In this document: piece by piece, positions 1 through 64,000 of the stretch
Layout: the number at the start of each line of letters is the position of its first letter
Numbering within the stretch: position 1 is the stretch's first letter
NCBI GenBank assembly: GCA_030427835.1
Contig: JAUICN010000005.1
Span: 1 to 64,000, forward strand
Reading direction: 5' to 3'
Source of the DNA: Polyangia bacterium
Lineage (GTDB): Bacteria > Myxococcota_A > Polyangia > Polyangiales > JAUICN01
DNA: 64,000 bases
Program-made: the position numbers and the translations under genes
The notes under the pieces: model-generated
Seen by the model: the letters and a program-made list of their open reading frames with translations, nothing else
Told to the model about the DNA's origin: nothing
The model's database searches: none

Positions 1-127
1 CCACCGCAGGCATTCCACATTGGGCTATCTCAGCCCTGTCGATTTTGAAAACTCTTACTACCAAAACTTAGGACTTGCTGCTTAACTTCAACTGTCCATT
101 TTTTCGGGACCACTCCAAATAGATCCC

Positions 128-2398
128 TCAGGGAAGTGAGCCAACGCACGCCGCAAGAGTTTGGGAAGCAATGCCCGTGCAAGTCACGGTATTTCTTCTC
201 TCTTCCATACAGCTGTCGTACTGACGAAAGTATTGTTGCAAGCACAGTCGGACCTGGATCGGCTCACGTCCTGTGTACGCATCCCTACCACGAACGTTGG
301 AGCTACCCAGCCATTCTTCGTATCGCTGTATCAGCACATCCACGTTCGATTGGGGTGTCGCGGACGATGAACCATCGCCCCGGCTTTGGTCCAGAGAGGT
401 TCCATCTTGGAATCCAGATCGAGCTATCATGGATTCGACGGGGTCCTTTCCTCGCACCATCGACTTGCATAGAAATGTGCTGAGACCTTGTATCTCGTAT
501 TTGCTTTCGCCGAGGTGCATCACGGGTTCCGTGGCCTGGCACACCTCCTTGAAGTCCTCCTCGGTTGCCACGCGGTCGGGATGGTTAAACCAGTTGGATC
601 GGAACGCGGTCGTGCATACATCACGGATGGCTCGAGCCATTGTTCCACACAACTGCCCCTTCCTTCCGTAGTGAGAAAAATACTGCTGAATACTGGCGTT
701 GACACGTTTTGCGCCCTCCATCATCGAACGCACCAAATGAAGTGCCCTTGGGTACTCATTTGGCTTCTTCCGCAACACCATATACTCCTCAATTACACGG
801 GCCATGGTGTAGCGGTGGGCCATTTGCTCGAGAGATTCATGCAAAGAAGCGGACCACTCGGCAACCTCAACCGGTGCCTGCACCCGATATGGAACTTCAG
901 ATTCGTTTTCCGGAAACATGAACACTGGTGGTGATACGACAGTCTCAAGCGCTGTGGCGGTGGCGGTAAGCCCTGGTATATGGAGGAAAGCAGGTCGCTC
1001 TTTACCTTGAAGGGCGGGTAGATTAGCGTTCACTGCATCTCGCCATTGAGTTCCCATCGCGTTAAACGCCATGCTAAGCGACAGGGCTCTACCCTCCTTC
1101 AGAACACCGTGACAGTGGAACGGAGATACAGGCCTATTGTTGTAGTAGCCCACCGTACCACGGTGATTTGCGGCATATCGCACTAGAAACCCTGTGTTTA
1201 GAACACCATTCACTCCAATCTCGATAGGAGTTACGTAGGCCGGGTGATTCCAACGGGCCTGCGTATGATTTTTGTATGTATAGCAGTGGGTGTAGGTGCT
1301 TTCTGCCATGTCGAGGCTAGCGAAATCAACCAAGGGTGGCATTTCTTCCCAGGGGTTGGATACCGCCAAGGCACTTTCACAATAGGCCCGTGCCGCCCGT
1401 TTGATCTCTGTTTCAGGGCCGCGACTCCCCGACGCCTGTTGCGCCCCTCTACTCGTTGCTTTCTTGCGAGTCGGCTGACAAATACCCGCGTAGTCCTTGT
1501 CACTGATCTTCTCGGCGGTGTGAGCTGTTTTACAGGCACGTTCCAGGGTTCGGTAAAGTGGAAAGCAGTACGTCCCTCCGAGGGTGTCGTACCGATGCCT
1601 AAACGGTGTGCTGAGACTTTCGTCAACGGATTGGAGGTATTCGCCCAGCCCTTTGGGGTCCCGACGGCCAGAAACGTTTCGTTTGGCCACGTACCGCTGT
1701 ACCAACTCAACAAAGCCGTGATGTTCTAGGGCGGCGGAACCCGTGGTTTGAATCGCTGAAAGTCGTGCAGAAGCTGCATCGCTCTCTAGCCAAACTGCCA
1801 GAGCGCGATCACCCAGTTTCTGTTTGGGAACCGCGTCTAGCCACTGTACGATTTCATGCTGAAAGGGACGGTAGGAAACACGACGAGCGCTTCCAGTATC
1901 CACCGCGATCCCAAGTATGTTTCTCAACTGGGATTGGAGAGCAACCCCTATCTGAAGCGCCTGTTCTCGCTGGGGAACACCAAGGTTTTCTCCGAGGCAA
2001 GATGATTCTCTCTGAGGCTTTTGTCTAAACAGGCCAACACCGACGGTGCCTCCAACACCATCCTCGCCACCGTGTAGCTCCTCAAAAACACTGAACCAGA
2101 TATTTGGCACGGCTCCATGGCCCCTCCCCTGGACTTGAAATGTCATGTGGAAAAGGGAGGCTTCCAAGTTACCGGCACCGGTGTGCGCCCCCTGCCTGTT
2201 GCTGCAATCAAACGGTTCAACGGTAGCGAAAACCTCCTGCACCTGCGGGAAGGACGGCTCGTACGACCCCTTTATGAAGGGGCCCACGGTGCAAGACCCC
2301 ATAAGACAGGATCCAACACAGCTGGTTACAAGTGCAGTAACAACAAAGGCCGTTTGCCTGGTCTGCGGGGGCCTTCCACAACGCAACTTCAAAAACAT
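128..2398 (-). CDS. Exported six-Cys repeat protein, copy A (lipoprotein-like)
   Basis: Unrecognised 756-aa protein. From the ATG at 2398 the N-terminus reads as a lipoprotein signal: basic start, hydrophobic FVVTALV, then VTSC with Cys27 as the lipidation site. A longer reading from 2497 would bury this signal, so I prefer 2398, although no clear Shine-Dalgarno is visible. The body holds two copies of a roughly 300-residue module. Each has a beta-rich part between two Cys (65/134 and 372/429), a long helical part, then C-x10-C-x17-C (278, 289, 307), which in the second copy is C-x10-C-x24-C (584, 595, 620), and a further Cys followed by x7-[DN]-P (340, 644). A C-terminal helical segment carries Cys719, 730, 740 and 751. 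Copies B and C lie directly upstream on the same strand. Function unknown; an exported, disulfide-bonded protein is inferred. Confidence 0.7.
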   Translation of the reverse strand: MFLKLRCGRPPQTRQTAFVVTALVTSCVGSCLMGSCTVGPFIKGSYEPSFPQVQEVFATVEPFDCSNRQGAHTGAGNLEASLFHMTFQVQGRGHGAVPNIWFSVFEELHGGEDGVGGTVGVGLFRQKPQRESSCLGENLGVPQREQALQIGVALQSQLRNILGIAVDTGSARRVSYRPFQHEIVQWLDAVPKQKLGDRALAVWLESDAASARLSAIQTTGSAALEHHGFVELVQRYVAKRNVSGRRDPKGLGEYLQSVDESLSTPFRHRYDTLGGTYCFPLYRTLERACKTAHTAEKISDKDYAGICQPTRKKATSRGAQQASGSRGPETEIKRAARAYCESALAVSNPWEEMPPLVDFASLDMAESTYTHCYTYKNHTQARWNHPAYVTPIEIGVNGVLNTGFLVRYAANHRGTVGYYNNRPVSPFHCHGVLKEGRALSLSMAFNAMGTQWRDAVNANLPALQGKERPAFLHIPGLTATATALETVVSPPVFMFPENESEVPYRVQAPVEVAEWSASLHESLEQMAHRYTMARVIEEYMVLRKKPNEYPRALHLVRSMMEGAKRVNASIQQYFSHYGRKGQLCGTMARAIRDVCTTAFRSNWFNHPDRVATEEDFKEVCQATEPVMHLGESKYEIQGLSTFLCKSMVRGKDPVESMIARSGFQDGTSLDQSRGDGSSSATPQSNVDVLIQRYEEWLGSSNVRGRDAYTGREPIQVRLCLQQYFRQYDSCMEERRNTVTCTGIASQTLAACVGSLP

Positions 2399-2562
2399 GA
2401 AGTGCCTATGGCAAAAACCGTACCGCCCAACTTTGGGGCAAATATTTCCCAACCACGCCCAGGCTGTACCCACAACTGGCAAAAACGGTTGGGCCAAGAG
2501 GCCCTATCGGGCACCCCGTTTGCCATCTCCATGCCCGGGCTGGCACCCCAGGTTTCACGGAC

Positions 2563-4752
2563 TCATTGCAGGCAGAGGTAGAGAGCCTGGTTGACTCCAT
2601 TCCTGCATATCAAGTGGTTCCGGGCACCTTCACCCATGCATTTGTCGTAACTACGATAGTAGTTCGCAAGGCAACTCATCACTCTAGGGTCAGACTCGCC
2701 CCCAATAAGCTGTGCGCGGTTGATATTGCTTCCGAGGTTCGGTTCATGTCGTGCCATGACGTCTTCAAAACTACTGGTAGGTTCCCGCACCCCATGTTCG
2801 GTATCGATTTGAATTTTCTCAAACGGATTCTCCTTGGCGGCATAGGCATCGCACAGAAAGTGAACTGCCGTTTTCAGCTTCACGTTAGGATCGTTATGCG
2901 CTCCCTCAAGATGTTGCTCGCTGTCCAAAACATCGTCTCCCGGTCCGCATGCTCGATTGAAAGCATCCTCTTCGTACCACCCTTTTCTGTAAGCTGTTTC
3001 ACACACGTTCATCATCCTATCCACGGCTTTCCAGCATACCCCAGACACGTTTAGGTAGAAAAGCACCTGCTCATGAATTTCAAGGCCGCTTTTACTTGCT
3101 GCCTTGGCGAGTGCCCTCACCGAAGACTCTAAAGTGGGCGAATTACTGCTGCCTATTTGCAACTCCATATAGTTTCTGATCGTCTGTGCCCAGACAATCT
3201 TCCTGGCAGATAGTTCAAGGGCCGCACGGAGCGCTTCCTCCCAAGATTTCATGGCATTGTGATCCGCAAACCAACCCTCTCGATCTAGCGCAAAGTTCCC
3301 GACAGCAGAAGGCTCTTCCACGACAACCTTCAGCAAGGGAATGCGCTCAATGAAGTCTAACAACAGTCGACCAACACCTTGCCTCTCCTGGAGGAGAGGT
3401 GCGTGGTTTGGCAACTCTTGCGTGTTTGCCTGTAGAACGTCGAACACCCAAATGGAACGGATCCTGTCTATCCGCGTTTGAGGCGGCGGGTTCAATCCTT
3501 TCTTTGGAATCTCTGCACAGGGGAATAGCCCCTCAGGGCGCTGTTGCTGAACACCGTAGGACGGCCCCGTGACACCGCTGTCAAAACGCAAAAACCAATA
3601 GACGTGGGTTTTCCGCCGTGCTTCAACTGCAACCGGAACGGCCCACACCTTCTTGATTTCCTGCTCTGAACGGCGCGAGTAGGCACACTCCACCCTCAGC
3701 GCGTCTTTGAATTGAATAGTCACTTTTCTGACCAGGGAGCGAGTGCTTTGGAGCGCTGTGATCTTGCCGCAGAAATGATTCGCTCCGTGCATCAACTCCG
3801 ACTTGTCGACAGGGAGTGAGGGGTTGCCACCCGCCACGCATATGTGCTGGTAGTCCCGCTGGCTGAATATTCCCGTGTTCGCGGCAAGGCGGCACACTTC
3901 ATTCACCTGATATGCAAACGATGGACAGGTTCGCTTGTTGATGGACCAAAGAAAACTTTCCAAATACCCAAGTGACAGCTCGTTTGCGGACTGCAACATT
4001 TCCCCTGCACGTTCGATGCTTTGCGCGACATGTGTATTTCGACGCAAATCGGCGTACTTCTGGAGTGCCACCACGGCGGCGTTACGATTTAGGGTCATCT
4101 CTGCTTGAACGCGTATTTCTTCAAGCATGGCTTGCACGTTCGATGAAGCCAACCAGGAATCGGTATTTCCTATTCGCAACAACTCTTCTGTGATGCTGCG
4201 AAACAAAGTCAACACTGCTTTGGAGAACCTTGCACTGAAGAGTGCCCGTGGGTCCGCGTAACCACCGCGAAGCGTGTCTCTCAAACCCTGCGAAAGCCGT
4301 TTGGTTATGGCGGCGTATCGCGCTGCGTGTCCGATGGGGTTGTCCCTGAAAACACCTAGGCAATGAGATTTATCCTCAGGAGGATGATGAAACAGTGCGA
4401 AATTCACAGGTACCGTAGTGTCCGGTACGGTCTGCGGACGGAGGTAAGCACCGAACCATACTTCTACCTTTTTGCCACGACCTAGGGCGAGAGAAAGAGA
4501 GAACCGTAGAGCATCGGTGAATACGTCGATGTTGTTAAGCCCATCCCGAGTGTAACACGTGTACTTCGCCGCCCGCAGTTCAGCGGATTGAACAGTTAAC
4601 AGGGGGGACTTTTGAGTCTGCTTGGCGGAGGGTATCTCTGCACTGCAGGCAGAACCCGCATGCAAACCACTTACCCAAAGAAAGATCGCGGGCAAGAAGC
4701 ACACGAAACGTGCCCATGGGCCGCTTTTTCTTAAAGTTGCCTTGCGTGCCAT
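2563..4752 (-). CDS. Exported six-Cys repeat protein, copy B
   Basis: Unrecognised 729-aa paralogue of the genes on both sides. The ATG at 4752 gives a good Sec signal peptide: basic n-region, hydrophobic FVCFLPAIFLWVSGL, and a likely cleavage after SACSA near residue 38. A start at 4788 would add 12 residues before it. Two six-Cys modules follow: Cys66, 131, 276, 287, 305, 328 and Cys356, 412, 573, 584, 602, 634. In both, the third to fifth Cys are spaced exactly C-x10-C-x17-C. The C-terminal segment has Cys694, 705, 716 and 727, each separated by ten residues. The spacing is regular enough to suggest disulfide-stapled helical hairpins. No catalytic motif or known domain is recognised. G+C is visibly lower than in the housekeeping genes downstream. 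Confidence 0.72.
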   Translation of the reverse strand: MARKATLRKSGPWARFVCFLPAIFLWVSGLHAGSACSAEIPSAKQTQKSPLLTVQSAELRAAKYTCYTRDGLNNIDVFTDALRFSLSLALGRGKKVEVWFGAYLRPQTVPDTTVPVNFALFHHPPEDKSHCLGVFRDNPIGHAARYAAITKRLSQGLRDTLRGGYADPRALFSARFSKAVLTLFRSITEELLRIGNTDSWLASSNVQAMLEEIRVQAEMTLNRNAAVVALQKYADLRRNTHVAQSIERAGEMLQSANELSLGYLESFLWSINKRTCPSFAYQVNEVCRLAANTGIFSQRDYQHICVAGGNPSLPVDKSELMHGANHFCGKITALQSTRSLVRKVTIQFKDALRVECAYSRRSEQEIKKVWAVPVAVEARRKTHVYWFLRFDSGVTGPSYGVQQQRPEGLFPCAEIPKKGLNPPPQTRIDRIRSIWVFDVLQANTQELPNHAPLLQERQGVGRLLLDFIERIPLLKVVVEEPSAVGNFALDREGWFADHNAMKSWEEALRAALELSARKIVWAQTIRNYMELQIGSSNSPTLESSVRALAKAASKSGLEIHEQVLFYLNVSGVCWKAVDRMMNVCETAYRKGWYEEDAFNRACGPGDDVLDSEQHLEGAHNDPNVKLKTAVHFLCDAYAAKENPFEKIQIDTEHGVREPTSSFEDVMARHEPNLGSNINRAQLIGGESDPRVMSCLANYYRSYDKCMGEGARNHLICRNGVNQALYLCLQ

Positions 4753-4952
4753 GGCTTGTCCTACAAGCAAGGAACATGCCATCCGCAAACCCTTGCGACC
4801 TACGGGCGATAGACGTCCTCACCTACACCTTTTTGAACTGCATTGGTGGCTAAATCGGTGACTGGGCCGGTGGCCGGGCTAGCCGCCTAGCCTGTGACGG
4901 TTGCCTCCTTCTGGCATCTGAGGATCCGATGGAATGAAGTAACGTTGCTATG

Positions 4953-6458
4953 CTAGTCGCTAGTGAGGCACTGATCGAGGGCGTGCTTTGCTTTCAAGGC
5001 GCCGTCCCCAAGGTTCTGGGCGCCGTTTTTGACGCATTGGATATATTGACTGAAACTCGTTCGCAGGCAGACTCGGATAGGTTCCGGCTCGGACGACATG
5101 GCAGCCGCGAGGAGTGTGGTTTGCCCCAGGAATGGCTGGTAGTTGGACCAAAGACGCTCCACAGGGCCCTCTGGGTTTTGGTCAAGAGTTACGACTGGAA
5201 CAGGGGCGCCTGGGGGTGCAGGTGGCACAGGCATGTAGGGATGAAATGGTATGTCGAGATCTAGCTGCACGCTCAATCTATCAAAGGGATCCTCTCCAAC
5301 ACGAATGGCGTTGCAGAGGAATAGGGACACGGCCCTGAGTTCGATTGTGCTGCGCCCCAACCCAGGGAGTGCTGTGCGCCTTGGGCGGCATACGTCCAGG
5401 AAATCCTGCGGCGCATACCATAGGTTCCGATTTGCCACATTGCATATCACCACCACTTGACTCGCGAAGTCGCTACATGTTTTTTCTTTGGAAAGGTAAT
5501 GGTACACGTGGTCGTCGAAGGTGCGCCCGGTTTCGACCGCACTGTGCAGCATATTGCGAAGTAGCGACGCCGATTCGATTTCCGTTGTGCGTTCTTTTCT
5601 GTGGTTCATGTGCTGGCCGATCATCATGGCGACGACCTGGAAACGCGCCGCCTTCACCAGGGATGCGCGCATGCTGTTCTCCCACAGCTCCATGGCTTCT
5701 GCATCGTTGAGCCATTCGGATGATTTTTCTAGGTCTCCTGTGGACTTCCACGTCGGACGCACTTGATCGAACAGAGTGACCAACAGCTTTCTGGCCCCGG
5801 TTGCGAACGCGATTCGTTTCGAAGCATATTCCGAACCAGGGAGTATTTGATCTAGGAAAAACTCCATCCATTGCCTGCGGATTCCAGCGGCGACCGAAGT
5901 GGTACAGCCGCTGCTGTTCCAAACGCCTGCGTCGCCCGAACAATAGAAACCCCGCGTAGGCCGCTTGGCGTGGAAGCCGAGTCCCTTACCGGTATCGGGG
6001 AAGTTGTAACGCACAACAAACGAAGTATGAGTGTACCCTGCTGTTGAAATGGATACCGGTACAACGTACGCGGACACAAGTCGACTTAGATTGCGCCCTC
6101 TGCTGTCTGAACCTCCCAAGGGAACCTTGCTTCCGTGCCGGCATTGCTCTTCAAAGGCACTCGAGGCATTCACTCCGACACTGGTGACTATTGGTCCGAA
6201 CTCAGTTTCGTGGACGACCTCGTGGTGAACATCGCTCCCGTTTGCCTTCGCTTCACCTTGGGACGGAACCCAAACCGACACATTCCAAGAAGACCAAAGC
6301 GAGCCACAAAGGCTGGAAAGAGGCCTTCCAACGGAACAGAAATCGTGTGTTTCCGGCAGATATCGGACTAAAGGATCGAAGAGGTGTGAACATGACGTTT
6401 GCTGATTTGGACAGGTGTGACGAACGGGACCACGTTCGTTCAGCAATCGCCATGCCAT
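4953..6458 (-). CDS. Exported six-Cys repeat protein, copy C (single module; N-terminus probably frameshifted)
   Basis: Unrecognised 501-codon frame with one six-Cys module (Cys106, 173, 328, 339, 357, 382; again C-x10-C-x17-C) plus the family C-terminal segment (Cys464, 475, 497). In the terminal segment the spacing matches copies A and B, but the middle Cys is replaced by Gly486. A proline-rich linker lies near residues 403-422. The N-terminal hundred residues do not look like a signal peptide in this frame, whereas a convincing one lies in another frame of the same DNA (6253-6393). The native protein may therefore start at 6393 and change frame near 6255-6270. Family membership is strongly supported; the start and N-terminus are not. 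Confidence 0.62.
   Translation of the reverse strand: MAWRLLNERGPVRHTCPNQQTSCSHLFDPLVRYLPETHDFCSVGRPLSSLCGSLWSSWNVSVWVPSQGEAKANGSDVHHEVVHETEFGPIVTSVGVNASSAFEEQCRHGSKVPLGGSDSRGRNLSRLVSAYVVPVSISTAGYTHTSFVVRYNFPDTGKGLGFHAKRPTRGFYCSGDAGVWNSSGCTTSVAAGIRRQWMEFFLDQILPGSEYASKRIAFATGARKLLVTLFDQVRPTWKSTGDLEKSSEWLNDAEAMELWENSMRASLVKAARFQVVAMMIGQHMNHRKERTTEIESASLLRNMLHSAVETGRTFDDHVYHYLSKEKTCSDFASQVVVICNVANRNLWYAPQDFLDVCRPRRTALPGLGRSTIELRAVSLFLCNAIRVGEDPFDRLSVQLDLDIPFHPYMPVPPAPPGAPVPVVTLDQNPEGPVERLWSNYQPFLGQTTLLAAAMSSEPEPIRVCLRTSFSQYIQCVKNGAQNLGDGALKAKHALDQCLTSD
6253..6393 (-). other. Out-of-frame signal-peptide-like segment of copy C
   Basis: Read from the ATG at 6393, this frame encodes a basic start, Arg/Lys residues and the hydrophobic core PLWLALVFLECVGLG, then stops at 6253. 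It overlaps the copy C frame, which lacks a signal of its own. Copies A and B both start with comparable export signals. The simplest reading is that it is the true N-terminus of copy C, separated from the body by a one- or two-base frameshift that is either biological or a sequencing error. Confidence 0.4.
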
Positions 6459-6641
6459 TCACGGATTCGAGACATTGTCGCGAATCTGCCACTCAAAAAC
6501 CCATAGGACTGACTACCACCGTGTGGGAAATGGCTAGTTCGTTGGTCAGCTCAACGGACCACCAAAAACTGGCCACTCAGGCGGGTTTTTGGTTCAGACA
6601 AACGCACGTCGGCTAGCCTCGCTGGTGGACCCGCCGCGGTG

Positions 6642-7409
6642 TTAGTCGCCGTCGCCGTTTTCGGCTTCTAGTTTTTTTCGGAGGTCTTCGTCACGGTCCC
6701 AGCGGTCCACGTTGTTGTCGCCGTCGATGTCGGTGCCCACGCGGACCATGCGGCCGTTTTGGTAGTACTCCCACTGGTCTGGTTTCCATTCCTCGGGGGT
6801 GCTACGGGCGGCGAGATCCCGCTCGCCACGTACGGGGCGGCCGTTCTCGTAGAAGACCTTGGCGTCCACGCGGCCGTTTCCTGAGGTGTCCTGTTCGATG
6901 CGCACCACACGGCCATTGTGGAAGTGCACCATTTCGTCCATGCGCCCATCGAAGTCCCGATCGGATTCCTCACGCAGGGGGCGGCCCTCTTCGGTGTAGT
7001 AGCGCACCACGTCCTTGACGCCATCGCCGTTGAGGTCGGTTTCTCGGCAGATCAGGACGAGCCGAATGGTGCCGCCGCTGCCCACCCGCCGAAACACCTT
7101 GCGAATGTCTGGGATCTCGTCGCCGGAGGTGTCGTATTCGCTGATCTCAACCCCTTCGGCGTTGGAGTTGCACAGCTGCCCGGCCTCCCCTCCCGACGTT
7201 GCACCCGCGAGCCCTTCAGAGGTGCGCAGGGTGGGTTGGGTTTCCTCTTGCACGGCGGCACCCCCACAGGCGGTCGCCACCCACAGCAAGAGCCCGAGCG
7301 AGATGACTCCAGTGCGGCTCCAACGGGTGTGTGTTGGGTTGATGTGGTGGGCGGTGCAACGGCGCGGGGGGCAACGGTGTGGGGGGCCAGGCTGGATCGG
7401 TGCGCTCAT
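6642..7409 (-). CDS. Asp-rich repeat lipoprotein
   Basis: 255-aa predicted lipoprotein. A long basic n-region precedes a hydrophobic stretch and the lipobox ATAC near residue 48. The mature part has about four or five repeats of roughly 27 residues, each with an Asp-rich loop such as DLNGDGVKD or DFDGRMDE followed by a short beta-like phrase with an aromatic, Gly and Arg. The loops resemble calcium-binding DxDxDG motifs, but real metal binding is an inference. The start overlaps the stop of the upstream paralogue by four bases (ATGA at 7406-7409) and is preceded by GAGGAG, so the two genes are translationally coupled. No specific function is known to me. Confidence 0.75.
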   Translation of the reverse strand: MSAPIQPGPPHRCPPRRCTAHHINPTHTRWSRTGVISLGLLLWVATACGGAAVQEETQPTLRTSEGLAGATSGGEAGQLCNSNAEGVEISEYDTSGDEIPDIRKVFRRVGSGGTIRLVLICRETDLNGDGVKDVVRYYTEEGRPLREESDRDFDGRMDEMVHFHNGRVVRIEQDTSGNGRVDAKVFYENGRPVRGERDLAARSTPEEWKPDQWEYYQNGRMVRVGTDIDGDNNVDRWDRDEDLRKKLEAENGDGD

Positions 7410-8335
7410 GGGGACTCCTCGGATTCTGGGGCGGCTGTTTCAGGCGTGCTTTCACCACCTTGCTCATCACTTCCGGTGGCTTCTTCGGAGTTTTCACCCG
7501 CCGCGTCCGCCGCAATGTCACTGGCCGCCTTCTCCGCGTCGCTGGTCTCTGTTGAATCTTCTGTGGATTGCCCTTCGGTGGGTTGCGGTTCTGTGGATCG
7601 CCCTGCCGATTCTTCTTTGGCGCCCACGATGGCGTTGCTACCGCAGGTTCGTTGTTCTTCCACGGGGCCTGCATCTTCGGTGTCGATGACTTCACGATCG
7701 TCGGGTTCACCGTTCTCATCTGAATCCGCCACGATTTCCGTGAGGCGCCCGTTGACGTATTTTTCCCACTTTTCGGGGCGGTTGTTGTTGTTGTTGTCGT
7801 AGCCGATTTCGGTGACGATTCCGTTTTCGTAGGTTTCCCAGGTGTCCGCCTTGCCGTTGCGCTTGCGGTCCCGTTCGGCCCGGGACACGAGGCCGCCTTC
7901 ACACCAGACCCAGGTATCAATGGCGTTGTCGAAGTTGGTGTCCAACTCCTTTCGCACCAATCGGTTGTTTTCAAAGTAGGAGACCTGATCGATTTTTCCG
8001 TCGAAATCGAAGTCGTGCTCTTCCTGGGAAAGGGATACCCCGTCCTCTTCGTAGATACGCAGAACATCCACGGCACCGTCCATGTTCATGTCGAACTGGG
8101 AGCACCGTAGGGTCTCACCGTTGAAAACATGACGGATGTCGGGAAAGCCATCTTTGTTCACATCCACCTCCCGGGTGGTGTTGCCGTCGGACTGACATAA
8201 CTTGTGGGTGGTGGGGTCGCGGTGGGATCCGCGAATGGCGGTAGAGGGGGTGTCAGGAGCCTTTTTGCATGCGGGGGCCCACACTAGGCCCCAAGCCACA
8301 AGGAGACATGACGAGATTTTTGTAAATGATTTCAT
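7406..8335 (-). CDS. Asp-rich repeat lipoprotein, paralogue with acidic tail
   Basis: 309-aa predicted lipoprotein. The ATG at 8335 opens a basic, hydrophobic signal ending in the lipobox APAC. A longer frame back to 8569 adds nonsense sequence before this signal and is rejected. The mature part begins much like the downstream protein (an LCxS motif, then DxNxDGxPDIRxVF) and carries about six Asp-rich repeats, for example DMNMDGAVD and DFDFDGKID. It ends in a Ser/Glu/Thr-rich acidic tail of about 80 residues, probably disordered. It is paralogous to and coupled with the 6642-7409 gene. A surface or periplasmic lipoprotein is inferred; the role is unknown. Confidence 0.75.
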   Translation of the reverse strand: MKSFTKISSCLLVAWGLVWAPACKKAPDTPSTAIRGSHRDPTTHKLCQSDGNTTREVDVNKDGFPDIRHVFNGETLRCSQFDMNMDGAVDVLRIYEEDGVSLSQEEHDFDFDGKIDQVSYFENNRLVRKELDTNFDNAIDTWVWCEGGLVSRAERDRKRNGKADTWETYENGIVTEIGYDNNNNNRPEKWEKYVNGRLTEIVADSDENGEPDDREVIDTEDAGPVEEQRTCGSNAIVGAKEESAGRSTEPQPTEGQSTEDSTETSDAEKAASDIAADAAGENSEEATGSDEQGGESTPETAAPESEESP

Positions 8336-8546
8336 GTTTTTACCAGCGTGAGGCCAGGGGCCCTGAAACGTGGGCTGATCATAGCCGCCGGCGTGCTTGC
8401 ACTGCAAGGGAGGTGTGCGTTTGTGGGCGATACATTCGATGCATCCCTGGCCCAAATTGACAATACGTGTGGTGCCATATAGGTTCAGTCCCACGGGCAA
8501 CCCGGTCGGTTGCCGTCCCCTGTTCCCGCACCCCTGGAGTGGCCCC

Positions 8547-8729
8547 ATGGCCCGCAAAAAGATATCCACGACGATTTACATCACGCCTGAGCAAAACGAC
8601 CAGTTGAAGCAGCTGCACGAACGCACGAAGGTGCCCGTTGCCGTGTACATTCGCGAGGGGATCGATTTGGTGTTGCGAAAGCACGACGCGAAACTCCCGG
8701 GCCAACTTTCGTTGACCGAACGGGATTGA
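8547..8729 (+). CDS. Ribbon-helix-helix DNA-binding protein
   Basis: 60-aa protein starting MARKKISTTIYITPEQ, a beta strand followed by two helices, with VAVYIREGIDLVL as the second helix. This is the layout of CopG/Arc-type ribbon-helix-helix regulators, which act as dimers. The ATG at 8547 follows GGAG at a good distance; the longer frame from 8397 is rejected. It lies 40 bases before lepA on the same strand. No toxin gene sits beside it, so an antitoxin role is not indicated. A small transcriptional regulator is the best call; its target is unknown. Confidence 0.75.
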   Translation: MARKKISTTIYITPEQNDQLKQLHERTKVPVAVYIREGIDLVLRKHDAKLPGQLSLTERD

Positions 8730-8769
8730 TCCCTTTTTTTGGTGCCTCCCTTTCTTTGCTTGAGCTCCC

Positions 8770-10572
8770 ATGCCTGTACCCACCTCCCGCGTTCGTAACT
8801 TTTCCATCATCGCCCACATTGATCACGGCAAGAGCACACTTGCCGATCGGATCATGGGGTGCACCGGCGCCATCACTGCGCGGGAGGAGAAGGCCCAGTT
8901 CCTGGATAAGATGGATTTGGAACGGGAGCGCGGCATCACCATCAAGGCCCAATCGGTTCGTTTGAACTACAAGGCCGATGATGGAGAGACCTACCAGCTT
9001 CAGCTGATCGATACCCCAGGTCACGTGGACTTTAGCTACGAAGTGTCCCGATCGCTGCAGGCCTGTGAAGGGGCACTACTTGTGGTGGATGCCACCCAGG
9101 GCGTGGAAGCCCAGACCCTGGCCAACGTGTACTTGGCCATTGAGAACGACCTGGAGATCATTCCGGTGTTTAACAAAATCGATCTTCCAAGCTCGGATGT
9201 GGAACGGGTGGCCAAGGAAGTGGAAGACGTGGTGGGGTTGGACTGTTCGGGTGCCATTTCGGTGAGCGCAAAAACCGGAGAAGGTGTTCCCGATGTGCTG
9301 AAGGCGATTGTGGAGCGGATTCCGCCGCCCAAGGGAGATGCCGAAGCCCCCTTGCGCGGCCTGTTGTTTGACAGTTGGTACGACAGTTACCGCGGGGCCA
9401 TGATGATGGTTCGCGTCATCGACGGTTCGCTTAAGAAGGGGGACCGGGTGAAGATGATGTCCTCTGCGGCGGACTACGAAGTGACGGAACTGGGTGCGTT
9501 TTCGCCCTTCCCCACGCCACTGGAAGCCTTGAACGTGGGCGAGGTGGGTTTTGTGTCGGCGAGCATCAAATCGCTTCAGGACACGAAAGTGGGCGACACC
9601 ATTACACACCTGCGCCGACCGGCCGAGCAGGCATTGCCAGGTTTCAAGGAAGTGAAGCCCATGGTATTTTCGGGCATCTTTCCCACCGACAACGACCAGT
9701 ACGTGGAGCTCCGGGATGCACTTGAGAAACTGCAACTCAATGACGCGGCGTTGGTGTTCGAACCCGACAGTTCAGAAGCGCTAGGGTTTGGGTACCGATG
9801 TGGGTTTCTGGGGTTGCTGCACATGGAGGTGGTGCAGGAACGGTTGGAGCGGGAATATGGCCTGGACCTGATCACCACCGCTCCCAGTGTGGTGTATCAC
9901 GTGAACCTGCAAAACGGGGAGAAGGTGGAAGTGGAGAACCCTTCCAACCTACCCGACTCTGGGGAGATTCAAACCATCGAGGAACCCTACATGCGGGTGT
10001 CGATCCACGTGCCCAGTAGTTTCGTGGGGCCGGTGCTGAAGCTGTGCGAGGACCGACGTGGCCTGCAGCACGGGATCCAGTACGCGTCCACGGAGCGGGT
10101 CATTATTACCTACGACATGCCCATGGGTGAGGTGTTGTTTGATTTCTATGACCGACTTAAGTCGGCCACAAAGGGCTATGCCTCCATGGATTACGACATT
10201 GCCGACTACCGCCCGAATGCCTTGGTGCGCCTGGACATGTTGGTCAATGGGGCCAAGGTGGATGCATTGAGTGCGATTGTGCACAAGGACAAGGCCTACA
10301 CCATGGGCCGCAGCCTTGCCTCTAAGCTCAAGGAGATTGTTCCACGCCAGCAATACGAGGTAGCAATCCAGGCGGCGGTGGGAACCCGGGTGGTGGCACG
10401 GGAAACGGTGCGAGCCATGCGCAAGGATGTGACGGCCAAGTGCTACGGCGGGGATATCTCCCGAAAGCGCAAGCTGCTGGAGAAGCAAAAAGAGGGCAAG
10501 AAGCGCATGAAGAGCGTGGGCAGTGTGGAGATTCCGCAGGAGGCCTTCCACGCCATTCTCAAGATTGATTAG
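8770..10572 (+). CDS. lepA: Elongation factor 4 (back-translocating GTPase)
   Basis: 600 aa, the usual LepA length. The G domain shows [13 protein letters not shown] (P-loop), DTPGHVDF (switch II) and NKIDLP (G4). The LepA-specific C-terminal domain ends with [18 protein letters not shown]. LepA binds ribosomes and GTP and is thought to remodel stalled or mistranslocated complexes. The ATG at 8770 matches the conserved N-terminus [16 protein letters not shown] 141-bp palindromic repeat follows directly after the stop and probably ends transcription. Confidence 0.97.
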
Positions 10573-10698
10573 CGTTCGGCCTGTGGCGCGTTTAGGGGGG
10601 CTTTCCTCCCCTGCTCGTCGGGGAGAAGTACCTGGTGTACGTCTCCCACTCCTGCGCTGCCGGGGCGCTCCCCCTAAACGCGCCACAGGCCGAACGCT
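10571..10698. terminator. Perfect 29-bp inverted repeat around a 70-base loop, possible bidirectional terminator
   Basis: The 29 bases at 10571-10599 are the exact reverse complement of 10670-10698. The arms start right at the lepA stop codon. The loop has its own CTCCCC/GGGGAG pairing. The second tandem copy retains a decayed version of the right arm. Placement between two convergent genes fits a transcription barrier, but there is no strong T-run, so the role is inferred. It may instead be a repetitive extragenic palindrome. Confidence 0.55.
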
Positions 10699-10880
10699 TT
10701 CTCTGCCGCGGCGGGGTTAAGCGCTGTTCCGTTTAGGGGGGCTTTCCTCCCCTGCTCGTCGGGGAGAAGTACCTGGTGTACGTCTCCCACTCCTGCGCTG
10801 CCGGGGCGCTCACCCTAAACACACCACAGACCGAACGCTTTCTCCGCTGCGGCGGTTTTAAGCGGTGCTCGGTTTAGGGG
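10571..10880. repeat. 141-bp imperfect tandem repeat, two copies plus a fragment
   Basis: The phrase GTTTAGGGG recurs at 10590, 10731 and 10872, exactly 141 bases apart, and the sequence between is nearly identical over most of the unit (the CTTTCCTCCCCTGCTCG core and its surroundings). The third copy is only a start and runs into the 3' end of the carbonic-anhydrase-like gene, supplying its stop codon. This fills the whole 300-bp gap between lepA and that convergent gene. No ORF of note is inside. Confidence 0.85.
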
Positions 10881-11473
10881 CGTTGGCGGTATTCTTCGGT
10901 GTGTTTGACGTAGATTTTTGAGGACTCGAGGATGCTTTGTATTTCGTGGTCGGTGAGATCCCGTACGGGTTTTGCGGGGCGGCCGAGGGCCAATACGCCG
11001 GAGGGGATTTGCGCGCGGGTGGTGACAAGGGATCCTGCGCCGATGATGACGTCGGGTGCGACCTCGGCGCCGTCGAGCACAATGCTACCCATGCCGACAA
11101 TGACTCGATCGCGTAGGGTGCACCCGTGGAGAATGGCTCCATGCCCCACTGTCACGTCGTCGCCAATGCGGGTGGGTACCCAACCTGAAGTGGCGTGCGC
11201 CACGGCGTTGTCCTGAATGGACGACCGGGCACCGACGTAGATGGGTTGCACATCGCCACGGAGCACGGCGCCGTACCAAACGCTGCTGAGGGCCCCGAGA
11301 TCCACGTCGCCAATGATGGAGGCACCCGACGCCACAAAGTTGCTGGGGTCCAGGGTCGGCCGCAACCCCCGAAAGGATTCAATGTGGGCCGTGGGGCTCA
11401 CGCCGGGGCCGTATTCATTCAACGGCCGGGAAACCGGCAAGGCACTTTCGGGAGGCACGGGGTCCGTATTCAC
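10874..11473 (-). CDS. Gamma-carbonic-anhydrase-like hexapeptide-repeat protein (YrdA family)
   Basis: About 199 aa of left-handed beta-helix built from hexapeptide repeats (IIGDVDLG, VWYGAVLRGD). The metal-ligand pattern of the family is present: a His in NAVAHATSG and two in VTVGHGAILHGC. Gamma carbonic anhydrases hydrate CO2, but many members of this subgroup have no proven activity. The start is uncertain. The GTG at 11473 lies just after the stop of the VanZ gene, and the frame is open further upstream only by running through that gene. The last codons overlap the third copy of the 141-bp repeat. Confidence 0.78.
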   Translation of the reverse strand: MNTDPVPPESALPVSRPLNEYGPGVSPTAHIESFRGLRPTLDPSNFVASGASIIGDVDLGALSSVWYGAVLRGDVQPIYVGARSSIQDNAVAHATSGWVPTRIGDDVTVGHGAILHGCTLRDRVIVGMGSIVLDGAEVAPDVIIGAGSLVTTRAQIPSGVLALGRPAKPVRDLTDHEIQSILESSKIYVKHTEEYRQRP

Positions 11474-11474
11474 A

Positions 11475-11921
11475 TCAGGGGTTATGCACGGTTTCGTGGG
11501 TCGCCACAATAGACTTCTTTCGGAGAGAAAGCCGCAGCAGCGTGCCATAGAAGAGGACGCCCGCGGTTGCACCCACGCCATCCGCAAGGAGATCGAGCCA
11601 CTCCGAGTTGCGGCCAGGCACAAGCGCCTGGTGCATTTCGTCCAGGAGCCCCCAGTGTAAAACCACCCACCCGGTGGCCATGGCGTGGCGCAGGGGCGAT
11701 CGCGCGGGCCAGGTACGGAGGCTTGCGTGCATCCAAAGCACGGCGAGCACGCAGAATTCCACGGCATGAATCCCCTTGTCCTTGAAGGGAATGTGGTCAC
11801 CAAAAATGTCCTCCTTGGGAATGGGAAAGGAGGACACCATCCAGATCAACACCATGTAGATCCCTGCGGGCAACCAGGCCAGGGGCACACGCATGGGAGA
11901 TGAAACAGGGGCGGAAGTCAC
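11475..11921 (-). CDS. VanZ-like membrane protein
   Basis: 148 aa with about four membrane segments and the VanZ signature DEMHQALVPGRNSEW followed by D-x2-ADGVGATAG. The family is named for a teicoplanin-resistance gene, but most members are uncharacterised small membrane proteins. The frame starts with GTG at 11921; an ATG at 11894 is an alternative and neither has a good ribosome-binding site. It sits 9 bases after miaB and directly before the carbonic-anhydrase-like gene, so it is probably in the miaB operon. No antibiotic-resistance cluster is nearby. Confidence 0.8.
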   Translation of the reverse strand: MTSAPVSSPMRVPLAWLPAGIYMVLIWMVSSFPIPKEDIFGDHIPFKDKGIHAVEFCVLAVLWMHASLRTWPARSPLRHAMATGWVVLHWGLLDEMHQALVPGRNSEWLDLLADGVGATAGVLFYGTLLRLSLRKKSIVATHETVHNP

Positions 11922-11930
11922 GGGGCGATG

Positions 11931-13493
11931 TTACAGGATGGAAGAAGGCGGAGTTGAATCCTGTGCAGACATGGGGGCCAGGGGCAGGTGCACGTGGCTG
12001 CGTTGGGGTGACCCGTTGTGGGTAGGGTGGGAAGAAGGGCGTGCCGCGGGGATCCCGGATTGAATTACCTGCAGAAGGCTCCCCCCCAGGCTTCGATTGT
12101 GGGCCACGTCCACATGGGCAGACACCAACGCGCCATGGGGATGCTCAAGGCGTGGCTGGCCTGAACGGGGGCGATCTTCAAGGTTCACGTGCACGATTTC
12201 GTTGTTGTGGGTACGCCCCGTCCAGGACCCTGCCACCTTGGGGTTGGGCTTCTCCAACAGTACCCGCACCTGGGTGCCCACCATGCCGTTGAGGTGGCGG
12301 ATTTGTTGGGCATCCACCTCCTCAAACAAACGTTGCAAACGCTGCTCCTTTACCTCCTCGGGTATGGTGTCGCCCAACTTCAGAGCGGGGGTGAACGGCC
12401 GGGGGGAATACTTGAAGCCGAACAGGCTCACAAACCTGGCGTCGCGCACCAGGCCGAGGGTGTCTTCAAAATCCCCGTCGGTCTCCCCGGGGAAGCCCAC
12501 AATGATGTCGGTGGAGAGGGTGGTATTGGGGGCACGCCGCGTAAGTTCCGCCACCCGATCCAGATAGTGTTCCCGGGTGTAGCGCCTGGACATGCGGCGG
12601 AGCACCGCGTTGGACCCGGATTGCACGGGTAGATGCAAATGATCCGACAGTACGTCCAGATCCACATGGGCCTGCAGGAGGTCGTCGGTCATGTGGCGCG
12701 GGTGGGGAGACGTGTACCGGAGCCGCAGAAGCGAGGGGACCTCGCGTGCAATACGGCGCAGCAGATCCGCAAACAGGGAGCCATCACGCCTGCGCTGGCG
12801 TTGGAGAGTTTGGGGATCCCGTGCCAGTTGTGTTGGGTCAGCGGGGTGGCCCACGGTGTTGTGCTCCGAAGGATCAAACCAGGAGTTGACGGTTTGCCCC
12901 ACCAGGGTGATTTCCCGGACACCTCCATCCACAAGCTTTTTCACCTCGTCGACAATGTGGTCGGCGGGGCGGTAGCGTTCCACCCCCCGCGTGTGGGGCA
13001 CGATGCAATAGGTGCAGCGTTCGTCGCACCCCTTCATGGTGGTGACAAAGGCGGAGATCTCAGGTTGCCCATCCCGTACACGGGCGGTGAGAAAGTTGGG
13101 GTTGTCCACGTCGAACACGGTGCGCACCGTGGGCGGGGCACCGTGTTTGTGGGCATCGATAAGCGTGGTCAATTCCGGGATGTTGTCGGGGCCGATGACC
13201 AGGTCCACCATGTCCGCACGATCGATGAGCCGTTGCCCCTCCTGTTGGGCAACACACCCTGCCACCACAAGGGTGGCACCAGGATGCGCGTCCTTCCACG
13301 GGCGCAATCTGCCCAGGTGGCTCATGAGTTTGTGCTCCGCCTTCTCGCGAATCGAACATGTGTTGACCACCACCACATCGGCCAAATCGGTGCTCTCTGT
13401 GGACTGGTATCCCGAATCCAACAGCACCTCTTCAATGCGGCGGGAGTCGTGCATGTTCATCTGGCACCCAAAGGTCTGGATTCGGTACAACAC
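11931..13493 (-). CDS. miaB: tRNA-2-methylthio-N6-dimethylallyladenosine synthase
   Basis: 520 aa. The N-terminal domain begins YRIQTFGCQMNMHDS with the first of three cysteines for the auxiliary 4Fe-4S cluster. The radical-SAM motif is GCDERCTYCIVPHTRG, and a C-terminal TRAM domain follows. MiaB methylthiolates i6A37 in tRNAs. It is longer than most MiaB proteins because of an insert of about 25 residues after GQTVNSW and a Pro/Ser-rich tail. The start is GTG at 13493. VanZ and the carbonic-anhydrase-like gene follow closely. Confidence 0.95.
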   Translation of the reverse strand: MLYRIQTFGCQMNMHDSRRIEEVLLDSGYQSTESTDLADVVVVNTCSIREKAEHKLMSHLGRLRPWKDAHPGATLVVAGCVAQQEGQRLIDRADMVDLVIGPDNIPELTTLIDAHKHGAPPTVRTVFDVDNPNFLTARVRDGQPEISAFVTTMKGCDERCTYCIVPHTRGVERYRPADHIVDEVKKLVDGGVREITLVGQTVNSWFDPSEHNTVGHPADPTQLARDPQTLQRQRRRDGSLFADLLRRIAREVPSLLRLRYTSPHPRHMTDDLLQAHVDLDVLSDHLHLPVQSGSNAVLRRMSRRYTREHYLDRVAELTRRAPNTTLSTDIIVGFPGETDGDFEDTLGLVRDARFVSLFGFKYSPRPFTPALKLGDTIPEEVKEQRLQRLFEEVDAQQIRHLNGMVGTQVRVLLEKPNPKVAGSWTGRTHNNEIVHVNLEDRPRSGQPRLEHPHGALVSAHVDVAHNRSLGGSLLQVIQSGIPAARPSSHPTHNGSPQRSHVHLPLAPMSAQDSTPPSSIL

Positions 13494-13691
13494 AGCCCCA
13501 ATTTCTGCCGGTTCGGGGGGGGTTGGTCAACTCAACGTGCCGGAATCCTCGGCCCTGCTCGATGGTTGCCTTCCAATTTACGCACGTTACACAAATGTGG
13601 AATATGCATAAATTGTATTCCTCGAAGATTTTGGATCCTCGAGGCCCATGTGGGCTTGCGAGGCTTCGCAATTTGGGAGATCATCGCCGCC
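13494..13691. promoter_or_regulatory. Divergent intergenic region between miaB and a cytochrome c gene
   Basis: 198 bases without a gene. The centre (about 13570-13620) is clearly A+T-rich compared with its surroundings and is the likely site of divergent promoters; I cannot fix -35/-10 boxes with confidence. A short inverted repeat TTGCGA-N4-TCGCAA lies about 20 bases before the cytochrome ATG. Confidence 0.35.
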
Positions 13692-14060
13692 ATGAAATCA
13701 CGCATATGGATGGGTTTGGGTTTAGGGCTGAGTTTGCTGCTGGGTTTGCTGGGCTGTGGTGGAGGTGGCGAAGCTGCGTCGTCCGGATCCACATCAGGTG
13801 GGGAAGTTCCTGCCCAATACCTTGGGGCGGTGGAGTCCGAGGACACCGCACGGGGTGAATCCATGTACGCCGCAGCCTGTGCTCCCTGCCATGACAACGG
13901 TGCTCCCCCCGTGGCCGATATTGGCTGGGACGTGGGCCATATGCGTCAGCAGATTCGTGAGGGTTCCGGCAACATGCCCCCCATCACCGCCGACCGGCTG
14001 GGTGATGAGGACATGGAAGCCGTGCTTGCCTACCTCGCCACCGTCGGCGCGATTCAGTAG
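13692..14060 (+). CDS. Small monoheme cytochrome c lipoprotein
   Basis: 122 aa. The ATG at 13692 starts a short basic n-region, a Leu/Gly-rich core and the lipobox LLGC. The mature part has one heme motif CAPCH and, further on, SGNMPPI, whose Met is the likely sixth heme ligand. It should be anchored to a membrane facing the periplasm and carry single electrons. It converges on the cytochrome b gene and is related to the cytochrome at 16611-17249, so it is probably an electron acceptor of the Rieske/b complex. An upstream reading frame through miaB is an antisense shadow. Confidence 0.88.
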   Translation: MKSRIWMGLGLGLSLLLGLLGCGGGGEAASSGSTSGGEVPAQYLGAVESEDTARGESMYAAACAPCHDNGAPPVADIGWDVGHMRQQIREGSGNMPPITADRLGDEDMEAVLAYLATVGAIQ

Positions 14061-14079
14061 AACGTTACCGTCGGTAGAT

Positions 14080-15891
14080 CTACGGGTAGCGCTGCAGGTA
14101 AACAAACTGCAGAAGCACGTTTAGATCCTGCTCGTTCCACGTTTCCTGGAACGCGGGCATCTTGTTTAGATCACCGTAGATGTGCTCGGGATCCAGCACC
14201 TGGGTACGCAGCCAGGCCATGGAACCGTAGTCGGTCAGATCCGGTGCGCCCATGCCCAGAAAGTCTCCCTCGTCTTTCCATTCGTGGCAGGACACACACT
14301 TGGCCTCGAAGAGGGGCACCACATCCGCAAAGGCCACCTCCGGATGGATCGGCTTTGATTCCTGCAACTCGGCGGATTGCGTCTGTATTGGATTGTCCAC
14401 AATCGTCCTGTCGAACTTGGGAGCGTCCTGCTGGCCCAGGGCGTAGAGAAAGTCTCGAATGGGGATCAGGTTTGCTTCCCCCAGTTTGCTTTGGGAGGGC
14501 ATATCGTCGTCAAGATCGGCCTTTCCAAAGAAGCGGTCGTGGGTGGGATCCTTGAGCATGTCGAGAATCCAGCCCCTGGACATGAGGCCATCGATGTCCG
14601 GCGCCTTTCGCTCACCCCTCCCCTGGTACATGTGGCAGCCCATGCAGGACTGTTCGTAAAGTTCGCGGCCTCGGGTCATGGGATCCCGGGCAAGCATGAC
14701 GAGCGGACCGCCCGGAGGAACACCCAGATGGGCAAGCTCCTTGGCTCGGGTCTCCCGTTGCTGATCTTCGGCCAGTGCCACCTGTAGATCCTGATTTTCA
14801 GCGTCGTCTTTCAGGGAGGCCCAGGCAAGGGTTGCGGGGAGAGCCACGAAGGTGGCGCCGAGGATGAGTGCCCATTTTCGGGAATGGGCGGGCAGGCGGC
14901 GCAATACCAGGGGAAACATGGCCAGGATGGCACCCAGTAGTCCAGGAATCACAAACACGGCCACCAACTCGAGGGCGGGGGGCGCCAGTTCACGGAGCTT
15001 GTACAGGGGGCGAATGAACCACTCAGGCCGGGCGGGGAAGGTCCTCGCTGGGTCCGCAGGGGCTCCCAGGGGAGCTCCCCCATTCACGCTCCAGAGTATG
15101 GCACCGATGATGAACGCCAATACGACGAGGGTCTCTGCCCCAAAGGGCGCGGTCTTTCCGAGGGCCGTTCCCTGGTTTGTGGCGCTCTTTTCGTGTGACG
15201 CTACCCCCGGTGCGGCCTGGGGTTGGCTCGTCAGTTTCTTTGCGAGCGCAAGGAGAAGTGCGGCCATGGCGGGCAGGATGAGCACATGGGCGGCGTACAG
15301 CCGCGTGAGGGCCAACTGCCCGAGCGTATCGGCACCCGCCACCACACGGTGGATGAAGGGCCCCACCACGGGAAGGGCACGGGCCAGGTTCATTTCCACC
15401 GTAAGTGCCCAGTAGGAGGTCTGATCCCAGGGCAAGCGCAGGCCCGAGATTTCCATTCCAAGTACCAGGGCCCCGATACCGAGAAGTGCCCACCACAGGA
15501 CGAGCCCACGCCATGGGAAACGTTGGCCTACTGGACGTTGGCCTGTTGGACGTTGGCCTGCTGGACGTTGACCTGTTGGGGGCTTCGCCGCGGCATTCTT
15601 TCGGGTGCCCGCTCTGCAGAGAAATAGGCCCGCGTAAACGGCACAGGCCAGGAGCAACGCGTCCCCGGTGAGCCGATGTACATCCCGCACCCGGGCGCCA
15701 AAGGTCATGCGGTCCTGAATGTAGTAGACGCTGGACCATGCGTGTTCGAGCGAAGGTGTGTAGGTGAGGCCCAGCACCATTCCTGTGAGGGCCTCGAGCC
15801 CTAGCAGCCACAGGCACAACCGACCCGCGGACCGTTGCACTTCGAGCCATGGGGCTACGCAAGGAGCTGTGTTTGTGGAATCGGAGCTCAC
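14080..15891 (-). CDS. Cytochrome b/b6-type subunit fused to a diheme cytochrome c domain
   Basis: 603 aa. Residues about 20-230 form a four-helix cytochrome b domain. Next comes a subunit-IV-like part with PEWF (Qo-site motif) and further helices, then a soluble domain with two heme c motifs, CMGCH and CVSCH. One His pair (VHRLTG; YAAHVLILP) matches the ligands of heme bL/bp. The partners 14-15 residues further along each helix read Tyr and Ala, so the second b heme appears unsupported. The loop between helices B and C has PTGQR-type repeats. The GTG start at 15891 overlaps the Rieske stop by four bases, making a coupled pair. It probably takes part in quinol oxidation to periplasmic cytochromes. 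Confidence 0.88.
   Translation of the reverse strand: MSSDSTNTAPCVAPWLEVQRSAGRLCLWLLGLEALTGMVLGLTYTPSLEHAWSSVYYIQDRMTFGARVRDVHRLTGDALLLACAVYAGLFLCRAGTRKNAAAKPPTGQRPAGQRPTGQRPVGQRFPWRGLVLWWALLGIGALVLGMEISGLRLPWDQTSYWALTVEMNLARALPVVGPFIHRVVAGADTLGQLALTRLYAAHVLILPAMAALLLALAKKLTSQPQAAPGVASHEKSATNQGTALGKTAPFGAETLVVLAFIIGAILWSVNGGAPLGAPADPARTFPARPEWFIRPLYKLRELAPPALELVAVFVIPGLLGAILAMFPLVLRRLPAHSRKWALILGATFVALPATLAWASLKDDAENQDLQVALAEDQQRETRAKELAHLGVPPGGPLVMLARDPMTRGRELYEQSCMGCHMYQGRGERKAPDIDGLMSRGWILDMLKDPTHDRFFGKADLDDDMPSQSKLGEANLIPIRDFLYALGQQDAPKFDRTIVDNPIQTQSAELQESKPIHPEVAFADVVPLFEAKCVSCHEWKDEGDFLGMGAPDLTDYGSMAWLRTQVLDPEHIYGDLNKMPAFQETWNEQDLNVLLQFVYLQRYP
15521..15580 (-). repeat. 15-bp tandem repeat inside the cytochrome b gene
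   Basis: CGTTGGCC-type units start at 15521, 15536, 15551 and 15566 on the plus strand (the last as CGTTGACC). They encode a PTGQR/PAGQR run in the cytoplasmic or periplasmic loop between the second and third membrane helices. The period is a multiple of three, so gain or loss of units keeps the frame. Confidence 0.85.
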
Positions 15892-16568
15892 GGGGTACCC
15901 AGGGGAACTTTTTCAGAGGTTTGGGTTTGGAAACGCTTGAACTGCACCCGTACCTTGCCCCCGTGCACCCGGGCGTGAAGGGAGTCCAGGGGTCTCGGGG
16001 AAGGACCCTCAAGCACCGTGCCATCCAAACCGAAGGCGCTCTCGTGGCAGGGGCACTGGAAGTGGCCCCGTTGCTTCTGGAAACCAATGCGGCAACCCAG
16101 GTGGGGACATTCCGCGTTGAGCGCTTGAACCTCTCCTTGGTTGTTTTTTCGTACCCAGACATGCCCGAGTACCTGTTCGGTGGCACGGGTCCAACCGTCG
16201 ACCTGATCTCCGACCACAGCAAGCAGCAGGGGCGTTTCGCTCAGCTGACCGGCGGCTCCCACCACAAACTCACTCGTGGCGGCGCCATGGGAGGAAGCGT
16301 TCTGTGCAGAGGGGCCCCTTGAGGAAGGTCGGTTTCCGGGTGCAAGCACGTGCCCGGCGACCCACGGTGCCGTTGCCGCCACACAGGCTCCGGCACCCAC
16401 CGTGCCGATGACACGAAGGGCATGGCGGCGCCCAGGATCGCCCGTGGGCGGCACTCCGGCAGACCCGGACCGTGGCGTGGAAGAAGGAGCAGAAGAGGGA
16501 GACGACCCTGAAATCGGGGCCGAGGAGGGTTTGGGATCCGTGTCCATGTACGATTCGAAACCCATCAT
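15888..16568 (-). CDS. Rieske 2Fe-2S protein
   Basis: About 226 aa. A Ser/Pro-rich N-terminus is followed by RRHALRVIGTVGAGA, a Tat-like signal anchor, and then the Rieske domain with CPHLGC and CPCHESAF, which supply the two Cys and two His of the cluster. It transfers electrons from quinol to cytochrome c within a bc-type complex. ATGs at 16568, 16565 and 16547 are possible starts; a TTG at 16574 is less likely. It overlaps the cytochrome b start and diverges from the cytochrome c gene at 16611 with only about 40 bases between them, so the promoters must overlap. Confidence 0.93.
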   Translation of the reverse strand: MMGFESYMDTDPKPSSAPISGSSPSSAPSSTPRSGSAGVPPTGDPGRRHALRVIGTVGAGACVAATAPWVAGHVLAPGNRPSSRGPSAQNASSHGAATSEFVVGAAGQLSETPLLLAVVGDQVDGWTRATEQVLGHVWVRKNNQGEVQALNAECPHLGCRIGFQKQRGHFQCPCHESAFGLDGTVLEGPSPRPLDSLHARVHGGKVRVQFKRFQTQTSEKVPLGTP

Positions 16569-16610
16569 ACTCAATAGAAGCGAGAACCCGAAATCATGTA
16601 CTCTTAGGGA

Positions 16611-17249
16611 ATGCAGTTTTTGACTCGAAGTTGGGGATGGGCAGGTTTGGGATGGGCGGGAATGGGAGTTGTGCTGGCGGCCCTGATCGGAGGCTGTGGA
16701 GGCTCCCGGGGCGGAGAACGGGACGCCGCGGAAGAGCCCACGACTGCGGGCGCGGAACGACCCGCGGACCAGGATTTACCTGAACCAAGCGGCCCAGAAG
16801 CCCTGGCCGACGGAAACGAAACCCATGTCACGCCAACCGTGGGGGCCCCGGCTGTGCCCGAGTCCACCACTGACCCCACCGCTGACCCCACGACTGAAGC
16901 CCGCCATGAACCCCCCGAAGAGCCCACCGAGGGGGAATCCTCCGTGGGTGACACAGGGCAGGAAGCCCTAGAAAATGGCGAAGAGCAAGCCGCGGCCGAA
17001 GAGGCTCGCCAACGGGCGTTGGTCCGACGGGGCCGTCGCGTGTACAACCGGTCCTGTGATTTTTGCCACCCCGGCGGCGGGGAAGATATGGGCCCCCGGG
17101 TCCGGGGCCTTCGATGGCCCGCCTCGCGCATGCGCGCCCAGATCCGCCAAGGTTCCGGGCGCATGCGGCCCATCGGACCAAGCAAGGTCTCCAATACCCA
17201 GATGGAGTCCCTGCTGGCCTACCTGCGCGCGATTCGCGCGGTTCGTTAA
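16611..17249 (+). CDS. Monoheme cytochrome c lipoprotein with long acidic linker
   Basis: 212 aa. A signal peptide with lipobox IGGC is followed by about 100 Glu/Pro/Thr-rich residues and then a small heme domain with CDFCH and the likely ligand Met in SGRMRPI. The heme domain is related to the cytochrome at 13692-14060: both have an MR-x-QIR-x-GSG-x-M-x-PI phrase and end in LAYL. The linker would let the domain swing between partners. TTAGGGA lies just before the ATG. The gene is followed within a few bases by the tamA-like gene on the same strand. Confidence 0.87.
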   Translation: MQFLTRSWGWAGLGWAGMGVVLAALIGGCGGSRGGERDAAEEPTTAGAERPADQDLPEPSGPEALADGNETHVTPTVGAPAVPESTTDPTADPTTEARHEPPEEPTEGESSVGDTGQEALENGEEQAAAEEARQRALVRRGRRVYNRSCDFCHPGGGEDMGPRVRGLRWPASRMRAQIRQGSGRMRPIGPSKVSNTQMESLLAYLRAIRAVR

Positions 17250-17253
17250 CTTT

Positions 17254-19410
17254 CTGCGTACACCCCCCAACCTGCCCTGGGCGCTGCTGCTTCTTGTGGT
17301 GGGCGCCATGGCAGGGTGTGCCACCACCGGGGGGAAACCCGTGGTGCGCAACTTGGACCTGCGCGGGGTAAACTCCTACGACGACCGGGCCCTGGCAGCG
17401 TGCCTTTCCACACACGAACGCGCGGCCTTTGCGGTGAACTTGGGTTCAAGCGCCTACCCAGAATGTGGCGCACCACCCTTTCACGCGACACGGGTTCGCA
17501 TCCCGCTGTGGCGTTGGCCATGGACCCAATGGCCCCAGTTTGAGAGCGAACGTTTCGCGCGGGACCTGCAACGACTGCAACGGTGGTACCAGGCACGCGG
17601 ACACTACGACGCACGGGTGACCGCTGTGGAGGTACGACCGGAGGGCACGTACCCCCGGGAACCCAAGGATGGGTACGGGGAGAAAGGCTCCACGGGTAAG
17701 CACCAGGATTGTGTAGGCAAGGGATGCAAGGTCCGTGTCTCAGTCCAGGTGGAGGAGGGACCGTTTATTCGGGTCACGGAAATCGAGCTTCGCGGTACCG
17801 AGGGCCTGCCACCTTCCGTGGTACGTCGGCTGCGCGACGCCATTACGCTGCGGTTGGGCCGTCGGTTTGACGAATACGAATACGACCACAGCAAGGCCCT
17901 TCTTCTTCACCGTTTGGAAGAGCAGGCCTACGCCCATGCCCGGGTGACCGGCACGGTGGAACTACACCGCAAACAGGGTACCGCTGCGGTGGCATTTGAC
18001 GTGGATCCTGGGCCCGCCTGCACAGTGGGGAAGATTCGGGTGGAGGTGTCCGAACCCCAGGTCAACTGGGTGGTGGGCCGCGGTGTGCTTGAGAAAGAAC
18101 CCATCCTGTTGGCCTCTTTGTTACGGGAGGGCGAACCCTTTCGAAGAAGCGCCCTGTTCGATGCCCAACGGGGTGTGTTTGGCCTTGGTGTGTTTTCTTC
18201 CGTTGAAGTTGAACCCGTCGTGGATACGGTGAACCGGAACCCGGTGGTGAACGTGGTCATTCGCGCCACCCCGGGCAGGTTTCACCGGTACGGTTTGGGA
18301 GCGGGGGTGCAGTCGGGTACCTTTGAGTTTCTGGACGGATCCACCGATCCGGTTCCCCAGTGGGATCTTCACCTACTGGCCCTCATGGAGTTCCGTAATT
18401 TTCTGGGCGGGTACCGGCAACTCCGGATCGAAGAGCGCCCCCGAGCGATTTTCCAGAACTCCAGCCCCCTGACCAACTGGTCCGACCCACGACCCGGCAA
18501 CGAGGTTCGTATTCAGTTTCGCCAACCCTCGTTCCTGGAGCCCCAGACTTCACTCGCCTTTGGGGCCCGTTGGGACCTGGGACCAAACCCCTACAAGGGT
18601 TTCTTTCGACATGACTTGCTTGCACAACTGGGACCGGAACGGGCCTTCTTTGGGGGCCGACTGTTTGCGGCGCTTCGCCTACGGGAAAACGTGTTGGTGC
18701 CACTTGAATCGGGCGACGATGTTCCGAACCGCTACCACACGATGTTCCTGGAACAGTTCCTCAAGGTTGACCTGCGGGATCGGCCACTGGATCCCCGCAA
18801 GGGTGTGTTCTTTTCGGTGGGTGTACATGAGGCCGGCTTTGCGCTCCCCTCTTCCTGGAACTACCTGCGTGTGACTCCCGAGTGGAGGGGCTACGTACCA
18901 CTCGCGCTGGGGTCGGTCCTTGCCGCCAAGCTCGCGGCGGGCGCGCTTGTGGTGTTGGACGCGGACAGCAACTTGGACGCCCAGAGCGCGGCCCTTGGGC
19001 CGGAACGGTTTCGGCTTCGTGGGGGTGGGTCCACCAGCAACCGCGGATACCTGCCTGGAGAGTTGGGGCAAAGCGTAGAAGGCGGAATTCGACGTTGGGA
19101 GGCCTCCCTTGAATTGCGAGTTCCTGTCACGGAATCCCTGCGTGGTGTGCTCTTTGTGGACGGTGCAGATGTGACCACATCGAACCGGTTTCGGTGGAAC
19201 TACGCCCATGTGTCTACGGGTGCCGGCATTCGTTTTCAGACTCCGGTGGGTGCCGTACGGTTTGACGTGGGTTATCAGGTGCCTGGGGGCGCGGTCATTG
19301 GGGGAGAAGACGGGCCGGCCCTATCCGAAAACACCAGCCGTACCGAAGTCAACCTGGGGCTGGTGCAGTTCCCCGGCGCCATGCACCTCACCATCGGGGA
19401 GGCGTTTTGA
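17254..19410 (+). CDS. tamA: Outer-membrane translocation/assembly protein TamA (BamA superfamily)
   Basis: About 718 aa. POTRA-like repeats (for example VEEGPFIRVTEIELRG, with rough limits 80-330) are followed by a C-terminal surface-antigen beta-barrel ending in Phe. The next gene is tamB, so TamA rather than BamA is the best call; the pair helps move lipids or proteins to the outer membrane. The start is a problem. No in-frame ATG lies before the hydrophobic segment WALLLLVVGAMAGC, so I place it at the CTG at 17254, five bases after the cytochrome stop. Upstream in-frame codons overlap that gene. The AMAGC phrase looks like a lipobox, unusual for this family. Confidence 0.85.
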   Translation: MRTPPNLPWALLLLVVGAMAGCATTGGKPVVRNLDLRGVNSYDDRALAACLSTHERAAFAVNLGSSAYPECGAPPFHATRVRIPLWRWPWTQWPQFESERFARDLQRLQRWYQARGHYDARVTAVEVRPEGTYPREPKDGYGEKGSTGKHQDCVGKGCKVRVSVQVEEGPFIRVTEIELRGTEGLPPSVVRRLRDAITLRLGRRFDEYEYDHSKALLLHRLEEQAYAHARVTGTVELHRKQGTAAVAFDVDPGPACTVGKIRVEVSEPQVNWVVGRGVLEKEPILLASLLREGEPFRRSALFDAQRGVFGLGVFSSVEVEPVVDTVNRNPVVNVVIRATPGRFHRYGLGAGVQSGTFEFLDGSTDPVPQWDLHLLALMEFRNFLGGYRQLRIEERPRAIFQNSSPLTNWSDPRPGNEVRIQFRQPSFLEPQTSLAFGARWDLGPNPYKGFFRHDLLAQLGPERAFFGGRLFAALRLRENVLVPLESGDDVPNRYHTMFLEQFLKVDLRDRPLDPRKGVFFSVGVHEAGFALPSSWNYLRVTPEWRGYVPLALGSVLAAKLAAGALVVLDADSNLDAQSAALGPERFRLRGGGSTSNRGYLPGELGQSVEGGIRRWEASLELRVPVTESLRGVLFVDGADVTTSNRFRWNYAHVSTGAGIRFQTPVGAVRFDVGYQVPGGAVIGGEDGPALSENTSRTEVNLGLVQFPGAMHLTIGEAF

Positions 19411-22400
19411 CGACAAGCCCTCAACCCCATCTTTCGCCCACACCACCCGCTCCCCGTGGGAAGGGGCGCGGGCTTCGAAGGGTGTTCACCGTGGTGGGCG
19501 GCCTGCTTGCGGGGGTCACGGTGTGGGCCCTGTGCATGGGTGCAAGTGCGCTGCTTCATCTGCAGACCCACAAGGGTCGAAGCATGGTCAGGAACCTGTT
19601 GCAACGCACCGTTTCCGATTCCATCCAGGGCACGTTGGAGGTGCAGAGCGTGGACGCGCTGGGCCTTGCATGGCCAAGCCTTTTGCACCCCTTGGGCCTA
19701 GGCACGTTTCAGGTTCGAGGGGTGCACGTGTGGAGTCCGGAGGGATTGCTTGTGCTGTCTGCACAACGGGTGCGCGCGGTGCCCAGGGCCGTGCGGTGGT
19801 CGTTTGGAGAGGATGGTGAGCGGCCTGCTCAACTGGAGTTTGTACTGGGCGCGCTTTCGATTGAGGGCGCGCACATTGCCCTGGGGAGACCCAGGGGCGC
19901 GTCCGACGAGGGTGCTGTGGGTGGGGATCTTCCGTGGCCGCTGGTGCGGGCGCTGACCCCCGTAGAACATGGCACGTCTTCCGTTGCAATGGATGTGGGC
20001 TTCGAGATCGCGCATGTTCGAGTCGAGGGCTCTACCCTGCTTTGGCACATGGATGAGTCCACTCCGGCGCGTGTGCACCGATGGACCGACGTGCATCTGC
20101 AGGGCGAGCTCCGCGTGGATGCCGAGATGGACCAGACTAGGTTGCACATGGGCGTTCATCACTTGCGGGGAGACAACCGGACGGTGCTCGGGGAATGGTC
20201 ACGGATTCGGGGTCGGAGCCTTGAGCTCCGGATCCCCGGGGAGGGACCCACGCGCGCCACGGGCCGGGTGAGCGTGTACGCCCGGGGAAACCACAGGGAT
20301 CTTTCCCTCAAGCCTCAGTCACAGCCGACGGACGAAACGTTGCCCCCGGTGCGACAGGTGATGGCAGCCTGGTTTCGGATGGGCCACGCCCTGCGCGCGC
20401 ATGTACACCTCAGGGACGCCCCGGTGCGATGGGTGGATTCCGTGACGGCTTCCATCGGTGGAACGGATCCTGCCGACCGGGACTCGATGGGGGTGGGGAT
20501 TGTGGGTGGTGGCGTCACCGGCTGGGGCCATGTCAGGCAGCGGCTGGACCAGGTGAATCGGGGCCGCGCCCGGGCTTGGTTGCGTTCTGGGCTTGGCCCG
20601 TTGTCCCTTTCTGCCACCTGGGGTGCCCCTGCGGTGGTGACGGGTGGCTCAAAGAAGCACCACGACCCCACTCCCCCGGATCTTTCGGGAACGGATATCC
20701 GGATTTACGCGCCGTGGCTCCAGGTCCCGTTGACGCTGCAAACGGCACTGGGCGTGGCGCCGGAACTGCAGCGCGACCCCATGGGAGTTCAGGGCTCCCT
20801 AGAGGTCGGCATGCGCGATGCGCCCCGCGGATCGCTCGCCTCTCCCCGAGTGACGGCGCAGTTGGACCGGCTGCAATGGGGCAAGGTGCATCAGGCTGGC
20901 ACCCATCTGCGCGCTCGATTCACCGAGAGCACGCACTCCGGAGGCACACAGGTTTCCCTGGATCAGCTTAGCACCCATTCCAAGGAACGCCGTGTTGTCG
21001 CTTCTGGAGGCGTTGCCATTGACTGGCGAGACTCAGAAGACGGAGCGCCGGTGAAGTATCGCAACCTTGCGCTGAACGTGGATGCCCAACTTTTTGATCT
21101 GAGGCACGAGCGGCAATTGTGGAATGAAACCCTAACCCGCATGGATATTTCAATTCCACGAAATGTGGCGGGCCGGGCGAAGGTTCGGGGAAAGCTTTCC
21201 AGCCCCCAGGGCCGAGCGGTAGGCTTTGTGGGGGAAGCCTCTGTTCAGAGCCTTCGCTGGGAGGACCTCCAAGCTGGGCACGTCCGTTTGGGACTGACCG
21301 CCCATGCACCCCGTTTGGGTGCCGTGAACTCCACGCAGTTGCAGGTAGGGGCGGTGCTTGACGCCGACGCCGTGCGCGTCGATCCATCCTTGATACAACA
21401 CATGGAAGGCACCTGGAACGGCAGCCTTCGGGAGTCCATTTGGACCCTTGGGATTCGCCATGATGGGCACCAACTCCAGGCAAAGGGAGAGTTTGATACT
21501 CCCACTCACGGCGCGGGTTTCACAAACGTCCACGTGCAAGAGTTGCGTGCACAACTTGCAGGGAAGCAACCTTGGGTCGGTCAGGGGCAACTCCAAATCT
21601 CGCCCGCGGGGGCCGTCACGTTCTCGAAGACTCGCGCCACTTCGGGATGGACGGCAGGGAACCGGGTTCAATCCGTTGACCTAGCGGGAACCTACGCACC
21701 CCAGGGAACCACGGACCTTGCTGTGGACATGCAGGATTTGGAGGTGGGAAGCCTTGTGCCGTCCGCGTCGGGGGAAGCTCCGATCACCGGTCGTCTCAAC
21801 GGTGACATCCGCGCGCGTGCGGACGTTGATGGGTTCTCTTTGGTGGCGGAAGGAGAACTGCAGAGCGGTCATATGGGGCCCACCCCGCTTGAGGCTCGGT
21901 ACCTTGTTGAAGTGGATCCTACCTCCATGGTCGTGGAGGGCCGTTTCGACTTTGGAGCGGCGGGTCAGGTGGATGTGGAAAGCTCGATGCTTTGGTCGGA
22001 GCGGGTCCCTACCTTGCCCGAGTTGGATTTCCTTCAGCTGTTGGAAAACGCCTATCACACAGGATCCATGGAACTCACCCATACGGACCTTCAAGTGCTT
22101 GGCCGCCTTTGGCAGGACCACCGTGCACGGTCAGGTCACCACGCCTTGAAGGGCCCGCAGATAGTCACCGGCCTTGCCAATGGAACACTTTCCTGGGAAG
22201 GCCTTTGGGTCGCACCCGAACTCTCCTTTGACCTGGTGGGCGAGAGGGTACGGCTTCTCGGTGACAAGCCGTTCGACGTCCGTGCGGGGTTTCAATACAG
22301 CTCCGGTGCTCTTTCCACGCAATGGACCGCGCTTGAGGGCCCAAGAATGTTGGCCCAGCTTGAGGGCAGTATTTGGACCGACCTGACCTCGCTTTTGGCC

Positions 22401-24593
22401 GACCCCGAAACGGCTCTCGGGTCGTTGCCCGATACTCCATGGAAGGTATCGGCCAAGGTTCCGCCATCAAGGCTTTCCCAGCTGCCTTGGTCCAGCGTGC
22501 TTGCGGGTCTGCACGCGGGTGCCGTTGTGGAGCCCACAGAACCTGCCCTGGGGGATGGACGACTTGACCCCAGGTTCGGTGATCCAATGGTGGAGGTCAA
22601 CGCTTCCCTTTCCGGTGGTGCGTTGGCGCCCCGGGGAGATGTGCAAGCACGCGTTGCATGGAATCACGTGGGTGCCCGATGCGGAGCGGAAACGGATGGT
22701 GTCGAGCCCGGTCACCCACTCCGTCGGGACAATGTTCGTGCGCCTATGGCCCTTACGCTGCACGGGGAGCTACGGGGTGAAACCACTCGATTCACCGTAC
22801 GGGGCTTTGATCGAAAGCAGCCGCTTGGACAGGTGACGTTTGCTGTACCCACCCCACTGCAGCAATGGATGAAACAGGGACAGCTCCCAGGCTCTGTGCC
22901 TGTCGCGCTGACGGCCGATCTGAACGCGACACGGACCGAAGAACTACCCTGGGCCTGCGAGATCCTCACGGGCCCTTTTCGGGCTCAACTCCGTGGAGCG
23001 GACCTGGGGACGCCCGACGCACAGCTCAACTACCGGGCCCATGGCCTCTTGCGTTCCACGGAACGGCTTCCGCTTGCGGTGGACGGTACGGTCAACCCGG
23101 TGGGACTCCTGGGCGAGGCTCGTATCGGAACGGGCGACCCGACCTCCAAAGGCGGACGACTGCACTGGAATGTTCCCTGGCTCAGTTTGACTGCGACTGA
23201 ACAGACATCTTCCTCATCCGTGCTTCTGGGGGCGCAGGTTTCCGCATTGCCGCTTTCGCTCATCACCGAATGGCTTCCCGACTATCGCGGATCCCAGGGT
23301 TTGATGGACGCCGATCTCCAGGTACGCGGATCCTTGGTTGCCCCAGAGTTTGTGGGCACCGCAAGCATTCATCAGGGGACCGTACTCGTGGACGGACTGG
23401 GACAACCCCTTCGACAGGTGGACGGTAGGGCTCGATTCGAGGGCTCGAACGTCACCATTGAGAAACTCGTCACAAGGGAAGGCGACGGCCGGGTTCTCAT
23501 GAATGGGAACATGCAGCTGCGGGGATGGAACCCCTCATCTGCACGGGTGCACGTCGTGACTCACCAGTTCCCCATCCAGGATGAGGGCAGCCTAATGGCC
23601 ACGGCCACGGGTGATGTGGACGCGTCCATCCGTTGGAAACCTTCCACGGGGAACCCTGGATCCGGGGTACAGGACCTGCATGCACAAATCCGAGTCAATT
23701 CCATGGACCTTGCGCTACCCACCCAACCTTCCCGTACGATTCAAGGGTTGGCGCCCCACCCCGACGTGACCCTCGTGGACCACAAGCGTGCCCAGGAACA
23801 GGTGGGCATGACCCAGGTGCGGGTGCTGACCCGTGAACCGGTGTGGGTGCATCGATCGGATTTCAAGGCCCGGGTTGGTCTGGACCTGGATGTGATTCAC
23901 AACGGCGAACTCTGGACGTTCGAGGGTGCCGCCCACCTGTCGGAAGGAACCTTTTCGGTTGTGGGAAAAGAGTTTCACATCGATCGGGGCACGATGACCT
24001 TCACCCGCACAGGTGGCCTCGACCCGATGGTGGATTTGGCGGCCACCCATACGCTGCGCTCCATCTCGAGCACGGAAGTGACCATGCGTGTGACGGGGCT
24101 TCTGTCGGACCCACGGGTGGAGTTCCAGAGCAATCACCCGGACTGCAACACCCAGGACACCATCGTGACCATGTTGCTTAGCGACTACTGCGGCGCGCAG
24201 GACGACTTGATCTCGGCGGATGAGGCGGGTGCTGCGGGCGAGACTCGGCGTATGTTGTCCGGGGTGTTGGCGGGTTTGCTTACCATGACCGCCCAGGGGG
24301 AGCTGGGAGCGGTGGTTCCGAACCTGGTGGTAGAACAGTCAGGGGCGGGCCACAGTACGCGCATTCGCGCAGGTTTTCGGGCCGACTCCGTGATCCCCAA
24401 GGCCCTGCGCCGGGTGGTTCAGGGCGTGTACGTGGAGGGGGCCCTGGTCACCCAGGGGCCCGATGATCACGCAAGCGACGCCAGGTTGCTTCCAGGGTTT
24501 CTGGTACAACTTCTTTTCCCCCAGCATTTTGTGAGCACGGGCACCTTTGATCCCCCGGACAGTTGGAGTGTGGACCTTACCTGGGAGCCCTAG
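19407..24593 (+). CDS. tamB: Translocation/assembly protein TamB (AsmA-like bridge protein)
   Basis: 1728 aa. One N-terminal signal anchor (about residues 25-55) is followed by a very long beta-rich repetitive region and the conserved TamB C-terminal domain, with phrases such as FSVVGKEFHIDRGTMTF and GLLSDPRVEFQSN. Family members form a hydrophobic groove across the periplasm and work with TamA in phospholipid or outer-membrane protein transport. The TTG start overlaps the tamA stop (TTGA) and is preceded by GGGGAGG, a clear coupled start. It is longer than the E. coli protein but normal for deltaproteobacterial relatives. Confidence 0.92.
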   Translation: MTTSPQPHLSPTPPAPRGKGRGLRRVFTVVGGLLAGVTVWALCMGASALLHLQTHKGRSMVRNLLQRTVSDSIQGTLEVQSVDALGLAWPSLLHPLGLGTFQVRGVHVWSPEGLLVLSAQRVRAVPRAVRWSFGEDGERPAQLEFVLGALSIEGAHIALGRPRGASDEGAVGGDLPWPLVRALTPVEHGTSSVAMDVGFEIAHVRVEGSTLLWHMDESTPARVHRWTDVHLQGELRVDAEMDQTRLHMGVHHLRGDNRTVLGEWSRIRGRSLELRIPGEGPTRATGRVSVYARGNHRDLSLKPQSQPTDETLPPVRQVMAAWFRMGHALRAHVHLRDAPVRWVDSVTASIGGTDPADRDSMGVGIVGGGVTGWGHVRQRLDQVNRGRARAWLRSGLGPLSLSATWGAPAVVTGGSKKHHDPTPPDLSGTDIRIYAPWLQVPLTLQTALGVAPELQRDPMGVQGSLEVGMRDAPRGSLASPRVTAQLDRLQWGKVHQAGTHLRARFTESTHSGGTQVSLDQLSTHSKERRVVASGGVAIDWRDSEDGAPVKYRNLALNVDAQLFDLRHERQLWNETLTRMDISIPRNVAGRAKVRGKLSSPQGRAVGFVGEASVQSLRWEDLQAGHVRLGLTAHAPRLGAVNSTQLQVGAVLDADAVRVDPSLIQHMEGTWNGSLRESIWTLGIRHDGHQLQAKGEFDTPTHGAGFTNVHVQELRAQLAGKQPWVGQGQLQISPAGAVTFSKTRATSGWTAGNRVQSVDLAGTYAPQGTTDLAVDMQDLEVGSLVPSASGEAPITGRLNGDIRARADVDGFSLVAEGELQSGHMGPTPLEARYLVEVDPTSMVVEGRFDFGAAGQVDVESSMLWSERVPTLPELDFLQLLENAYHTGSMELTHTDLQVLGRLWQDHRARSGHHALKGPQIVTGLANGTLSWEGLWVAPELSFDLVGERVRLLGDKPFDVRAGFQYSSGALSTQWTALEGPRMLAQLEGSIWTDLTSLLADPETALGSLPDTPWKVSAKVPPSRLSQLPWSSVLAGLHAGAVVEPTEPALGDGRLDPRFGDPMVEVNASLSGGALAPRGDVQARVAWNHVGARCGAETDGVEPGHPLRRDNVRAPMALTLHGELRGETTRFTVRGFDRKQPLGQVTFAVPTPLQQWMKQGQLPGSVPVALTADLNATRTEELPWACEILTGPFRAQLRGADLGTPDAQLNYRAHGLLRSTERLPLAVDGTVNPVGLLGEARIGTGDPTSKGGRLHWNVPWLSLTATEQTSSSSVLLGAQVSALPLSLITEWLPDYRGSQGLMDADLQVRGSLVAPEFVGTASIHQGTVLVDGLGQPLRQVDGRARFEGSNVTIEKLVTREGDGRVLMNGNMQLRGWNPSSARVHVVTHQFPIQDEGSLMATATGDVDASIRWKPSTGNPGSGVQDLHAQIRVNSMDLALPTQPSRTIQGLAPHPDVTLVDHKRAQEQVGMTQVRVLTREPVWVHRSDFKARVGLDLDVIHNGELWTFEGAAHLSEGTFSVVGKEFHIDRGTMTFTRTGGLDPMVDLAATHTLRSISSTEVTMRVTGLLSDPRVEFQSNHPDCNTQDTIVTMLLSDYCGAQDDLISADEAGAAGETRRMLSGVLAGLLTMTAQGELGAVVPNLVVEQSGAGHSTRIRAGFRADSVIPKALRRVVQGVYVEGALVTQGPDDHASDARLLPGFLVQLLFPQHFVSTGTFDPPDSWSVDLTWEP

Positions 24594-24608
24594 TAGGATG
24601 CCCCAACT

Positions 24609-26003
24609 ATGTCCATGGATGCATCGGAAGCCACACGTACACTTTTTGGAACGGACGGAATACGGGGCTGTGCCAACCAGGATTCCATGACACCCGAGGT
24701 TGCGTTTCGCCTGGGAGCTGCGCTCACCTGGGAGCTGCGCCAGGGGAAAACCCAAACCCCGCGGATCGTGGTGGGCAAGGATACACGCTTGAGCGGCTAC
24801 ATGTTGGAGACGGCTCTTGCCTCCGGCGTATGCGCGCTTGGGGGCCAGGTATTGCTGTGCGGTCCCCTTCCCACCCCGGCCATTTCTTACATCACCACGA
24901 GCATGCGGGCCGACGCGGGAGTCGTGATCAGCGCCTCCCACAACCCCTACCAGGACAATGGCATCAAGTTGTTCGACCGTGACGGTTTCAAATTTCCAGA
25001 CTCCACCGAGACCCACTTGGAAGCAATCATGGCGGGTACGGCCATCGACCGAAACCGCCCAAGGGGGACCGGTGTGGGACGGGCGGAACGTATTGAGGAT
25101 GCCACTGGAAGGTATGTGACCTTTGCTAAATCTGCATTACCCCAGCACCTGTCCCTTGTGGGAACGCGCATTTGTGTGGATGCCGCCCACGGCGCCGCCT
25201 ACCGCGCTGCGCCCAGTGTATTTTCAGAGTTGGGTGCCACCGTGTACGGCCTCGGGGATCGCCCCAACGGAAAGAACATCAACCACCGTGTGGGGGCGTT
25301 GCATCCGGAAACCTGTGCACGGGAGGTCATCCGCCGCCGGGCGGACATTGGGATTGCCCTGGACGGTGACGCGGATCGCCTGATCGTGGTGGATGAAAAG
25401 GGAAACGTGGTGGATGGAGATACCATCATGGCGCTATGCGCCGGTCGCATGCTGCAGCGCAAGGAGCTCAAGCGTCGCACGTTGGTCTCCACGGTGATGA
25501 GCAATTTGGGACTGGAACAGGCCATCGAACGGCAGGGTGGAAAGATGCTGCGAACTGCCGTGGGGGATCGCCATGTGGTGGCGGCCATGCGCAAGCGCCA
25601 ACTCAATTTTGGGGGAGAGCAGTCGGGCCACCTTGTGTTTCTGGATCATTGCACCACGGGGGACGGCATTGTTGCTGCACTACAACTGCTGTCTGTCGTT
25701 CTCGAACAGCAACGCCCCCTGTCGGAACTCGCTTCCGAAGCCATGGAGCGGGTGCCCCAGGTTCTCCTGAGCGAGACGTTTCGTCAGCGACAAAAACTCA
25801 GTGCCATGGCGCGTACCGCAAGGGCGACCCGGGCCGCGACAAAGCGATTGGGAAATCGTGGCCGCGTGCTTGTCCGATGGAGCGGAACCGAGCCCAAGCT
25901 GCGCGTGATGTTGGAAGGCCCAAACTCCACAACCATTCAACGTATGGCCGAAGGCATTATGGACGCAGCCGCGACCGACCTATCTTCTCTGGGGAACAAG
26001 TAG
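24609..26003 (+). CDS. glmM: Phosphoglucosamine mutase
   Basis: 464 aa. It begins TLFGTDGIRG and has the phosphoserine loop ISASHNPYQDNGIK, the metal loop LDGDADRL and the phosphate-binding RWSGTEPKLRVM. GlmM interconverts glucosamine-6- and glucosamine-1-phosphate for peptidoglycan and LPS precursors. It follows tamB by 15 bases. Its last 24 bases overlap the 3' end of the convergent cdaR-like gene. In many Firmicutes glmM lies in line with cdaA-cdaR; here it is inverted. Confidence 0.96.
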   Translation: MSMDASEATRTLFGTDGIRGCANQDSMTPEVAFRLGAALTWELRQGKTQTPRIVVGKDTRLSGYMLETALASGVCALGGQVLLCGPLPTPAISYITTSMRADAGVVISASHNPYQDNGIKLFDRDGFKFPDSTETHLEAIMAGTAIDRNRPRGTGVGRAERIEDATGRYVTFAKSALPQHLSLVGTRICVDAAHGAAYRAAPSVFSELGATVYGLGDRPNGKNINHRVGALHPETCAREVIRRRADIGIALDGDADRLIVVDEKGNVVDGDTIMALCAGRMLQRKELKRRTLVSTVMSNLGLEQAIERQGGKMLRTAVGDRHVVAAMRKRQLNFGGEQSGHLVFLDHCTTGDGIVAALQLLSVVLEQQRPLSELASEAMERVPQVLLSETFRQRQKLSAMARTARATRAATKRLGNRGRVLVRWSGTEPKLRVMLEGPNSTTIQRMAEGIMDAAATDLSSLGNK

Positions 26004-27041
26004 CACTTCCTGGGGTTCCACGGTCTGCACCTCGAACCCTTCAGGGATCCCGCGCACCTCCACCTTTGCAAACTGGCGACTATTGGTTTTGTCCGTCGCG
26101 GGTTCCACCATGGCCAATAGGGCTTCGGGATCAAACCCGTTCCACTGGTTGGGCGGTGCACTGAGTTGAACCGACACGTGGACTGGCTTCACTCTTGGAG
26201 GATTGGCAACACCTACCACCTGCACTTCCACCCGACGGATCCACCGTTGCTCTCGAATTTGCACGAGCTCCGCGTCCACCCGTACTCGGCTGTCATCCAT
26301 GTATCGGGTGTTTGCCGTTGCGGGCTGTAGACGCAGGGTATGCTGGGACTTCCCTTCCCCAAGCTGAGAAAGGTCCAGGGGTTCCGTACGGATCTGTGTC
26401 AGGGCACCCAACCGGGTCGCTGCCCCCTTGAGCCGAACCCGGGAGGGAACAGCCACCGGTGGATGCTTGAGTTCCAACCCCTCGGGAACTTGCCCTTCAA
26501 GCACGACACGAACGGCGATGCTTCTCACGCCAAGCTCATCCCAATCCAGCTCAAATGCATCTGGAGAAATCTGAGTGACACTAATTCCCATGGGCACGTT
26601 CAACTGGCTTGCATCCAGGTAGTAGTAGGCACCATCCGCCTGGGCCAGATTGATCTGAATGGGATCTAGGGTCAGGTCATTGAGCACCGAACGGCTGCCC
26701 TGGAGGGTAAGGCGAATCTGTGCAGGAAGTTCGCTGACCAATACGCGCCCATCCTCCTCGGAGGGAACGTCCGCAATGAGATCCACAAATACGGATCGTT
26801 GGGCATCTTCACCGCTACGTACTACAGAAAACAGCACAATGGCCGCACCCAGGGCCAACACCTTGAGCATGGCGTTGTGGGTGAACACCGCCGCCCACCC
26901 GGGAGGTGCCTGGTCCAGAACCGGGGGAGGGCTGGGCTTGCTCGAGAGACGGGGAGGGTTCGATGAGGTTGCCGGTTTGGGCAGGGATGCCTGTGGGGAG
27001 CCCGGCTGTTTGGGCGGCATGGGTGAAGGGCGTTCGTTCAT
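25980..27041 (-). CDS. cdaR: YbbR-domain protein, CdaR-like regulator of diadenylate cyclase
   Basis: 353 aa. A Pro/Ser-rich cytoplasmic N-terminus of about 55 residues precedes one membrane helix (VLALGAAIVLFSVV), followed by extracytoplasmic beta-rich YbbR repeats. In Firmicutes, YbbR proteins bind and modulate the cyclase CdaA. The start overlaps the cdaA stop by four bases (ATGA), which supports a joint complex. The 3' end overlaps glmM tail to tail by 24 bases. The symbol rests on context and the domain. Confidence 0.82.
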   Translation of the reverse strand: MNERPSPMPPKQPGSPQASLPKPATSSNPPRLSSKPSPPPVLDQAPPGWAAVFTHNAMLKVLALGAAIVLFSVVRSGEDAQRSVFVDLIADVPSEEDGRVLVSELPAQIRLTLQGSRSVLNDLTLDPIQINLAQADGAYYYLDASQLNVPMGISVTQISPDAFELDWDELGVRSIAVRVVLEGQVPEGLELKHPPVAVPSRVRLKGAATRLGALTQIRTEPLDLSQLGEGKSQHTLRLQPATANTRYMDDSRVRVDAELVQIREQRWIRRVEVQVVGVANPPRVKPVHVSVQLSAPPNQWNGFDPEALLAMVEPATDKTNSRQFAKVEVRGIPEGFEVQTVEPQEVLLVPQRR

Positions 27042-27973
27042 GGCTCCAAAACCCTTTCGGCGGGCTTGGGGTCGGAAATGGGGCCCACCGCTGTGGGATT
27101 GCTTTGCCTCTCAGCAACCGCGGTGGGCTTTGCTGGAAACCGCCAACGCTGGGGGTCCATCCATTTGTGAATCCCCTGTCTGGCCGGGGCCACATGGGAG
27201 CCAAGAAGATGCTCCCGCAACTCCCTTGCCCCTAGCTGTGTGTACATTTCGCCGCCGCTACACACGGCAATGGCACCCCGTTCTTCCGACACGACGACCA
27301 CGACCGCATCGGTCTCCTCGGTAATGCCCATGGCGGCACGGTGCCGAGTACCCAGGGAGCGATCCAAATCCACATTGGTGGACAGGGGAAGGAACGTTCC
27401 CGACTGCCATACGCGCCCGTTGCGAATCACGGTGGCGCCGTCGTGAATGGGGTTTTCAAAGCTAGGAATGAACACGCTGAACAGGAGCTCACGGGACACC
27501 TTCGCGTCGATTTCCACCCCCTGTTCCAGAAACTCATCCAGGGAAGCGGATTTCTCGATCACGATGAGCGCCCCGACTCTCTTTTTTGAGAGGGACTGTG
27601 CAGCCGCGATGACCTCCTCGACCACCTCCGCCTGCTCGTCGCGCTGGGCACGCCACAGGGGGTGCTGCCCAAACCGCATGAGCGCACGCCGGATGTCGGC
27701 TTGAAAGATAATGACCACCACCAACACCACGTAGGTAATCACAGAGTCCAGTAGGGTGCGTACGGCCACCAAACCCAGGCGGCGGGCAAGCTGGTAGGTC
27801 ACGAAAATCAGTACCAACCCCAGCGCCATCTGCATGGCGCGGGTGCCGCGGATGAGCACAAGGGTGCGGTAAAAGAGAAACGCCACGATTCCGATGTCCA
27901 CCACATCGATGAGCACCGCCACGGGAGAGCGTGTGAAGAACGAAGCGAGGTCTTGAAGGGCTTGGGCTACCAC
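27038..27973 (-). CDS. cdaA: Diadenylate cyclase (c-di-AMP synthase), CdaA type
   Basis: 311 aa. Three N-terminal membrane helices are followed by the DAC domain with both hallmark motifs: HDGATVI (DGA) and GTRHRAAMG (RHR). It makes cyclic di-AMP from two ATP. The C-terminal tail is Pro/Lys-rich and longer than usual. The start is GTG at 27973, 8 bases after the folP stop. Coupled to the YbbR gene downstream. The second messenger controls osmolyte and cell-wall balance in other bacteria; its targets here are not visible. Confidence 0.95.
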   Translation of the reverse strand: MVAQALQDLASFFTRSPVAVLIDVVDIGIVAFLFYRTLVLIRGTRAMQMALGLVLIFVTYQLARRLGLVAVRTLLDSVITYVVLVVVIIFQADIRRALMRFGQHPLWRAQRDEQAEVVEEVIAAAQSLSKKRVGALIVIEKSASLDEFLEQGVEIDAKVSRELLFSVFIPSFENPIHDGATVIRNGRVWQSGTFLPLSTNVDLDRSLGTRHRAAMGITEETDAVVVVVSEERGAIAVCSGGEMYTQLGARELREHLLGSHVAPARQGIHKWMDPQRWRFPAKPTAVAERQSNPTAVGPISDPKPAERVLEP

Positions 27974-27981
27974 CGTACTGC

Positions 27982-28992
27982 TTACATTGTGCCTGAAAGA
28001 TCGCTATTGCCCAAATGGAAGGACGGGTGGGATGCCGTGGGCGGGCGATGGGACCCGGTGGAGGGGACAGGAGCGGCAACCGGCGCGGCCGCAGGCGCAG
28101 CAGCAGGCGCAGCGGCAGGCATAGTGACAAGAAGTGCCCTGTAGTGCTGGGCCAACCATACGGCCTGCCGAACCTCTGCCACGTCATGCACCCGGAGGGC
28201 CTGCACCCCCAACAGGGTGGCCACGGTGGCCGCAGCGCAGGTTCCTCCCAGTCGGTGCTGGGGCCCGGGCTTGATACCATTCGGATGGGGTGCCAGGGCC
28301 GCAATGAAGGATTTCCGCGACGGGCCTAGGAGAACCGGACACCCGAGTGGCTGTAACGACTTCACCGCGAGCACCATGGCGGCAGTTTGTTCCGGAGATT
28401 TCGAAAACCCCATACCCGGATCCAACCAAATACGGCCAGGGTCCACGCCATGTTCGCCGGCACGGGTCACGGCACAGGCTAGCTCCGCTGCCACTTCTGT
28501 TTGAATATCCTGGTATTGCTCTGAGGTGGTGGTAGCGCCGGATCCCCGTCGGTGCATGAGCACCAGTTCTGAACCGTGGCGAGCCACGACCTTGAGCAAC
28601 TCGGAGGATTCGCCCCCGGACACATCGTTGACCACCTGGGCGCCCTCATCGAGGGCTTTTCGAGCCACGGTCGCTTTCGTGGTGTCGATGGAAACGGGGA
28701 TGCCCCTACGCACGAGAGCCTGAACCACTGGGATGACTCGCTTCAATTCCTCGTCGTCGCCCACCGGCTCAAACCCGCGGCCGTAGTCTGGTCCAGGCGG
28801 GCGTGTGGACTCGCCTCCCACATCGATGACCTGTGCACCCTGGGCCACCATCTCCTCGGCGCGATCCACCGCGGCCGCAACGTCGGTGTGCTCTCCCCCA
28901 TCGCTAAAGGAATCCGGGGTCACGTTGAGCACGCCCCAAATGGCGGGAGGGTTCTCCACGCAATGGCTATCCGTGGCGGAAGGCGCTCCCAT
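27982..28992 (-). CDS. folP: Dihydropteroate synthase
   Basis: 336 aa. WGVLNVTPDSFSDGG, DVGGESTRPP, SIDTTKA, NDVSGG, DPGMGF and LLGPSRKSF are all classic DHPS motifs. It joins p-aminobenzoate to dihydropterin pyrophosphate in folate synthesis and is the sulfonamide target. A low-complexity Ala/Pro tail is encoded by four 12-bp repeats (28070-28117) and is unlikely to be catalytic. It lies 10 bases after ftsH, the same ftsH-folP order as in E. coli. Confidence 0.96.
   Translation of the reverse strand: MGAPSATDSHCVENPPAIWGVLNVTPDSFSDGGEHTDVAAAVDRAEEMVAQGAQVIDVGGESTRPPGPDYGRGFEPVGDDEELKRVIPVVQALVRRGIPVSIDTTKATVARKALDEGAQVVNDVSGGESSELLKVVARHGSELVLMHRRGSGATTTSEQYQDIQTEVAAELACAVTRAGEHGVDPGRIWLDPGMGFSKSPEQTAAMVLAVKSLQPLGCPVLLGPSRKSFIAALAPHPNGIKPGPQHRLGGTCAAATVATLLGVQALRVHDVAEVRQAVWLAQHYRALLVTMPAAAPAAAPAAAPVAAPVPSTGSHRPPTASHPSFHLGNSDLSGTM
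28070..28117 (-). repeat. 12-bp tandem repeat in the folP tail
   Basis: Four units of GGCGCAGCGGCA type (28070, 28082, 28094, 28106), degenerating outward. They encode AAAP repeats near the C-terminus of dihydropteroate synthase. Multiple of three, so frame-neutral. Confidence 0.85.
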
Positions 28993-29002
28993 GGAGAGTC
29001 AC

Positions 29003-30946
29003 CTAGCTCCCCTGGGGAACCTGTTGGGGGTGGAACCTTCCCTTGTCGTAGGCCGGGCCACTGCGCTCCTTTTCCTGCCGCTGCTTTTGCTTTTCCGCAT
29101 AGGTGGGAATGATGACTCGTTGCCGTTTGGGCATGGGTCGATCTTCCATGATCGCGTCCAAATCCGCCGTGTCCAGGGTTTCCCGTTCCAGGAGTGCCTC
29201 CGCAATGGCGTCCAATTTTTCCCGATGCTCCAGGATAATGGCCTTGGCCCGTTCATATTGGGCATCGATAATGGAACGTACTTCCTTGTCGATTTCTCGG
29301 GCAGTTTCGTCGGAGTATTCCTGGGTCTTGGCGGCCGGGCCAAACTGGAAGAGGGGAGATTCTTCTTTGTCGCCATAGGCCAGGGGCCCAAGGCTCTTGC
29401 TCATTCCCCACTCGGTTACCATGGACCGGGCCAGCTGGGTGGCCTTGCGAAAGTCATCTGCCGCACCCGTGGTGAGTTGCCCGAACTGCACTTCCTCAGC
29501 AATACGGCCGCCCATGGCCATGGCAATGCGGTCCAGAATCCAATCCGAAGAATAACCCAGCTTGTCTTCCTGCGGCAGGGACATGGTGACCCCGAGTGCC
29601 GGGCCACGTGGAATAATGCTCACCTTGTGCACCGGGTCGTGGTGGGGAAGATTTCGGGCCACCAGTGTATGCCCTGCTTCGTGCCAGGCAGTGGTGCGCT
29701 TTTCCTTTTCGCTAATCACCATGGAACGCCGCTCTGATCCCATGAGCACCTTGTCCTTGGCGATTTCAAAATCTCCCATGGAGATTTCATCCTTGTCCTG
29801 ACGGGCCGCAAGCAGGGCCGCTTCGTTCACCAGGTTTTCAAGATCTGCGCCTGAGAAGCCAGGGCCCCCACGGGCAATGATCTCCAAATCCACGTTTTCA
29901 GCCAGGGGTGTGTTGCGCGTATGAACCGCCAGAATACCCACGCGGCCCTTAAGGTCCGGCCGGGGCACCACAATGCGACGGTCAAACCGGCCTGGCCGAA
30001 GAATGGCGGGATCCAGCACGTCCGGTCGGTTGGTGGCCGCAATGATGATCACTCCCTCGGAGGATTCAAAGCCGTCCATCTCCACAAGTAGCTGGTTTAG
30101 GGTCTGTTCCCGTTCGTCGTGCCCGCCACCCATGCCCGAGCCCCTGTGCCGCCCCACGGCATCGATTTCGTCAATGAAGATGATACAAGGTGCGTGCTTT
30201 TTGCCCTGCTCAAATAGGTCGCGCACCCGCGAAGCGCCCACGCCCACAAACATCTCCACAAAATCCGAACCAGAGATACTGAAAAACGGTACGCCCGCCT
30301 CACCGGCAATCGCTTTACCCATGAGGGTCTTGCCCGTACCCGGCGCGCCTACCAACAGCACTCCCTTGGGGATGCGGCCGCCGAGTCGCTGGAACTTTTT
30401 GGGGTCCTTCAAAAATGCGATAATTTCTTCACACTCGTCCTTGGCTTCATCCACACCGGCCACGTCAGCGAAGGTCACCCGGTTTTGGGATTCGTTGAGT
30501 AGACGGGCACGGGATTTGCCAAAGCTCATGGCCTTCCCTCCGGAGGACTGGAGTTGACGCATGAAGAAAATAAAGATGGCCAACAGCAACAACATGGGGA
30601 GCCACGTGACCAGGATATTGGTAAGTAAACTGTTCTCCTGGGGGATGTACTTGACGGTGATGTCCTGCTCCAGGAGCCGCTTGGTGAGCTCCCAATCCGC
30701 CACCCCTACGGTGGCACGTTTCTCCCGGGGCTGGCCCTCCGCCCCCTGCACCCAGAATGTGATCCCTGCGGTGTTTTCGTCGGCACGAATCTCTACCCGG
30801 TCCACACGGCCCTTTTCCACTTCCGTGGTGAAATCGCTGAATTCCACGACACGGGGCTGATCCCTGTCGGCCACCAGGTTGTAGACGGCCACAAACATGA
30901 GAATCAGTGCGACCCACAGTAGGAGCGTTTTATGACTTTGTTTCAA
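29003..30946 (-). CDS. ftsH: ATP-dependent zinc metalloprotease FtsH
   Basis: 647 aa. Two N-terminal membrane helices flank a periplasmic domain, followed by the AAA module (GAPGTGKT Walker [11 protein letters not shown] Walker B, an SRH with RPGRFDR) and the M41 protease with HEAGH. It degrades membrane and regulatory proteins; in E. coli it also degrades RpoH, and an RpoH-like sigma is encoded at 51468. The start is TTG at 30946 after AGAGAGG at six bases, clearly the better choice. tilS lies 143 bases upstream and folP follows. Confidence 0.97.
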
Positions 30947-31089
30947 GAAAGACCTCTCTAGGAACGGCGGGCATGGGTGACAAGGCTTGTACCCGCTAGA
31001 AGAACTGCTGCCAGGCTAATGCGAATGGGGCCACTATGCGACGTTTTCGTGCAAAGTGCCCGCGAGCAAACGTGTTCTCTGTGGAAACT

Positions 31090-32142
31090 TCACGACTTAC
31101 TTACTGCGCGGGCGGGCGATTCATGGGGTATCGCATCCCGTTGTTTGAGTTCTAGCCCCTGGGCGCTCACGTGGACGCTCCAGGACCGGGGAAGCCACAC
31201 TTCCCCCCCGATCCTTCTTTGACGCTCCGCGCCAGAGCCTAAACCGGGACCCATACCGTCAAGGAGGGACTCAAGCTGCGCCCATTGTTTCGTGGAAAGG
31301 TGTTCCCCTGAGACACGGTAAACCCACTGGCGAAGCACGGCTTGCCACTGCACCATGGGTACGCGTTGCAACTGCTGTCGGGTGAACCGGGGTGCCGAAT
31401 CTTCCGGGTCGCCCGAATCCCCGATCTGTTCCCGCCCAAGTGACCGCATACGATCTGCAAACTTGGCCAGGTGCTCCCGGGCCTTGGGATAGCTCGCCTC
31501 TAGGGCCGGAAGAACCTCCTGCCGTACGGTCACCCGCTCAAACCGTGGTGCGGTATTGCTTGGGTCCTGGGCATAGTTGAGTCGATGGTGGTTTAGGTAG
31601 GCCAGGATTTCTTCTCGACTGCAGTCCAGAAGGGGGCGAATCACACCATCTTCCCGGCGGGGCTGTATGGCTGCCAACTGGGGAACATCCGCGCCGTTGA
31701 ACAGGCGCATGACGACCGTCTCCGCCTGATCGTCTCGCGTATGGCCGACCGCAAGTACGTCGAGTCCTCGGTCCTGTCGCAGATCCAGAAGTGCGCGGTA
31801 CCTCTGCTCACGGGCTTCAGCCTGGAGCGATCCCTTCGAACCCAGGGTGACGGACAGGGAGTGAAAGGGTACCCCAAGCTCCCGGGCACTTCTCGCCACG
31901 AGGGCAATCTCGGCGCCCGCCTCGGCTCGCACTCCGTGGTCGACAGCGGCGATCTCCACTTTTGTCCCTTGGGAAAGTAGTTGGGGCACCCAGGCATGGG
32001 CCATGGCCTGGGAATCCGGCCCCCCAGAGCAACCGAGCAAAACGCCCTCATGCGGCTGCAGTAAACCTCTTTGGGATACTGTACGGGCGATACGGTGGGG
32101 CAGGCTGATCAGAAGCGCCCGGCCAACAGGGGTACATGCCAC
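31090..32142 (-). CDS. tilS: tRNA(Ile)-lysidine synthase
   Basis: 350 aa. The PP-loop is GCSGGPDSQAMAH; VDHGVR, GHTRDDQAET and the DPSN phrase follow in the order typical of TilS, with a short C-terminal domain. It puts lysidine on C34 of tRNA-Ile(CAU) so that it reads AUA. A fitting tRNA is at 43826-43899. The start is taken as GTG at 32142, which overlaps the upstream gene by 34 bases; a later start is possible. tilS-ftsH is a common order in bacteria. Confidence 0.93.
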   Translation of the reverse strand: MACTPVGRALLISLPHRIARTVSQRGLLQPHEGVLLGCSGGPDSQAMAHAWVPQLLSQGTKVEIAAVDHGVRAEAGAEIALVARSARELGVPFHSLSVTLGSKGSLQAEAREQRYRALLDLRQDRGLDVLAVGHTRDDQAETVVMRLFNGADVPQLAAIQPRREDGVIRPLLDCSREEILAYLNHHRLNYAQDPSNTAPRFERVTVRQEVLPALEASYPKAREHLAKFADRMRSLGREQIGDSGDPEDSAPRFTRQQLQRVPMVQWQAVLRQWVYRVSGEHLSTKQWAQLESLLDGMGPGLGSGAERQRRIGGEVWLPRSWSVHVSAQGLELKQRDAIPHESPARAVSKS

Positions 32143-32780
32143 TCGGTCTGCAACCCTCCCTGCTGGGGTACCAACGTGGACGAACTCTGGGTAAGAACCG
32201 GCGAAGGCACACCTAGGGAAACCTTTGTATGGCTTCGGTCGGGTGTGCGACGTACGGCAATCAAACCTCCCGTGGGAACCGGCCGAGAGGGAGATGGTCT
32301 AAAAGCAGAAGACGGGTGTGCAGAGGCCTGCGGCTCTCCCTGGACCTCATCGGTGGTGGGCGCGGCATCTTCTGAGGACGACCCGGAAGATGGATTCTTT
32401 GAAATCCCACCATGGGATTCGGCGGGGTCGTAGGATGCGCGGGAAAGGGTAAAAATGAGTGCAGGAATAACGGCGGCCATGCCCACGGTCACCGCGGCCA
32501 CACTAAGGGTCACGTTGTTTGCCTGATCGATCAAAAAGAAACCTGCTGCACCACCGCCCGCCGCGCCGGCGATGGGGAATGCGTAGTAGGCCCAGGAGTC
32601 CCGCAATCCAACGGCGGCGGGTACCATGAGGCCAAGTTCTGCCCCCACCAATCCAAGACCGACGGTTCCCTTGATGCCCGCACTGATTTCCTGTGCGCGG
32701 GAAGTGGACGCGTGGCCCAGGGTCCCGAGGGCTAGGCACGCGATAAGGATCAAAATCCTATGAGCTCCATGTCTCGACAA
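32109..32780 (-). CDS. Exported protein of unknown function
   Basis: About 223 aa. The start is decided by AGGAGG (32787-32792) six bases before a TTG at 32780; the ATG at 32852 has no such site. A signal peptide (ILILIACLALGTLG, cleavage near SRA-QE) is followed by a Gly/Ala-rich part with two or three hydrophobic stretches (residues about 35-110) and a Ser/Pro-rich, probably disordered tail. No family recognised. It lies between recJ and tilS and overlaps tilS slightly, so it is probably in the same transcript. Confidence 0.7.
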   Translation of the reverse strand: MSRHGAHRILILIACLALGTLGHASTSRAQEISAGIKGTVGLGLVGAELGLMVPAAVGLRDSWAYYAFPIAGAAGGGAAGFFLIDQANNVTLSVAAVTVGMAAVIPALIFTLSRASYDPAESHGGISKNPSSGSSSEDAAPTTDEVQGEPQASAHPSSAFRPSPSRPVPTGGLIAVRRTPDRSHTKVSLGVPSPVLTQSSSTLVPQQGGLQTEWHVPLLAGRF

Positions 32781-32914
32781 CGTATTCCTCCTACCCCTGA
32801 TCACCGGTGGATTGCTCCCTGCCGGTGGACAACCCGTCCATCGTGCCGCCATCCTTACACAATGGGTGGCCTTGGAGCAACACAGCGTGGAAACGTTCTT
32901 TCAGGAAGTTCCAT

Positions 32915-34684
32915 TCATCCATGGGATGCCTGTTCTATGGGTTGATTCACGAGGTATTTGGCCTCTAACCGCAGCTCTTCTCGGCCTCGCCAGGAATTGA
33001 GCCGCAAATGACCGGCCACATCCACGATCTCCCCGGGCTTTTTTTGGGCCAGTTGGGGGCCCATATTCCATCCCCAGATGGCCAAGGGGCCGTCGGAGGT
33101 GGCCAGACTGGCCTGAAGATGCTCACCTGGGGCCCTGGTGATTCGTGCTCCTTTTGCCACAAAAAGCGGCTCTGGATTTCCCTGTCCCACCGGTTCCAGG
33201 GTCTGCAAGTCCTTGCTTGTCCATTGCAGCGGTTCGCCCGGGTTCCAAAGCCCATCCACCCAATGGATGGGTGCGACGTCCTTAGAAAGGGATGCACAGG
33301 CCTGCGCAAAACGATCCCGTAGGGTCTTGATCCGGTTGCTTTCAACGTTGAAACCCACGGCCGCGTGGTGCCCGCCAAAGCCCTGGAGTACGTCTTCGCA
33401 GGCAGAGAGTGCGTCGTGCAGGGAGATTCCTGTGGGTGTCCTCCCGCTCCCTCGCCCGGATTCTCCATCGAGGGCCGCCACAAGCACAGGGACCTGGTAA
33501 CGATCCACCAGTCGTGCAGCCGTGATGCCCACCACACCGGGGTGCCACCCCTGCTCTGCCACCACAATTGCGGAAGAGGGTTCGGCCCCGTAGATCCTCT
33601 CCACCTGGGCGATGGCCTGTTCGGTGGCTTGGCTCTCCAGGGTTTTCCTTTTTTGGTTGATCTGTTCGACGCGCCCAGCAATCGCACGGGCCTGGTCGAT
33701 ATCGTTTGCAAGCAACAGCTCTAGGGTGAGATCCGTTTGCCCCAACCTGCCGGGCGCGTTTAACCGTGGCGCGAGGCGAAAGGCCACATCCAACGCACGC
33801 GGCGCGGAGGGGACTCCTACCAACTCAAGCAGGGCCCGGACGGCGGGACGCCCCTGATTGTGCAACATGGCCAGTCCGGCCCGGGCGAGCCGCCGGTTGT
33901 CGCCTTCTAGTGGTGCCATGTCTGCGATGGTACCCATGGCCACCAGATCGAGCCACGGTCGAAGATCCAGCTTGAGTCCCAGTCGCTTACGCACTTGGGC
34001 ACTCCAGAGAAATGCCAACCCTACGCTTGCGTACCCCTTGAACTCGCTGTTGCACTCGGGTCGATGGGGATTCAGGAAAGCCATTGCGGGAAGCGGTTGC
34101 TCCGGAACCAGGTGATGATCGATGACGATGGTATCCACCCCCGCGGCCGTCGCCCGGGCGATGCGGTCATGATCTGCGGATCCGCAGTCGCAGGTAATCA
34201 GCAAATCAGGGTGGTGCTCCAGGATCCGGTCCAACGCCCGATCCGACAAGCCATAACCTCCCTCAAAACGGTTGGCCGCGAGGGCCCGGACGTCGCCGCC
34301 CAGGGAGGACAGGGTTTGTTGCAGCAGGGCGGCGCTGGTGGTTCCGTCCACATCGTAGTCACCAAAGACGACGATTTGCTTTCCAGCCCGAATGCTGTGG
34401 ACCACCCGATCCACCGCCACGTCGGAATCCAGAATGGTGTCGGGAGATCCGAGATCCTGGAGCCTGGGAGAAAGAAACGAGCGCGCCTCATTCACCTGGC
34501 TCAAGCCACGGTGCAACAGGGTTTGGGCAAGCCCTTGGGACGTTCCAAGCTCGGAAGCAAGCGCACTGGCTTCTTTTTGCTGAACCTCCCGCAACACAAA
34601 ACGGGGGGTGGGAGACACTGCTTGGTTGTACCCAGACTGGGAGGGAGTTCCACCGGCCCTTTTCACGCCCCTATCGGGCACCAC
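32915..34684 (-). CDS. recJ: Single-stranded-DNA-specific exonuclease RecJ
   Basis: 589 aa. DHH-family motifs are seen in order: GDYDVDGTT, a CDCGS motif, VIDHH, and later PRLNAPGRLG of the DHHA1 region and the GFGGHHAAVG phrase. RecJ degrades single-stranded DNA 5' to 3' in recombination and mismatch repair. The GTG at 34684 lies inside the end of secF (14-base overlap); a later GTG is possible, because the first 25 residues are not conserved-looking. Order secD-secF-recJ is common in Proteobacteria and Firmicutes. Confidence 0.95.
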   Translation of the reverse strand: MVPDRGVKRAGGTPSQSGYNQAVSPTPRFVLREVQQKEASALASELGTSQGLAQTLLHRGLSQVNEARSFLSPRLQDLGSPDTILDSDVAVDRVVHSIRAGKQIVVFGDYDVDGTTSAALLQQTLSSLGGDVRALAANRFEGGYGLSDRALDRILEHHPDLLITCDCGSADHDRIARATAAGVDTIVIDHHLVPEQPLPAMAFLNPHRPECNSEFKGYASVGLAFLWSAQVRKRLGLKLDLRPWLDLVAMGTIADMAPLEGDNRRLARAGLAMLHNQGRPAVRALLELVGVPSAPRALDVAFRLAPRLNAPGRLGQTDLTLELLLANDIDQARAIAGRVEQINQKRKTLESQATEQAIAQVERIYGAEPSSAIVVAEQGWHPGVVGITAARLVDRYQVPVLVAALDGESGRGSGRTPTGISLHDALSACEDVLQGFGGHHAAVGFNVESNRIKTLRDRFAQACASLSKDVAPIHWVDGLWNPGEPLQWTSKDLQTLEPVGQGNPEPLFVAKGARITRAPGEHLQASLATSDGPLAIWGWNMGPQLAQKKPGEIVDVAGHLRLNSWRGREELRLEAKYLVNQPIEQASHG

Positions 34685-35801
34685 GGAAGAACTTGCGATC
34701 CATCCATTCGGTCACCGGCGCCGCAATGTAAATGGACGAGTAGGTACCAATGAAGATTCCGATAACGAGAGCAAATGCGATGTCCTTGATGACCGGCGTG
34801 CCAAAGATGAAAAAGGCGCTTACGGACAGCAGCGTCGTTCCCGAGGTCACGATGGTTCGTGACAGCATTTGCGATGTGCTGACGTTGATGATGTGCACCA
34901 TGCTCTTGTCGCGGTGGCGCGCCATGTTTTCCCGGATCCGGTCAAACACAACAATCGTGTCATTGATGGAATAACCAATAATGGTCAGTAGGGCTGCAAT
35001 GGTCGTAAGGTTCATCTCCTTACGTACCAACACGTAAACTCCCAGGGTGATGAGTGCGTCGTGCATCATGGCGAGCACGCCGCCGGGGGCAAAACGCAGA
35101 TCAAAACGGAAGGCGACGTAGACCATGATAAACGCGATGGCGAACAGCAGGGATTTGATGGCCGCGTCCCGCAGCTGCTTTCCCGCTTTCGGCCCCACCC
35201 ATTCCACACGATCCACCTGGGAAGGACCACGGGCGCCAAGCTCTGTGCGCAGTTGGCGCACCACCTCCTGGCCTACGCCTGCGAGATGCACCTCGTACCG
35301 GTTGTGTGCACGCTTTCCAAAGCGACGCACTTCCTGGACATTGGCCGCCTGGTCACGAATCACCTGCTGCAGGGCAGCCTCGTCCACGGAGGCATCAAAC
35401 CGAAGGGTAATTTTGTCTCCGCCCGGTGAGACCTTCATGTTGGACAGGCCGGCCTGTGCAAAGTTGGACTCAATGGAAGCGCGGATGGCCTTTACCTTCG
35501 ACTCTGGAAGGGCGGACACCTCCTTGACCCGGAGAATGTACTGACTGCCCTCCCCTTCAACACGCACCACATCCGGCCGGTCGTAACCAAACCCTTGCAA
35601 CAGGCCCCGGAGCTCCGCTGCCTGTACGTCTCCACTGAAACGTAGCTGAAGCTCCGTTCCTCCCTGGAAGTCGATTCCGTAGTTGGGCCCCGGGAAAAAC
35701 AGGGATCCAAGACTGAGCCCCGCAAGTACCAGAGATGCGGTGATGACCGCGGCCCTGTAACGCATGAAGTTGATGACCACGCCGGGTTTGATGATTTCCA
35801 T
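34671..35801 (-). CDS. secF: Protein translocase subunit SecF
   Basis: 376 aa with six membrane helices and the large periplasmic P1 domain after the first. GIDFQGGTEL near residue 45 and the RFD/FAPGGVLAMMHDALIT segment are SecF hallmarks. With SecD and YajC it uses the proton gradient to help pull proteins through SecYEG. It starts 3 bases after secD ends. Confidence 0.97.
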   Translation of the reverse strand: MEIIKPGVVINFMRYRAAVITASLVLAGLSLGSLFFPGPNYGIDFQGGTELQLRFSGDVQAAELRGLLQGFGYDRPDVVRVEGEGSQYILRVKEVSALPESKVKAIRASIESNFAQAGLSNMKVSPGGDKITLRFDASVDEAALQQVIRDQAANVQEVRRFGKRAHNRYEVHLAGVGQEVVRQLRTELGARGPSQVDRVEWVGPKAGKQLRDAAIKSLLFAIAFIMVYVAFRFDLRFAPGGVLAMMHDALITLGVYVLVRKEMNLTTIAALLTIIGYSINDTIVVFDRIRENMARHRDKSMVHIINVSTSQMLSRTIVTSGTTLLSVSAFFIFGTPVIKDIAFALVIGIFIGTYSSIYIAAPVTEWMDRKFFRGAR

Positions 35802-35804
35802 TGC

Positions 35805-37901
35805 TTAGCCCACCCGAAGTTTCTGGACACGCAGTCCGCGAGTAATCCAATCCAAAAGGACCTTGGAGCAAAAGACTCCAGTAAACAGCGACGTCAGGAT
35901 TCCGATCATCAGGGTGACCGCAAATCCCTTGATGGGCCCCGTACCGTATTGGAAGAGCACCACGCCGGCGATAAAGGTTGTTATTTGACTGTCAAAAATG
36001 GACCAGAAGGCCCGTTTGAAACCCTGATCCACCGCGGCCCTGGGTGATTTGTTGAGCCGGAGCTCCTCACGGATGCGCTCGGTAATGAGCACGTTTGCAT
36101 CCACCGCCATACCCACGGTCAACGCGATACCTGCAATTCCAGGCAACGTGAGCGTGGCCTCAAAGAAGGTGAGAATCGCGAGCAGAAACACCAGGTTAAG
36201 CACCACCATGATGTCTGCCACAAAACCGGCCACGTGATAGTAAAGCAGCATGAACAGCAGCACCAGGCCCACACCAATCAGGCCACCCTGGGCTCCCTTG
36301 GAAACCGCGTCCTTGCCAAGCGTGGCTCCAATCAGCTGCTCATTGGACGGTCGAATCGGGGCAGGCAACGCACCTGCCTTGAGCACCACCACCAGATCGG
36401 AAGCCTCCGAAAGCAGTTGCTGGTAGTCGCCAAAGCCCAGGCTGACCTGGCATTTGCCTCCACCAATTCGCTCGTTGATCACTGGCGCGGATTCCACCCG
36501 GTCGTCAAGCACGATGGCCATCCGGCGCTTGACGTTTTCACCGGTCATGTCTGCAAACGCTTTCGCGCCGGCGTTGTTAAAATCGATTTGCACCACCGGG
36601 CGACCGTTTTCGTCATTGCCGACGTAGGCGTCAGACACGTCCTCACCGGTGACCTCCGTGGCTGAAAACAGGGTGTAGGTTCGCCACCTCTCAACCGGTT
36701 CTAGACCGCTCCCTTCTTCTACGGCCTGATTGGCGGGGCCAATGAGCAGGTCGTGCCCTGGGGGGACATCTGCCTGGTCCACAAATGCTTGCAAGCGTTG
36801 ACGGGAGCCCTCCCCTTGCGCCACCAGGTAGGAAACGTTGACCTGACGGCCTTCCCCTGCGGTGGAGGCTTCTACCAACCGTTCGATGCCTTCGGGCAGA
36901 CCCTGGAGGTTGGCCACAAGGTCGGACTCGTCGTCGAGCACCTTGAATTCCAGTCGAGCGGTGCGGCTGACAATCGAGCGCACCCGCGCGAACGTTTCCT
37001 GGGCGCGGAGGGAATCGGCGTCGGGGATTTCGATCAGGTCCTCGGCCCGTCGAATTACGCCGCGACCCTCCAGTTCTACCAGGGCGGCTTCTGCTGCAAG
37101 TTTGTCGACCCCCGCCATTTTTGCGATGCGGTCGCGACTTAGCTCCAGTGAAAAACTACCGGAAAACGCCGGGAGCCCTCCCGTTGCGTCGTCCCCGGTT
37201 GCGCCAGCCCCCGTTGTAGTGGCGGCTACCTTCTGCGCCTTGCCCGCTTCGGTCAGGGCGTTGACTACCCTCGAAAGGTCATCGCCTCCGGGGATTTCAA
37301 TGATGATGTCGGTGCCACGGCCGATGACGGTCATTTCCCGAATGGCCATCTCGTCGATTCGGTTGCGAATGGTTTTGACCGCCTGGCGTACGGCGCCCTC
37401 GCGCAGGGCCGTTAGGCTTTCTTCACGCAGGGAAAGAACAAGGCTGCTCCCCTCCCGGGTGGATTCACGCAGGTCGGGGAACTGCTCCCGGAGCCAATCA
37501 CGGTCCACTTTTTTCTCGTGGGCACCGTCCGCAAAGGAAAGGCGGATTTTCCGGTCCCCTTCGGCTTGGGGGCGGACCTCATCCCGAACCCGTGCCAAAT
37601 CCTCCCGGGTCGCATCCTCTGCGTCCTTGTCCCCAAGCAATCCGAGGCGCGCACCGATCTCGGGGAGCATGCGCTCCATGATGCGGTCACGCCGGTCACG
37701 GACGGCCTCCTCTACCTCGACTTCGTAGACCAGCCGAAGGCCACCCTGGATGTCGAGCCCGGCGCTAATGCGCTTGGTGAAATAGGTCTTTGCCCATTGG
37801 GGAGCAGGAATCCAAGTGTCCACGCTGGGCCACACCGACAGCACTGCAGCCGCCACAAGGCCCAACACCAGGAAGAATCGAAAATACCAACCGCGTTCCA
37901 T
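35805..37901 (-). CDS. secD: Protein translocase subunit SecD
   Basis: 698 aa, longer than the E. coli protein (615 aa). It has one N-terminal helix, GLDIQGGLRLVYEVE, a large periplasmic P1 region and five C-terminal helices with GIAGIALTVGMAVDANVLI. The extra length lies in P1, where a Gly/Thr/Asp-rich stretch and a helical insert (roughly residues 230-300) are seen. It works with SecF. It follows yajC by 39 bases. Confidence 0.96.
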   Translation of the reverse strand: MERGWYFRFFLVLGLVAAAVLSVWPSVDTWIPAPQWAKTYFTKRISAGLDIQGGLRLVYEVEVEEAVRDRRDRIMERMLPEIGARLGLLGDKDAEDATREDLARVRDEVRPQAEGDRKIRLSFADGAHEKKVDRDWLREQFPDLRESTREGSSLVLSLREESLTALREGAVRQAVKTIRNRIDEMAIREMTVIGRGTDIIIEIPGGDDLSRVVNALTEAGKAQKVAATTTGAGATGDDATGGLPAFSGSFSLELSRDRIAKMAGVDKLAAEAALVELEGRGVIRRAEDLIEIPDADSLRAQETFARVRSIVSRTARLEFKVLDDESDLVANLQGLPEGIERLVEASTAGEGRQVNVSYLVAQGEGSRQRLQAFVDQADVPPGHDLLIGPANQAVEEGSGLEPVERWRTYTLFSATEVTGEDVSDAYVGNDENGRPVVQIDFNNAGAKAFADMTGENVKRRMAIVLDDRVESAPVINERIGGGKCQVSLGFGDYQQLLSEASDLVVVLKAGALPAPIRPSNEQLIGATLGKDAVSKGAQGGLIGVGLVLLFMLLYYHVAGFVADIMVVLNLVFLLAILTFFEATLTLPGIAGIALTVGMAVDANVLITERIREELRLNKSPRAAVDQGFKRAFWSIFDSQITTFIAGVVLFQYGTGPIKGFAVTLMIGILTSLFTGVFCSKVLLDWITRGLRVQKLRVG

Positions 37902-37940
37902 GATCTGTGAACTCCTACCCGTTCTCGCCCGACGTTAGGC

Positions 37941-38399
37941 TCAAGCGTCACCCGCGGAATCTTGCCCCGAGCTCTTCACGTCGACAGCTTTGCTCTTTTC
38001 CTGGGCCATGTCTGCTTTTGTGCTTCCAGCGGCCCCTGGGGAGCCCGACTTCGCCTTGGAATCCACCGGCTGATCGAGGCCTGCAATGTGGCTGCGTAAA
38101 ATGTTAATTTTTACCCGATCGGCCACCATCAGGGTGGCATCCCGCTCGGTGACCTCGAAAATCTCACCGCGGATACCACCGGTGGTTCGTACGATGGTCC
38201 CCTTTTTCAGGGTCTCGAGCATCTTGGTATGTTCTTTTTGCCTGCGCTGCTGGGGGCGCCAGAGCAGGAAATACATGACAAATACGAACAGAACGAGGGG
38301 AAGGGCCTGGGTCATGCAGCCCGCCGGAGACGGGGCCCCTTCCGCCCCTCCAGGTTGGCTGGGTGTGGCTTCAGGTTGAAGTAGAATATAGTTTGCCAT
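37941..38399 (-). CDS. yajC: Sec translocon accessory protein YajC
   Basis: 152 aa. A single N-terminal helix (LPLVLFVFVMYFLLW) is followed by RPQQRRQKEH and the small beta domain with TTGGIRGEI. A Lys/Ser-rich tail of about 50 residues is longer than usual. First gene of the yajC-secD-secF run; its promoter must lie in the 159 bases shared with the divergent glnE. Confidence 0.94.
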   Translation of the reverse strand: MANYILLQPEATPSQPGGAEGAPSPAGCMTQALPLVLFVFVMYFLLWRPQQRRQKEHTKMLETLKKGTIVRTTGGIRGEIFEVTERDATLMVADRVKINILRSHIAGLDQPVDSKAKSGSPGAAGSTKADMAQEKSKAVDVKSSGQDSAGDA

Positions 38400-38558
38400 G
38401 TGCTTGAAGTCGCGCAGTGGTACTCCACCCTCCGAAACCCGTCAAACTCATGGAAATACTCAGGGCACGCCACCGAGAGCGGGCGGGGGCAGAGCTGGGA
38501 CCGCTGCAACCCTTGCAGCCCCACTTTCTTTGGAAACGGGGCGGATGGGGCGTGGAAA

Positions 38559-41500
38559 ATGAACACAGAGTATTTTGCGTTGCATGAAAGGGAGGTCCTG
38601 GACCGCTTTGAGAAGGCCGGAGGGGACGTTTCTAGGCCAGAAGTCCCGGCACGGGTGCTGGCGCTCGCGGCCCACGCGCCGGCTCTGTTGCCCTGGCTGA
38701 TGCGGGAACCCACCATGCTTGAGGATTCCCTCTTTCGTAACCTGCACCTTCCGGTGCGGCGCACGGTATGGGCCCGACGCTTTCGAAAGGCTCTGGTTAC
38801 GTGTGAAGAGTCGAGCGCCGCTGTGAGCTCGAGCGCCGCTGTGAGACGGCTACAACACCGGGGATTGGTACGGATCGCGCTCCGGGAAGCGCTTTCCCTG
38901 GGGGATGTGGACTCCACCTCCCAGGAAATGGCCCAACTGGCATCTGCCGCAGTGGATGCGGTGATGTCCCAATGTGTGCGGGAACTGTCCGACCGCTGGG
39001 GCTTCCCCGTTGCGAACTCCAAATCGGGCGGGAACTCTGAACCGGGCTGGGCGGATGGGAAGCCCATTCCGTGGGTTGCGCTTGGAATGGGAAAGCTTGG
39101 AGGGGGCGAGCTCAACCTGGGAAGTGACATCGACCTCTGTTTTTTTTACGGGACGGACGACGGCAGGTTGCAACCGCGCTCGGGATCAGGACGGGAAGCT
39201 GCAACCGTTGCGCTGCCCCCACGGAGCGGCAAGGGACCGGACTCCATACACGCGTTTTTTGCAGAGGCGGTTCAGGCCACCACACGCCTGTTGAGTGAAG
39301 TGACCGACGAGGGCTTTGCCTTTCGCGTGGACCTACGCCTGCGACCTGAGGGCGCCAGTGGCCCCCTGGTGAGCTCGGTGGCGAGCGCCCAGCGCTATTA
39401 CGAAACCTGGGGGAGGCCCTGGGAGCGGGCGGTCCTTCTGCGAGCGCGACCCATCGCCGGGAACGGACGGCTGGGTATGGAGTTGTTGCGGGCGCTTGTG
39501 CCCTTTGTGTACCCCCGTTCTGTGGACCCTTCGGTCGCCCGTGAAATGATCGGAATGGTTCAGAAGGCGCGGCGGGACCTTCAGGTGGATACCGAACTGG
39601 ATCTAAAGCATGGGTGGGGCGGGATCCGCGAGGCAGAGTTTTCGGTACAATCGCTGCAGTTGGTCTGGGGAGGGCGCAACCCCACGTTGCAGGTCCCTTC
39701 CACTGTCGAAGCCCTTCGCCGTTTGGCGAGCCTCGGACTGGTCAGTGGCACCGAAGCCTGGGCACTGGAGCAGGCCTGGGCACTGCTGCGACGGGTGGAG
39801 CACCGCGTTCACATGGTACGTGGATACGCGACCCATAGTTTGCCTGGGGATGAGGAGGGGCTCCGGGGCCTTGCGGAATCCCTGCGCTTTGAGACCGTTC
39901 ACGGATTTCAGGAAGCCCTTCACAAGGCGCGTTCGGATGTGCATGCGTTTTTTGTTTCCCTGGATCAGGATGCTTCGGAGGCGCGGCGTAGCCCGCTCTC
40001 CATTCAACCCAGCGGCGATGTGGGCGCTCCCCCTTTTTCGCGGCTGGAAGCACTGCTTACGGAGCTCTGCTCACGCATGGGAACTTCACAATCGGCAGAG
40101 CACCGATCCGCCGCCGAGGAGTGCACGCCCTGGCTTGTGAAATCGCTTGAGGACCTGGGCGCTTTTGAGGAACCCATGGAGGCGGCTTCCCACCTATTGC
40201 GCTGGGTACGTTACCCCTGGATGCCCCTTGGTCGAACGGGTCTCGAACGATCCCCACGATTGGGGGCGGAACTTTTTCAGGGGATTGTGCAAAGCGTTCG
40301 CCCCGGTACCGCCCTGCGGCACGCGACCGAGTTTTTGACCACGTCCCAGGGCTGGCGGGGGTACGACCGCTTTTTGGCCGCACACCCCATTCTCCTTCGA
40401 CAGTTGGCCGACCTATGGGCATCGAGCCGATTTTTGTCGGAGCTGTTGTCGCGTAGGGAAGATGCGTTTGAACTCCTGGCACACGGTGGAGCCCCATTGG
40501 ACGCACAGGAAATTCACGACCTGCACCGTCAACGGTGTGTGGAGGTCCTGGGAAGACCTGGCGAACTATCGGAGGGAGAGGCCCTGGAGCGGGAGGAAGC
40601 TCTCGTGGCCAAGATGAGAACGCTAAAGACAGAGATGTACTTTCGGGCCGGTCTTGGGTTGGCATCCGGAACCATGGGGCTTACCGAAGTCCAGCACCTG
40701 TTGAGCCACACGGCGGAGGCCCAACTGGACGCCATGACCACATGGATCCGAGAAATTCACTGCACTCCCGAACAACCTCCCCCTGTGGTGGTGGCCCTCG
40801 GCAAACTTGGTACCCGGGAGATGGGGTTTGGTTCGGACTTGGATCTGATTTTTTTTGATTCCGAGGCACCCGTTTCCCCTCCTCCTGGGGCACCCCATGG
40901 AAACCGCAACGGGGCACACCCCACCCGACCAGATTCGGGTAGGGACGGGGTTCGTGAAGCCACACTTCGTATGGCTAGGAAGATTCTTCAGGGGCTGACC
41001 GAACACGCAGCGGAAGGCCAGGGCTATGCGATTGATACTCGGCTTCGACCGGACGGATCTTCGGGCTCCCTTGTGGTGAGCCCCTCTTCCTTTCGCCGCT
41101 ACCATGCACGGAGGGCAAAGACCTGGGAACGCATGGCGTTGCTGCGGGCGCGACCGGTGGTTGGAAGCCCCCAGGCAATCGCTCGAACGGAGGCCGCATT
41201 GGACGGGGCGCTGACCACCCTCCCTGGGGTGCCTGGAGTTGCCCCCCAGGAAGCGGCCCAGGCAAGTGACGGCGCCGACGTCGCACACCTGCGCCGGCAA
41301 TCGGAGGTGGAGCTAGGCCAGGAGAACCGGAACCGACGCAACTTCAAGTACGGCCACGGGGGGCTTTTCGATGTGGAACTGCTTTGCCAATGGGGAGCCC
41401 TCAGCCGTGGTCGCACGATTGCCCACAACAAGGCTGCCCATGGCATGGGCCGCGCCCCTAGGGAATCGCTTGTGGACGAGCGAGGAACGGTGGTGCGAGG

Positions 41501-41825
41501 CCTGACGGTCGCACAGACCATTGAGGGGTTGGCCGCGGCCGGTTGGCTTGGGAGCGAAGACGCCGAGAGGCTTCGGGAGGGGCACGTCTTTTTGAGGTCG
41601 GTGGAACAGTTCTTACAGCTTTGGGACGGCCGCCCTCACACATCCGTTGCCGTAGGAGGCCGATCCTGGTCCCAACTTGCGCGGCAACTGCAGTTTCGGG
41701 ATAGGGACGGAATGGCGGCAGAACAGGCTTTTGACCTGGCCTGGAAGCAGCACACCGAATCCATTCGGCGAATTTTTGAGCAGCGGATTGGGCCGGTGGG
41801 ACTGCCTGCCCCATGGCAGGGATAA
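38559..41825 (+). CDS. glnE: Bifunctional glutamine synthetase adenylyltransferase/deadenylase
   Basis: 1088 aa. Two nucleotidyltransferase halves are seen: GMGKLGGGELNLGSDIDL in the first (deadenylating) and ALGKLGTREMGFGSDLDL in the second (adenylating), each followed by a GlnE helical domain with DLRLRPEG or DTRLRPDG. It switches glutamine synthetase off and on according to PII state. The ATG at 38559 after TGGA is preferred; a frame back to 38400 would run into the yajC start. A small 18-bp tandem duplication (38812-38845) gives a Ser/Ala repeat near residue 87. Confidence 0.95.
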   Translation: MNTEYFALHEREVLDRFEKAGGDVSRPEVPARVLALAAHAPALLPWLMREPTMLEDSLFRNLHLPVRRTVWARRFRKALVTCEESSAAVSSSAAVRRLQHRGLVRIALREALSLGDVDSTSQEMAQLASAAVDAVMSQCVRELSDRWGFPVANSKSGGNSEPGWADGKPIPWVALGMGKLGGGELNLGSDIDLCFFYGTDDGRLQPRSGSGREAATVALPPRSGKGPDSIHAFFAEAVQATTRLLSEVTDEGFAFRVDLRLRPEGASGPLVSSVASAQRYYETWGRPWERAVLLRARPIAGNGRLGMELLRALVPFVYPRSVDPSVAREMIGMVQKARRDLQVDTELDLKHGWGGIREAEFSVQSLQLVWGGRNPTLQVPSTVEALRRLASLGLVSGTEAWALEQAWALLRRVEHRVHMVRGYATHSLPGDEEGLRGLAESLRFETVHGFQEALHKARSDVHAFFVSLDQDASEARRSPLSIQPSGDVGAPPFSRLEALLTELCSRMGTSQSAEHRSAAEECTPWLVKSLEDLGAFEEPMEAASHLLRWVRYPWMPLGRTGLERSPRLGAELFQGIVQSVRPGTALRHATEFLTTSQGWRGYDRFLAAHPILLRQLADLWASSRFLSELLSRREDAFELLAHGGAPLDAQEIHDLHRQRCVEVLGRPGELSEGEALEREEALVAKMRTLKTEMYFRAGLGLASGTMGLTEVQHLLSHTAEAQLDAMTTWIREIHCTPEQPPPVVVALGKLGTREMGFGSDLDLIFFDSEAPVSPPPGAPHGNRNGAHPTRPDSGRDGVREATLRMARKILQGLTEHAAEGQGYAIDTRLRPDGSSGSLVVSPSSFRRYHARRAKTWERMALLRARPVVGSPQAIARTEAALDGALTTLPGVPGVAPQEAAQASDGADVAHLRRQSEVELGQENRNRRNFKYGHGGLFDVELLCQWGALSRGRTIAHNKAAHGMGRAPRESLVDERGTVVRGLTVAQTIEGLAAAGWLGSEDAERLREGHVFLRSVEQFLQLWDGRPHTSVAVGGRSWSQLARQLQFRDRDGMAAEQAFDLAWKQHTESIRRIFEQRIGPVGLPAPWQG

Positions 41826-41889
41826 CAATGTGGTAGCTACCGCCTTTTCATGGCCGCCGGTTGGGATATGATGGCGCTTGGAGGATGCG

Positions 41890-42813
41890 ATGGTTGAGGC
41901 CGTAAAGAAAATCTGGATGGATGGTGAGCTTGTGGACTGGGACAAGGCCCAGGTGCACGTGTTGACCCATACCCTTCACTACGGCCTCGGTGTCTTTGAG
42001 GGCATTCGTTGTTACCGGCTGGAGGATGGTCAGAGCGCTGTCTTTCGTCTGCGCGAACACATTCAACGACTCTACGATTCAGCCCACATTGCCACGTTGG
42101 ATCTCCCCCCCTGGTCGGTGGACCAGGTGGTGGACGCCTGCGCTGAAACGGTACGTGTAAACGGGCTGAGCGAGTGTTACTTGCGCCCGCTGATGTTCAT
42201 GGGTGACGGTACCATGGGACTGGCCGCCATGGATAATCCGACCCGACTTGCCATCGTGGTTTGGAAGTGGGGCTCCTACCTGGGCGACGAGGGTATGGAA
42301 AAGGGCATCCGAGCTCGGGTCAGCTCCTTTGCTCGCCCAGGGGTCAACATGCTGATGGCCAAGGGCAAAATTGTGGGCCACTACGTGAACTCCATCATGG
42401 CCAAACGAGAAGCGCTGCGGTCCGGGTACGATGAGGCTATTTTGCTGGATGCCCAGGGGTATGTTTCCGAAGCCTCCGGTGAGAATGTTTTTGTGGTGCG
42501 TAACGGCCGCGTTTCCACACCTCCCCAGGGCTCCTCGATCCTTGGTGGGATCACTCGCGAGACCATCATCACCCTGCTTGAGGAACAGGGCCTTGTGGTG
42601 GAACCCCGAACTCTTTCGAGGGACGAACTCTACATTGCCGACGAGATATTCCTGGTGGGGACAGCTGCTGAGGTGACCCCCGTACGTGAGCTGGACGATC
42701 GAAAGATCGGTGCGGGCTCCCGAGGACCTGTGACCCAGGAGATCCAACGCCGTTATTTTTCTGCCGTGCGCGGCGGCGAATACAGCAAGCCTGAGTGGCT
42801 ACACGTGGTCTAG
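41890..42813 (+). CDS. ilvE: Branched-chain-amino-acid aminotransferase
   Basis: 307 aa, PLP fold type IV. Motifs are HYGLGVFEGIR near the N-terminus, the catalytic-Lys region AKGKIVGHYVNS, EASGENVFVV and the phosphate-binding ILGGITRETI. It transaminates leucine, isoleucine and valine. The ATG at 41890 follows GGAGG by five bases, so it is preferred over the upstream TTG at 41878. It lies 64 bases after glnE and may be co-transcribed with it. Confidence 0.94.
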   Translation: MVEAVKKIWMDGELVDWDKAQVHVLTHTLHYGLGVFEGIRCYRLEDGQSAVFRLREHIQRLYDSAHIATLDLPPWSVDQVVDACAETVRVNGLSECYLRPLMFMGDGTMGLAAMDNPTRLAIVVWKWGSYLGDEGMEKGIRARVSSFARPGVNMLMAKGKIVGHYVNSIMAKREALRSGYDEAILLDAQGYVSEASGENVFVVRNGRVSTPPQGSSILGGITRETIITLLEEQGLVVEPRTLSRDELYIADEIFLVGTAAEVTPVRELDDRKIGAGSRGPVTQEIQRRYFSAVRGGEYSKPEWLHVV

Positions 42814-42843
42814 CCGTTCGCCCTATCTAAAAACACTGGAACC

Positions 42844-43665
42844 TTAGGCTTCTGAAGTCGCGGTCACGGTTTTTTCGGCATCTACCACCTCGGGCGCGCC
42901 CTCCTCAGCCTCCTGTGCGGGAGGGGCCTGGTAGTTGGGGTCGGACACGTAGAACTCTGCGATGGCATCGCGCACGAAAAGGATGCGAACACATTGGGGG
43001 CATTGATCCACTTCGTTTCCGCGGAACAACAGGTTGTACTGTTGGGGGGGCAGCTGGAGGCGGCAACCCATACACGTTCCATCCTTTGCCTCGACCACGG
43101 CATTGCCCATCTTGGTGCGAATACGTTCGTACCGTTTGAACAGGGTTTTGGGCAACTGACCCACGTAGTTGTCTCGTCCCTGTGTTTTTTCTGCGAGTTC
43201 TGCCTGCAGTTCAGCGATACGCTTTTCAGCAGAGGCTTTCTCTTTTTCGTAGAGGGCCGCAAAATCATCAAACTTGGCCTGTCGGCCTGCCATGGTTTCG
43301 CGCTTTTCGCCGATCGCGGCGTTGAGGCGTTCCTGCTCCTCTTCCTTGTCTCGCGCGTTTCGGCGTAGCCCGTCCATTTCCCGTTCGGCGGCTTCCATCT
43401 CCCGGGCATTTTGGGCCTTGGCGCCCTTGCCCTTCGCGCGGGACAACCTTTCGCCGATTTCTGCGGCTTCCTGTTTCTGTTGCAACAACAGGGCTTCAGC
43501 CTCCGCAAGCTGCTTTTTTTCTCCCTCGAGAAGAAGTTGAAGGCGAGAGTGACTCGTGCGGGTCTCCTCTAGCTGCGTGGGGAGATCGGAGAGCTCCTGC
43601 TGCACCGAACTTGCGGCGTCATCAATTTCAGAAAGTCGTACGAGCCAATAAATCTGTTCCTTCAC
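42844..43665 (-). CDS. Coiled-coil protein with C4-type zinc ribbon (DUF164/CT398-like)
   Basis: About 273 aa. A long antiparallel coiled coil (residues about 5-185, rich in Glu/Lys/Arg/Ala) is followed by CMGCRLQLPPQ and CPQC, a four-Cys zinc ribbon. An acidic tail ends the protein. GTG at 43665, seven bases after AGGAG, is the best start; the frame is open to 43749. Chlamydial CT398 of this family binds sigma-54, but most members are uncharacterised. It is downstream of rpoD and a tRNA on the same strand. Confidence 0.85.
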   Translation of the reverse strand: MKEQIYWLVRLSEIDDAASSVQQELSDLPTQLEETRTSHSRLQLLLEGEKKQLAEAEALLLQQKQEAAEIGERLSRAKGKGAKAQNAREMEAAEREMDGLRRNARDKEEEQERLNAAIGEKRETMAGRQAKFDDFAALYEKEKASAEKRIAELQAELAEKTQGRDNYVGQLPKTLFKRYERIRTKMGNAVVEAKDGTCMGCRLQLPPQQYNLLFRGNEVDQCPQCVRILFVRDAIAEFYVSDPNYQAPPAQEAEEGAPEVVDAEKTVTATSEA

Positions 43666-43825
43666 CCAGGCACTCCTCGGCGCCGCGTTTAGCCTGGGCA
43701 TCGCCCAAAGGCAACCCGGAAGGTTGTCAAAGTTGATTCGACGCCGCAATTTGGGGATCCAGCCACCAGGACTGGGGTGCCCGTGGATACGGATGTACGG
43801 GTGTGGGAGTACCCTTGCACTCCGG

Positions 43826-43899
43826 TGGGCCCACCTGGACTCGAACCAGGAACAACCCGGTTATGAGCCGGGGACTCTAACCAATTGAGCTATAGGCCC
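43826..43899 (-). tRNA. tRNA with CAU anticodon, probably tRNA-Ile2 (lysidine)
   Basis: 74 bases fold as a full cloverleaf: acceptor GGGCCTA/TGGGCCC, D-arm GCTC, anticodon stem CCCGG/CCGGG with loop CTCATAA, and T-arm CCTGG/CCAGG. The anticodon is CAU. Base pairs C4-G69 and C5-G68 are those that E. coli TilS uses to tell tRNA-Ile2 from elongator tRNA-Met, so Ile2 is favoured. The 3' CCA is not encoded (reads CCG). Confidence 0.85.
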
Positions 43900-43934
43900 G
43901 CGCGCGAGCGCATCACTAGGATATCTGATGACAA

Positions 43935-45824
43935 CTAGTTGTCCACGAAGGCGCGTAGTTGTTTGGAACGGCTGGGGTGGCGGAGCTTGCGCAGTGCTTT
44001 GGCTTCGATTTGCCGGATACGCTCCCGGGTTACCTCAAAGTCCTGGCCCACTTCTTCCAGGGTATGGTCGCTCTTTTCACCGATACCAAACCGCATGCGA
44101 AGCACCTTTTCTTCCCTTGGGGTAAGGGATTTCAGGACACGGCGGGTCTGGTTTTCAAGACTGCTGCCAATGACAGATTCGACCGGTGAAACCGCGTTCT
44201 TGTCCTCGATGAAATCCCCCAGGTGGCTGTCCTCTTCTTCGCCGATGGGCGTCTCGAGGGAAATGGGTTCCTTGGCGATTTTTAGCACCTTGCGCACCTT
44301 TTCAAGTGGCATCTCCATGCGCACGGCGATCTCCTCCGGCACAGGCTCACGTCCCAGCTCCTGGACCAGGTAACGGGAGGTTCGAATCAGTTTGTTGATC
44401 GTCTCGATCATGTGCACTGGAATACGGATTGTGCGTGCCTGGTCGGCGATCGCCCGAGTGATCGCCTGCCGAATCCACCAGGTTGCGTAGGTGGAGAATT
44501 TGTAGCCACGGCGGTACTCGAACTTATCCACGGCCTTCATGAGGCCAATGTTTCCCTCTTGGATGAGATCCAAGAACTGCAAGCCACGGTTTGTGTATTT
44601 TTTGGCGATGGAGACCACCAGTCGAAGGTTGGCTTCCACCAACTCGGCCTTGGCGCGCTCCGCCTGCCGTTCCCCCTGGTATTGCTCACGGTAGGTCTGG
44701 CGAACGGCGTCTGCGGGCTGCCCCACTTCTTGCTCTACGACAGCGGTTTGCTTTTTTGCCTCTCGAATGGCCTCGACCGCCATTTGCAACCCCTCGAGCG
44801 AGGTGCGGTGCTTCTTCAGAACCTTGGCTTCGATGGCGGGGTCAGTCTGGGCGTCTTTCAGCAGGACTTCCATCTGCTCCAGCGTGATGCCCCCTACCCT
44901 GGATCGGATCTCCGAAATGGAATTTTCGGCCCGCTCGATACGGCGGACGTAACTCTTGACCCGGGAGACCACCTTGTCGATTTGTTTCTTGGCAAACCGA
45001 ATCTCCCGAATGGCGGCAATGCGATCCTTGCGATTTCGATCCAGTTCCGACTGTAGTGCTTTTTGGGTTTTGTCCGCGGCGCCCTCAAGATCAGCGCGGA
45101 TTTTTGCGTTTCGAGATTCGATGCGCTTCACCCGGTCGAGCAGGCGCAACACCTTGGCGATGGTGGCGTCTTCGTCGGGATCGGATTCCTCACCCTCCAT
45201 GTCGCGAACCACGTCCTTGACGCGAATTTTCCCCTCGCGAAGGCTTTCCCCAATTTCCAGGATCTCTGCCACGCCCACGCGGGAGTTGAGAATGACTTCG
45301 AAGATGCGGTTTTCACCATCCTCTATTCGCTTTGCGATTTCCACTTCCCCCTCGCGGGTGAGAAGGGAAACGGAACCCATTTTGCGCAGGTACATGCGCA
45401 CGGGATCGTTGGATTTACCCTGACTGTCGTCGATGGCGGGAGGAACGGAGGAGGGGCTTCGAAAGTTCTCTCCTTCAAAGGCCTCCCAGGTACGCACCGC
45501 GCTGCTGCTGGTGCTCGCGTTGTTGTTGGTACGTTTTACTCGACGAACTTGGGTACCGTTGTCGCGCACGTCGATTTCTTCGTCGCCCAGCAATACCATC
45601 AAGTCGTCGATTTGATCTGAGGTGACCATTTCGGGAGGCAAAGCCTCGTTGATCTCATCGTAGGTCAGGAACCCCTTGTCATGCCCCTTTTCAATGAGTG
45701 CCTGCACTTCCTTGCGCTCACGGCTCTTCGTCAACCGTAGGGAGCGGCTCCCATCCTGGGCGTCGACCGGACGTGGGTCTTTTGCCTTGGACTCTTTGCG
45801 TTGTGTGCTTTGCCTCGTTGCCAT
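43935..45824 (-). CDS. rpoD: Primary sigma factor RpoD (sigma-70)
   Basis: About 629 aa. Region 1.1 is near the N-terminus ([17 protein letters not shown]), region 1.2 has [11 protein letters not shown], region 2 [13 protein letters not shown], and region 4 ends with the helix-turn-helix [17 protein letters not shown]. Between 1.2 and 2 is the usual long helical non-conserved region. The ATG at 45824, after AGGGG and 2 bases past the dnaG stop, is favoured over the one at 45842. dnaG-rpoD is the conserved macromolecular-synthesis operon order. Confidence 0.97.
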
Positions 45825-45826
45825 GT

Positions 45827-47734
45827 TCACCCCTGTTTCCATCGATGTGCACTGCGCGACAGCTGCACATGGGCTTCCATAAGCTCACGTGCAACTTCCA
45901 TTTGGCCCATACGTTGGGCATCCCGAATTTTCACTGTCAGTTTTGGAAGTTCTCTCTGAATTTTTTCGAGCTCAAGATGCTTTCTCCCCCGCTGGAGGAT
46001 CAACTGAGCTTCATCTAGGCTGTATTTTTCCAATGTCAACCGCTCTGAGAGCCATCTCTGGAACTGTGGATCCAGGCCTTGGCAGAGATCCACCGCTTGC
46101 ACTGTTCCGTCTGCCAACCCGGGGACCCGCACAAATATGTCCCTAAGAACGGCGTGCCCCAGCAGGGGTATTACGGATTGCCCCTCTTCGGAGCGGGCCA
46201 GTTGCGGGTGGTCGAGCACCGATCCCAGTACTTCCAGGGCAATTCTGTTGGCTCGCATATCCACGGCCTGCGGCGCTTGAGGCGTGGAGCTACCGGCGGT
46301 TGTTCCCTGGGGATCCTGAGGCTCAGCTCCCGGGGCCGTGGAGGCCCCTGGGCGGGTGTCCTGGTTTCGGGAAGTGTGGGTCTGGCTTCCCTTGGGCTGA
46401 GCCAGAAGGGCCCGCCGCAGCTCACGGCGCACGAGACTCACATCGTTGAGCTCAAAGCGCTTGGAAATACGCTCCAGCAGGATTTGACGCTCCACCGGGC
46501 TCTTTACACCCTGCAACAAGGGCGCGAGGGCCCCGATGGCTTGGGCGCGGTCACTTGCGGTGGGTTCGGTGCTACGTGACACCTCGTCAATGATGGACTC
46601 CAGGATCTCAGGGGCCTGCGAGATCATGTGGCCCATGCTCTCTGCCCCCCGTTCGCGGATGTGGCTGTCCGGATCGCTGCCATCCTCGAGCTGGACCAGA
46701 CGGGCGCTAAGCTCGGCCCGTTGCAACAGGGGCACCGCCGCCCGGGAAGCTTTCTTTCCAGCCACGTCCCCATCAAAGAGCACCACGACCTGGTCGGCGT
46801 AGCGACGCAGCAACCGGCATTGGCTTTCCGTCAATGCGGTACCGAGAGGCGCCACCGTGGTGTCGAAACCGGCCTGGTGCATGCTCACGACGTCAAAGTT
46901 TCCCTCGCAGAGCACGGCGTTCCGGGATTGGCGAAGGGCCGTACGGGACTCAAAGCACCCGAACAGCAGTTCTCCCTTCTTGTACAGGGGGCTCTCGGGA
47001 CTGTTGATGTACTTGGGGGCGTCGCTGTCCTCCCGGTCGAGAAGTCGACCGCTGAAGGCCACCACGTTGCCGCGGGTATCTCGTACCGGAAACATCAGGC
47101 GATTGCGGAACCGATCGTAATGGCCATCACCACGATTCCGGGCGGCGATTAGCCCTAGCTGCTCCGCGTCCACAAGAGACCATTCGGTCGAACGCAACCA
47201 ATCCGTGAGTGCGTCCCAGGATGGGGGCGCAAAACCTAGACGAAACGCCTGGGCGGTTTCCCTATCCACGCCCCGTTGTTCAAGCATCCTCTGGGCCTCG
47301 ATGGCCTGCCTACCTAGGGAGCTGTCACTGGGGGACCAGAGGGCTTTTTCGAAGAAAGCCGCAGCTGCCTCACTTAGGCCTTGTAGCTGCGCTGTACGTT
47401 CCCGGGCCTGTTCGTTTGCACGACGCTGCTCAGGACTGCCCATCTGAACCTCAACGCCACACCGTTGCCCTAGATCCCGAACGGCTTCGGGAAAGGTACG
47501 CCCCTCGACTCGCATGTAAAAGGCGAGTGCATCACCGGATTCCTGGCACCCAAAACAATGGAAGAACTGCCGCTCGCCATGAACGTGGAAGGACGGTGTT
47601 TTTTCACTGTGAAAAGGGCATAGGCCTTTCCAACTGGTTCCAGCCTTCTTCAGGGCCACATAACCGCGGACAAGTTCCACGATATCTGTGCGCTCGCGAA
47701 TCCCCGCGAGGGTACTGTCGGCTACCAGACTCAC
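45827..47734 (-). CDS. dnaG: DNA primase
   Basis: 635 aa. The N-terminal CHC2 zinc finger ([11 protein letters not shown] and HCFGC) is followed by the Toprim domain ([29 protein letters not shown]) and a helicase-binding C-terminal domain. It makes the RNA primers for replication. The start is GTG at 47734 after GGAG. The gene ends two bases before the preferred rpoD ATG. Confidence 0.96.
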
Positions 47735-47923
47735 AGTTGCTCTCCACCTGGGGAGTACTGACGCAGGGAACCCTGACTATTTCCATAGTCCGATTTCCAC
47801 TCACGGGTGAACACGTGTACCCCTACACGCGTGCACACCCATTGGCCCGTCCCCTGCACGGATAGGCAGTGTAGGGATGGATGGATCCGGGTCAAGCGAA
47901 CGTGTGAGGATTGATACCTCGCA
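47735..47923. promoter_or_regulatory. Intergenic region upstream of dnaG-rpoD
   Basis: 189 bases between the end of birA and the dnaG start, the only room for the dnaG-rpoD promoter. It contains a run of short ACGTGTA/TACACG-like words around 47812-47835 that can pair with each other, but no box I would name as a promoter. No gene seen. Confidence 0.3.
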
Positions 47924-48886
47924 CTAGCGCCCTACCGGCCGCACCACGCCATGGCGAATTGCCCTTTTCTCAATCGCCCCCGGTCCGGATGGGACTGAAA
48001 CGAGCAAACGGCCCTGCCCGTCCACTTCTTGCAACTGGCCTTGCTGTTCACCGCGGTCGTCGCACCATTGCACAGGTTGTTGCTTCCAGGCCAGGCGGTC
48101 ATTGATGGGTTGTCGCAACCCATGGAAACCGTATTGAGTAAACGCGTCGATGTGGTGGTCCAGCCTCGCCCGTAGTGTGGACCACAACTGCGCGCGGAGT
48201 TCGCATGCAGGGGGTTGGTATGCAGGGGATTGGTACGCAGAAGGTTGTGAATCGCGGCACCCCGGAGGGGGATCGGCATGGGGGGAAGCCACGCCCCCTT
48301 GGGATTGCCGCGCCAACATCAAGGAGGTGGCGGGGTAGGCGAGTTCTCCTGGAAAATCACGGCGACCCACGTTCACTCCCATGCCCACCACCACAGGGTC
48401 CATCGGCTTGGGCCCTGTATTTTCTGAAAGAATGCCAGCACATTTCCTTTGATCGATAAGGACGTCATTGGGCCATTTGATCTGAACCCGTGAAGGGGAA
48501 TCGTCTTGCAGCATGTGCTCGATGGCCTCGCTGACGGCAAGGCCGGCAAGGAGGGACAACAACGGTTTGTGTTCCGCTGCGAGTCGCTTGCGCACGATCA
48601 CCGACGCATAGATGTCGCAGGTGTCGGGGCTTTGCCAGAGTTGGCCGCGGCGCCCGCGACCTTGGGTTTGTTGATCGGCGAGTACCACGTGACCGTGGGG
48701 GGCTCCCCGCTGTGCATGTTGCAACGCGATATCCTGGGTGGAAGTAACCGTCCTGTACACACTGGTGCTGCACCCCATGGAAGTTGAAGGGGCAACATCT
48801 CGCGCCTGGGCAAGCGACCAACCGGGACTGTTTTCCAGATTCGGATTGTCCGGGGTCGCGCAGGGGTCACTGGTGACGTTATCCAT
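47924..48886 (-). CDS. birA: Biotin--[acetyl-CoA-carboxylase] ligase, class I (no DNA-binding domain)
   Basis: About 320 aa. GRGRRGQLWQSP is the biotinoyl-AMP loop and KWPNDVLI with CAGIL the biotin pocket, followed by GMGVNVG and a small C-terminal domain. The N-terminal winged helix of E. coli BirA is missing, so it should be an enzyme only. ATG at 48886, which overlaps the CPBP stop by 8 bases. A 15-bp tandem repeat (48205-48249) encodes an AYQSPAYQPPA-type insert before the C-terminal domain. Confidence 0.92.
   Translation of the reverse strand: MDNVTSDPCATPDNPNLENSPGWSLAQARDVAPSTSMGCSTSVYRTVTSTQDIALQHAQRGAPHGHVVLADQQTQGRGRRGQLWQSPDTCDIYASVIVRKRLAAEHKPLLSLLAGLAVSEAIEHMLQDDSPSRVQIKWPNDVLIDQRKCAGILSENTGPKPMDPVVVGMGVNVGRRDFPGELAYPATSLMLARQSQGGVASPHADPPPGCRDSQPSAYQSPAYQPPACELRAQLWSTLRARLDHHIDAFTQYGFHGLRQPINDRLAWKQQPVQWCDDRGEQQGQLQEVDGQGRLLVSVPSGPGAIEKRAIRHGVVRPVGR
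48205..48249 (-). repeat. 15-bp tandem repeat in birA
   Basis: Units beginning ATGCAGG or ACGCAG start at 48205, 48220 and 48235 on the plus strand. In-frame, encoding Tyr/Gln/Ser/Pro repeats in a loop of the biotin ligase. Confidence 0.8.
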
Positions 48887-49625
48887 GGGGCCAACCCGTC
48901 GCCCACAGGCCCGCACAAATATTGCAGATCGCGTGAACCCATGCGGCCGCACCTACGCCGCCCCGCCAGGATCGCACCCACCCAAACAACAGCCCTGGGA
49001 GAAACACCGCAAGCCGTCGCAGGTCAGGATCGTGTGCCAGGTGAATGAGGGCGAAAAGCCCCGATTGGATCAGCAGGGCGGGCCAGGAAATGGTCACCCC
49101 AAGCACACGGTGCCGAGGAGACCAATGTTGTTCGAGACGGGTCTGCACGAACCCGCGAAAGAAGACTTCTTCGGGGATGGCGATCACCACCCATTGTCCA
49201 AGTATCACGGAGGGGTGGATGCCAGAGAGATCCAATTGGAAGCTACCCTCCAGGCCCCACCACCACCGGTACAGGTAGGTCGCCGGAAGTAGCACCGCAA
49301 TACTTACACCGACGGCCACACCAAATTCGCGAAGGGCGCGAACGATTCCTAGCTTCTTGGACGTGCCTTCCGACCTGTTGTCGGAAAGCAACAGGCCGCC
49401 CAGGGCGATCCCATAGCCATCGGGGCCGTTCGGATCGCGCCGTACCCCATAGAGTGCCAACCCAAGCATGGCGAGGGCGAGTACGGTTGAGGTGTGGGGC
49501 TCGGCTGGGGGCCAGTGGGCTAGGCCCGCCGTGGCCAGGGCCACGAGCAATAGGGCACTGTAGATCCCCACCATCGAAAGAACAGGTCGAGTCACGGTGT
49601 TTGCCATGCCAACGGAGTTTGCCAT
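48879..49625 (-). CDS. CPBP-family intramembrane metalloprotease
   Basis: About 248 aa with roughly seven membrane helices and the three CPBP/CAAX motifs: PEEVFFRGFVQ (EExxxR), FALIHL (FxxxH) and VHAICN (HxxxN). The family includes Rce1-type proteases and other intramembrane proteases; substrates cannot be told from sequence. The start is uncertain: ATGs at 49718, 49625 and 49607 are in frame and none has a good ribosome-binding site. An 18-bp duplication (49599-49634) spans the region. Coupled to birA; diverges from ygfZ. Confidence 0.87.
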   Translation of the reverse strand: MANSVGMANTVTRPVLSMVGIYSALLLVALATAGLAHWPPAEPHTSTVLALAMLGLALYGVRRDPNGPDGYGIALGGLLLSDNRSEGTSKKLGIVRALREFGVAVGVSIAVLLPATYLYRWWWGLEGSFQLDLSGIHPSVILGQWVVIAIPEEVFFRGFVQTRLEQHWSPRHRVLGVTISWPALLIQSGLFALIHLAHDPDLRRLAVFLPGLLFGWVRSWRGGVGAAAWVHAICNICAGLWATGWPHG

Positions 49626-49740
49626 GCCATAGGAATTGCCAGAATGCTTCGGGGTACCATAGTTGTTCGTCGACGCCGGCGTTCCCGGTACCCTACCCCG
49701 TTCCCTCCATCCGTCCATACCCAGGACAGAAGGCTCACTC

Positions 49741-50778
49741 TTGCATTTACCCCATTCCCTCCCTCCAGTTTCTGGGCCCCGTTATTTTCAACGTGTAACC
49801 CTTGGCGTGATTCTTTCCACGGGCGAAGACGTGGACCCGTGGATCCATGGGCAGACCACCCAGGACACCCGCGGGCTCGCCCGGGGCAACGCGGCCTACG
49901 GTTTTGTGGCCACCACCAAGGGGCGGGTGATTTCGGACGTTTGGGTGAGCCGCCAACAACTGGATGAACAGCAGGCCGTTTACCGATGGGTGGTTCCCTC
50001 CAACGTTGTGCAGGATGTGATGGAACGGCTGGAATCCCAAATCGTGATGGAGGACGTGGAGTTGTCTTCCACCGGGGAGAAGGTGTTGACCATTCTGGGG
50101 TGGAACGCACTGGGGGAGGATCTACGGAATAGGATTCAATCGTTTGGGATATGCGACTACGATAGCCGCTGGATGGGCGCGCCTAGCCGGGATGTGATCG
50201 CAACCGACGACAACATGGCCGCGTTGATCGAACACATGGGGACGGCGGTGCGACCCATGGAAGTGTGGGACTGGGAGCAACGACGCATTCTTTCCGGGGT
50301 GCCATGCATGGGTCGCGAGCTTGGCCCGGGAGCCTACCCCCAGGAAGCCGGCCTCGGTTCGGTGGGGATGTCCTTTCAGAAGGGATGTTACGTGGGGCAA
50401 GAAGTGCTGTGCATGCTGGAGACACGGGGCAAGCTCCCCAAGCGGCTCGTCCGGTTGCGCTCGATGGGTGTTCCAACGGGCACCGACGCAGCACTGCCAC
50501 TGGTGGAAGGGAGAATTGTCATTTTGGATGATGCAGAGCTGCATTGCTCGAGCCCCCGGGGCACTAAGACCCAAGGCTCCACTTCAACGCCAGAAGACAG
50601 GGCTCCGGTACCGGCGGGGCGGATTACCTCCTGCACGAAGGATCCCAGCACAGGCGAGTACTGGGCCATGGGCTACGTGCGTCGTGCTTTTTGGGATGCT
50701 GGAACGGTGCTCACCGTGGAAGGGCACGGCTCCCTTACGTTCGAAATTCTGGGCGAGGTTGCGCCCACGTCTGCGTAG
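49741..50778 (+). CDS. ygfZ: YgfZ/GcvT-domain folate-binding protein
   Basis: About 345 aa. The signature KGCYVGQE is present, after GVPCMGREL and YPQEAGL, as in YgfZ rather than the glycine-cleavage T protein. YgfZ uses folate and its conserved Cys in repair or assembly of certain Fe-S enzymes, including MiaB in E. coli. The next gene encodes an A-type Fe-S carrier, which fits. The start is uncertain: TTG at 49741 with AGAAGG upstream is chosen; the frame is open back to 49663. Confidence 0.85.
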   Translation: MHLPHSLPPVSGPRYFQRVTLGVILSTGEDVDPWIHGQTTQDTRGLARGNAAYGFVATTKGRVISDVWVSRQQLDEQQAVYRWVVPSNVVQDVMERLESQIVMEDVELSSTGEKVLTILGWNALGEDLRNRIQSFGICDYDSRWMGAPSRDVIATDDNMAALIEHMGTAVRPMEVWDWEQRRILSGVPCMGRELGPGAYPQEAGLGSVGMSFQKGCYVGQEVLCMLETRGKLPKRLVRLRSMGVPTGTDAALPLVEGRIVILDDAELHCSSPRGTKTQGSTSTPEDRAPVPAGRITSCTKDPSTGEYWAMGYVRRAFWDAGTVLTVEGHGSLTFEILGEVAPTSA

Positions 50779-50841
50779 GTTACTGGGATAGGGAAAACTG
50801 TTGGCTGGGCTTTACGCAGGTCCTGGCCCGAGCTATATTTC

Positions 50842-50850
50842 TTACGTTAA
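50842..50850. promoter_or_regulatory. TTACGTTAA word upstream of the Fe-S carrier gene
   Basis: The nonamer TTACGTTAA occurs here, about 45 bases before the Fe-S carrier ATG, and again at 51360-51368, upstream of the RpoH-like gene. The palindrome at 51417 contains the related TTACGTTAC on each strand. A shared binding site is possible; the match is short. Confidence 0.3.
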
Positions 50851-50894
50851 GTCGCTTTTCAATGGGAACGCGATGGGCCCCAACGGAGTGAAGA

Positions 50895-51218
50895 ATGCTG
50901 GTATTGACCGATAAAGCTGCTGAAAAAGTCCGAGAGATTCAGGGTGCGGAAGGCCTCGAAAACCAGGGGCTCCGTGTACGTGTACTGGGTGGGGGTTGCT
51001 CTGGGTTTTCCTACGACCTGTTTTTTGAGGAAGAAACCACGGAGCTGGACCAATCTTTTGAGTCCCACGGAATCCCCATTTATGTGGATATGATGAGCCT
51101 GCAGTACCTTGAGGGGACTGAGATCGACTATGTGGACGGCCTGTACGGAGCGGGCTTTAAGTTCCAAAATCCAGCGGCAAAAAGTACCTGCGGATGTGGC
51201 TCTAGCTTCTCTGCCTGA
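50895..51218 (+). CDS. A-type iron-sulfur cluster carrier (IscA/ErpA/HesB family)
   Basis: 107 aa. The three conserved Cys are present: GGGCSGFSY in the middle and CGCGSSF near the end. The protein carries and inserts Fe-S clusters into targets. Which of IscA, ErpA or SufA it corresponds to is not decidable, and no isc or suf operon is in the window. The ATG follows GGAG. It lies 116 bases after ygfZ with its own likely promoter region. Confidence 0.92.
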   Translation: MLVLTDKAAEKVREIQGAEGLENQGLRVRVLGGGCSGFSYDLFFEEETTELDQSFESHGIPIYVDMMSLQYLEGTEIDYVDGLYGAGFKFQNPAAKSTCGCGSSFSA

Positions 51219-51359
51219 ACCGTAACCCCCTACTGTTGGCCCTAAACTGGTGGCCGTGGCGTGCACTTTTGGCCCCTTTAACCACTACGTTTCGTTACCT
51301 ACTGAAGATCATCCCGTTCGTTGCACGGTGTGGGTAGCGTGCGCCTCTTTACGTTCTTT

Positions 51360-51368
51360 TTACGTTAA
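51360..51368. promoter_or_regulatory. Second TTACGTTAA word, upstream of the RpoH-like gene
   Basis: Same nonamer as at 50842-50850, with a further TTTACGTTC just before it (51348-51356). It lies in the 249-base gap between the Fe-S carrier and the sigma-factor gene, about 50 bases before the perfect palindrome. No gene is seen in this gap. Confidence 0.3.
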
Positions 51369-51416
51369 ATTTCCTACGCTTCTCTAGATCCACACTTTTG
51401 TGGTTTCCTACTTGAT

Positions 51417-51458
51417 CGAATCCTTATATTACGTTACGTAACGTAATATAAGGATTCG
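51417..51458. promoter_or_regulatory. Perfect 42-bp palindrome abutting the ribosome-binding site of the sigma gene
   Basis: Bases 51417-51437 are the exact reverse complement of 51438-51458, with no loop (centre TTAC|GTAA). It is strongly A+T-rich. Its last base is the first G of GGAGG (51458-51462), which precedes the ATG at 51468. As DNA it could be an operator for a dimeric regulator; as RNA it would form a hairpin next to the ribosome-binding site. Either would control the sigma factor. Confidence 0.75.
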
Positions 51459-51467
51459 GAGGCGATC

Positions 51468-52301
51468 ATGGAGAACGTTCAGGGGTATATCAATCGGGTC
51501 AGGGCCATCGCACCGTTGGATGCGGAGGAGGAGTACGCCATTGCCATCCGCGCGAGTGCGGGTGATGTGGATGCTCGGGAAACCCTCATTCAGGCGAATC
51601 TGAGACACGTGGTGTCCGTGGCCCTGAAATATCGCCGGTACGCCATACCCGTGTCGGAGCTTATCTCGGAGGGGCACGTGGGTCTGATGATCGCTGCCAG
51701 GAAGTTCAAACCTGAGTTGGGCAATCGTTTTGTGACGTACGCGGGGTACTGGATTCGGGCCTACGTGCTGGATGCGGTGGTCCGGTCCAATCGTATCGTG
51801 GGATCCGGGTCAGGCCCGTTTCGGTCCAAGGTGTATTTCAGGCTCCGACGCGAGCGGGCAAAGCTTGCCAACAGGGTGACAGAGCCCACCGAACAGACCG
51901 AGATTCTGGCAAAGAGCTTTGGGGTGACTGTGCCGAAAATGGAAGAACTTCTGCAGCGATTGGACGGCCCCGATGTGTATTTGGACGCTCCCTTTCGGGA
52001 AGATTCCAGCCATACCCTTTTGGATCGGATGGAGGACACCCATGGGATGGCCCCTGAGGAGGAAGCCATTGCGCATGAGTCCCGGGATCGTATGCAACAT
52101 CGGATTGGCGCCGCCCTAGGCGGCTTGGATGAGCGGGAGCGATACATCGTGAACCGACGGTTCTTTGATGGAAGTGATTCGTCCCTTGCGGCCATTGGCC
52201 GGGATCTCGGCGTGAGCCGTGAACGGGCGCGCCAACTCGAAGCGAGAGCCAAGGAAAAACTCAAGAATCAACTGGGCGATCTTCGGGACCTTGCAGCCTA
52301 G
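51468..52301 (+). CDS. rpoH: RpoH-like alternative sigma factor (sigma-32 group)
   Basis: 277 aa. It has no region 1.1. Region 2 includes NLRHVVSVALKYRRYAIPVSELISEGHVGL and FVTYAGYWIRAYVLDAVVRSNRIV, and region 4 ends with a helix-turn-helix SRERARQLEARAKEKLK. The size and the region 2.4 phrase resemble RpoH heat-shock sigma factors; deltaproteobacteria often have several such paralogues with other roles, so the stimulus is uncertain. GGAGG gives a strong start. The perfect palindrome directly before it suggests tight control. Confidence 0.85.
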   Translation: MENVQGYINRVRAIAPLDAEEEYAIAIRASAGDVDARETLIQANLRHVVSVALKYRRYAIPVSELISEGHVGLMIAARKFKPELGNRFVTYAGYWIRAYVLDAVVRSNRIVGSGSGPFRSKVYFRLRRERAKLANRVTEPTEQTEILAKSFGVTVPKMEELLQRLDGPDVYLDAPFREDSSHTLLDRMEDTHGMAPEEEAIAHESRDRMQHRIGAALGGLDERERYIVNRRFFDGSDSSLAAIGRDLGVSRERARQLEARAKEKLKNQLGDLRDLAA

Positions 52302-52324
52302 ATAACGTTTCTTGGTCAAGGCGC

Positions 52325-53908
52325 TCAGAATGATGTTTCCACACCAAACGTAACGTCGATCACGGGCAGGAACAGGGGGAACTGTAGCTGCAGTTCGGGG
52401 GTCACGAATGCTCCCAGGTTTCGAGAAAACCTGTAGGTCACCGTGGCTCCCAACTGTGCTCCATTTAGACCGCTTCGGATAAAGGGGCGTTTGGATCCTG
52501 CAGCCTGGGGAGGTTGCGGCTGTATCTGCCCGATGCTGGTGCCCACGTGTGTCGTCAAAACCAATCCTTCGTCCCGGGGCTTGGTGAGACGGTAGGCCGT
52601 AAACACCCCGTACTGGGTATGGGAAAAAGGGCCCTCCCCTGCACGGAACTGGTACCGAATGGAAACACCCACGGAGATCCGCAAAAACACATACATGCCC
52701 GCGGTAATGCGCAGTGCCGTTGTGGGCACAAACCCGGGTGCGTTGAGATTTACGCAATAATCGACGATGCCATCTCCGTTGTCCGGGCACGCTCCGCTAC
52801 CTTCGATGAGATACACGTCGGTATCGGAAAAACCCGTGGGAGCGTCGTCTGCGTACATGGACGAGGTCGTATAGGCGAACCCTGTGGTGAGCCCTGCCCG
52901 CGCGTAAAACTTCGGAAAATCCTGCTCGTTATTCTGCCCCTCGTCGGGCGAGCATTGGTTTTTCTCACACAGTAACCCTAGCCTGCAGTCCGAGTCCCTA
53001 TCGCAGGGTTCTCCAAGTTGCCCTGCATCCAACTGCAGGCAACCGGGGCTCCCAGGGGGGCATTTTTGTAAGTCACAGGCGGAAGGGGGTGCATGGCCCG
53101 GAAGGGCGGGCTCTGGGTAGCTTCTCTCATTGACTACCGATACCCGCACAGGTTGCTGGGATGTACCCGAGTAGCCACGGGTCTTGCCTTCCGTGTCCTT
53201 GGCGACCAGAAAATACTCCAACACCGGTGGCACCACCACGTGGCATGGAACCACAAAACCAAACCCACCCTCCATGGGCTCCATGACCGCGCGGCGAAAC
53301 CGGGACATGTTTCTCCCCCGGTAGTAAATTCGGATCTCTTCCACGGGAGCGTTCTCGGGCACCCCAAGAAATACGGGCACGCCCACTTGAACCAACTGTT
53401 CGTGTACTGGAAAATGGGGAATGTTCCCGGGTACCCGCGCTGGCTCTGCCGATAGGGTGCGGTTTCGACGTACCAACTCCTGCCGTGCCCGGGCAAACAC
53501 CGCTTCAATCTCGGGGTTGGCCATGAGCGGATCCACCTGGATGGCTGAATCTTCACGGAGCGCCGCCACAAAACGTTCAAGCCCCTGTTGCGGGTTTCTC
53601 TGGCTAATCTCCAGGATTCCGAAGGTGACTTGTGTGCGTGCGGGTGCGGGCCCGATCACATTGTAGCGGTGAGCCAGTTGCTCGGCTTTTTCCAGTTTCT
53701 CCCGGGCGCCGTCGAATTCTAGATGGTTGTAGTTGTCGACCGCTTCGCGGTTGAGCTGGCTGATCTGTTCTGCGGGATTTTTTTGGGCGGCCGCCCGATT
53801 GGCGAGCGAAAAAACGGTCACGGCCATCATGGCGACAACGGCAAAGGAAGCGATGGTCACTGACCTGGCAGCGGTTATCGCGAAGTGTTGGGCAAAGGCA
53901 CGGCTCAT
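52325..53908 (-). CDS. Exported protein with helical repeats, beta domain and predicted outer-membrane barrel
   Basis: 527 aa. A signal peptide is followed by a helical TPR-like part (residues about 45-150), an Ig-like beta domain that starts with VHEQLVQVGVPVFLGVP, a short Cys-rich segment (about residues 280-325, six to eight Cys) and a C-terminal part of alternating strands ending in Phe, like an outer-membrane barrel. I know this layout as a recurring uncharacterised type in myxobacteria and relatives. The ATG overlaps the stop of the OmpA-like gene by four bases. Last gene of a three-gene envelope operon. Confidence 0.75.
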   Translation of the reverse strand: MSRAFAQHFAITAARSVTIASFAVVAMMAVTVFSLANRAAAQKNPAEQISQLNREAVDNYNHLEFDGAREKLEKAEQLAHRYNVIGPAPARTQVTFGILEISQRNPQQGLERFVAALREDSAIQVDPLMANPEIEAVFARARQELVRRNRTLSAEPARVPGNIPHFPVHEQLVQVGVPVFLGVPENAPVEEIRIYYRGRNMSRFRRAVMEPMEGGFGFVVPCHVVVPPVLEYFLVAKDTEGKTRGYSGTSQQPVRVSVVNERSYPEPALPGHAPPSACDLQKCPPGSPGCLQLDAGQLGEPCDRDSDCRLGLLCEKNQCSPDEGQNNEQDFPKFYARAGLTTGFAYTTSSMYADDAPTGFSDTDVYLIEGSGACPDNGDGIVDYCVNLNAPGFVPTTALRITAGMYVFLRISVGVSIRYQFRAGEGPFSHTQYGVFTAYRLTKPRDEGLVLTTHVGTSIGQIQPQPPQAAGSKRPFIRSGLNGAQLGATVTYRFSRNLGAFVTPELQLQFPLFLPVIDVTFGVETSF

Positions 53909-55098
53909 TGTCCAACGGTAGCGGTCGTCGATCCCGTGGTATCCAGGTCACTTGGGTTGAGTGATGCTCCACCTGCCTGTTTTGCCGCCTCATCCGTTCG
54001 AATAAACTCCACACGACGGTTGGCTGCTCGCCCGGAAGTGGTTTGATTGGTTTCAATGGGACTGGTTTCGCCGAACCCCTGGGCGGTCATGCGAACAGGA
54101 TCCACCCCCTGTTGAATCAGGTATTCGCGCACGGCCTCTGCACGTTGCTGGGAAAGGCGCAGGTTGTACCGGTCATTGCCACGGCTGTCGGTGTGGCCCT
54201 GGATTTCGACGGTCACCTCAGGGTAGTCCCCCAGGACCACGGCCACGGTGTTCAGCAGCGGAAAGGAGACCGGGCGAATACGGGCCTTGCCACTCTGGAA
54301 GAATACCTTCTGTGTAATGCGAATCGCGGTGCCGGTGACTTCCACGTTCTCGTACACCTTCGGGCATCCCTTTTCACTCTCGGGCCCTGCTTGCAGGGGG
54401 CACTCGTCCTGGGTGTCCTCGATGTGATCCCCGTCGTTGTCGGATTCGGGGCAACCGTCGCTGTCTTCGAACCCATCCATGTCTTCGGGTTCATCCACGC
54501 ATCGATCCAGGTCGTCGGTGATTCCGTCCGCGTCGTTGTCGATTTCGGGGCAACCGTCGGCGTCCAAATAACCGTCCATGTCTTCCGCGGTAAGGATGCA
54601 AAGGTCTTCGGAGTCCATGATGCCATCGCCGTCGGTATCCTGGTCCTCAGGGCATCCGTCCCCATCTTCGATCCCGTCCAGATCCTCGGGTTGATCCGGG
54701 CAGGTGTCCTGCGGATCCAACACCCCATCACCGTCGCGATCGCCAGGCTTGGACACCACGATTCCGCGGGGCGCACAGGATGCGGGGGGGCTCATTCGAT
54801 GGGCTGCCTGGATATTGACCTCCGCCACGGTGAGATGCTGTTCCGCTCGAACGGCGTCCCCCTGCTTGAGTTCTGTTTGTGCAAAATCCAGATGGGAACG
54901 ACCCACCGCAAGCTGTCGGGGAGCACACTGGTACGCCCCGTTGCGCTCGGCCTGCTCCAGGACGTCAGCAAGGCCTCGAATGCGACCTTGCAGTACCGTT
55001 CCATGGGTACACCCGGCGGCAAGGATCGCACCGGCAAGCAGCGTCAGCGGCAGGACCACAGGGTTGAACCGATGGGGGCTTCGGAGCGATGGGGTCAT
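53905..55098 (-). CDS. OmpA-family peptidoglycan-binding lipoprotein with thrombospondin type-3 repeats
   Basis: 397 aa. The lipobox is AAGC. An N-terminal helical domain similar to DUF4398 is followed by four Asp/Cys-rich TSP3-type repeats (for example DRDGDGVLDPQDTCPD), which bind calcium in relatives. The C-terminal OmpA domain has EIQGHTDSRG and LSQQRAEAVREYL for diaminopimelate binding. It should tie the outer membrane to the cell wall. It is coupled by four-base overlaps to genes on both sides. Confidence 0.92.
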   Translation of the reverse strand: MTPSLRSPHRFNPVVLPLTLLAGAILAAGCTHGTVLQGRIRGLADVLEQAERNGAYQCAPRQLAVGRSHLDFAQTELKQGDAVRAEQHLTVAEVNIQAAHRMSPPASCAPRGIVVSKPGDRDGDGVLDPQDTCPDQPEDLDGIEDGDGCPEDQDTDGDGIMDSEDLCILTAEDMDGYLDADGCPEIDNDADGITDDLDRCVDEPEDMDGFEDSDGCPESDNDGDHIEDTQDECPLQAGPESEKGCPKVYENVEVTGTAIRITQKVFFQSGKARIRPVSFPLLNTVAVVLGDYPEVTVEIQGHTDSRGNDRYNLRLSQQRAEAVREYLIQQGVDPVRMTAQGFGETSPIETNQTTSGRAANRRVEFIRTDEAAKQAGGASLNPSDLDTTGSTTATVGQ

Positions 55099-55457
55099 CG
55101 ACCGGCCTCCCGGGCGCGGGTGCGGGCGAGGTCCTGGGCCTTCACCCCGAACTGTTCCGCGGTTTTCGCGAACCGAATCGCGTCCTGGTAGGACGCCTCA
55201 GCGGCCTCTTCACGGGCCTTTTCCAGATGATCTTCTGCCAGGTAGTACTCGTAGGGGGCCCGCTCGGGGGCCTGGGCAACCCTCGCTTGTTCCACGGCTC
55301 GGGCGGCGGCGCGAATTTGGGAGGTGTACATGACAGGCCCGCAGCCACAAAAGGCCACCGCCAGTAGGGTTCCAAGGGTCATCGAAAGGGCCATGCGAGC
55401 CGATTTTGCTAGGAAAAGGCGGGGTGGGTGCGATTGTTTAGAAACTTGAGACGGCAT
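55095..55457 (-). CDS. Small DUF4398-like lipoprotein
   Basis: 120 aa. The lipobox FCGC follows a hydrophobic LLAVAF stretch. The mature part is a two-helix domain (SQIRAAARAVEQAR; YYLAEDHLEKAREEA) like DUF4398, which also forms the N-terminal part of the OmpA-like protein next to it. The ATGA overlap with that gene indicates co-translation. Probably a periplasmic partner of the operon's other products. First gene of the operon. Confidence 0.8.
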   Translation of the reverse strand: MPSQVSKQSHPPRLFLAKSARMALSMTLGTLLAVAFCGCGPVMYTSQIRAAARAVEQARVAQAPERAPYEYYLAEDHLEKAREEAAEASYQDAIRFAKTAEQFGVKAQDLARTRAREAGR

Positions 55458-55596
55458 GGGAAATACGAGGCAGGAGCGTGGGCGTTCTATGGCCTTACTG
55501 CAATCAAGCTACTGTCCAGGCCGGGTGGCGTCAACGTGGCAGTTGTGGCCGGGTTTGCGGGTGTTTCTGGGGATGGAGAGCGCCGGTGCTGGGCCC

Positions 55597-56148
55597 CTAC
55601 AGGCGGCGGAGGTGCCGGTAACTCATCCACAGGGTAAGGCCTGCTCCCGCAACCACGGCGGTGGACGACAGGGCCAGCAACGTTCCAAGCGACGTTTCCT
55701 GGAGTGCCATGACCCCGTAGCTGCCCTTGAGTTGGGCATAGGTCCCGACGGCCCCCAGTCTTGTTCGGAAAATCGCCACCAAGAGTCCCCCCAGCAGGAA
55801 CGGAGCGGCACATAGGACCCGAGCCATCCAGGCACGGGCCCGTTGGGCTGCCCGGGCCACAAAGAACACCGCCCACAACCCTAGGGTGACGACGAGTATG
55901 AGCCACAGCAGGGTCACGGCGGAGGGTAGCCGGCTTGCCGGCAGTATGTAGAGGAGAGACCAATCGCCATAGGTGAGGTGCAACCCGAGTGAGGCGGGCA
56001 CGACCACCAGCCCCATGTACAGCCCCGTGGCCCAGAGGGCAGGAGATACCAGACCACCCTGGGAGGATCCACGGGATGCACGACGGGCGATCCACCCGAC
56101 CCAGGAACCAAACGACAGGGCAAATAGCGGTAGTAAGGGTAGCGGCAT
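55597..56148 (-). CDS. Membrane protein of unknown function
   Basis: About 183 aa with five predicted membrane helices and little else. The ATG at 56148 follows AGGGG closely and is preferred over a TTG at 56175. It diverges from the DsbD-like gene with starts at most a few dozen bases apart, which hints at joint control. No family recognised. Confidence 0.65.
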   Translation of the reverse strand: MPLPLLPLFALSFGSWVGWIARRASRGSSQGGLVSPALWATGLYMGLVVVPASLGLHLTYGDWSLLYILPASRLPSAVTLLWLILVVTLGLWAVFFVARAAQRARAWMARVLCAAPFLLGGLLVAIFRTRLGAVGTYAQLKGSYGVMALQETSLGTLLALSSTAVVAGAGLTLWMSYRHLRRL

Positions 56149-56160
56149 GGACCCCTGATT

Positions 56161-57489
56161 GTGCCTGGGCTGCAACTGGATTCAAAATTCCCCATACTCC
56201 GTGTCGTGGAATACTTGCTTGCAACCGCCCCCTGGGCCCCGGATGGTATGGCCCTTGCGCTTGGGCAGGCCGTTCAGGGGGGAAACTACGGAACGGCGCT
56301 GATGTGGATGTTTCTGGCCGGCGTGGCCACGTCCCTCACCCCCTGTGTGTACCCCATGATCGCCATCACGGTGAGTGTCTTCGGAGCAAGGAAGGTGGAT
56401 TCACGGCTGCAGGCTGCGGGCCTGTCCACAGCCTTTGTGGCGGGCATGGTCACCCTTTTCGTTCCCCTGGGGCTCATGGCTGCCCTTACCGGTGGGGTAT
56501 TTGGCGAAGCCCTGGCGCACCCCGCCGTGGCCGGCTTTGTGGCGTTGGTGTTTTTGGCTCTGGCACTAAGCATGTTGGGACTTTTTGAGATCCAACTACC
56601 CGCCCGTTTTCGCAACCGCGTGGCCACCGTGGGTGGATCAGGATTCCGGGGTGCGTTTGGCCTGGGGCTCGTGAGTGCTCTGGTGAGTGCGCCGTGCACT
56701 GGGCCGGTGCTGGCTTTTATTCTGACGTGGATCGGTCAACAGGGGGCCGTGACGTTTGGGGGGCTTGCGTTGCTCTCCTACGGCCTTGGCCTGGGCCTTC
56801 TGTTTTGGTGGGTGGGTACCTTTGCGGTGGCCCTACCGAAATCCGGAGCATGGATGGAGTGGGTCAAAAGCGCATTCGCTGTGGTGATTCTGGTGATGGC
56901 CGTGCACTATGTTCAGGACTTTTTTCCCCTACCCATACCTTTGGTGCGGCAAGGCCTTTGGTTGGGTGCAGGGATCGCCATCGTGACCCTGGGTGCCCTG
57001 CTTGGGGGCGTACACCTGTCGTTTCATCACTCCCGCTGGCAGGTGCGTGCGCGCAAGGCTGGGGGGGTGGCGCTGATGGTGCTGGGGGCGACTTGCGTGT
57101 GGTGGTATGTGGAGGGGCTGCCTCCTGGCGCAAAAATCCAGTGGCAGGAGGACTATGGGAACGTGCGGGCACAGGCCATGGAACGGCAGCAGCCGGTGTT
57201 GGTGGATTTTGGTGCAAGCTGGTGCGAGGCCTGCGGAGAACTGGACCGGGACACATTTAGCGATCCCCGTGTGGTGCGTCGCGTGAAAGAGCTCGGCCTA
57301 GCCGCAGTGAAGGTGGACCTTAGCGCCGGAAAAAATACACCCCAGAAAAAGGCATGGCTTGCACAATACTCCCAGAGGGGATTGCCTTTTGTGGTGTTGC
57401 ACCGGCGGGATGGAACCGAGGCGGCGCGGCTTTCCCAGTTTGTGGACGCGGCTGAGTTTGTACATTGGTTGGAGAACACCCCCCTATGA
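56161..57489 (+). CDS. DsbD-type thiol:disulfide interchange protein (membrane domain plus thioredoxin domain)
   Basis: 442 aa. The membrane domain has about eight helices with the redox Cys pair in TPCVYP and SAPCTGP, and the C-terminal thioredoxin-like domain has WCEACGELDRDTF. It should pass electrons from cytoplasmic thioredoxin to the periplasm, for example for cytochrome c maturation, and several c-type cytochromes are in the window. The N-terminal periplasmic DsbD-alpha domain is absent. GTG at 56161 or 56206 are possible starts; neither has a clear ribosome-binding site. Confidence 0.88.
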   Translation: MPGLQLDSKFPILRVVEYLLATAPWAPDGMALALGQAVQGGNYGTALMWMFLAGVATSLTPCVYPMIAITVSVFGARKVDSRLQAAGLSTAFVAGMVTLFVPLGLMAALTGGVFGEALAHPAVAGFVALVFLALALSMLGLFEIQLPARFRNRVATVGGSGFRGAFGLGLVSALVSAPCTGPVLAFILTWIGQQGAVTFGGLALLSYGLGLGLLFWWVGTFAVALPKSGAWMEWVKSAFAVVILVMAVHYVQDFFPLPIPLVRQGLWLGAGIAIVTLGALLGGVHLSFHHSRWQVRARKAGGVALMVLGATCVWWYVEGLPPGAKIQWQEDYGNVRAQAMERQQPVLVDFGASWCEACGELDRDTFSDPRVVRRVKELGLAAVKVDLSAGKNTPQKKAWLAQYSQRGLPFVVLHRRDGTEAARLSQFVDAAEFVHWLENTPL

Positions 57490-58097
57490 TCTATCGCGAC
57501 GACATCACGGAAGACTCAAAGATGACGGGGCCCCCTTCGGCCCTGAGTGCGCCCCATGCACAGCTCTGGGTATGGGTGTTGGCATACGTTTCTGTGGTGG
57601 GCCTGTGGACTGGATGTGGTGGGACCTCTTCCGATGGACCCGTCGATGGAGCTACGACCATGGACGCCGGATGGGAGGACGGGGCCACTCACACGGGAGG
57701 AAGCGGCCACGCCCTTGAGCTCGGCACGGGGATTGAATCGTTTGAGGCCCTGGCAGGATCGGTCAACGTCTATGCCGGTCTACAGGGGGGCTACCACGTG
57801 TTCGTTTCTGCCACTCTCACCCCAACCGAAGGTACCCCCGCAATGATCGGCCCCGTTCAAATTCGCTTTGAAGCCCTGCACAGTACCACCGGCGGAACCC
57901 TTGGTGGATTTCAGGGAACACGTGACTTTATGGCAAGTTCTGGCGCCCATTCCCAATGGATCGGGGAACTCGTTCCGCTCACGGGGTTTTCCTCAGGGCA
58001 GGACGGGGATGTGGCGATCCTGCAACTCGAAACCACGGATGCCACTGGAACCCTCCGACGGGACACCGCCCAGGTGACTCTGGTTCTGTTCCCCTAG
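57486..58097 (+). CDS. Predicted lipoprotein of unknown function
   Basis: About 203 aa. The ATG at 57486 overlaps the DsbD stop (ATGA); a second ATG at 57522 would give a cleaner signal peptide. The lipobox is LWTGC. The mature part has a Gly/Asp-rich start and a beta-rich domain with QGGYHVFVSATL and other alternating strands. Coupling to the DsbD-like gene suggests a periplasmic partner or client, but no function can be named. Confidence 0.7.
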   Translation: MIYRDDITEDSKMTGPPSALSAPHAQLWVWVLAYVSVVGLWTGCGGTSSDGPVDGATTMDAGWEDGATHTGGSGHALELGTGIESFEALAGSVNVYAGLQGGYHVFVSATLTPTEGTPAMIGPVQIRFEALHSTTGGTLGGFQGTRDFMASSGAHSQWIGELVPLTGFSSGQDGDVAILQLETTDATGTLRRDTAQVTLVLFP

Positions 58098-58109
58098 ATA
58101 TGGAGTAAC

Positions 58110-58186
<77 letters not shown>

Positions 58187-58214
58187 AAAATGGGTGGTGT
58201 GGTTGGGTTTGTGA

Positions 58215-58778
58215 CTAGGGGTATTGCAGCAAGCTATGTAAGGGGGCCTGTTCTTGCAGAAGTTTACGGCCTGCGAGGGCAGGCAGCTCAATGAGTGCCA
58301 CGGTGGCGGCCCAGGTTCCACCCAAACCCTGAATCAACTCGCCGGTGGCGCGGGCGGTTCCCCCTGTGGCTACCAGGTCATCCACCACCACCACGCGATC
58401 TCCCGGCTTGATGGCGTCGGTGTGAACTTCCAGGGCATCCGTTCCGTACTCTAGGGAGTATTCCAGACGGCGCACCGCTCGCGGAAGTTTTCCGGGTTTG
58501 CGCGCAGGAACAAAGGAGGCCCCCAGGGCGAGCGCCACCGGCGTACCAAAGATAAAGCCCCGCGACTCAATGCCCACGACCACGTCCACAGACTGGGGAT
58601 GGCAGGCTGCTTTTGCCACTTCCGCCATCCAATCCACGGCTTGGTGAAAGGCTTCAGGAGACGCGAGCAGGGGCGTGATGTCCCGAAATAGAATGCCTTC
58701 CGAGGGAAAATCCGCAACGGCCTGAATGTACGCGGCCAGATGGGTGGGGGGGGTGCCGCTGTTTTCGGAAACGGTCAT
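58215..58778 (-). CDS. apt: Adenine phosphoribosyltransferase
   Basis: 187 aa. FPSEGILFRDITPLL at the start and the PRPP-binding VVVVDDLVATGGTA are typical, as is GIESRGFIFG. It salvages adenine to AMP. Located 28 bases after tRNA-Arg in the minus-strand direction and 30 bases downstream of surE, with which it is probably co-transcribed. Confidence 0.95.
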   Translation of the reverse strand: MTVSENSGTPPTHLAAYIQAVADFPSEGILFRDITPLLASPEAFHQAVDWMAEVAKAACHPQSVDVVVGIESRGFIFGTPVALALGASFVPARKPGKLPRAVRRLEYSLEYGTDALEVHTDAIKPGDRVVVVDDLVATGGTARATGELIQGLGGTWAATVALIELPALAGRKLLQEQAPLHSLLQYP

Positions 58779-58808
58779 GGGTGGTTGTGTGCTTTCGTCG
58801 AAAAGGGT

Positions 58809-59675
58809 CTAGGGTGTGTCAGGGGCGTCCCCCTGTTGGACCACCCATTGGGCGAGACCAAAGTGCTCGGGATAGGTCGCGTGGATGTTGAGCGGAGTGA
58901 CGGACACGTGGCCCTGGGCGACCGCTTCAATGTCGGTACCTCCCTCGGGTGGCCCGTCCAGGGCACCGGGGCCGCCAATCCACCAGTACTCGCGGCCGCG
59001 GGGATCATTTCTTACCGAAACTTCGTCCGCATAGACACGGTTCCCCAACCGTGTGACATGGACTTCTGGGAGCGCGGAGCCTGTGGCTTGGCCCCCCGCG
59101 CCCAACGCGTTGACGTTGGGCAAATTGACGTTGAACAGGGGAACGGGTTCCACGGGCAGATGTTGCGGTGGATCCGACGAAAGCTTTTCCAACTGCCAGC
59201 TTAGGAGTTTCGCCACGATACGTTGGATCACCGGAATATGGGCGCCGAAGTTATCGCCCTCGCACAGGGAAAACGCGGCCGCTGGAATACCACGGAGCGC
59301 GCCTTCCCGGGCAGCAGCGACCGTACCCGAATAGTGCACGTCGTGTCCCAGGTTGGGACCGTGGTTGATTCCCGACAATACCAGGACTGGGCGCTCGGCC
59401 AGGAGATTGGGGTGATGGATGGCTACGTACACACAATCCGCGGGAGTACCATCTACCGCCACAATACGGTGTTCCACCCTTCTCGAACGCACGGGCTTAT
59501 GCAGTGTTAGCGAATGACTGTTCGCACTCTGCTCGCTCTCGGGAGCCACGGTAATCACTTCGAGAGAGGCCTTGTCCGAAAGATGTTCCGCCGGGAGACC
59601 CTCTACGGCTCTACGCAGGACCGAAAGGCCCTCTGCACGCACACCGTCATCATTGGAAAGGAGAATCAATGCCAT
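58809..59675 (-). CDS. surE: 5'/3'-nucleotidase SurE
   Basis: 288 aa. It begins with LLSNDDG and has GTPADCVYVA and SGINHGPNLG, which together form the metal and phosphate site of SurE. It dephosphorylates nucleoside monophosphates and short polyphosphates and is linked to stationary-phase survival. The ATG at 59675 matches the conserved N-terminus. Confidence 0.95.
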   Translation of the reverse strand: MALILLSNDDGVRAEGLSVLRRAVEGLPAEHLSDKASLEVITVAPESEQSANSHSLTLHKPVRSRRVEHRIVAVDGTPADCVYVAIHHPNLLAERPVLVLSGINHGPNLGHDVHYSGTVAAAREGALRGIPAAAFSLCEGDNFGAHIPVIQRIVAKLLSWQLEKLSSDPPQHLPVEPVPLFNVNLPNVNALGAGGQATGSALPEVHVTRLGNRVYADEVSVRNDPRGREYWWIGGPGALDGPPEGGTDIEAVAQGHVSVTPLNIHATYPEHFGLAQWVVQQGDAPDTP

Positions 59676-59724
59676 AGGGATGGGGTGTTGCCTCGATTGG
59701 CCCTCAGGGAACCGGTGGTTTTGT

Positions 59725-59769
59725 CGTTGGCCGTTCTGCCGTTGGCCGTTCTGGCGTTGGCCGCGCAGT
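59725..59769. repeat. 15-bp tandem repeat upstream of surE
   Basis: CGTTGGCC units start at 59725, 59740 and 59755. The same CGTTGGCC core and 15-base period occur inside the cytochrome b gene at 15521-15580. Here it lies in the leader of surE, outside any gene I can support. The surrounding 59676-59904 holds no gene. Confidence 0.8.
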
Positions 59770-59904
59770 GGTTGACCGTAGTGTGAGCCGCCGTTTGTGT
59801 GACTGGACTTGATCTCACTGGCACAGGGTGGGGGAGCCAGTGTAAGGGTAGTGATGTCTTTGTTGTGATTGTGAAGGATGCCTGTGGAGTTTTCTCCGCA
59901 TCCG

Positions 59905-59981
59905 TGGTCGGGGCGACTGGACTTGAACCAGCGACCCCCTGACCCCCAGTCAGGTGCGCTACCAAACTGCGCTACGCCCCG
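59905..59981 (-). tRNA. tRNA-Pro (GGG anticodon)
   Basis: 77 bases including an encoded CCA. Acceptor CGGGGCG/CGCCCCG, anticodon stem CCTGA/TCAGG with loop CTGGGGG, T-arm GCTGG/CCAGT. The anticodon GGG reads CCC and CCU. Confidence 0.95.
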
Positions 59982-60102
59982 AACCCATCCCGAACCCGCG
60001 TAATGCCGGCCCCGGATGAAACGTGGGCCGAAGATAGCGTAGTCGGACTCCTAAGCAAGGTTCTTCCACAATGTGACTCGGATCGCGGGTTCCAGGGTAG
60101 TT

Positions 60103-60663
60103 TTAGCGTTGGGCGCGCCCCCGACGGGCACTCACTCGAATCTGTATCGGTGCGGTGGCCTCGTCTCCCCCTGTGCCCTGTTCGCCCTCCATGTCATCCT
60201 GGTTGAGATCGGTGAGGAGAAAGCGTTGCAACTCCGCACGGGCTTCCAGCAGCGATCGCTGCGCCAACGACCGGGGCACCTCTCCCGACAATGGCGGTTG
60301 CCCTCGCGGATGCCCAACAACCACGGGCTGAGCATGCGACACTTGCACGTTGCCGGCCCCCGTGTGGGTCACCCCTGAACTCCGAAGCTTCTTGCGCGCG
60401 CCGCTCAGGGTGTATCCCTCGTCTACCCAGGCCTTGAGCTGCTGGGCAATGCGAACGTCTTGTCTGCTGTACATGCGGTGGGAGCCGCGTGTCTTTAGGG
60501 GGCGTAACTCACGCACTTCGGATTCCCAGTATCGCAGCACGTGGGGCTCCACGCCCACCAGATCCGCGACCTGCCCAATCCGGTAAAAATTCCTGTCGAG
60601 CGCTCCCTCCCCAGTGGCGTTGTTGGCGTTTGCCGCGTTGTTGGGAAGGGGTGACTTGGACAT
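60103..60663 (-). CDS. MerR-family transcriptional regulator
   Basis: 186 aa. The winged helix-turn-helix is near residues 25-95: FYRIGQVADLVGVEPHVLRYWE and SHRMYSRQDVRIAQQLK. The C-terminal part lacks the Cys of metal-sensing MerR proteins and ends in an Arg-rich stretch. It belongs to the MerR type that commonly follows ihfA in pheST-ihfA clusters of Proteobacteria. Effector unknown. Confidence 0.88.
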   Translation of the reverse strand: MSKSPLPNNAANANNATGEGALDRNFYRIGQVADLVGVEPHVLRYWESEVRELRPLKTRGSHRMYSRQDVRIAQQLKAWVDEGYTLSGARKKLRSSGVTHTGAGNVQVSHAQPVVVGHPRGQPPLSGEVPRSLAQRSLLEARAELQRFLLTDLNQDDMEGEQGTGGDEATAPIQIRVSARRGRAQR

Positions 60664-60749
60664 GGAAAATCCTTCCCCCTAGCTACAGGAGGATCCCCCA
60701 TCCCCTGTTTCATGCCTACCCATACCCGCTCGATCGCCCTGGAAGTTCC

Positions 60750-61079
60750 CTAGGAAGGAGCGCTCCCAGAACCGGATCCGTCTAGGTCGGCCTGCACCCT
60801 TGCTGGGTTCAGCAACGCTTTCAGTATTTGACTCGGTTTGAATGTCAGCACCTTTCGCGCAGTGATGGGGATGGGATCCCCCGTTTGAGGATTTCTCCCC
60901 ATACGTTCGCTTTTAGCCCGAATTACAAAGTTTCCGAAACCAGAAACTTTAATTTTTTCACCCGCCGCTAGTGTTTCTTTCGCAATATCGAAAATGTCGT
61001 CAACAAGCTCTGCTGCTTCTTTTTTAGAGAAGCCCCCCACTCTCTCGTAGACGGCATCGATGATTTCCGCTTTCGTCAT
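60750..61079 (-). CDS. ihfA: Integration host factor subunit alpha / HU-family protein
   Basis: 109 aa. It starts MTKAEIIDAVYERVGGFSKK, has the body GFGNFVIRAK and the DNA-binding arm RMGRNPQTGDPIPI, then VLTFKPS. The position directly after pheT is the classic ihfA locus. It bends DNA at specific sites. The ATG at 61079 follows a GGGGGTGGG stretch; a frame back to 61172 is rejected. A short Ser/Gly tail follows the usual end. Confidence 0.93.
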   Translation of the reverse strand: MTKAEIIDAVYERVGGFSKKEAAELVDDIFDIAKETLAAGEKIKVSGFGNFVIRAKSERMGRNPQTGDPIPITARKVLTFKPSQILKALLNPARVQADLDGSGSGSAPS

Positions 61080-61146
61080 CGACCCACCCCCTCCCAAATG
61101 TATGCAAGCATGTTCGATACCCAAACTCAACCCCTGCCGATATTTT

Positions 61147-63681
61147 TCATCGAAAACGGACACCCAACGCATTTTTTAGGTGTTCCATCAAACGCCCATG
61201 GGCCTGGTCCACATCCTGCTCCGCTAGGGTTTGATCCGGATTCTGGTATGTGATTCGTAGGGCGATGCTGCGATACCCTTGCTCGATTTGATCCCCTTCG
61301 TAGACATCAAAAAGACGCACAGTTCGCTTCCAAGGGATGTTGATTTGGGAAATGGAACATCTCAGCTCCTCAAGCGTGACGGATTTTTTAATCAATACCG
61401 CAACATCCCGCGATGTGCTTGGGAATCGTGGTAGGGGTTCCAGGGTTGGGGGGCCACACCCCTGTTCCAGCCGGAGTATGCCTTCGATCTCCAGTTCACC
61501 GTAGATGGCTGACGGGAGGTCATGTTCTGCGGCGACCTCCGGATGGATGGTTCCGCAACTGCCCAGGGTGTTTCCGTGGGCATCTGAAATTCGAGCACTC
61601 TGATTCGGATGGAACCAGGGGATCCTACCGTCGGTTGTGGGGAGTGCCCATTGAAGGGTGCGGAGATCGAACGACGGGATGGTTCGCTGCAGCAGGGATT
61701 CCACCACACCCTTACCGTCAAAGAAATCCACGGGGGATCCCTGTCGAAACCAGTCGCCACGATCACCCACCATGAGAAATGCGAGGTGCACGCGTTCCAC
61801 GGGCAGGGGGTTGTCCGCGCTGGCGTCGCGGGTATGGAATACGGTGCCCCACTCAAAAAGATCCACACGGACACGCTGGTGGCGGAGGCCACGCTGGGCG
61901 GATTCGAGTAACCCGGGCAGAAGAGACGTGCGCAATACGCTCCGTTCTTCCGACAGGGGATTCTGGAGCGTGACGGCGTTGGTGGGAACCCGTGCGCGGG
62001 TCAGGGCAGAATCAGCCACAAAGGCGTAGGAAATCGCCTCGTGGAATCCCAGGGAAACCATCGCGGTACGCACCCGGCGAGCGAAACCAAATGTGCGAGG
62101 CGTGGTCTGGCCCAACTTGCCAGGTTGGGCATCGTGGGCTGGCAACGAAACCGCCGGCATGGGAGCAGGAAGAACGCCTTGAAAGTGATCGTAGCCCACC
62201 ACGCGCATCCACTCTTCCACAACATCTTCCTGTCGGCGGAGGTCCGGCCTCCAGGACGGCGGCCTCACATGCCACACATCTCCCGCGGAGGGAGTTTCCC
62301 CCGCAATGGGATTTTCAATGGTGCAACCCAGTGCACGAAGCACCTGCTCCATGGTGTTCCGATCAAGGGGTTTGCCCATGCGTTCGAATGCCCGAGGGAT
62401 GCTGACCTGGATGGAGGTTGGCTCGGCTTGGGTCTCGGCTTGGGCAAAAGTTGCGGCCTGGAGTTCACCCCCTGCGAGGCGAGTGATCCATTGCAGGCCT
62501 GCGCTGACAGCGTGGTGGGGCCCCAGGGGATCGACCCCCCGTTCAAAGCGATGGCTCGCTTCGGTGTGTAGCCCCAACCGCTTGGAGGTTCGTCGGATCC
62601 CCTGGGGTGTAAAGTAGGCCGCCTCCAGAATCACCCGCGTGGTGGAAGCGGTGACTTCACTTGCCTTGCCACCCATGACCCCCGCAAGGGCAATGGGGCT
62701 GTGGCTGTCTGCAATGAGGAGATCCTGTGATTCCAGGATTCGAACTTGGTCGTCCAGGGTGGCGAGGGTCTCGCCTTCAGTGGCGTACCGCACACAGATT
62801 TCGCCCTGCACCTTGTCCGCATCGAATGCGTGAACGGGAAGCCCCCACTGCAACCATACGAGGTTGGTGGCATCCACCACGTTGGAGATGGGGCGCACCC
62901 CCAAGGAATGGAGTCGTCGACGGACCGGCGAAGAAGAGGGCCCGACAGCAACCCCCTCCAGGGTGGCCGCCCAATAGCGTGGGCACGCATCAGGGGCACG
63001 CAAACGTACGGGGATTCCCTTTTCCGTTTTCGCGAACGCTTCCAGGGACTGGGAGTCGTAGTGCGGGATCTGAAACGGGGTATTGAACCGAATGCAGAGT
63101 TCGCGGGCAATGCCCACATGGCCAAGGGCGTCGGGCCGATTGGGTGTGAGGCCGATTTCCAGAATGTGATCCTGGGTCCGGGCGGCTTCCTGGATGGGCG
63201 TACCGTGGACGGGATTGGGGTTGTGCTTATCACCGCCAGGGTGGCCCCCGTTCAGGCGCCAGAGCTCCGTGGACTCGGTCAGGCCGAGCATGGATTCGCT
63301 ACACAACATTCCAGGGGACGGCACTCCTGAAAACTCGCGGGTCTGCACGACCTGGGGTTTGCTCGCGTCCACGTCCTGAATATGTGCTCCCGGGGGCGCC
63401 CATACCAATTGGTCGCCCACCGACAACTGCTGGGGCACGCGGCTTACGAGGGTCACCGAATCCTGCCCGGTCACCACACGCACCAGGCCAAGTTTGGGGT
63501 CGCTCGGGTGGGGCTCAATGGATTGCACCTCCACCACGACCACCTTGGGATCGATGCGCCCCACGGCCTGCACCGCTTCCACCTCGAGGCCGAGCCCCGT
63601 CAGTGCTTGGGACACTTCCTCCACGGTGGGGTCGGTGTCCAGTTGGGCGAGCTCACGCAGCCATTGGAGAGAAGCTTTCAC
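61147..63681 (-). CDS. pheT: Phenylalanyl-tRNA synthetase beta subunit
   Basis: 844 aa. The N-terminal tRNA-binding EMAP-like fold (VVVVEVQSIEPHPS) is followed by B3/B4 editing, B5 and the inactive synthetase core (YGELEIEG), and the C-terminal ferredoxin-like anticodon domain (PRFPSTSRDVAVLI, ending ALGVRFR). It forms an alpha2-beta2 enzyme with PheS. The GTG at 63681 follows GGAG and lies 11 bases after pheS. Confidence 0.96.
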   Translation of the reverse strand: MKASLQWLRELAQLDTDPTVEEVSQALTGLGLEVEAVQAVGRIDPKVVVVEVQSIEPHPSDPKLGLVRVVTGQDSVTLVSRVPQQLSVGDQLVWAPPGAHIQDVDASKPQVVQTREFSGVPSPGMLCSESMLGLTESTELWRLNGGHPGGDKHNPNPVHGTPIQEAARTQDHILEIGLTPNRPDALGHVGIARELCIRFNTPFQIPHYDSQSLEAFAKTEKGIPVRLRAPDACPRYWAATLEGVAVGPSSSPVRRRLHSLGVRPISNVVDATNLVWLQWGLPVHAFDADKVQGEICVRYATEGETLATLDDQVRILESQDLLIADSHSPIALAGVMGGKASEVTASTTRVILEAAYFTPQGIRRTSKRLGLHTEASHRFERGVDPLGPHHAVSAGLQWITRLAGGELQAATFAQAETQAEPTSIQVSIPRAFERMGKPLDRNTMEQVLRALGCTIENPIAGETPSAGDVWHVRPPSWRPDLRRQEDVVEEWMRVVGYDHFQGVLPAPMPAVSLPAHDAQPGKLGQTTPRTFGFARRVRTAMVSLGFHEAISYAFVADSALTRARVPTNAVTLQNPLSEERSVLRTSLLPGLLESAQRGLRHQRVRVDLFEWGTVFHTRDASADNPLPVERVHLAFLMVGDRGDWFRQGSPVDFFDGKGVVESLLQRTIPSFDLRTLQWALPTTDGRIPWFHPNQSARISDAHGNTLGSCGTIHPEVAAEHDLPSAIYGELEIEGILRLEQGCGPPTLEPLPRFPSTSRDVAVLIKKSVTLEELRCSISQINIPWKRTVRLFDVYEGDQIEQGYRSIALRITYQNPDQTLAEQDVDQAHGRLMEHLKNALGVRFR

Positions 63682-63692
63682 GGTTGCTCCAT

Positions 63693-64000
<308 letters not shown>

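Follow-up and report, generated by a model that had tools for sequence, protein, structure and literature searches.

The genes at positions 128-6458 (-) of the window (the whole 64,000-nucleotide stretch analysed here) belong to an orphan family of predicted disulfide-rich lipoproteins, for which a profile search found about 15 genes at seven loci of the 3.3 Mb host genome (Myxococcota, Polyangiales-like). The first-pass annotation had counted five copies of a six-cysteine module in these three adjacent genes; the ORFs and the count were confirmed. The family is larger than was described there, being genome-wide and not one tandem cluster.

The features in the window, all on the minus strand, are as follows.

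128..2497 (-), family gene 1, 789 aa, TTG start: lipobox C64 or C69, two modules, tail
1352..2251 (-), gene 1 module 1, aa 83-382
428..1342 (-), gene 1 module 2, aa 386-690, x24 variant
131..343 (-), gene 1 tail, C752-x10-C-x9-C-x10-C784
2563..4788 (-), family gene 2, 741 aa, TTG start: weaker signal ending GSA|C48, two modules, tail; AlphaFold2 model
3745..4602 (-), gene 2 module 1, aa 63-348: AlphaFold2 pLDDT 92.2, pTM 0.89
2812..3744 (-), gene 2 module 2, aa 349-659
2566..2772 (-), gene 2 tail, C706-x10-C717-x10-C728-x10-C739: helices 701-719 and 725-740
4953..6458 (-), family gene 3, 501 aa, ATG start: one module of the module 2 (m2) type, tail minus one Cys
5274..6200 (-), gene 3 module, m2 type, aa 87-395
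4956..5159 (-), gene 3 tail, without the third Cys
6253..6492 (-), out-of-frame ORF with a hydrophobic signal-like stretch, FQPLWLALVFLEC, the displaced gene 3 signal (read directly)

Extent and orphan status of the family

Identity among family members is about 20%, even for neighbours, and reaches 32% in the closest full-length pair. Paralogues nevertheless recover each other in single-sequence searches at E 1e-24 to 1e-8 and the profile finds about 15 genes in the same genome, so the shared module is not due to chance. Gene 1 matches the family profile at E 1.8e-250, a value to be read knowing that its protein is itself a member of the profile. Twelve copies are intact ORFs of 470-829 codons. 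Third-position GC content of the family (0.52-0.67) is lower than that of the housekeeping genes of the window (0.69-0.74). In the window the gaps between tandem copies measure 65 and 164 bp; elsewhere the copies overlap or lie 50-207 bp apart. The copies are scattered over loci with differing neighbours, and in the neighbourhoods examined the flanks are unrelated genes, with no conserved neighbour. The candidate "undescribed system" of the first-pass annotation stands as an undescribed family and is a system only putatively, because no partner gene travels with the copies.

No significant match to the family was found in Pfam, NCBIfam, PHROGs, PADLOC or PDB sequences. Profile searches of several hundred Myxococcota genomes (194 from the order and its relatives, 379 and 284 from the phylum, and 116 with the module profile; the larger searches scored 2-20 candidates per genome) gave no relative outside the host genome, nor did single-protein searches of GTDB contigs, IMG/VR, plasmids and phages. 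The three weak outside matches are not relatives: L038 lies opposite an SNF2 helicase gene, L110 is another frame of a FolC gene, and L111 lies opposite an acyl-CoA dehydrogenase-like gene (genes recognised by eye). Orphan status thus holds within the collections searched.

Cysteine pairing, predicted fold and export

The usual architecture is a lipobox, module 1, module 2 and a C-terminal Cx10C-x9-Cx10C helical hairpin. The module spacing annotated previously, C-x10-C-x17-C in four copies and C-x10-C-x24-C in the fifth, proved exact: C311-x10-C322-x17-C340 and C617-x10-C628-x24-C653 in the gene 1 protein, C288/299/317 and C585/596/614 in that of gene 2, and C328/339/357 in that of gene 3. The upstream Cys pair (55-68 residues between its members) and the trailing Cys (at 373, 677, 340, 646 and 382, followed by x7-[DN]-P in four of the five copies) were also found. 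Overlooked in that description was the tail, C-x10-C-x9/10-C-x10-C, at the C-terminus of each protein; it brings a two-module protein to 16 structural cysteines. The CX10C-X9/10-CX10C spacing is found in most members, and the tail is the most conserved region (29% versus 16-23%).

Module cysteines are never lost singly but always in pairs: C1 together with C4 in 4/4 modules (Fisher p 7e-5) and C2 together with C3 in 5/5 (Fisher p 1.5e-5), while any other cysteine pairing gives p = 1. Mapped on the tree, these losses represent two (C1-C4) and three (C2-C3) independent events with no exceptions; five events are few, and a sign test on such a number cannot reach 0.05. Disulfide pairing C1-C4 and C2-C3 in the modules is, on this pattern of loss, well supported. 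The finding that the first-pass annotation had named as contrary to its reading, cysteines that do not pair, did not arise in the sequences, where both pairs are always lost jointly. Its proposal that these are disulfide-bonded extracytoplasmic proteins of a family not yet described is supported by this pairwise loss and by the lack of a family profile match. In the tail C1 and C4 are likewise lost together (2/2), which suggests an outer C1-C4 bond; an inner C2-C3 bond would be expected by analogy.

A single module (gene 2 module 1) was predicted by AlphaFold2 with pLDDT 92.2 and pTM 0.89. The model, a well-supported prediction, has a four-stranded beta part with C78/C143 followed by helices with C288, C299, C317 and C340. 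Comparison of the full-length and module models with the PDB, and of the module with BFVD, gave no match (best E 0.03-0.09), with query-normalised TM-scores of about 0.2 or less among the matches listed. Comparison with known folds, which the first-pass annotation had suggested, thus matched the predicted structure to none in these two databases, and a module modelled with this confidence and lacking a PDB structural neighbour may well represent a new fold. Residues conserved across the family are Cys, Gly, Pro and aromatics; the only others are one Glu and one Arg, both in module 2, and we see therefore no catalytic set. Conservation analysis found no reactive loop or ligand residues conserved across paralogues.

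Of the 13 proteins with an in-frame, untruncated N-terminus, 12 have a lipobox-like site at the end of the hydrophobic stretch (regular-expression scan; the 13 include the N-terminal fragment of a split gene). Among these sites that of gene 2 (GSA|C) is the weakest. In the thirteenth protein, L013:6490, the only candidate is a hydrophobic LQLSC, which is absent from the list given by the scan. Since a lipobox closes almost every intact N-terminus, membrane anchoring as lipoproteins is well supported. The export signals noted earlier on two genes, and a displaced one on the third, are thus present, but of lipoprotein type and not those of merely exported proteins. The residue at +2 of the lipidated Cys is T, S, A, L or F and never Asp, in agreement with the Lol rule for the outer membrane, which is that of E. 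coli and is assumed for this phylum; the proteins would presumably be located in the outer membrane and at the surface. Thiol-disulfide machinery is available, as the host genome has DsbA domains and the window encodes DsbD at 56161-57489; no VKOR was found in the host genome.

Evolution of the copies and proposed role

The two module types are homologous to each other (hhalign 99.7%, E 2.8e-27) and lie on opposite sides of one branch of the tree (support 82/73, 80% of bootstraps). Internal duplication therefore came first and amplification later. The ancestor would have been one two-module protein, from which amplification produced both tandem and dispersed copies; some of these would have lost module 1, and some genes would have disappeared altogether. 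The tail and the disulfides, glycines and prolines would have been retained while the remainder diverged to its present low identity. Three of the roughly 15 copies are broken: L034 (frameshift, two ORFs), L013:10217 (truncated) and gene 3 of the window. The latter has one module, no signal in frame and one tail Cys lost; it has probably decayed or carries a frameshift in this assembly. These three decayed-looking copies are consistent with birth-and-death evolution.

We give about an even chance to the reading that these outer-membrane-anchored, oxidatively folded, lineage-specific lipoproteins form a rapidly diverging recognition (binding) repertoire. Sec would export the proteins; after lipidation of the lipobox cysteine, the Dsb pathway would oxidise them in the periplasm, giving each module three disulfides (Ca-Cb, C1-C4, C2-C3) and the tail two (C1-C4, C2-C3). 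Each protein would then stay at the envelope as one rigid module or two in series, built of a four-stranded beta part and a helical bundle, with a CHCH-like hairpin after them. A role in recognition and the nature of the partner are inferred: binding may be directed at changeable extracellular partners (prey, host, kin or phage), the conserved tail being the common part of the repertoire. The expansion of the module to 15 members in a single small genome suggests an interaction surface that evolves quickly.

Structural or matrix/spore-coat-like lipoproteins, similar rigid rods whose sequence drifts within the disulfide frame, are an unlikely alternative that accommodates the many paralogues, the exclusively structural nature of the conserved residues and a tail that could serve polymerisation or docking. 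Selection for co-assembly usually keeps the members of a structural array alike, whereas here even neighbours share only about 20% identity (32% in the closest full-length pair) and the copies are spread over seven loci whose neighbours differ. The paralogues are too diverged for dN/dS, and relaxed constraint on structural lipoproteins would produce similar-looking divergence. Periplasmic proteins that bind soluble ligands or act as inhibitors (e.g., protease inhibitors, solute binding), for which surface exposure is unneeded, are in our view quite unlikely. Serial compact disulfide-rich modules are generally built like multi-domain inhibitors and the lipid anchor fits the periplasmic leaflet, but the paralogues share no reactive loop or ligand residues and no transporter genes adjoin the copies whose neighbours were examined. 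It is very improbable that much of the family consists of non-functional, duplicated, decaying genes, a view that draws on the three broken or truncated copies and the low third-position GC: the other twelve ORFs are intact, and cysteine pairs kept or lost together at 20% identity require selection on the folded protein.

A second orphan lipoprotein family (L036:5144 and 7153), otherwise unrelated and without the module, has the same tail (hhalign 89%, E 2.2e-6). The tail might be a portable C-terminal sorting or docking signal on unrelated lipoproteins, read by a dedicated machine of the lineage that places diversified new-fold receptors at the surface, a speculation that we consider improbable. 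An origin of the tail as a degenerate copy of the four-Cys helices of the module was rejected (hhalign 2.3% and 0.1%).

Comparison with known systems

The SitA toxins of myxobacteria are lipoproteins whose C-terminal domains are polymorphic (PMC5562445). Contact-dependent toxins, or lipoproteins of this kind that serve kin discrimination, share with the family the type II (lipoprotein) signal, polymorphic tandem paralogues and a Myxococcota host (PMC5562445, PMC8546572), yet this identity is most improbable: the C-terminus is the most conserved part with no swapped, variable toxin domain, toxin and immunity families gave no match, no sitB or sitI adjoins the genes at the family loci, and their overlap or close spacing leaves no space for an immunity gene like sitI.

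Expansion of lipoproteins within one lineage is in itself a known phenomenon, which limits the surprise. In Borrelia, the PFam54 genes lie in tandem, and their products bind complement and keep one fold despite low identity. PFam54 and PFam143 are paralogous surface lipoprotein families in a small genome (PMC8877311), a likeness that extends to the family here. It differs in organism, in showing no sequence or fold match to them, in being rich in predicted disulfides and in having a putative function.

CHCH proteins are oxidised by Mia40/CHCHD4 in the mitochondrial intermembrane space, whereas the protein here is bacterial and its host genome has DsbA instead. Sequence homology to the Pfam CHCH/CX9C families was not found: the sole match, to CX9C PF16860, has E 0.92 and occurs in one of the 15 members, and PDB sequences gave no match. 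Mitochondrial CHCH (twin CX9C) proteins include COX17, COA6, Cox6B1 and TRIAP1, and COA6 has the spacing CX9C-X10-CX10C (PMC12114033). The family tail resembles them in its two helices, four cysteines and CX10C-X9-CX10C spacing, and probably in the C1-C4 bond suggested by joint loss, C2-C3 being drawn from the analogy only; it differs in forming the C-terminus of a bacterial lipoprotein and in having CX10C in both helices. By this analogy the tail would work as a fold staple in the manner of a CHCH hairpin, yet is no member of the CHCH family, and it appears to be a convergent bacterial counterpart of the mitochondrial hairpin.

A genome-wide family around the three-gene array

The three genes at one end of contig C30 (assembly of 3.32 Mb, 98% complete) form a tandem array with gaps of 164 and 65 bp, in a region whose G+C (0.53–0.55) is lower than that of the remaining window (~0.60):

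4953–6458, (−), family gene 3, 501 residues
2563–4788, (−), family gene 2, 741 residues
128–2497, (−), family gene 1, 789 residues

All cysteine spacing figures of the first-pass annotation were correct when the three ORFs were re-checked; the tandem six-cysteine modules it described are real, but they were understated as the family is genome-wide. A single-protein search of the genome identified further copies on C30 as well as paralogues on contigs C3, C7 and C27, and a profile search added copies on C17 and C18, for a total of ~15 genes. LepA best matches (~75%) place the organism in Myxococcota, near Sandaracinaceae/Polyangiaceae. Full-length members share 15–25% pairwise identity (closest pair 32%). 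Of these ~15 genes, three look broken: window gene 3 and the two that the last two entries give by stretch (L034 and L013 of the same genome):

Window, C30: three genes
C30:237.7–242.4 kb: two genes in tandem
C7:46.5–55.9 kb: five genes
C18:236.6–240.9 kb: two genes
C27, C3, C17: one gene each
L034:7047–7589 and 7456–8397: frameshift-split gene, with lipobox and beta part, then helices and tail in the next frame
L013:10217–11299: truncated gene in the five-gene array, without a signal and with neither the first beta part nor the second helical part

Window 1–85 (+), at the contig end and 42 bp from gene 1, encodes the C-terminus of an IS3-type transposase (HRRHSTLGYLSPVDFENSYYQNLGLAA, followed by a stop; family recognised by eye); the array may extend past it. 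Two more tandem lipoprotein-like genes (6642–8569, (−)), with DxDxDG and YENGRxVR-type repeats and a weak EF-hand match, are unrelated to the family. Several unrelated types of lipobox protein are encoded in further tandem arrays (L036:195–9021; L034:690–6724, where the protein at 5309–6724 has a metalloprotease HExxH region), and the genome seems unusually lipoprotein-rich.

Signals, modules and tail

A lipobox-like site (LSGC, VASC, IASC, LFSC, LGSC and similar) closes the signal in 12 of the 13 proteins with an in-frame, untruncated N-terminus, which are therefore assigned as lipoproteins. Gene 2 has a weaker site (GSA|C); the thirteenth N-terminus (L013:6490) has only a hydrophobic LQLSC, absent from the list of the lipobox scan. 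Position +2 is never Asp in the lipobox-bearing proteins, whose location is probably the outer membrane.

Most members carry two homologous modules (hhalign 99.7%). First and second modules fall on opposite sides of the module tree (support 82/73, 80% of bootstraps), so a single internal duplication most likely preceded amplification, and single-module genes most likely retained module 2. A tail of ~70 residues with a predicted helical hairpin closes every complete protein; it is typically C-x10-C-x9/10-C-x10-C and also features Y714 and N724 (gene 2 numbering). It is the best-conserved part (mean identity 29% versus 16–23% elsewhere). Two tandem genes at C7:35–39 kb encode a second, likewise orphan, lipoprotein family whose C-terminal hairpin matches the tail profile within this genome (E 0.002 and 0.008; hhalign 89%, E 2.2e-6). 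The tail is thus, on sequence comparison, portable across lipoprotein families. The same proteins were rejected as module carriers (hhalign 0.1–0.4%).

Predicted fold and disulfides

AlphaFold2, given 23 modules as input, predicted for gene 2 module 1 (pLDDT 92.2, pTM 0.89) four beta strands followed by a helical bundle, in which one helix bears both C1 and C2 and the following two bear C3 and C4. The full-length gene 2 model scored pLDDT 77 with a pTM of 0.48, too low to place the domains relative to one another. Foldseek found no match to the models in PDB or BFVD, against which the module is provisionally a new fold.

Among 26 aligned modules, C1 and C4 were lost jointly four times (Fisher p = 7e-5) and C2 and C3 five times (p = 1.5e-5), never singly; the remaining pairings gave p = 1 each. 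The losses correspond to two (C1–C4) and three (C2–C3) independent events on the module tree, and the result holds with cysteine columns masked. The Ca–Cb pair of the beta part is almost invariant. Both C18 copies jointly lack tail C1 and C4, which may be a single event. The earlier reading of an undescribed, disulfide-bonded extracytoplasmic family is supported. The genome has DsbA domains and a DsbD (window 56161–57489); VKOR was searched for in it and not found. An ORF of 663 residues (L105:163–2151, (−); C23:25113–26879) has three DsbA domains in a row, an architecture unusual among thiol oxidases and isomerases.

Orphan status and proposed role

Pfam, NCBIfam, PHROGs, PADLOC and PDB sequences all lacked a match to the family. 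No relative was found by profile in order-relative genomes or phylum samples, by module profile over 116 relatives' genomes, or by single-sequence search of GTDB contigs, IMG/VR, plasmids and phages; the large relative searches scored few candidates per genome, and distant relatives could escape them. Three borderline outside matches were wrong frames of known genes and were rejected. Close relatives may simply be unsequenced, since the collection searched contains no other genome from this family-level group.

The proteins would most likely be exported by Sec, lipidated, oxidised by Dsb and kept at the outer membrane, where the rigid modules would serve as binding surfaces. The family alignment shows no conserved catalytic residues, and the sequences have diverged extremely while the disulfide frame stayed fixed; copies are both tandem and scattered, modules have been lost and some genes look broken. 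All of this fits a birth-and-death repertoire meeting changeable partners. Its main rival is a structural role for these lipoproteins. A reading as SitA-type toxins of myxobacteria (PMC5562445) fails, as the family lacks two defining SitA features.

The tail recalls mitochondrial CHCH proteins: COA6 has the spacing CX9C-X10-CX10C (PMC12114033), and the CHCH hairpins of COX17 and CHCHD1 are bonded C1–C4/C2–C3. We propose that it acts like such a hairpin, but keep it out of the CHCH family because homology is undetectable. The family is new, while its kind, lineage-specific expanded lipoproteins, is already known; its specialist interest lies in the fold of the module, which is seemingly without a match, and in the tail, which is CHCH-like and portable.
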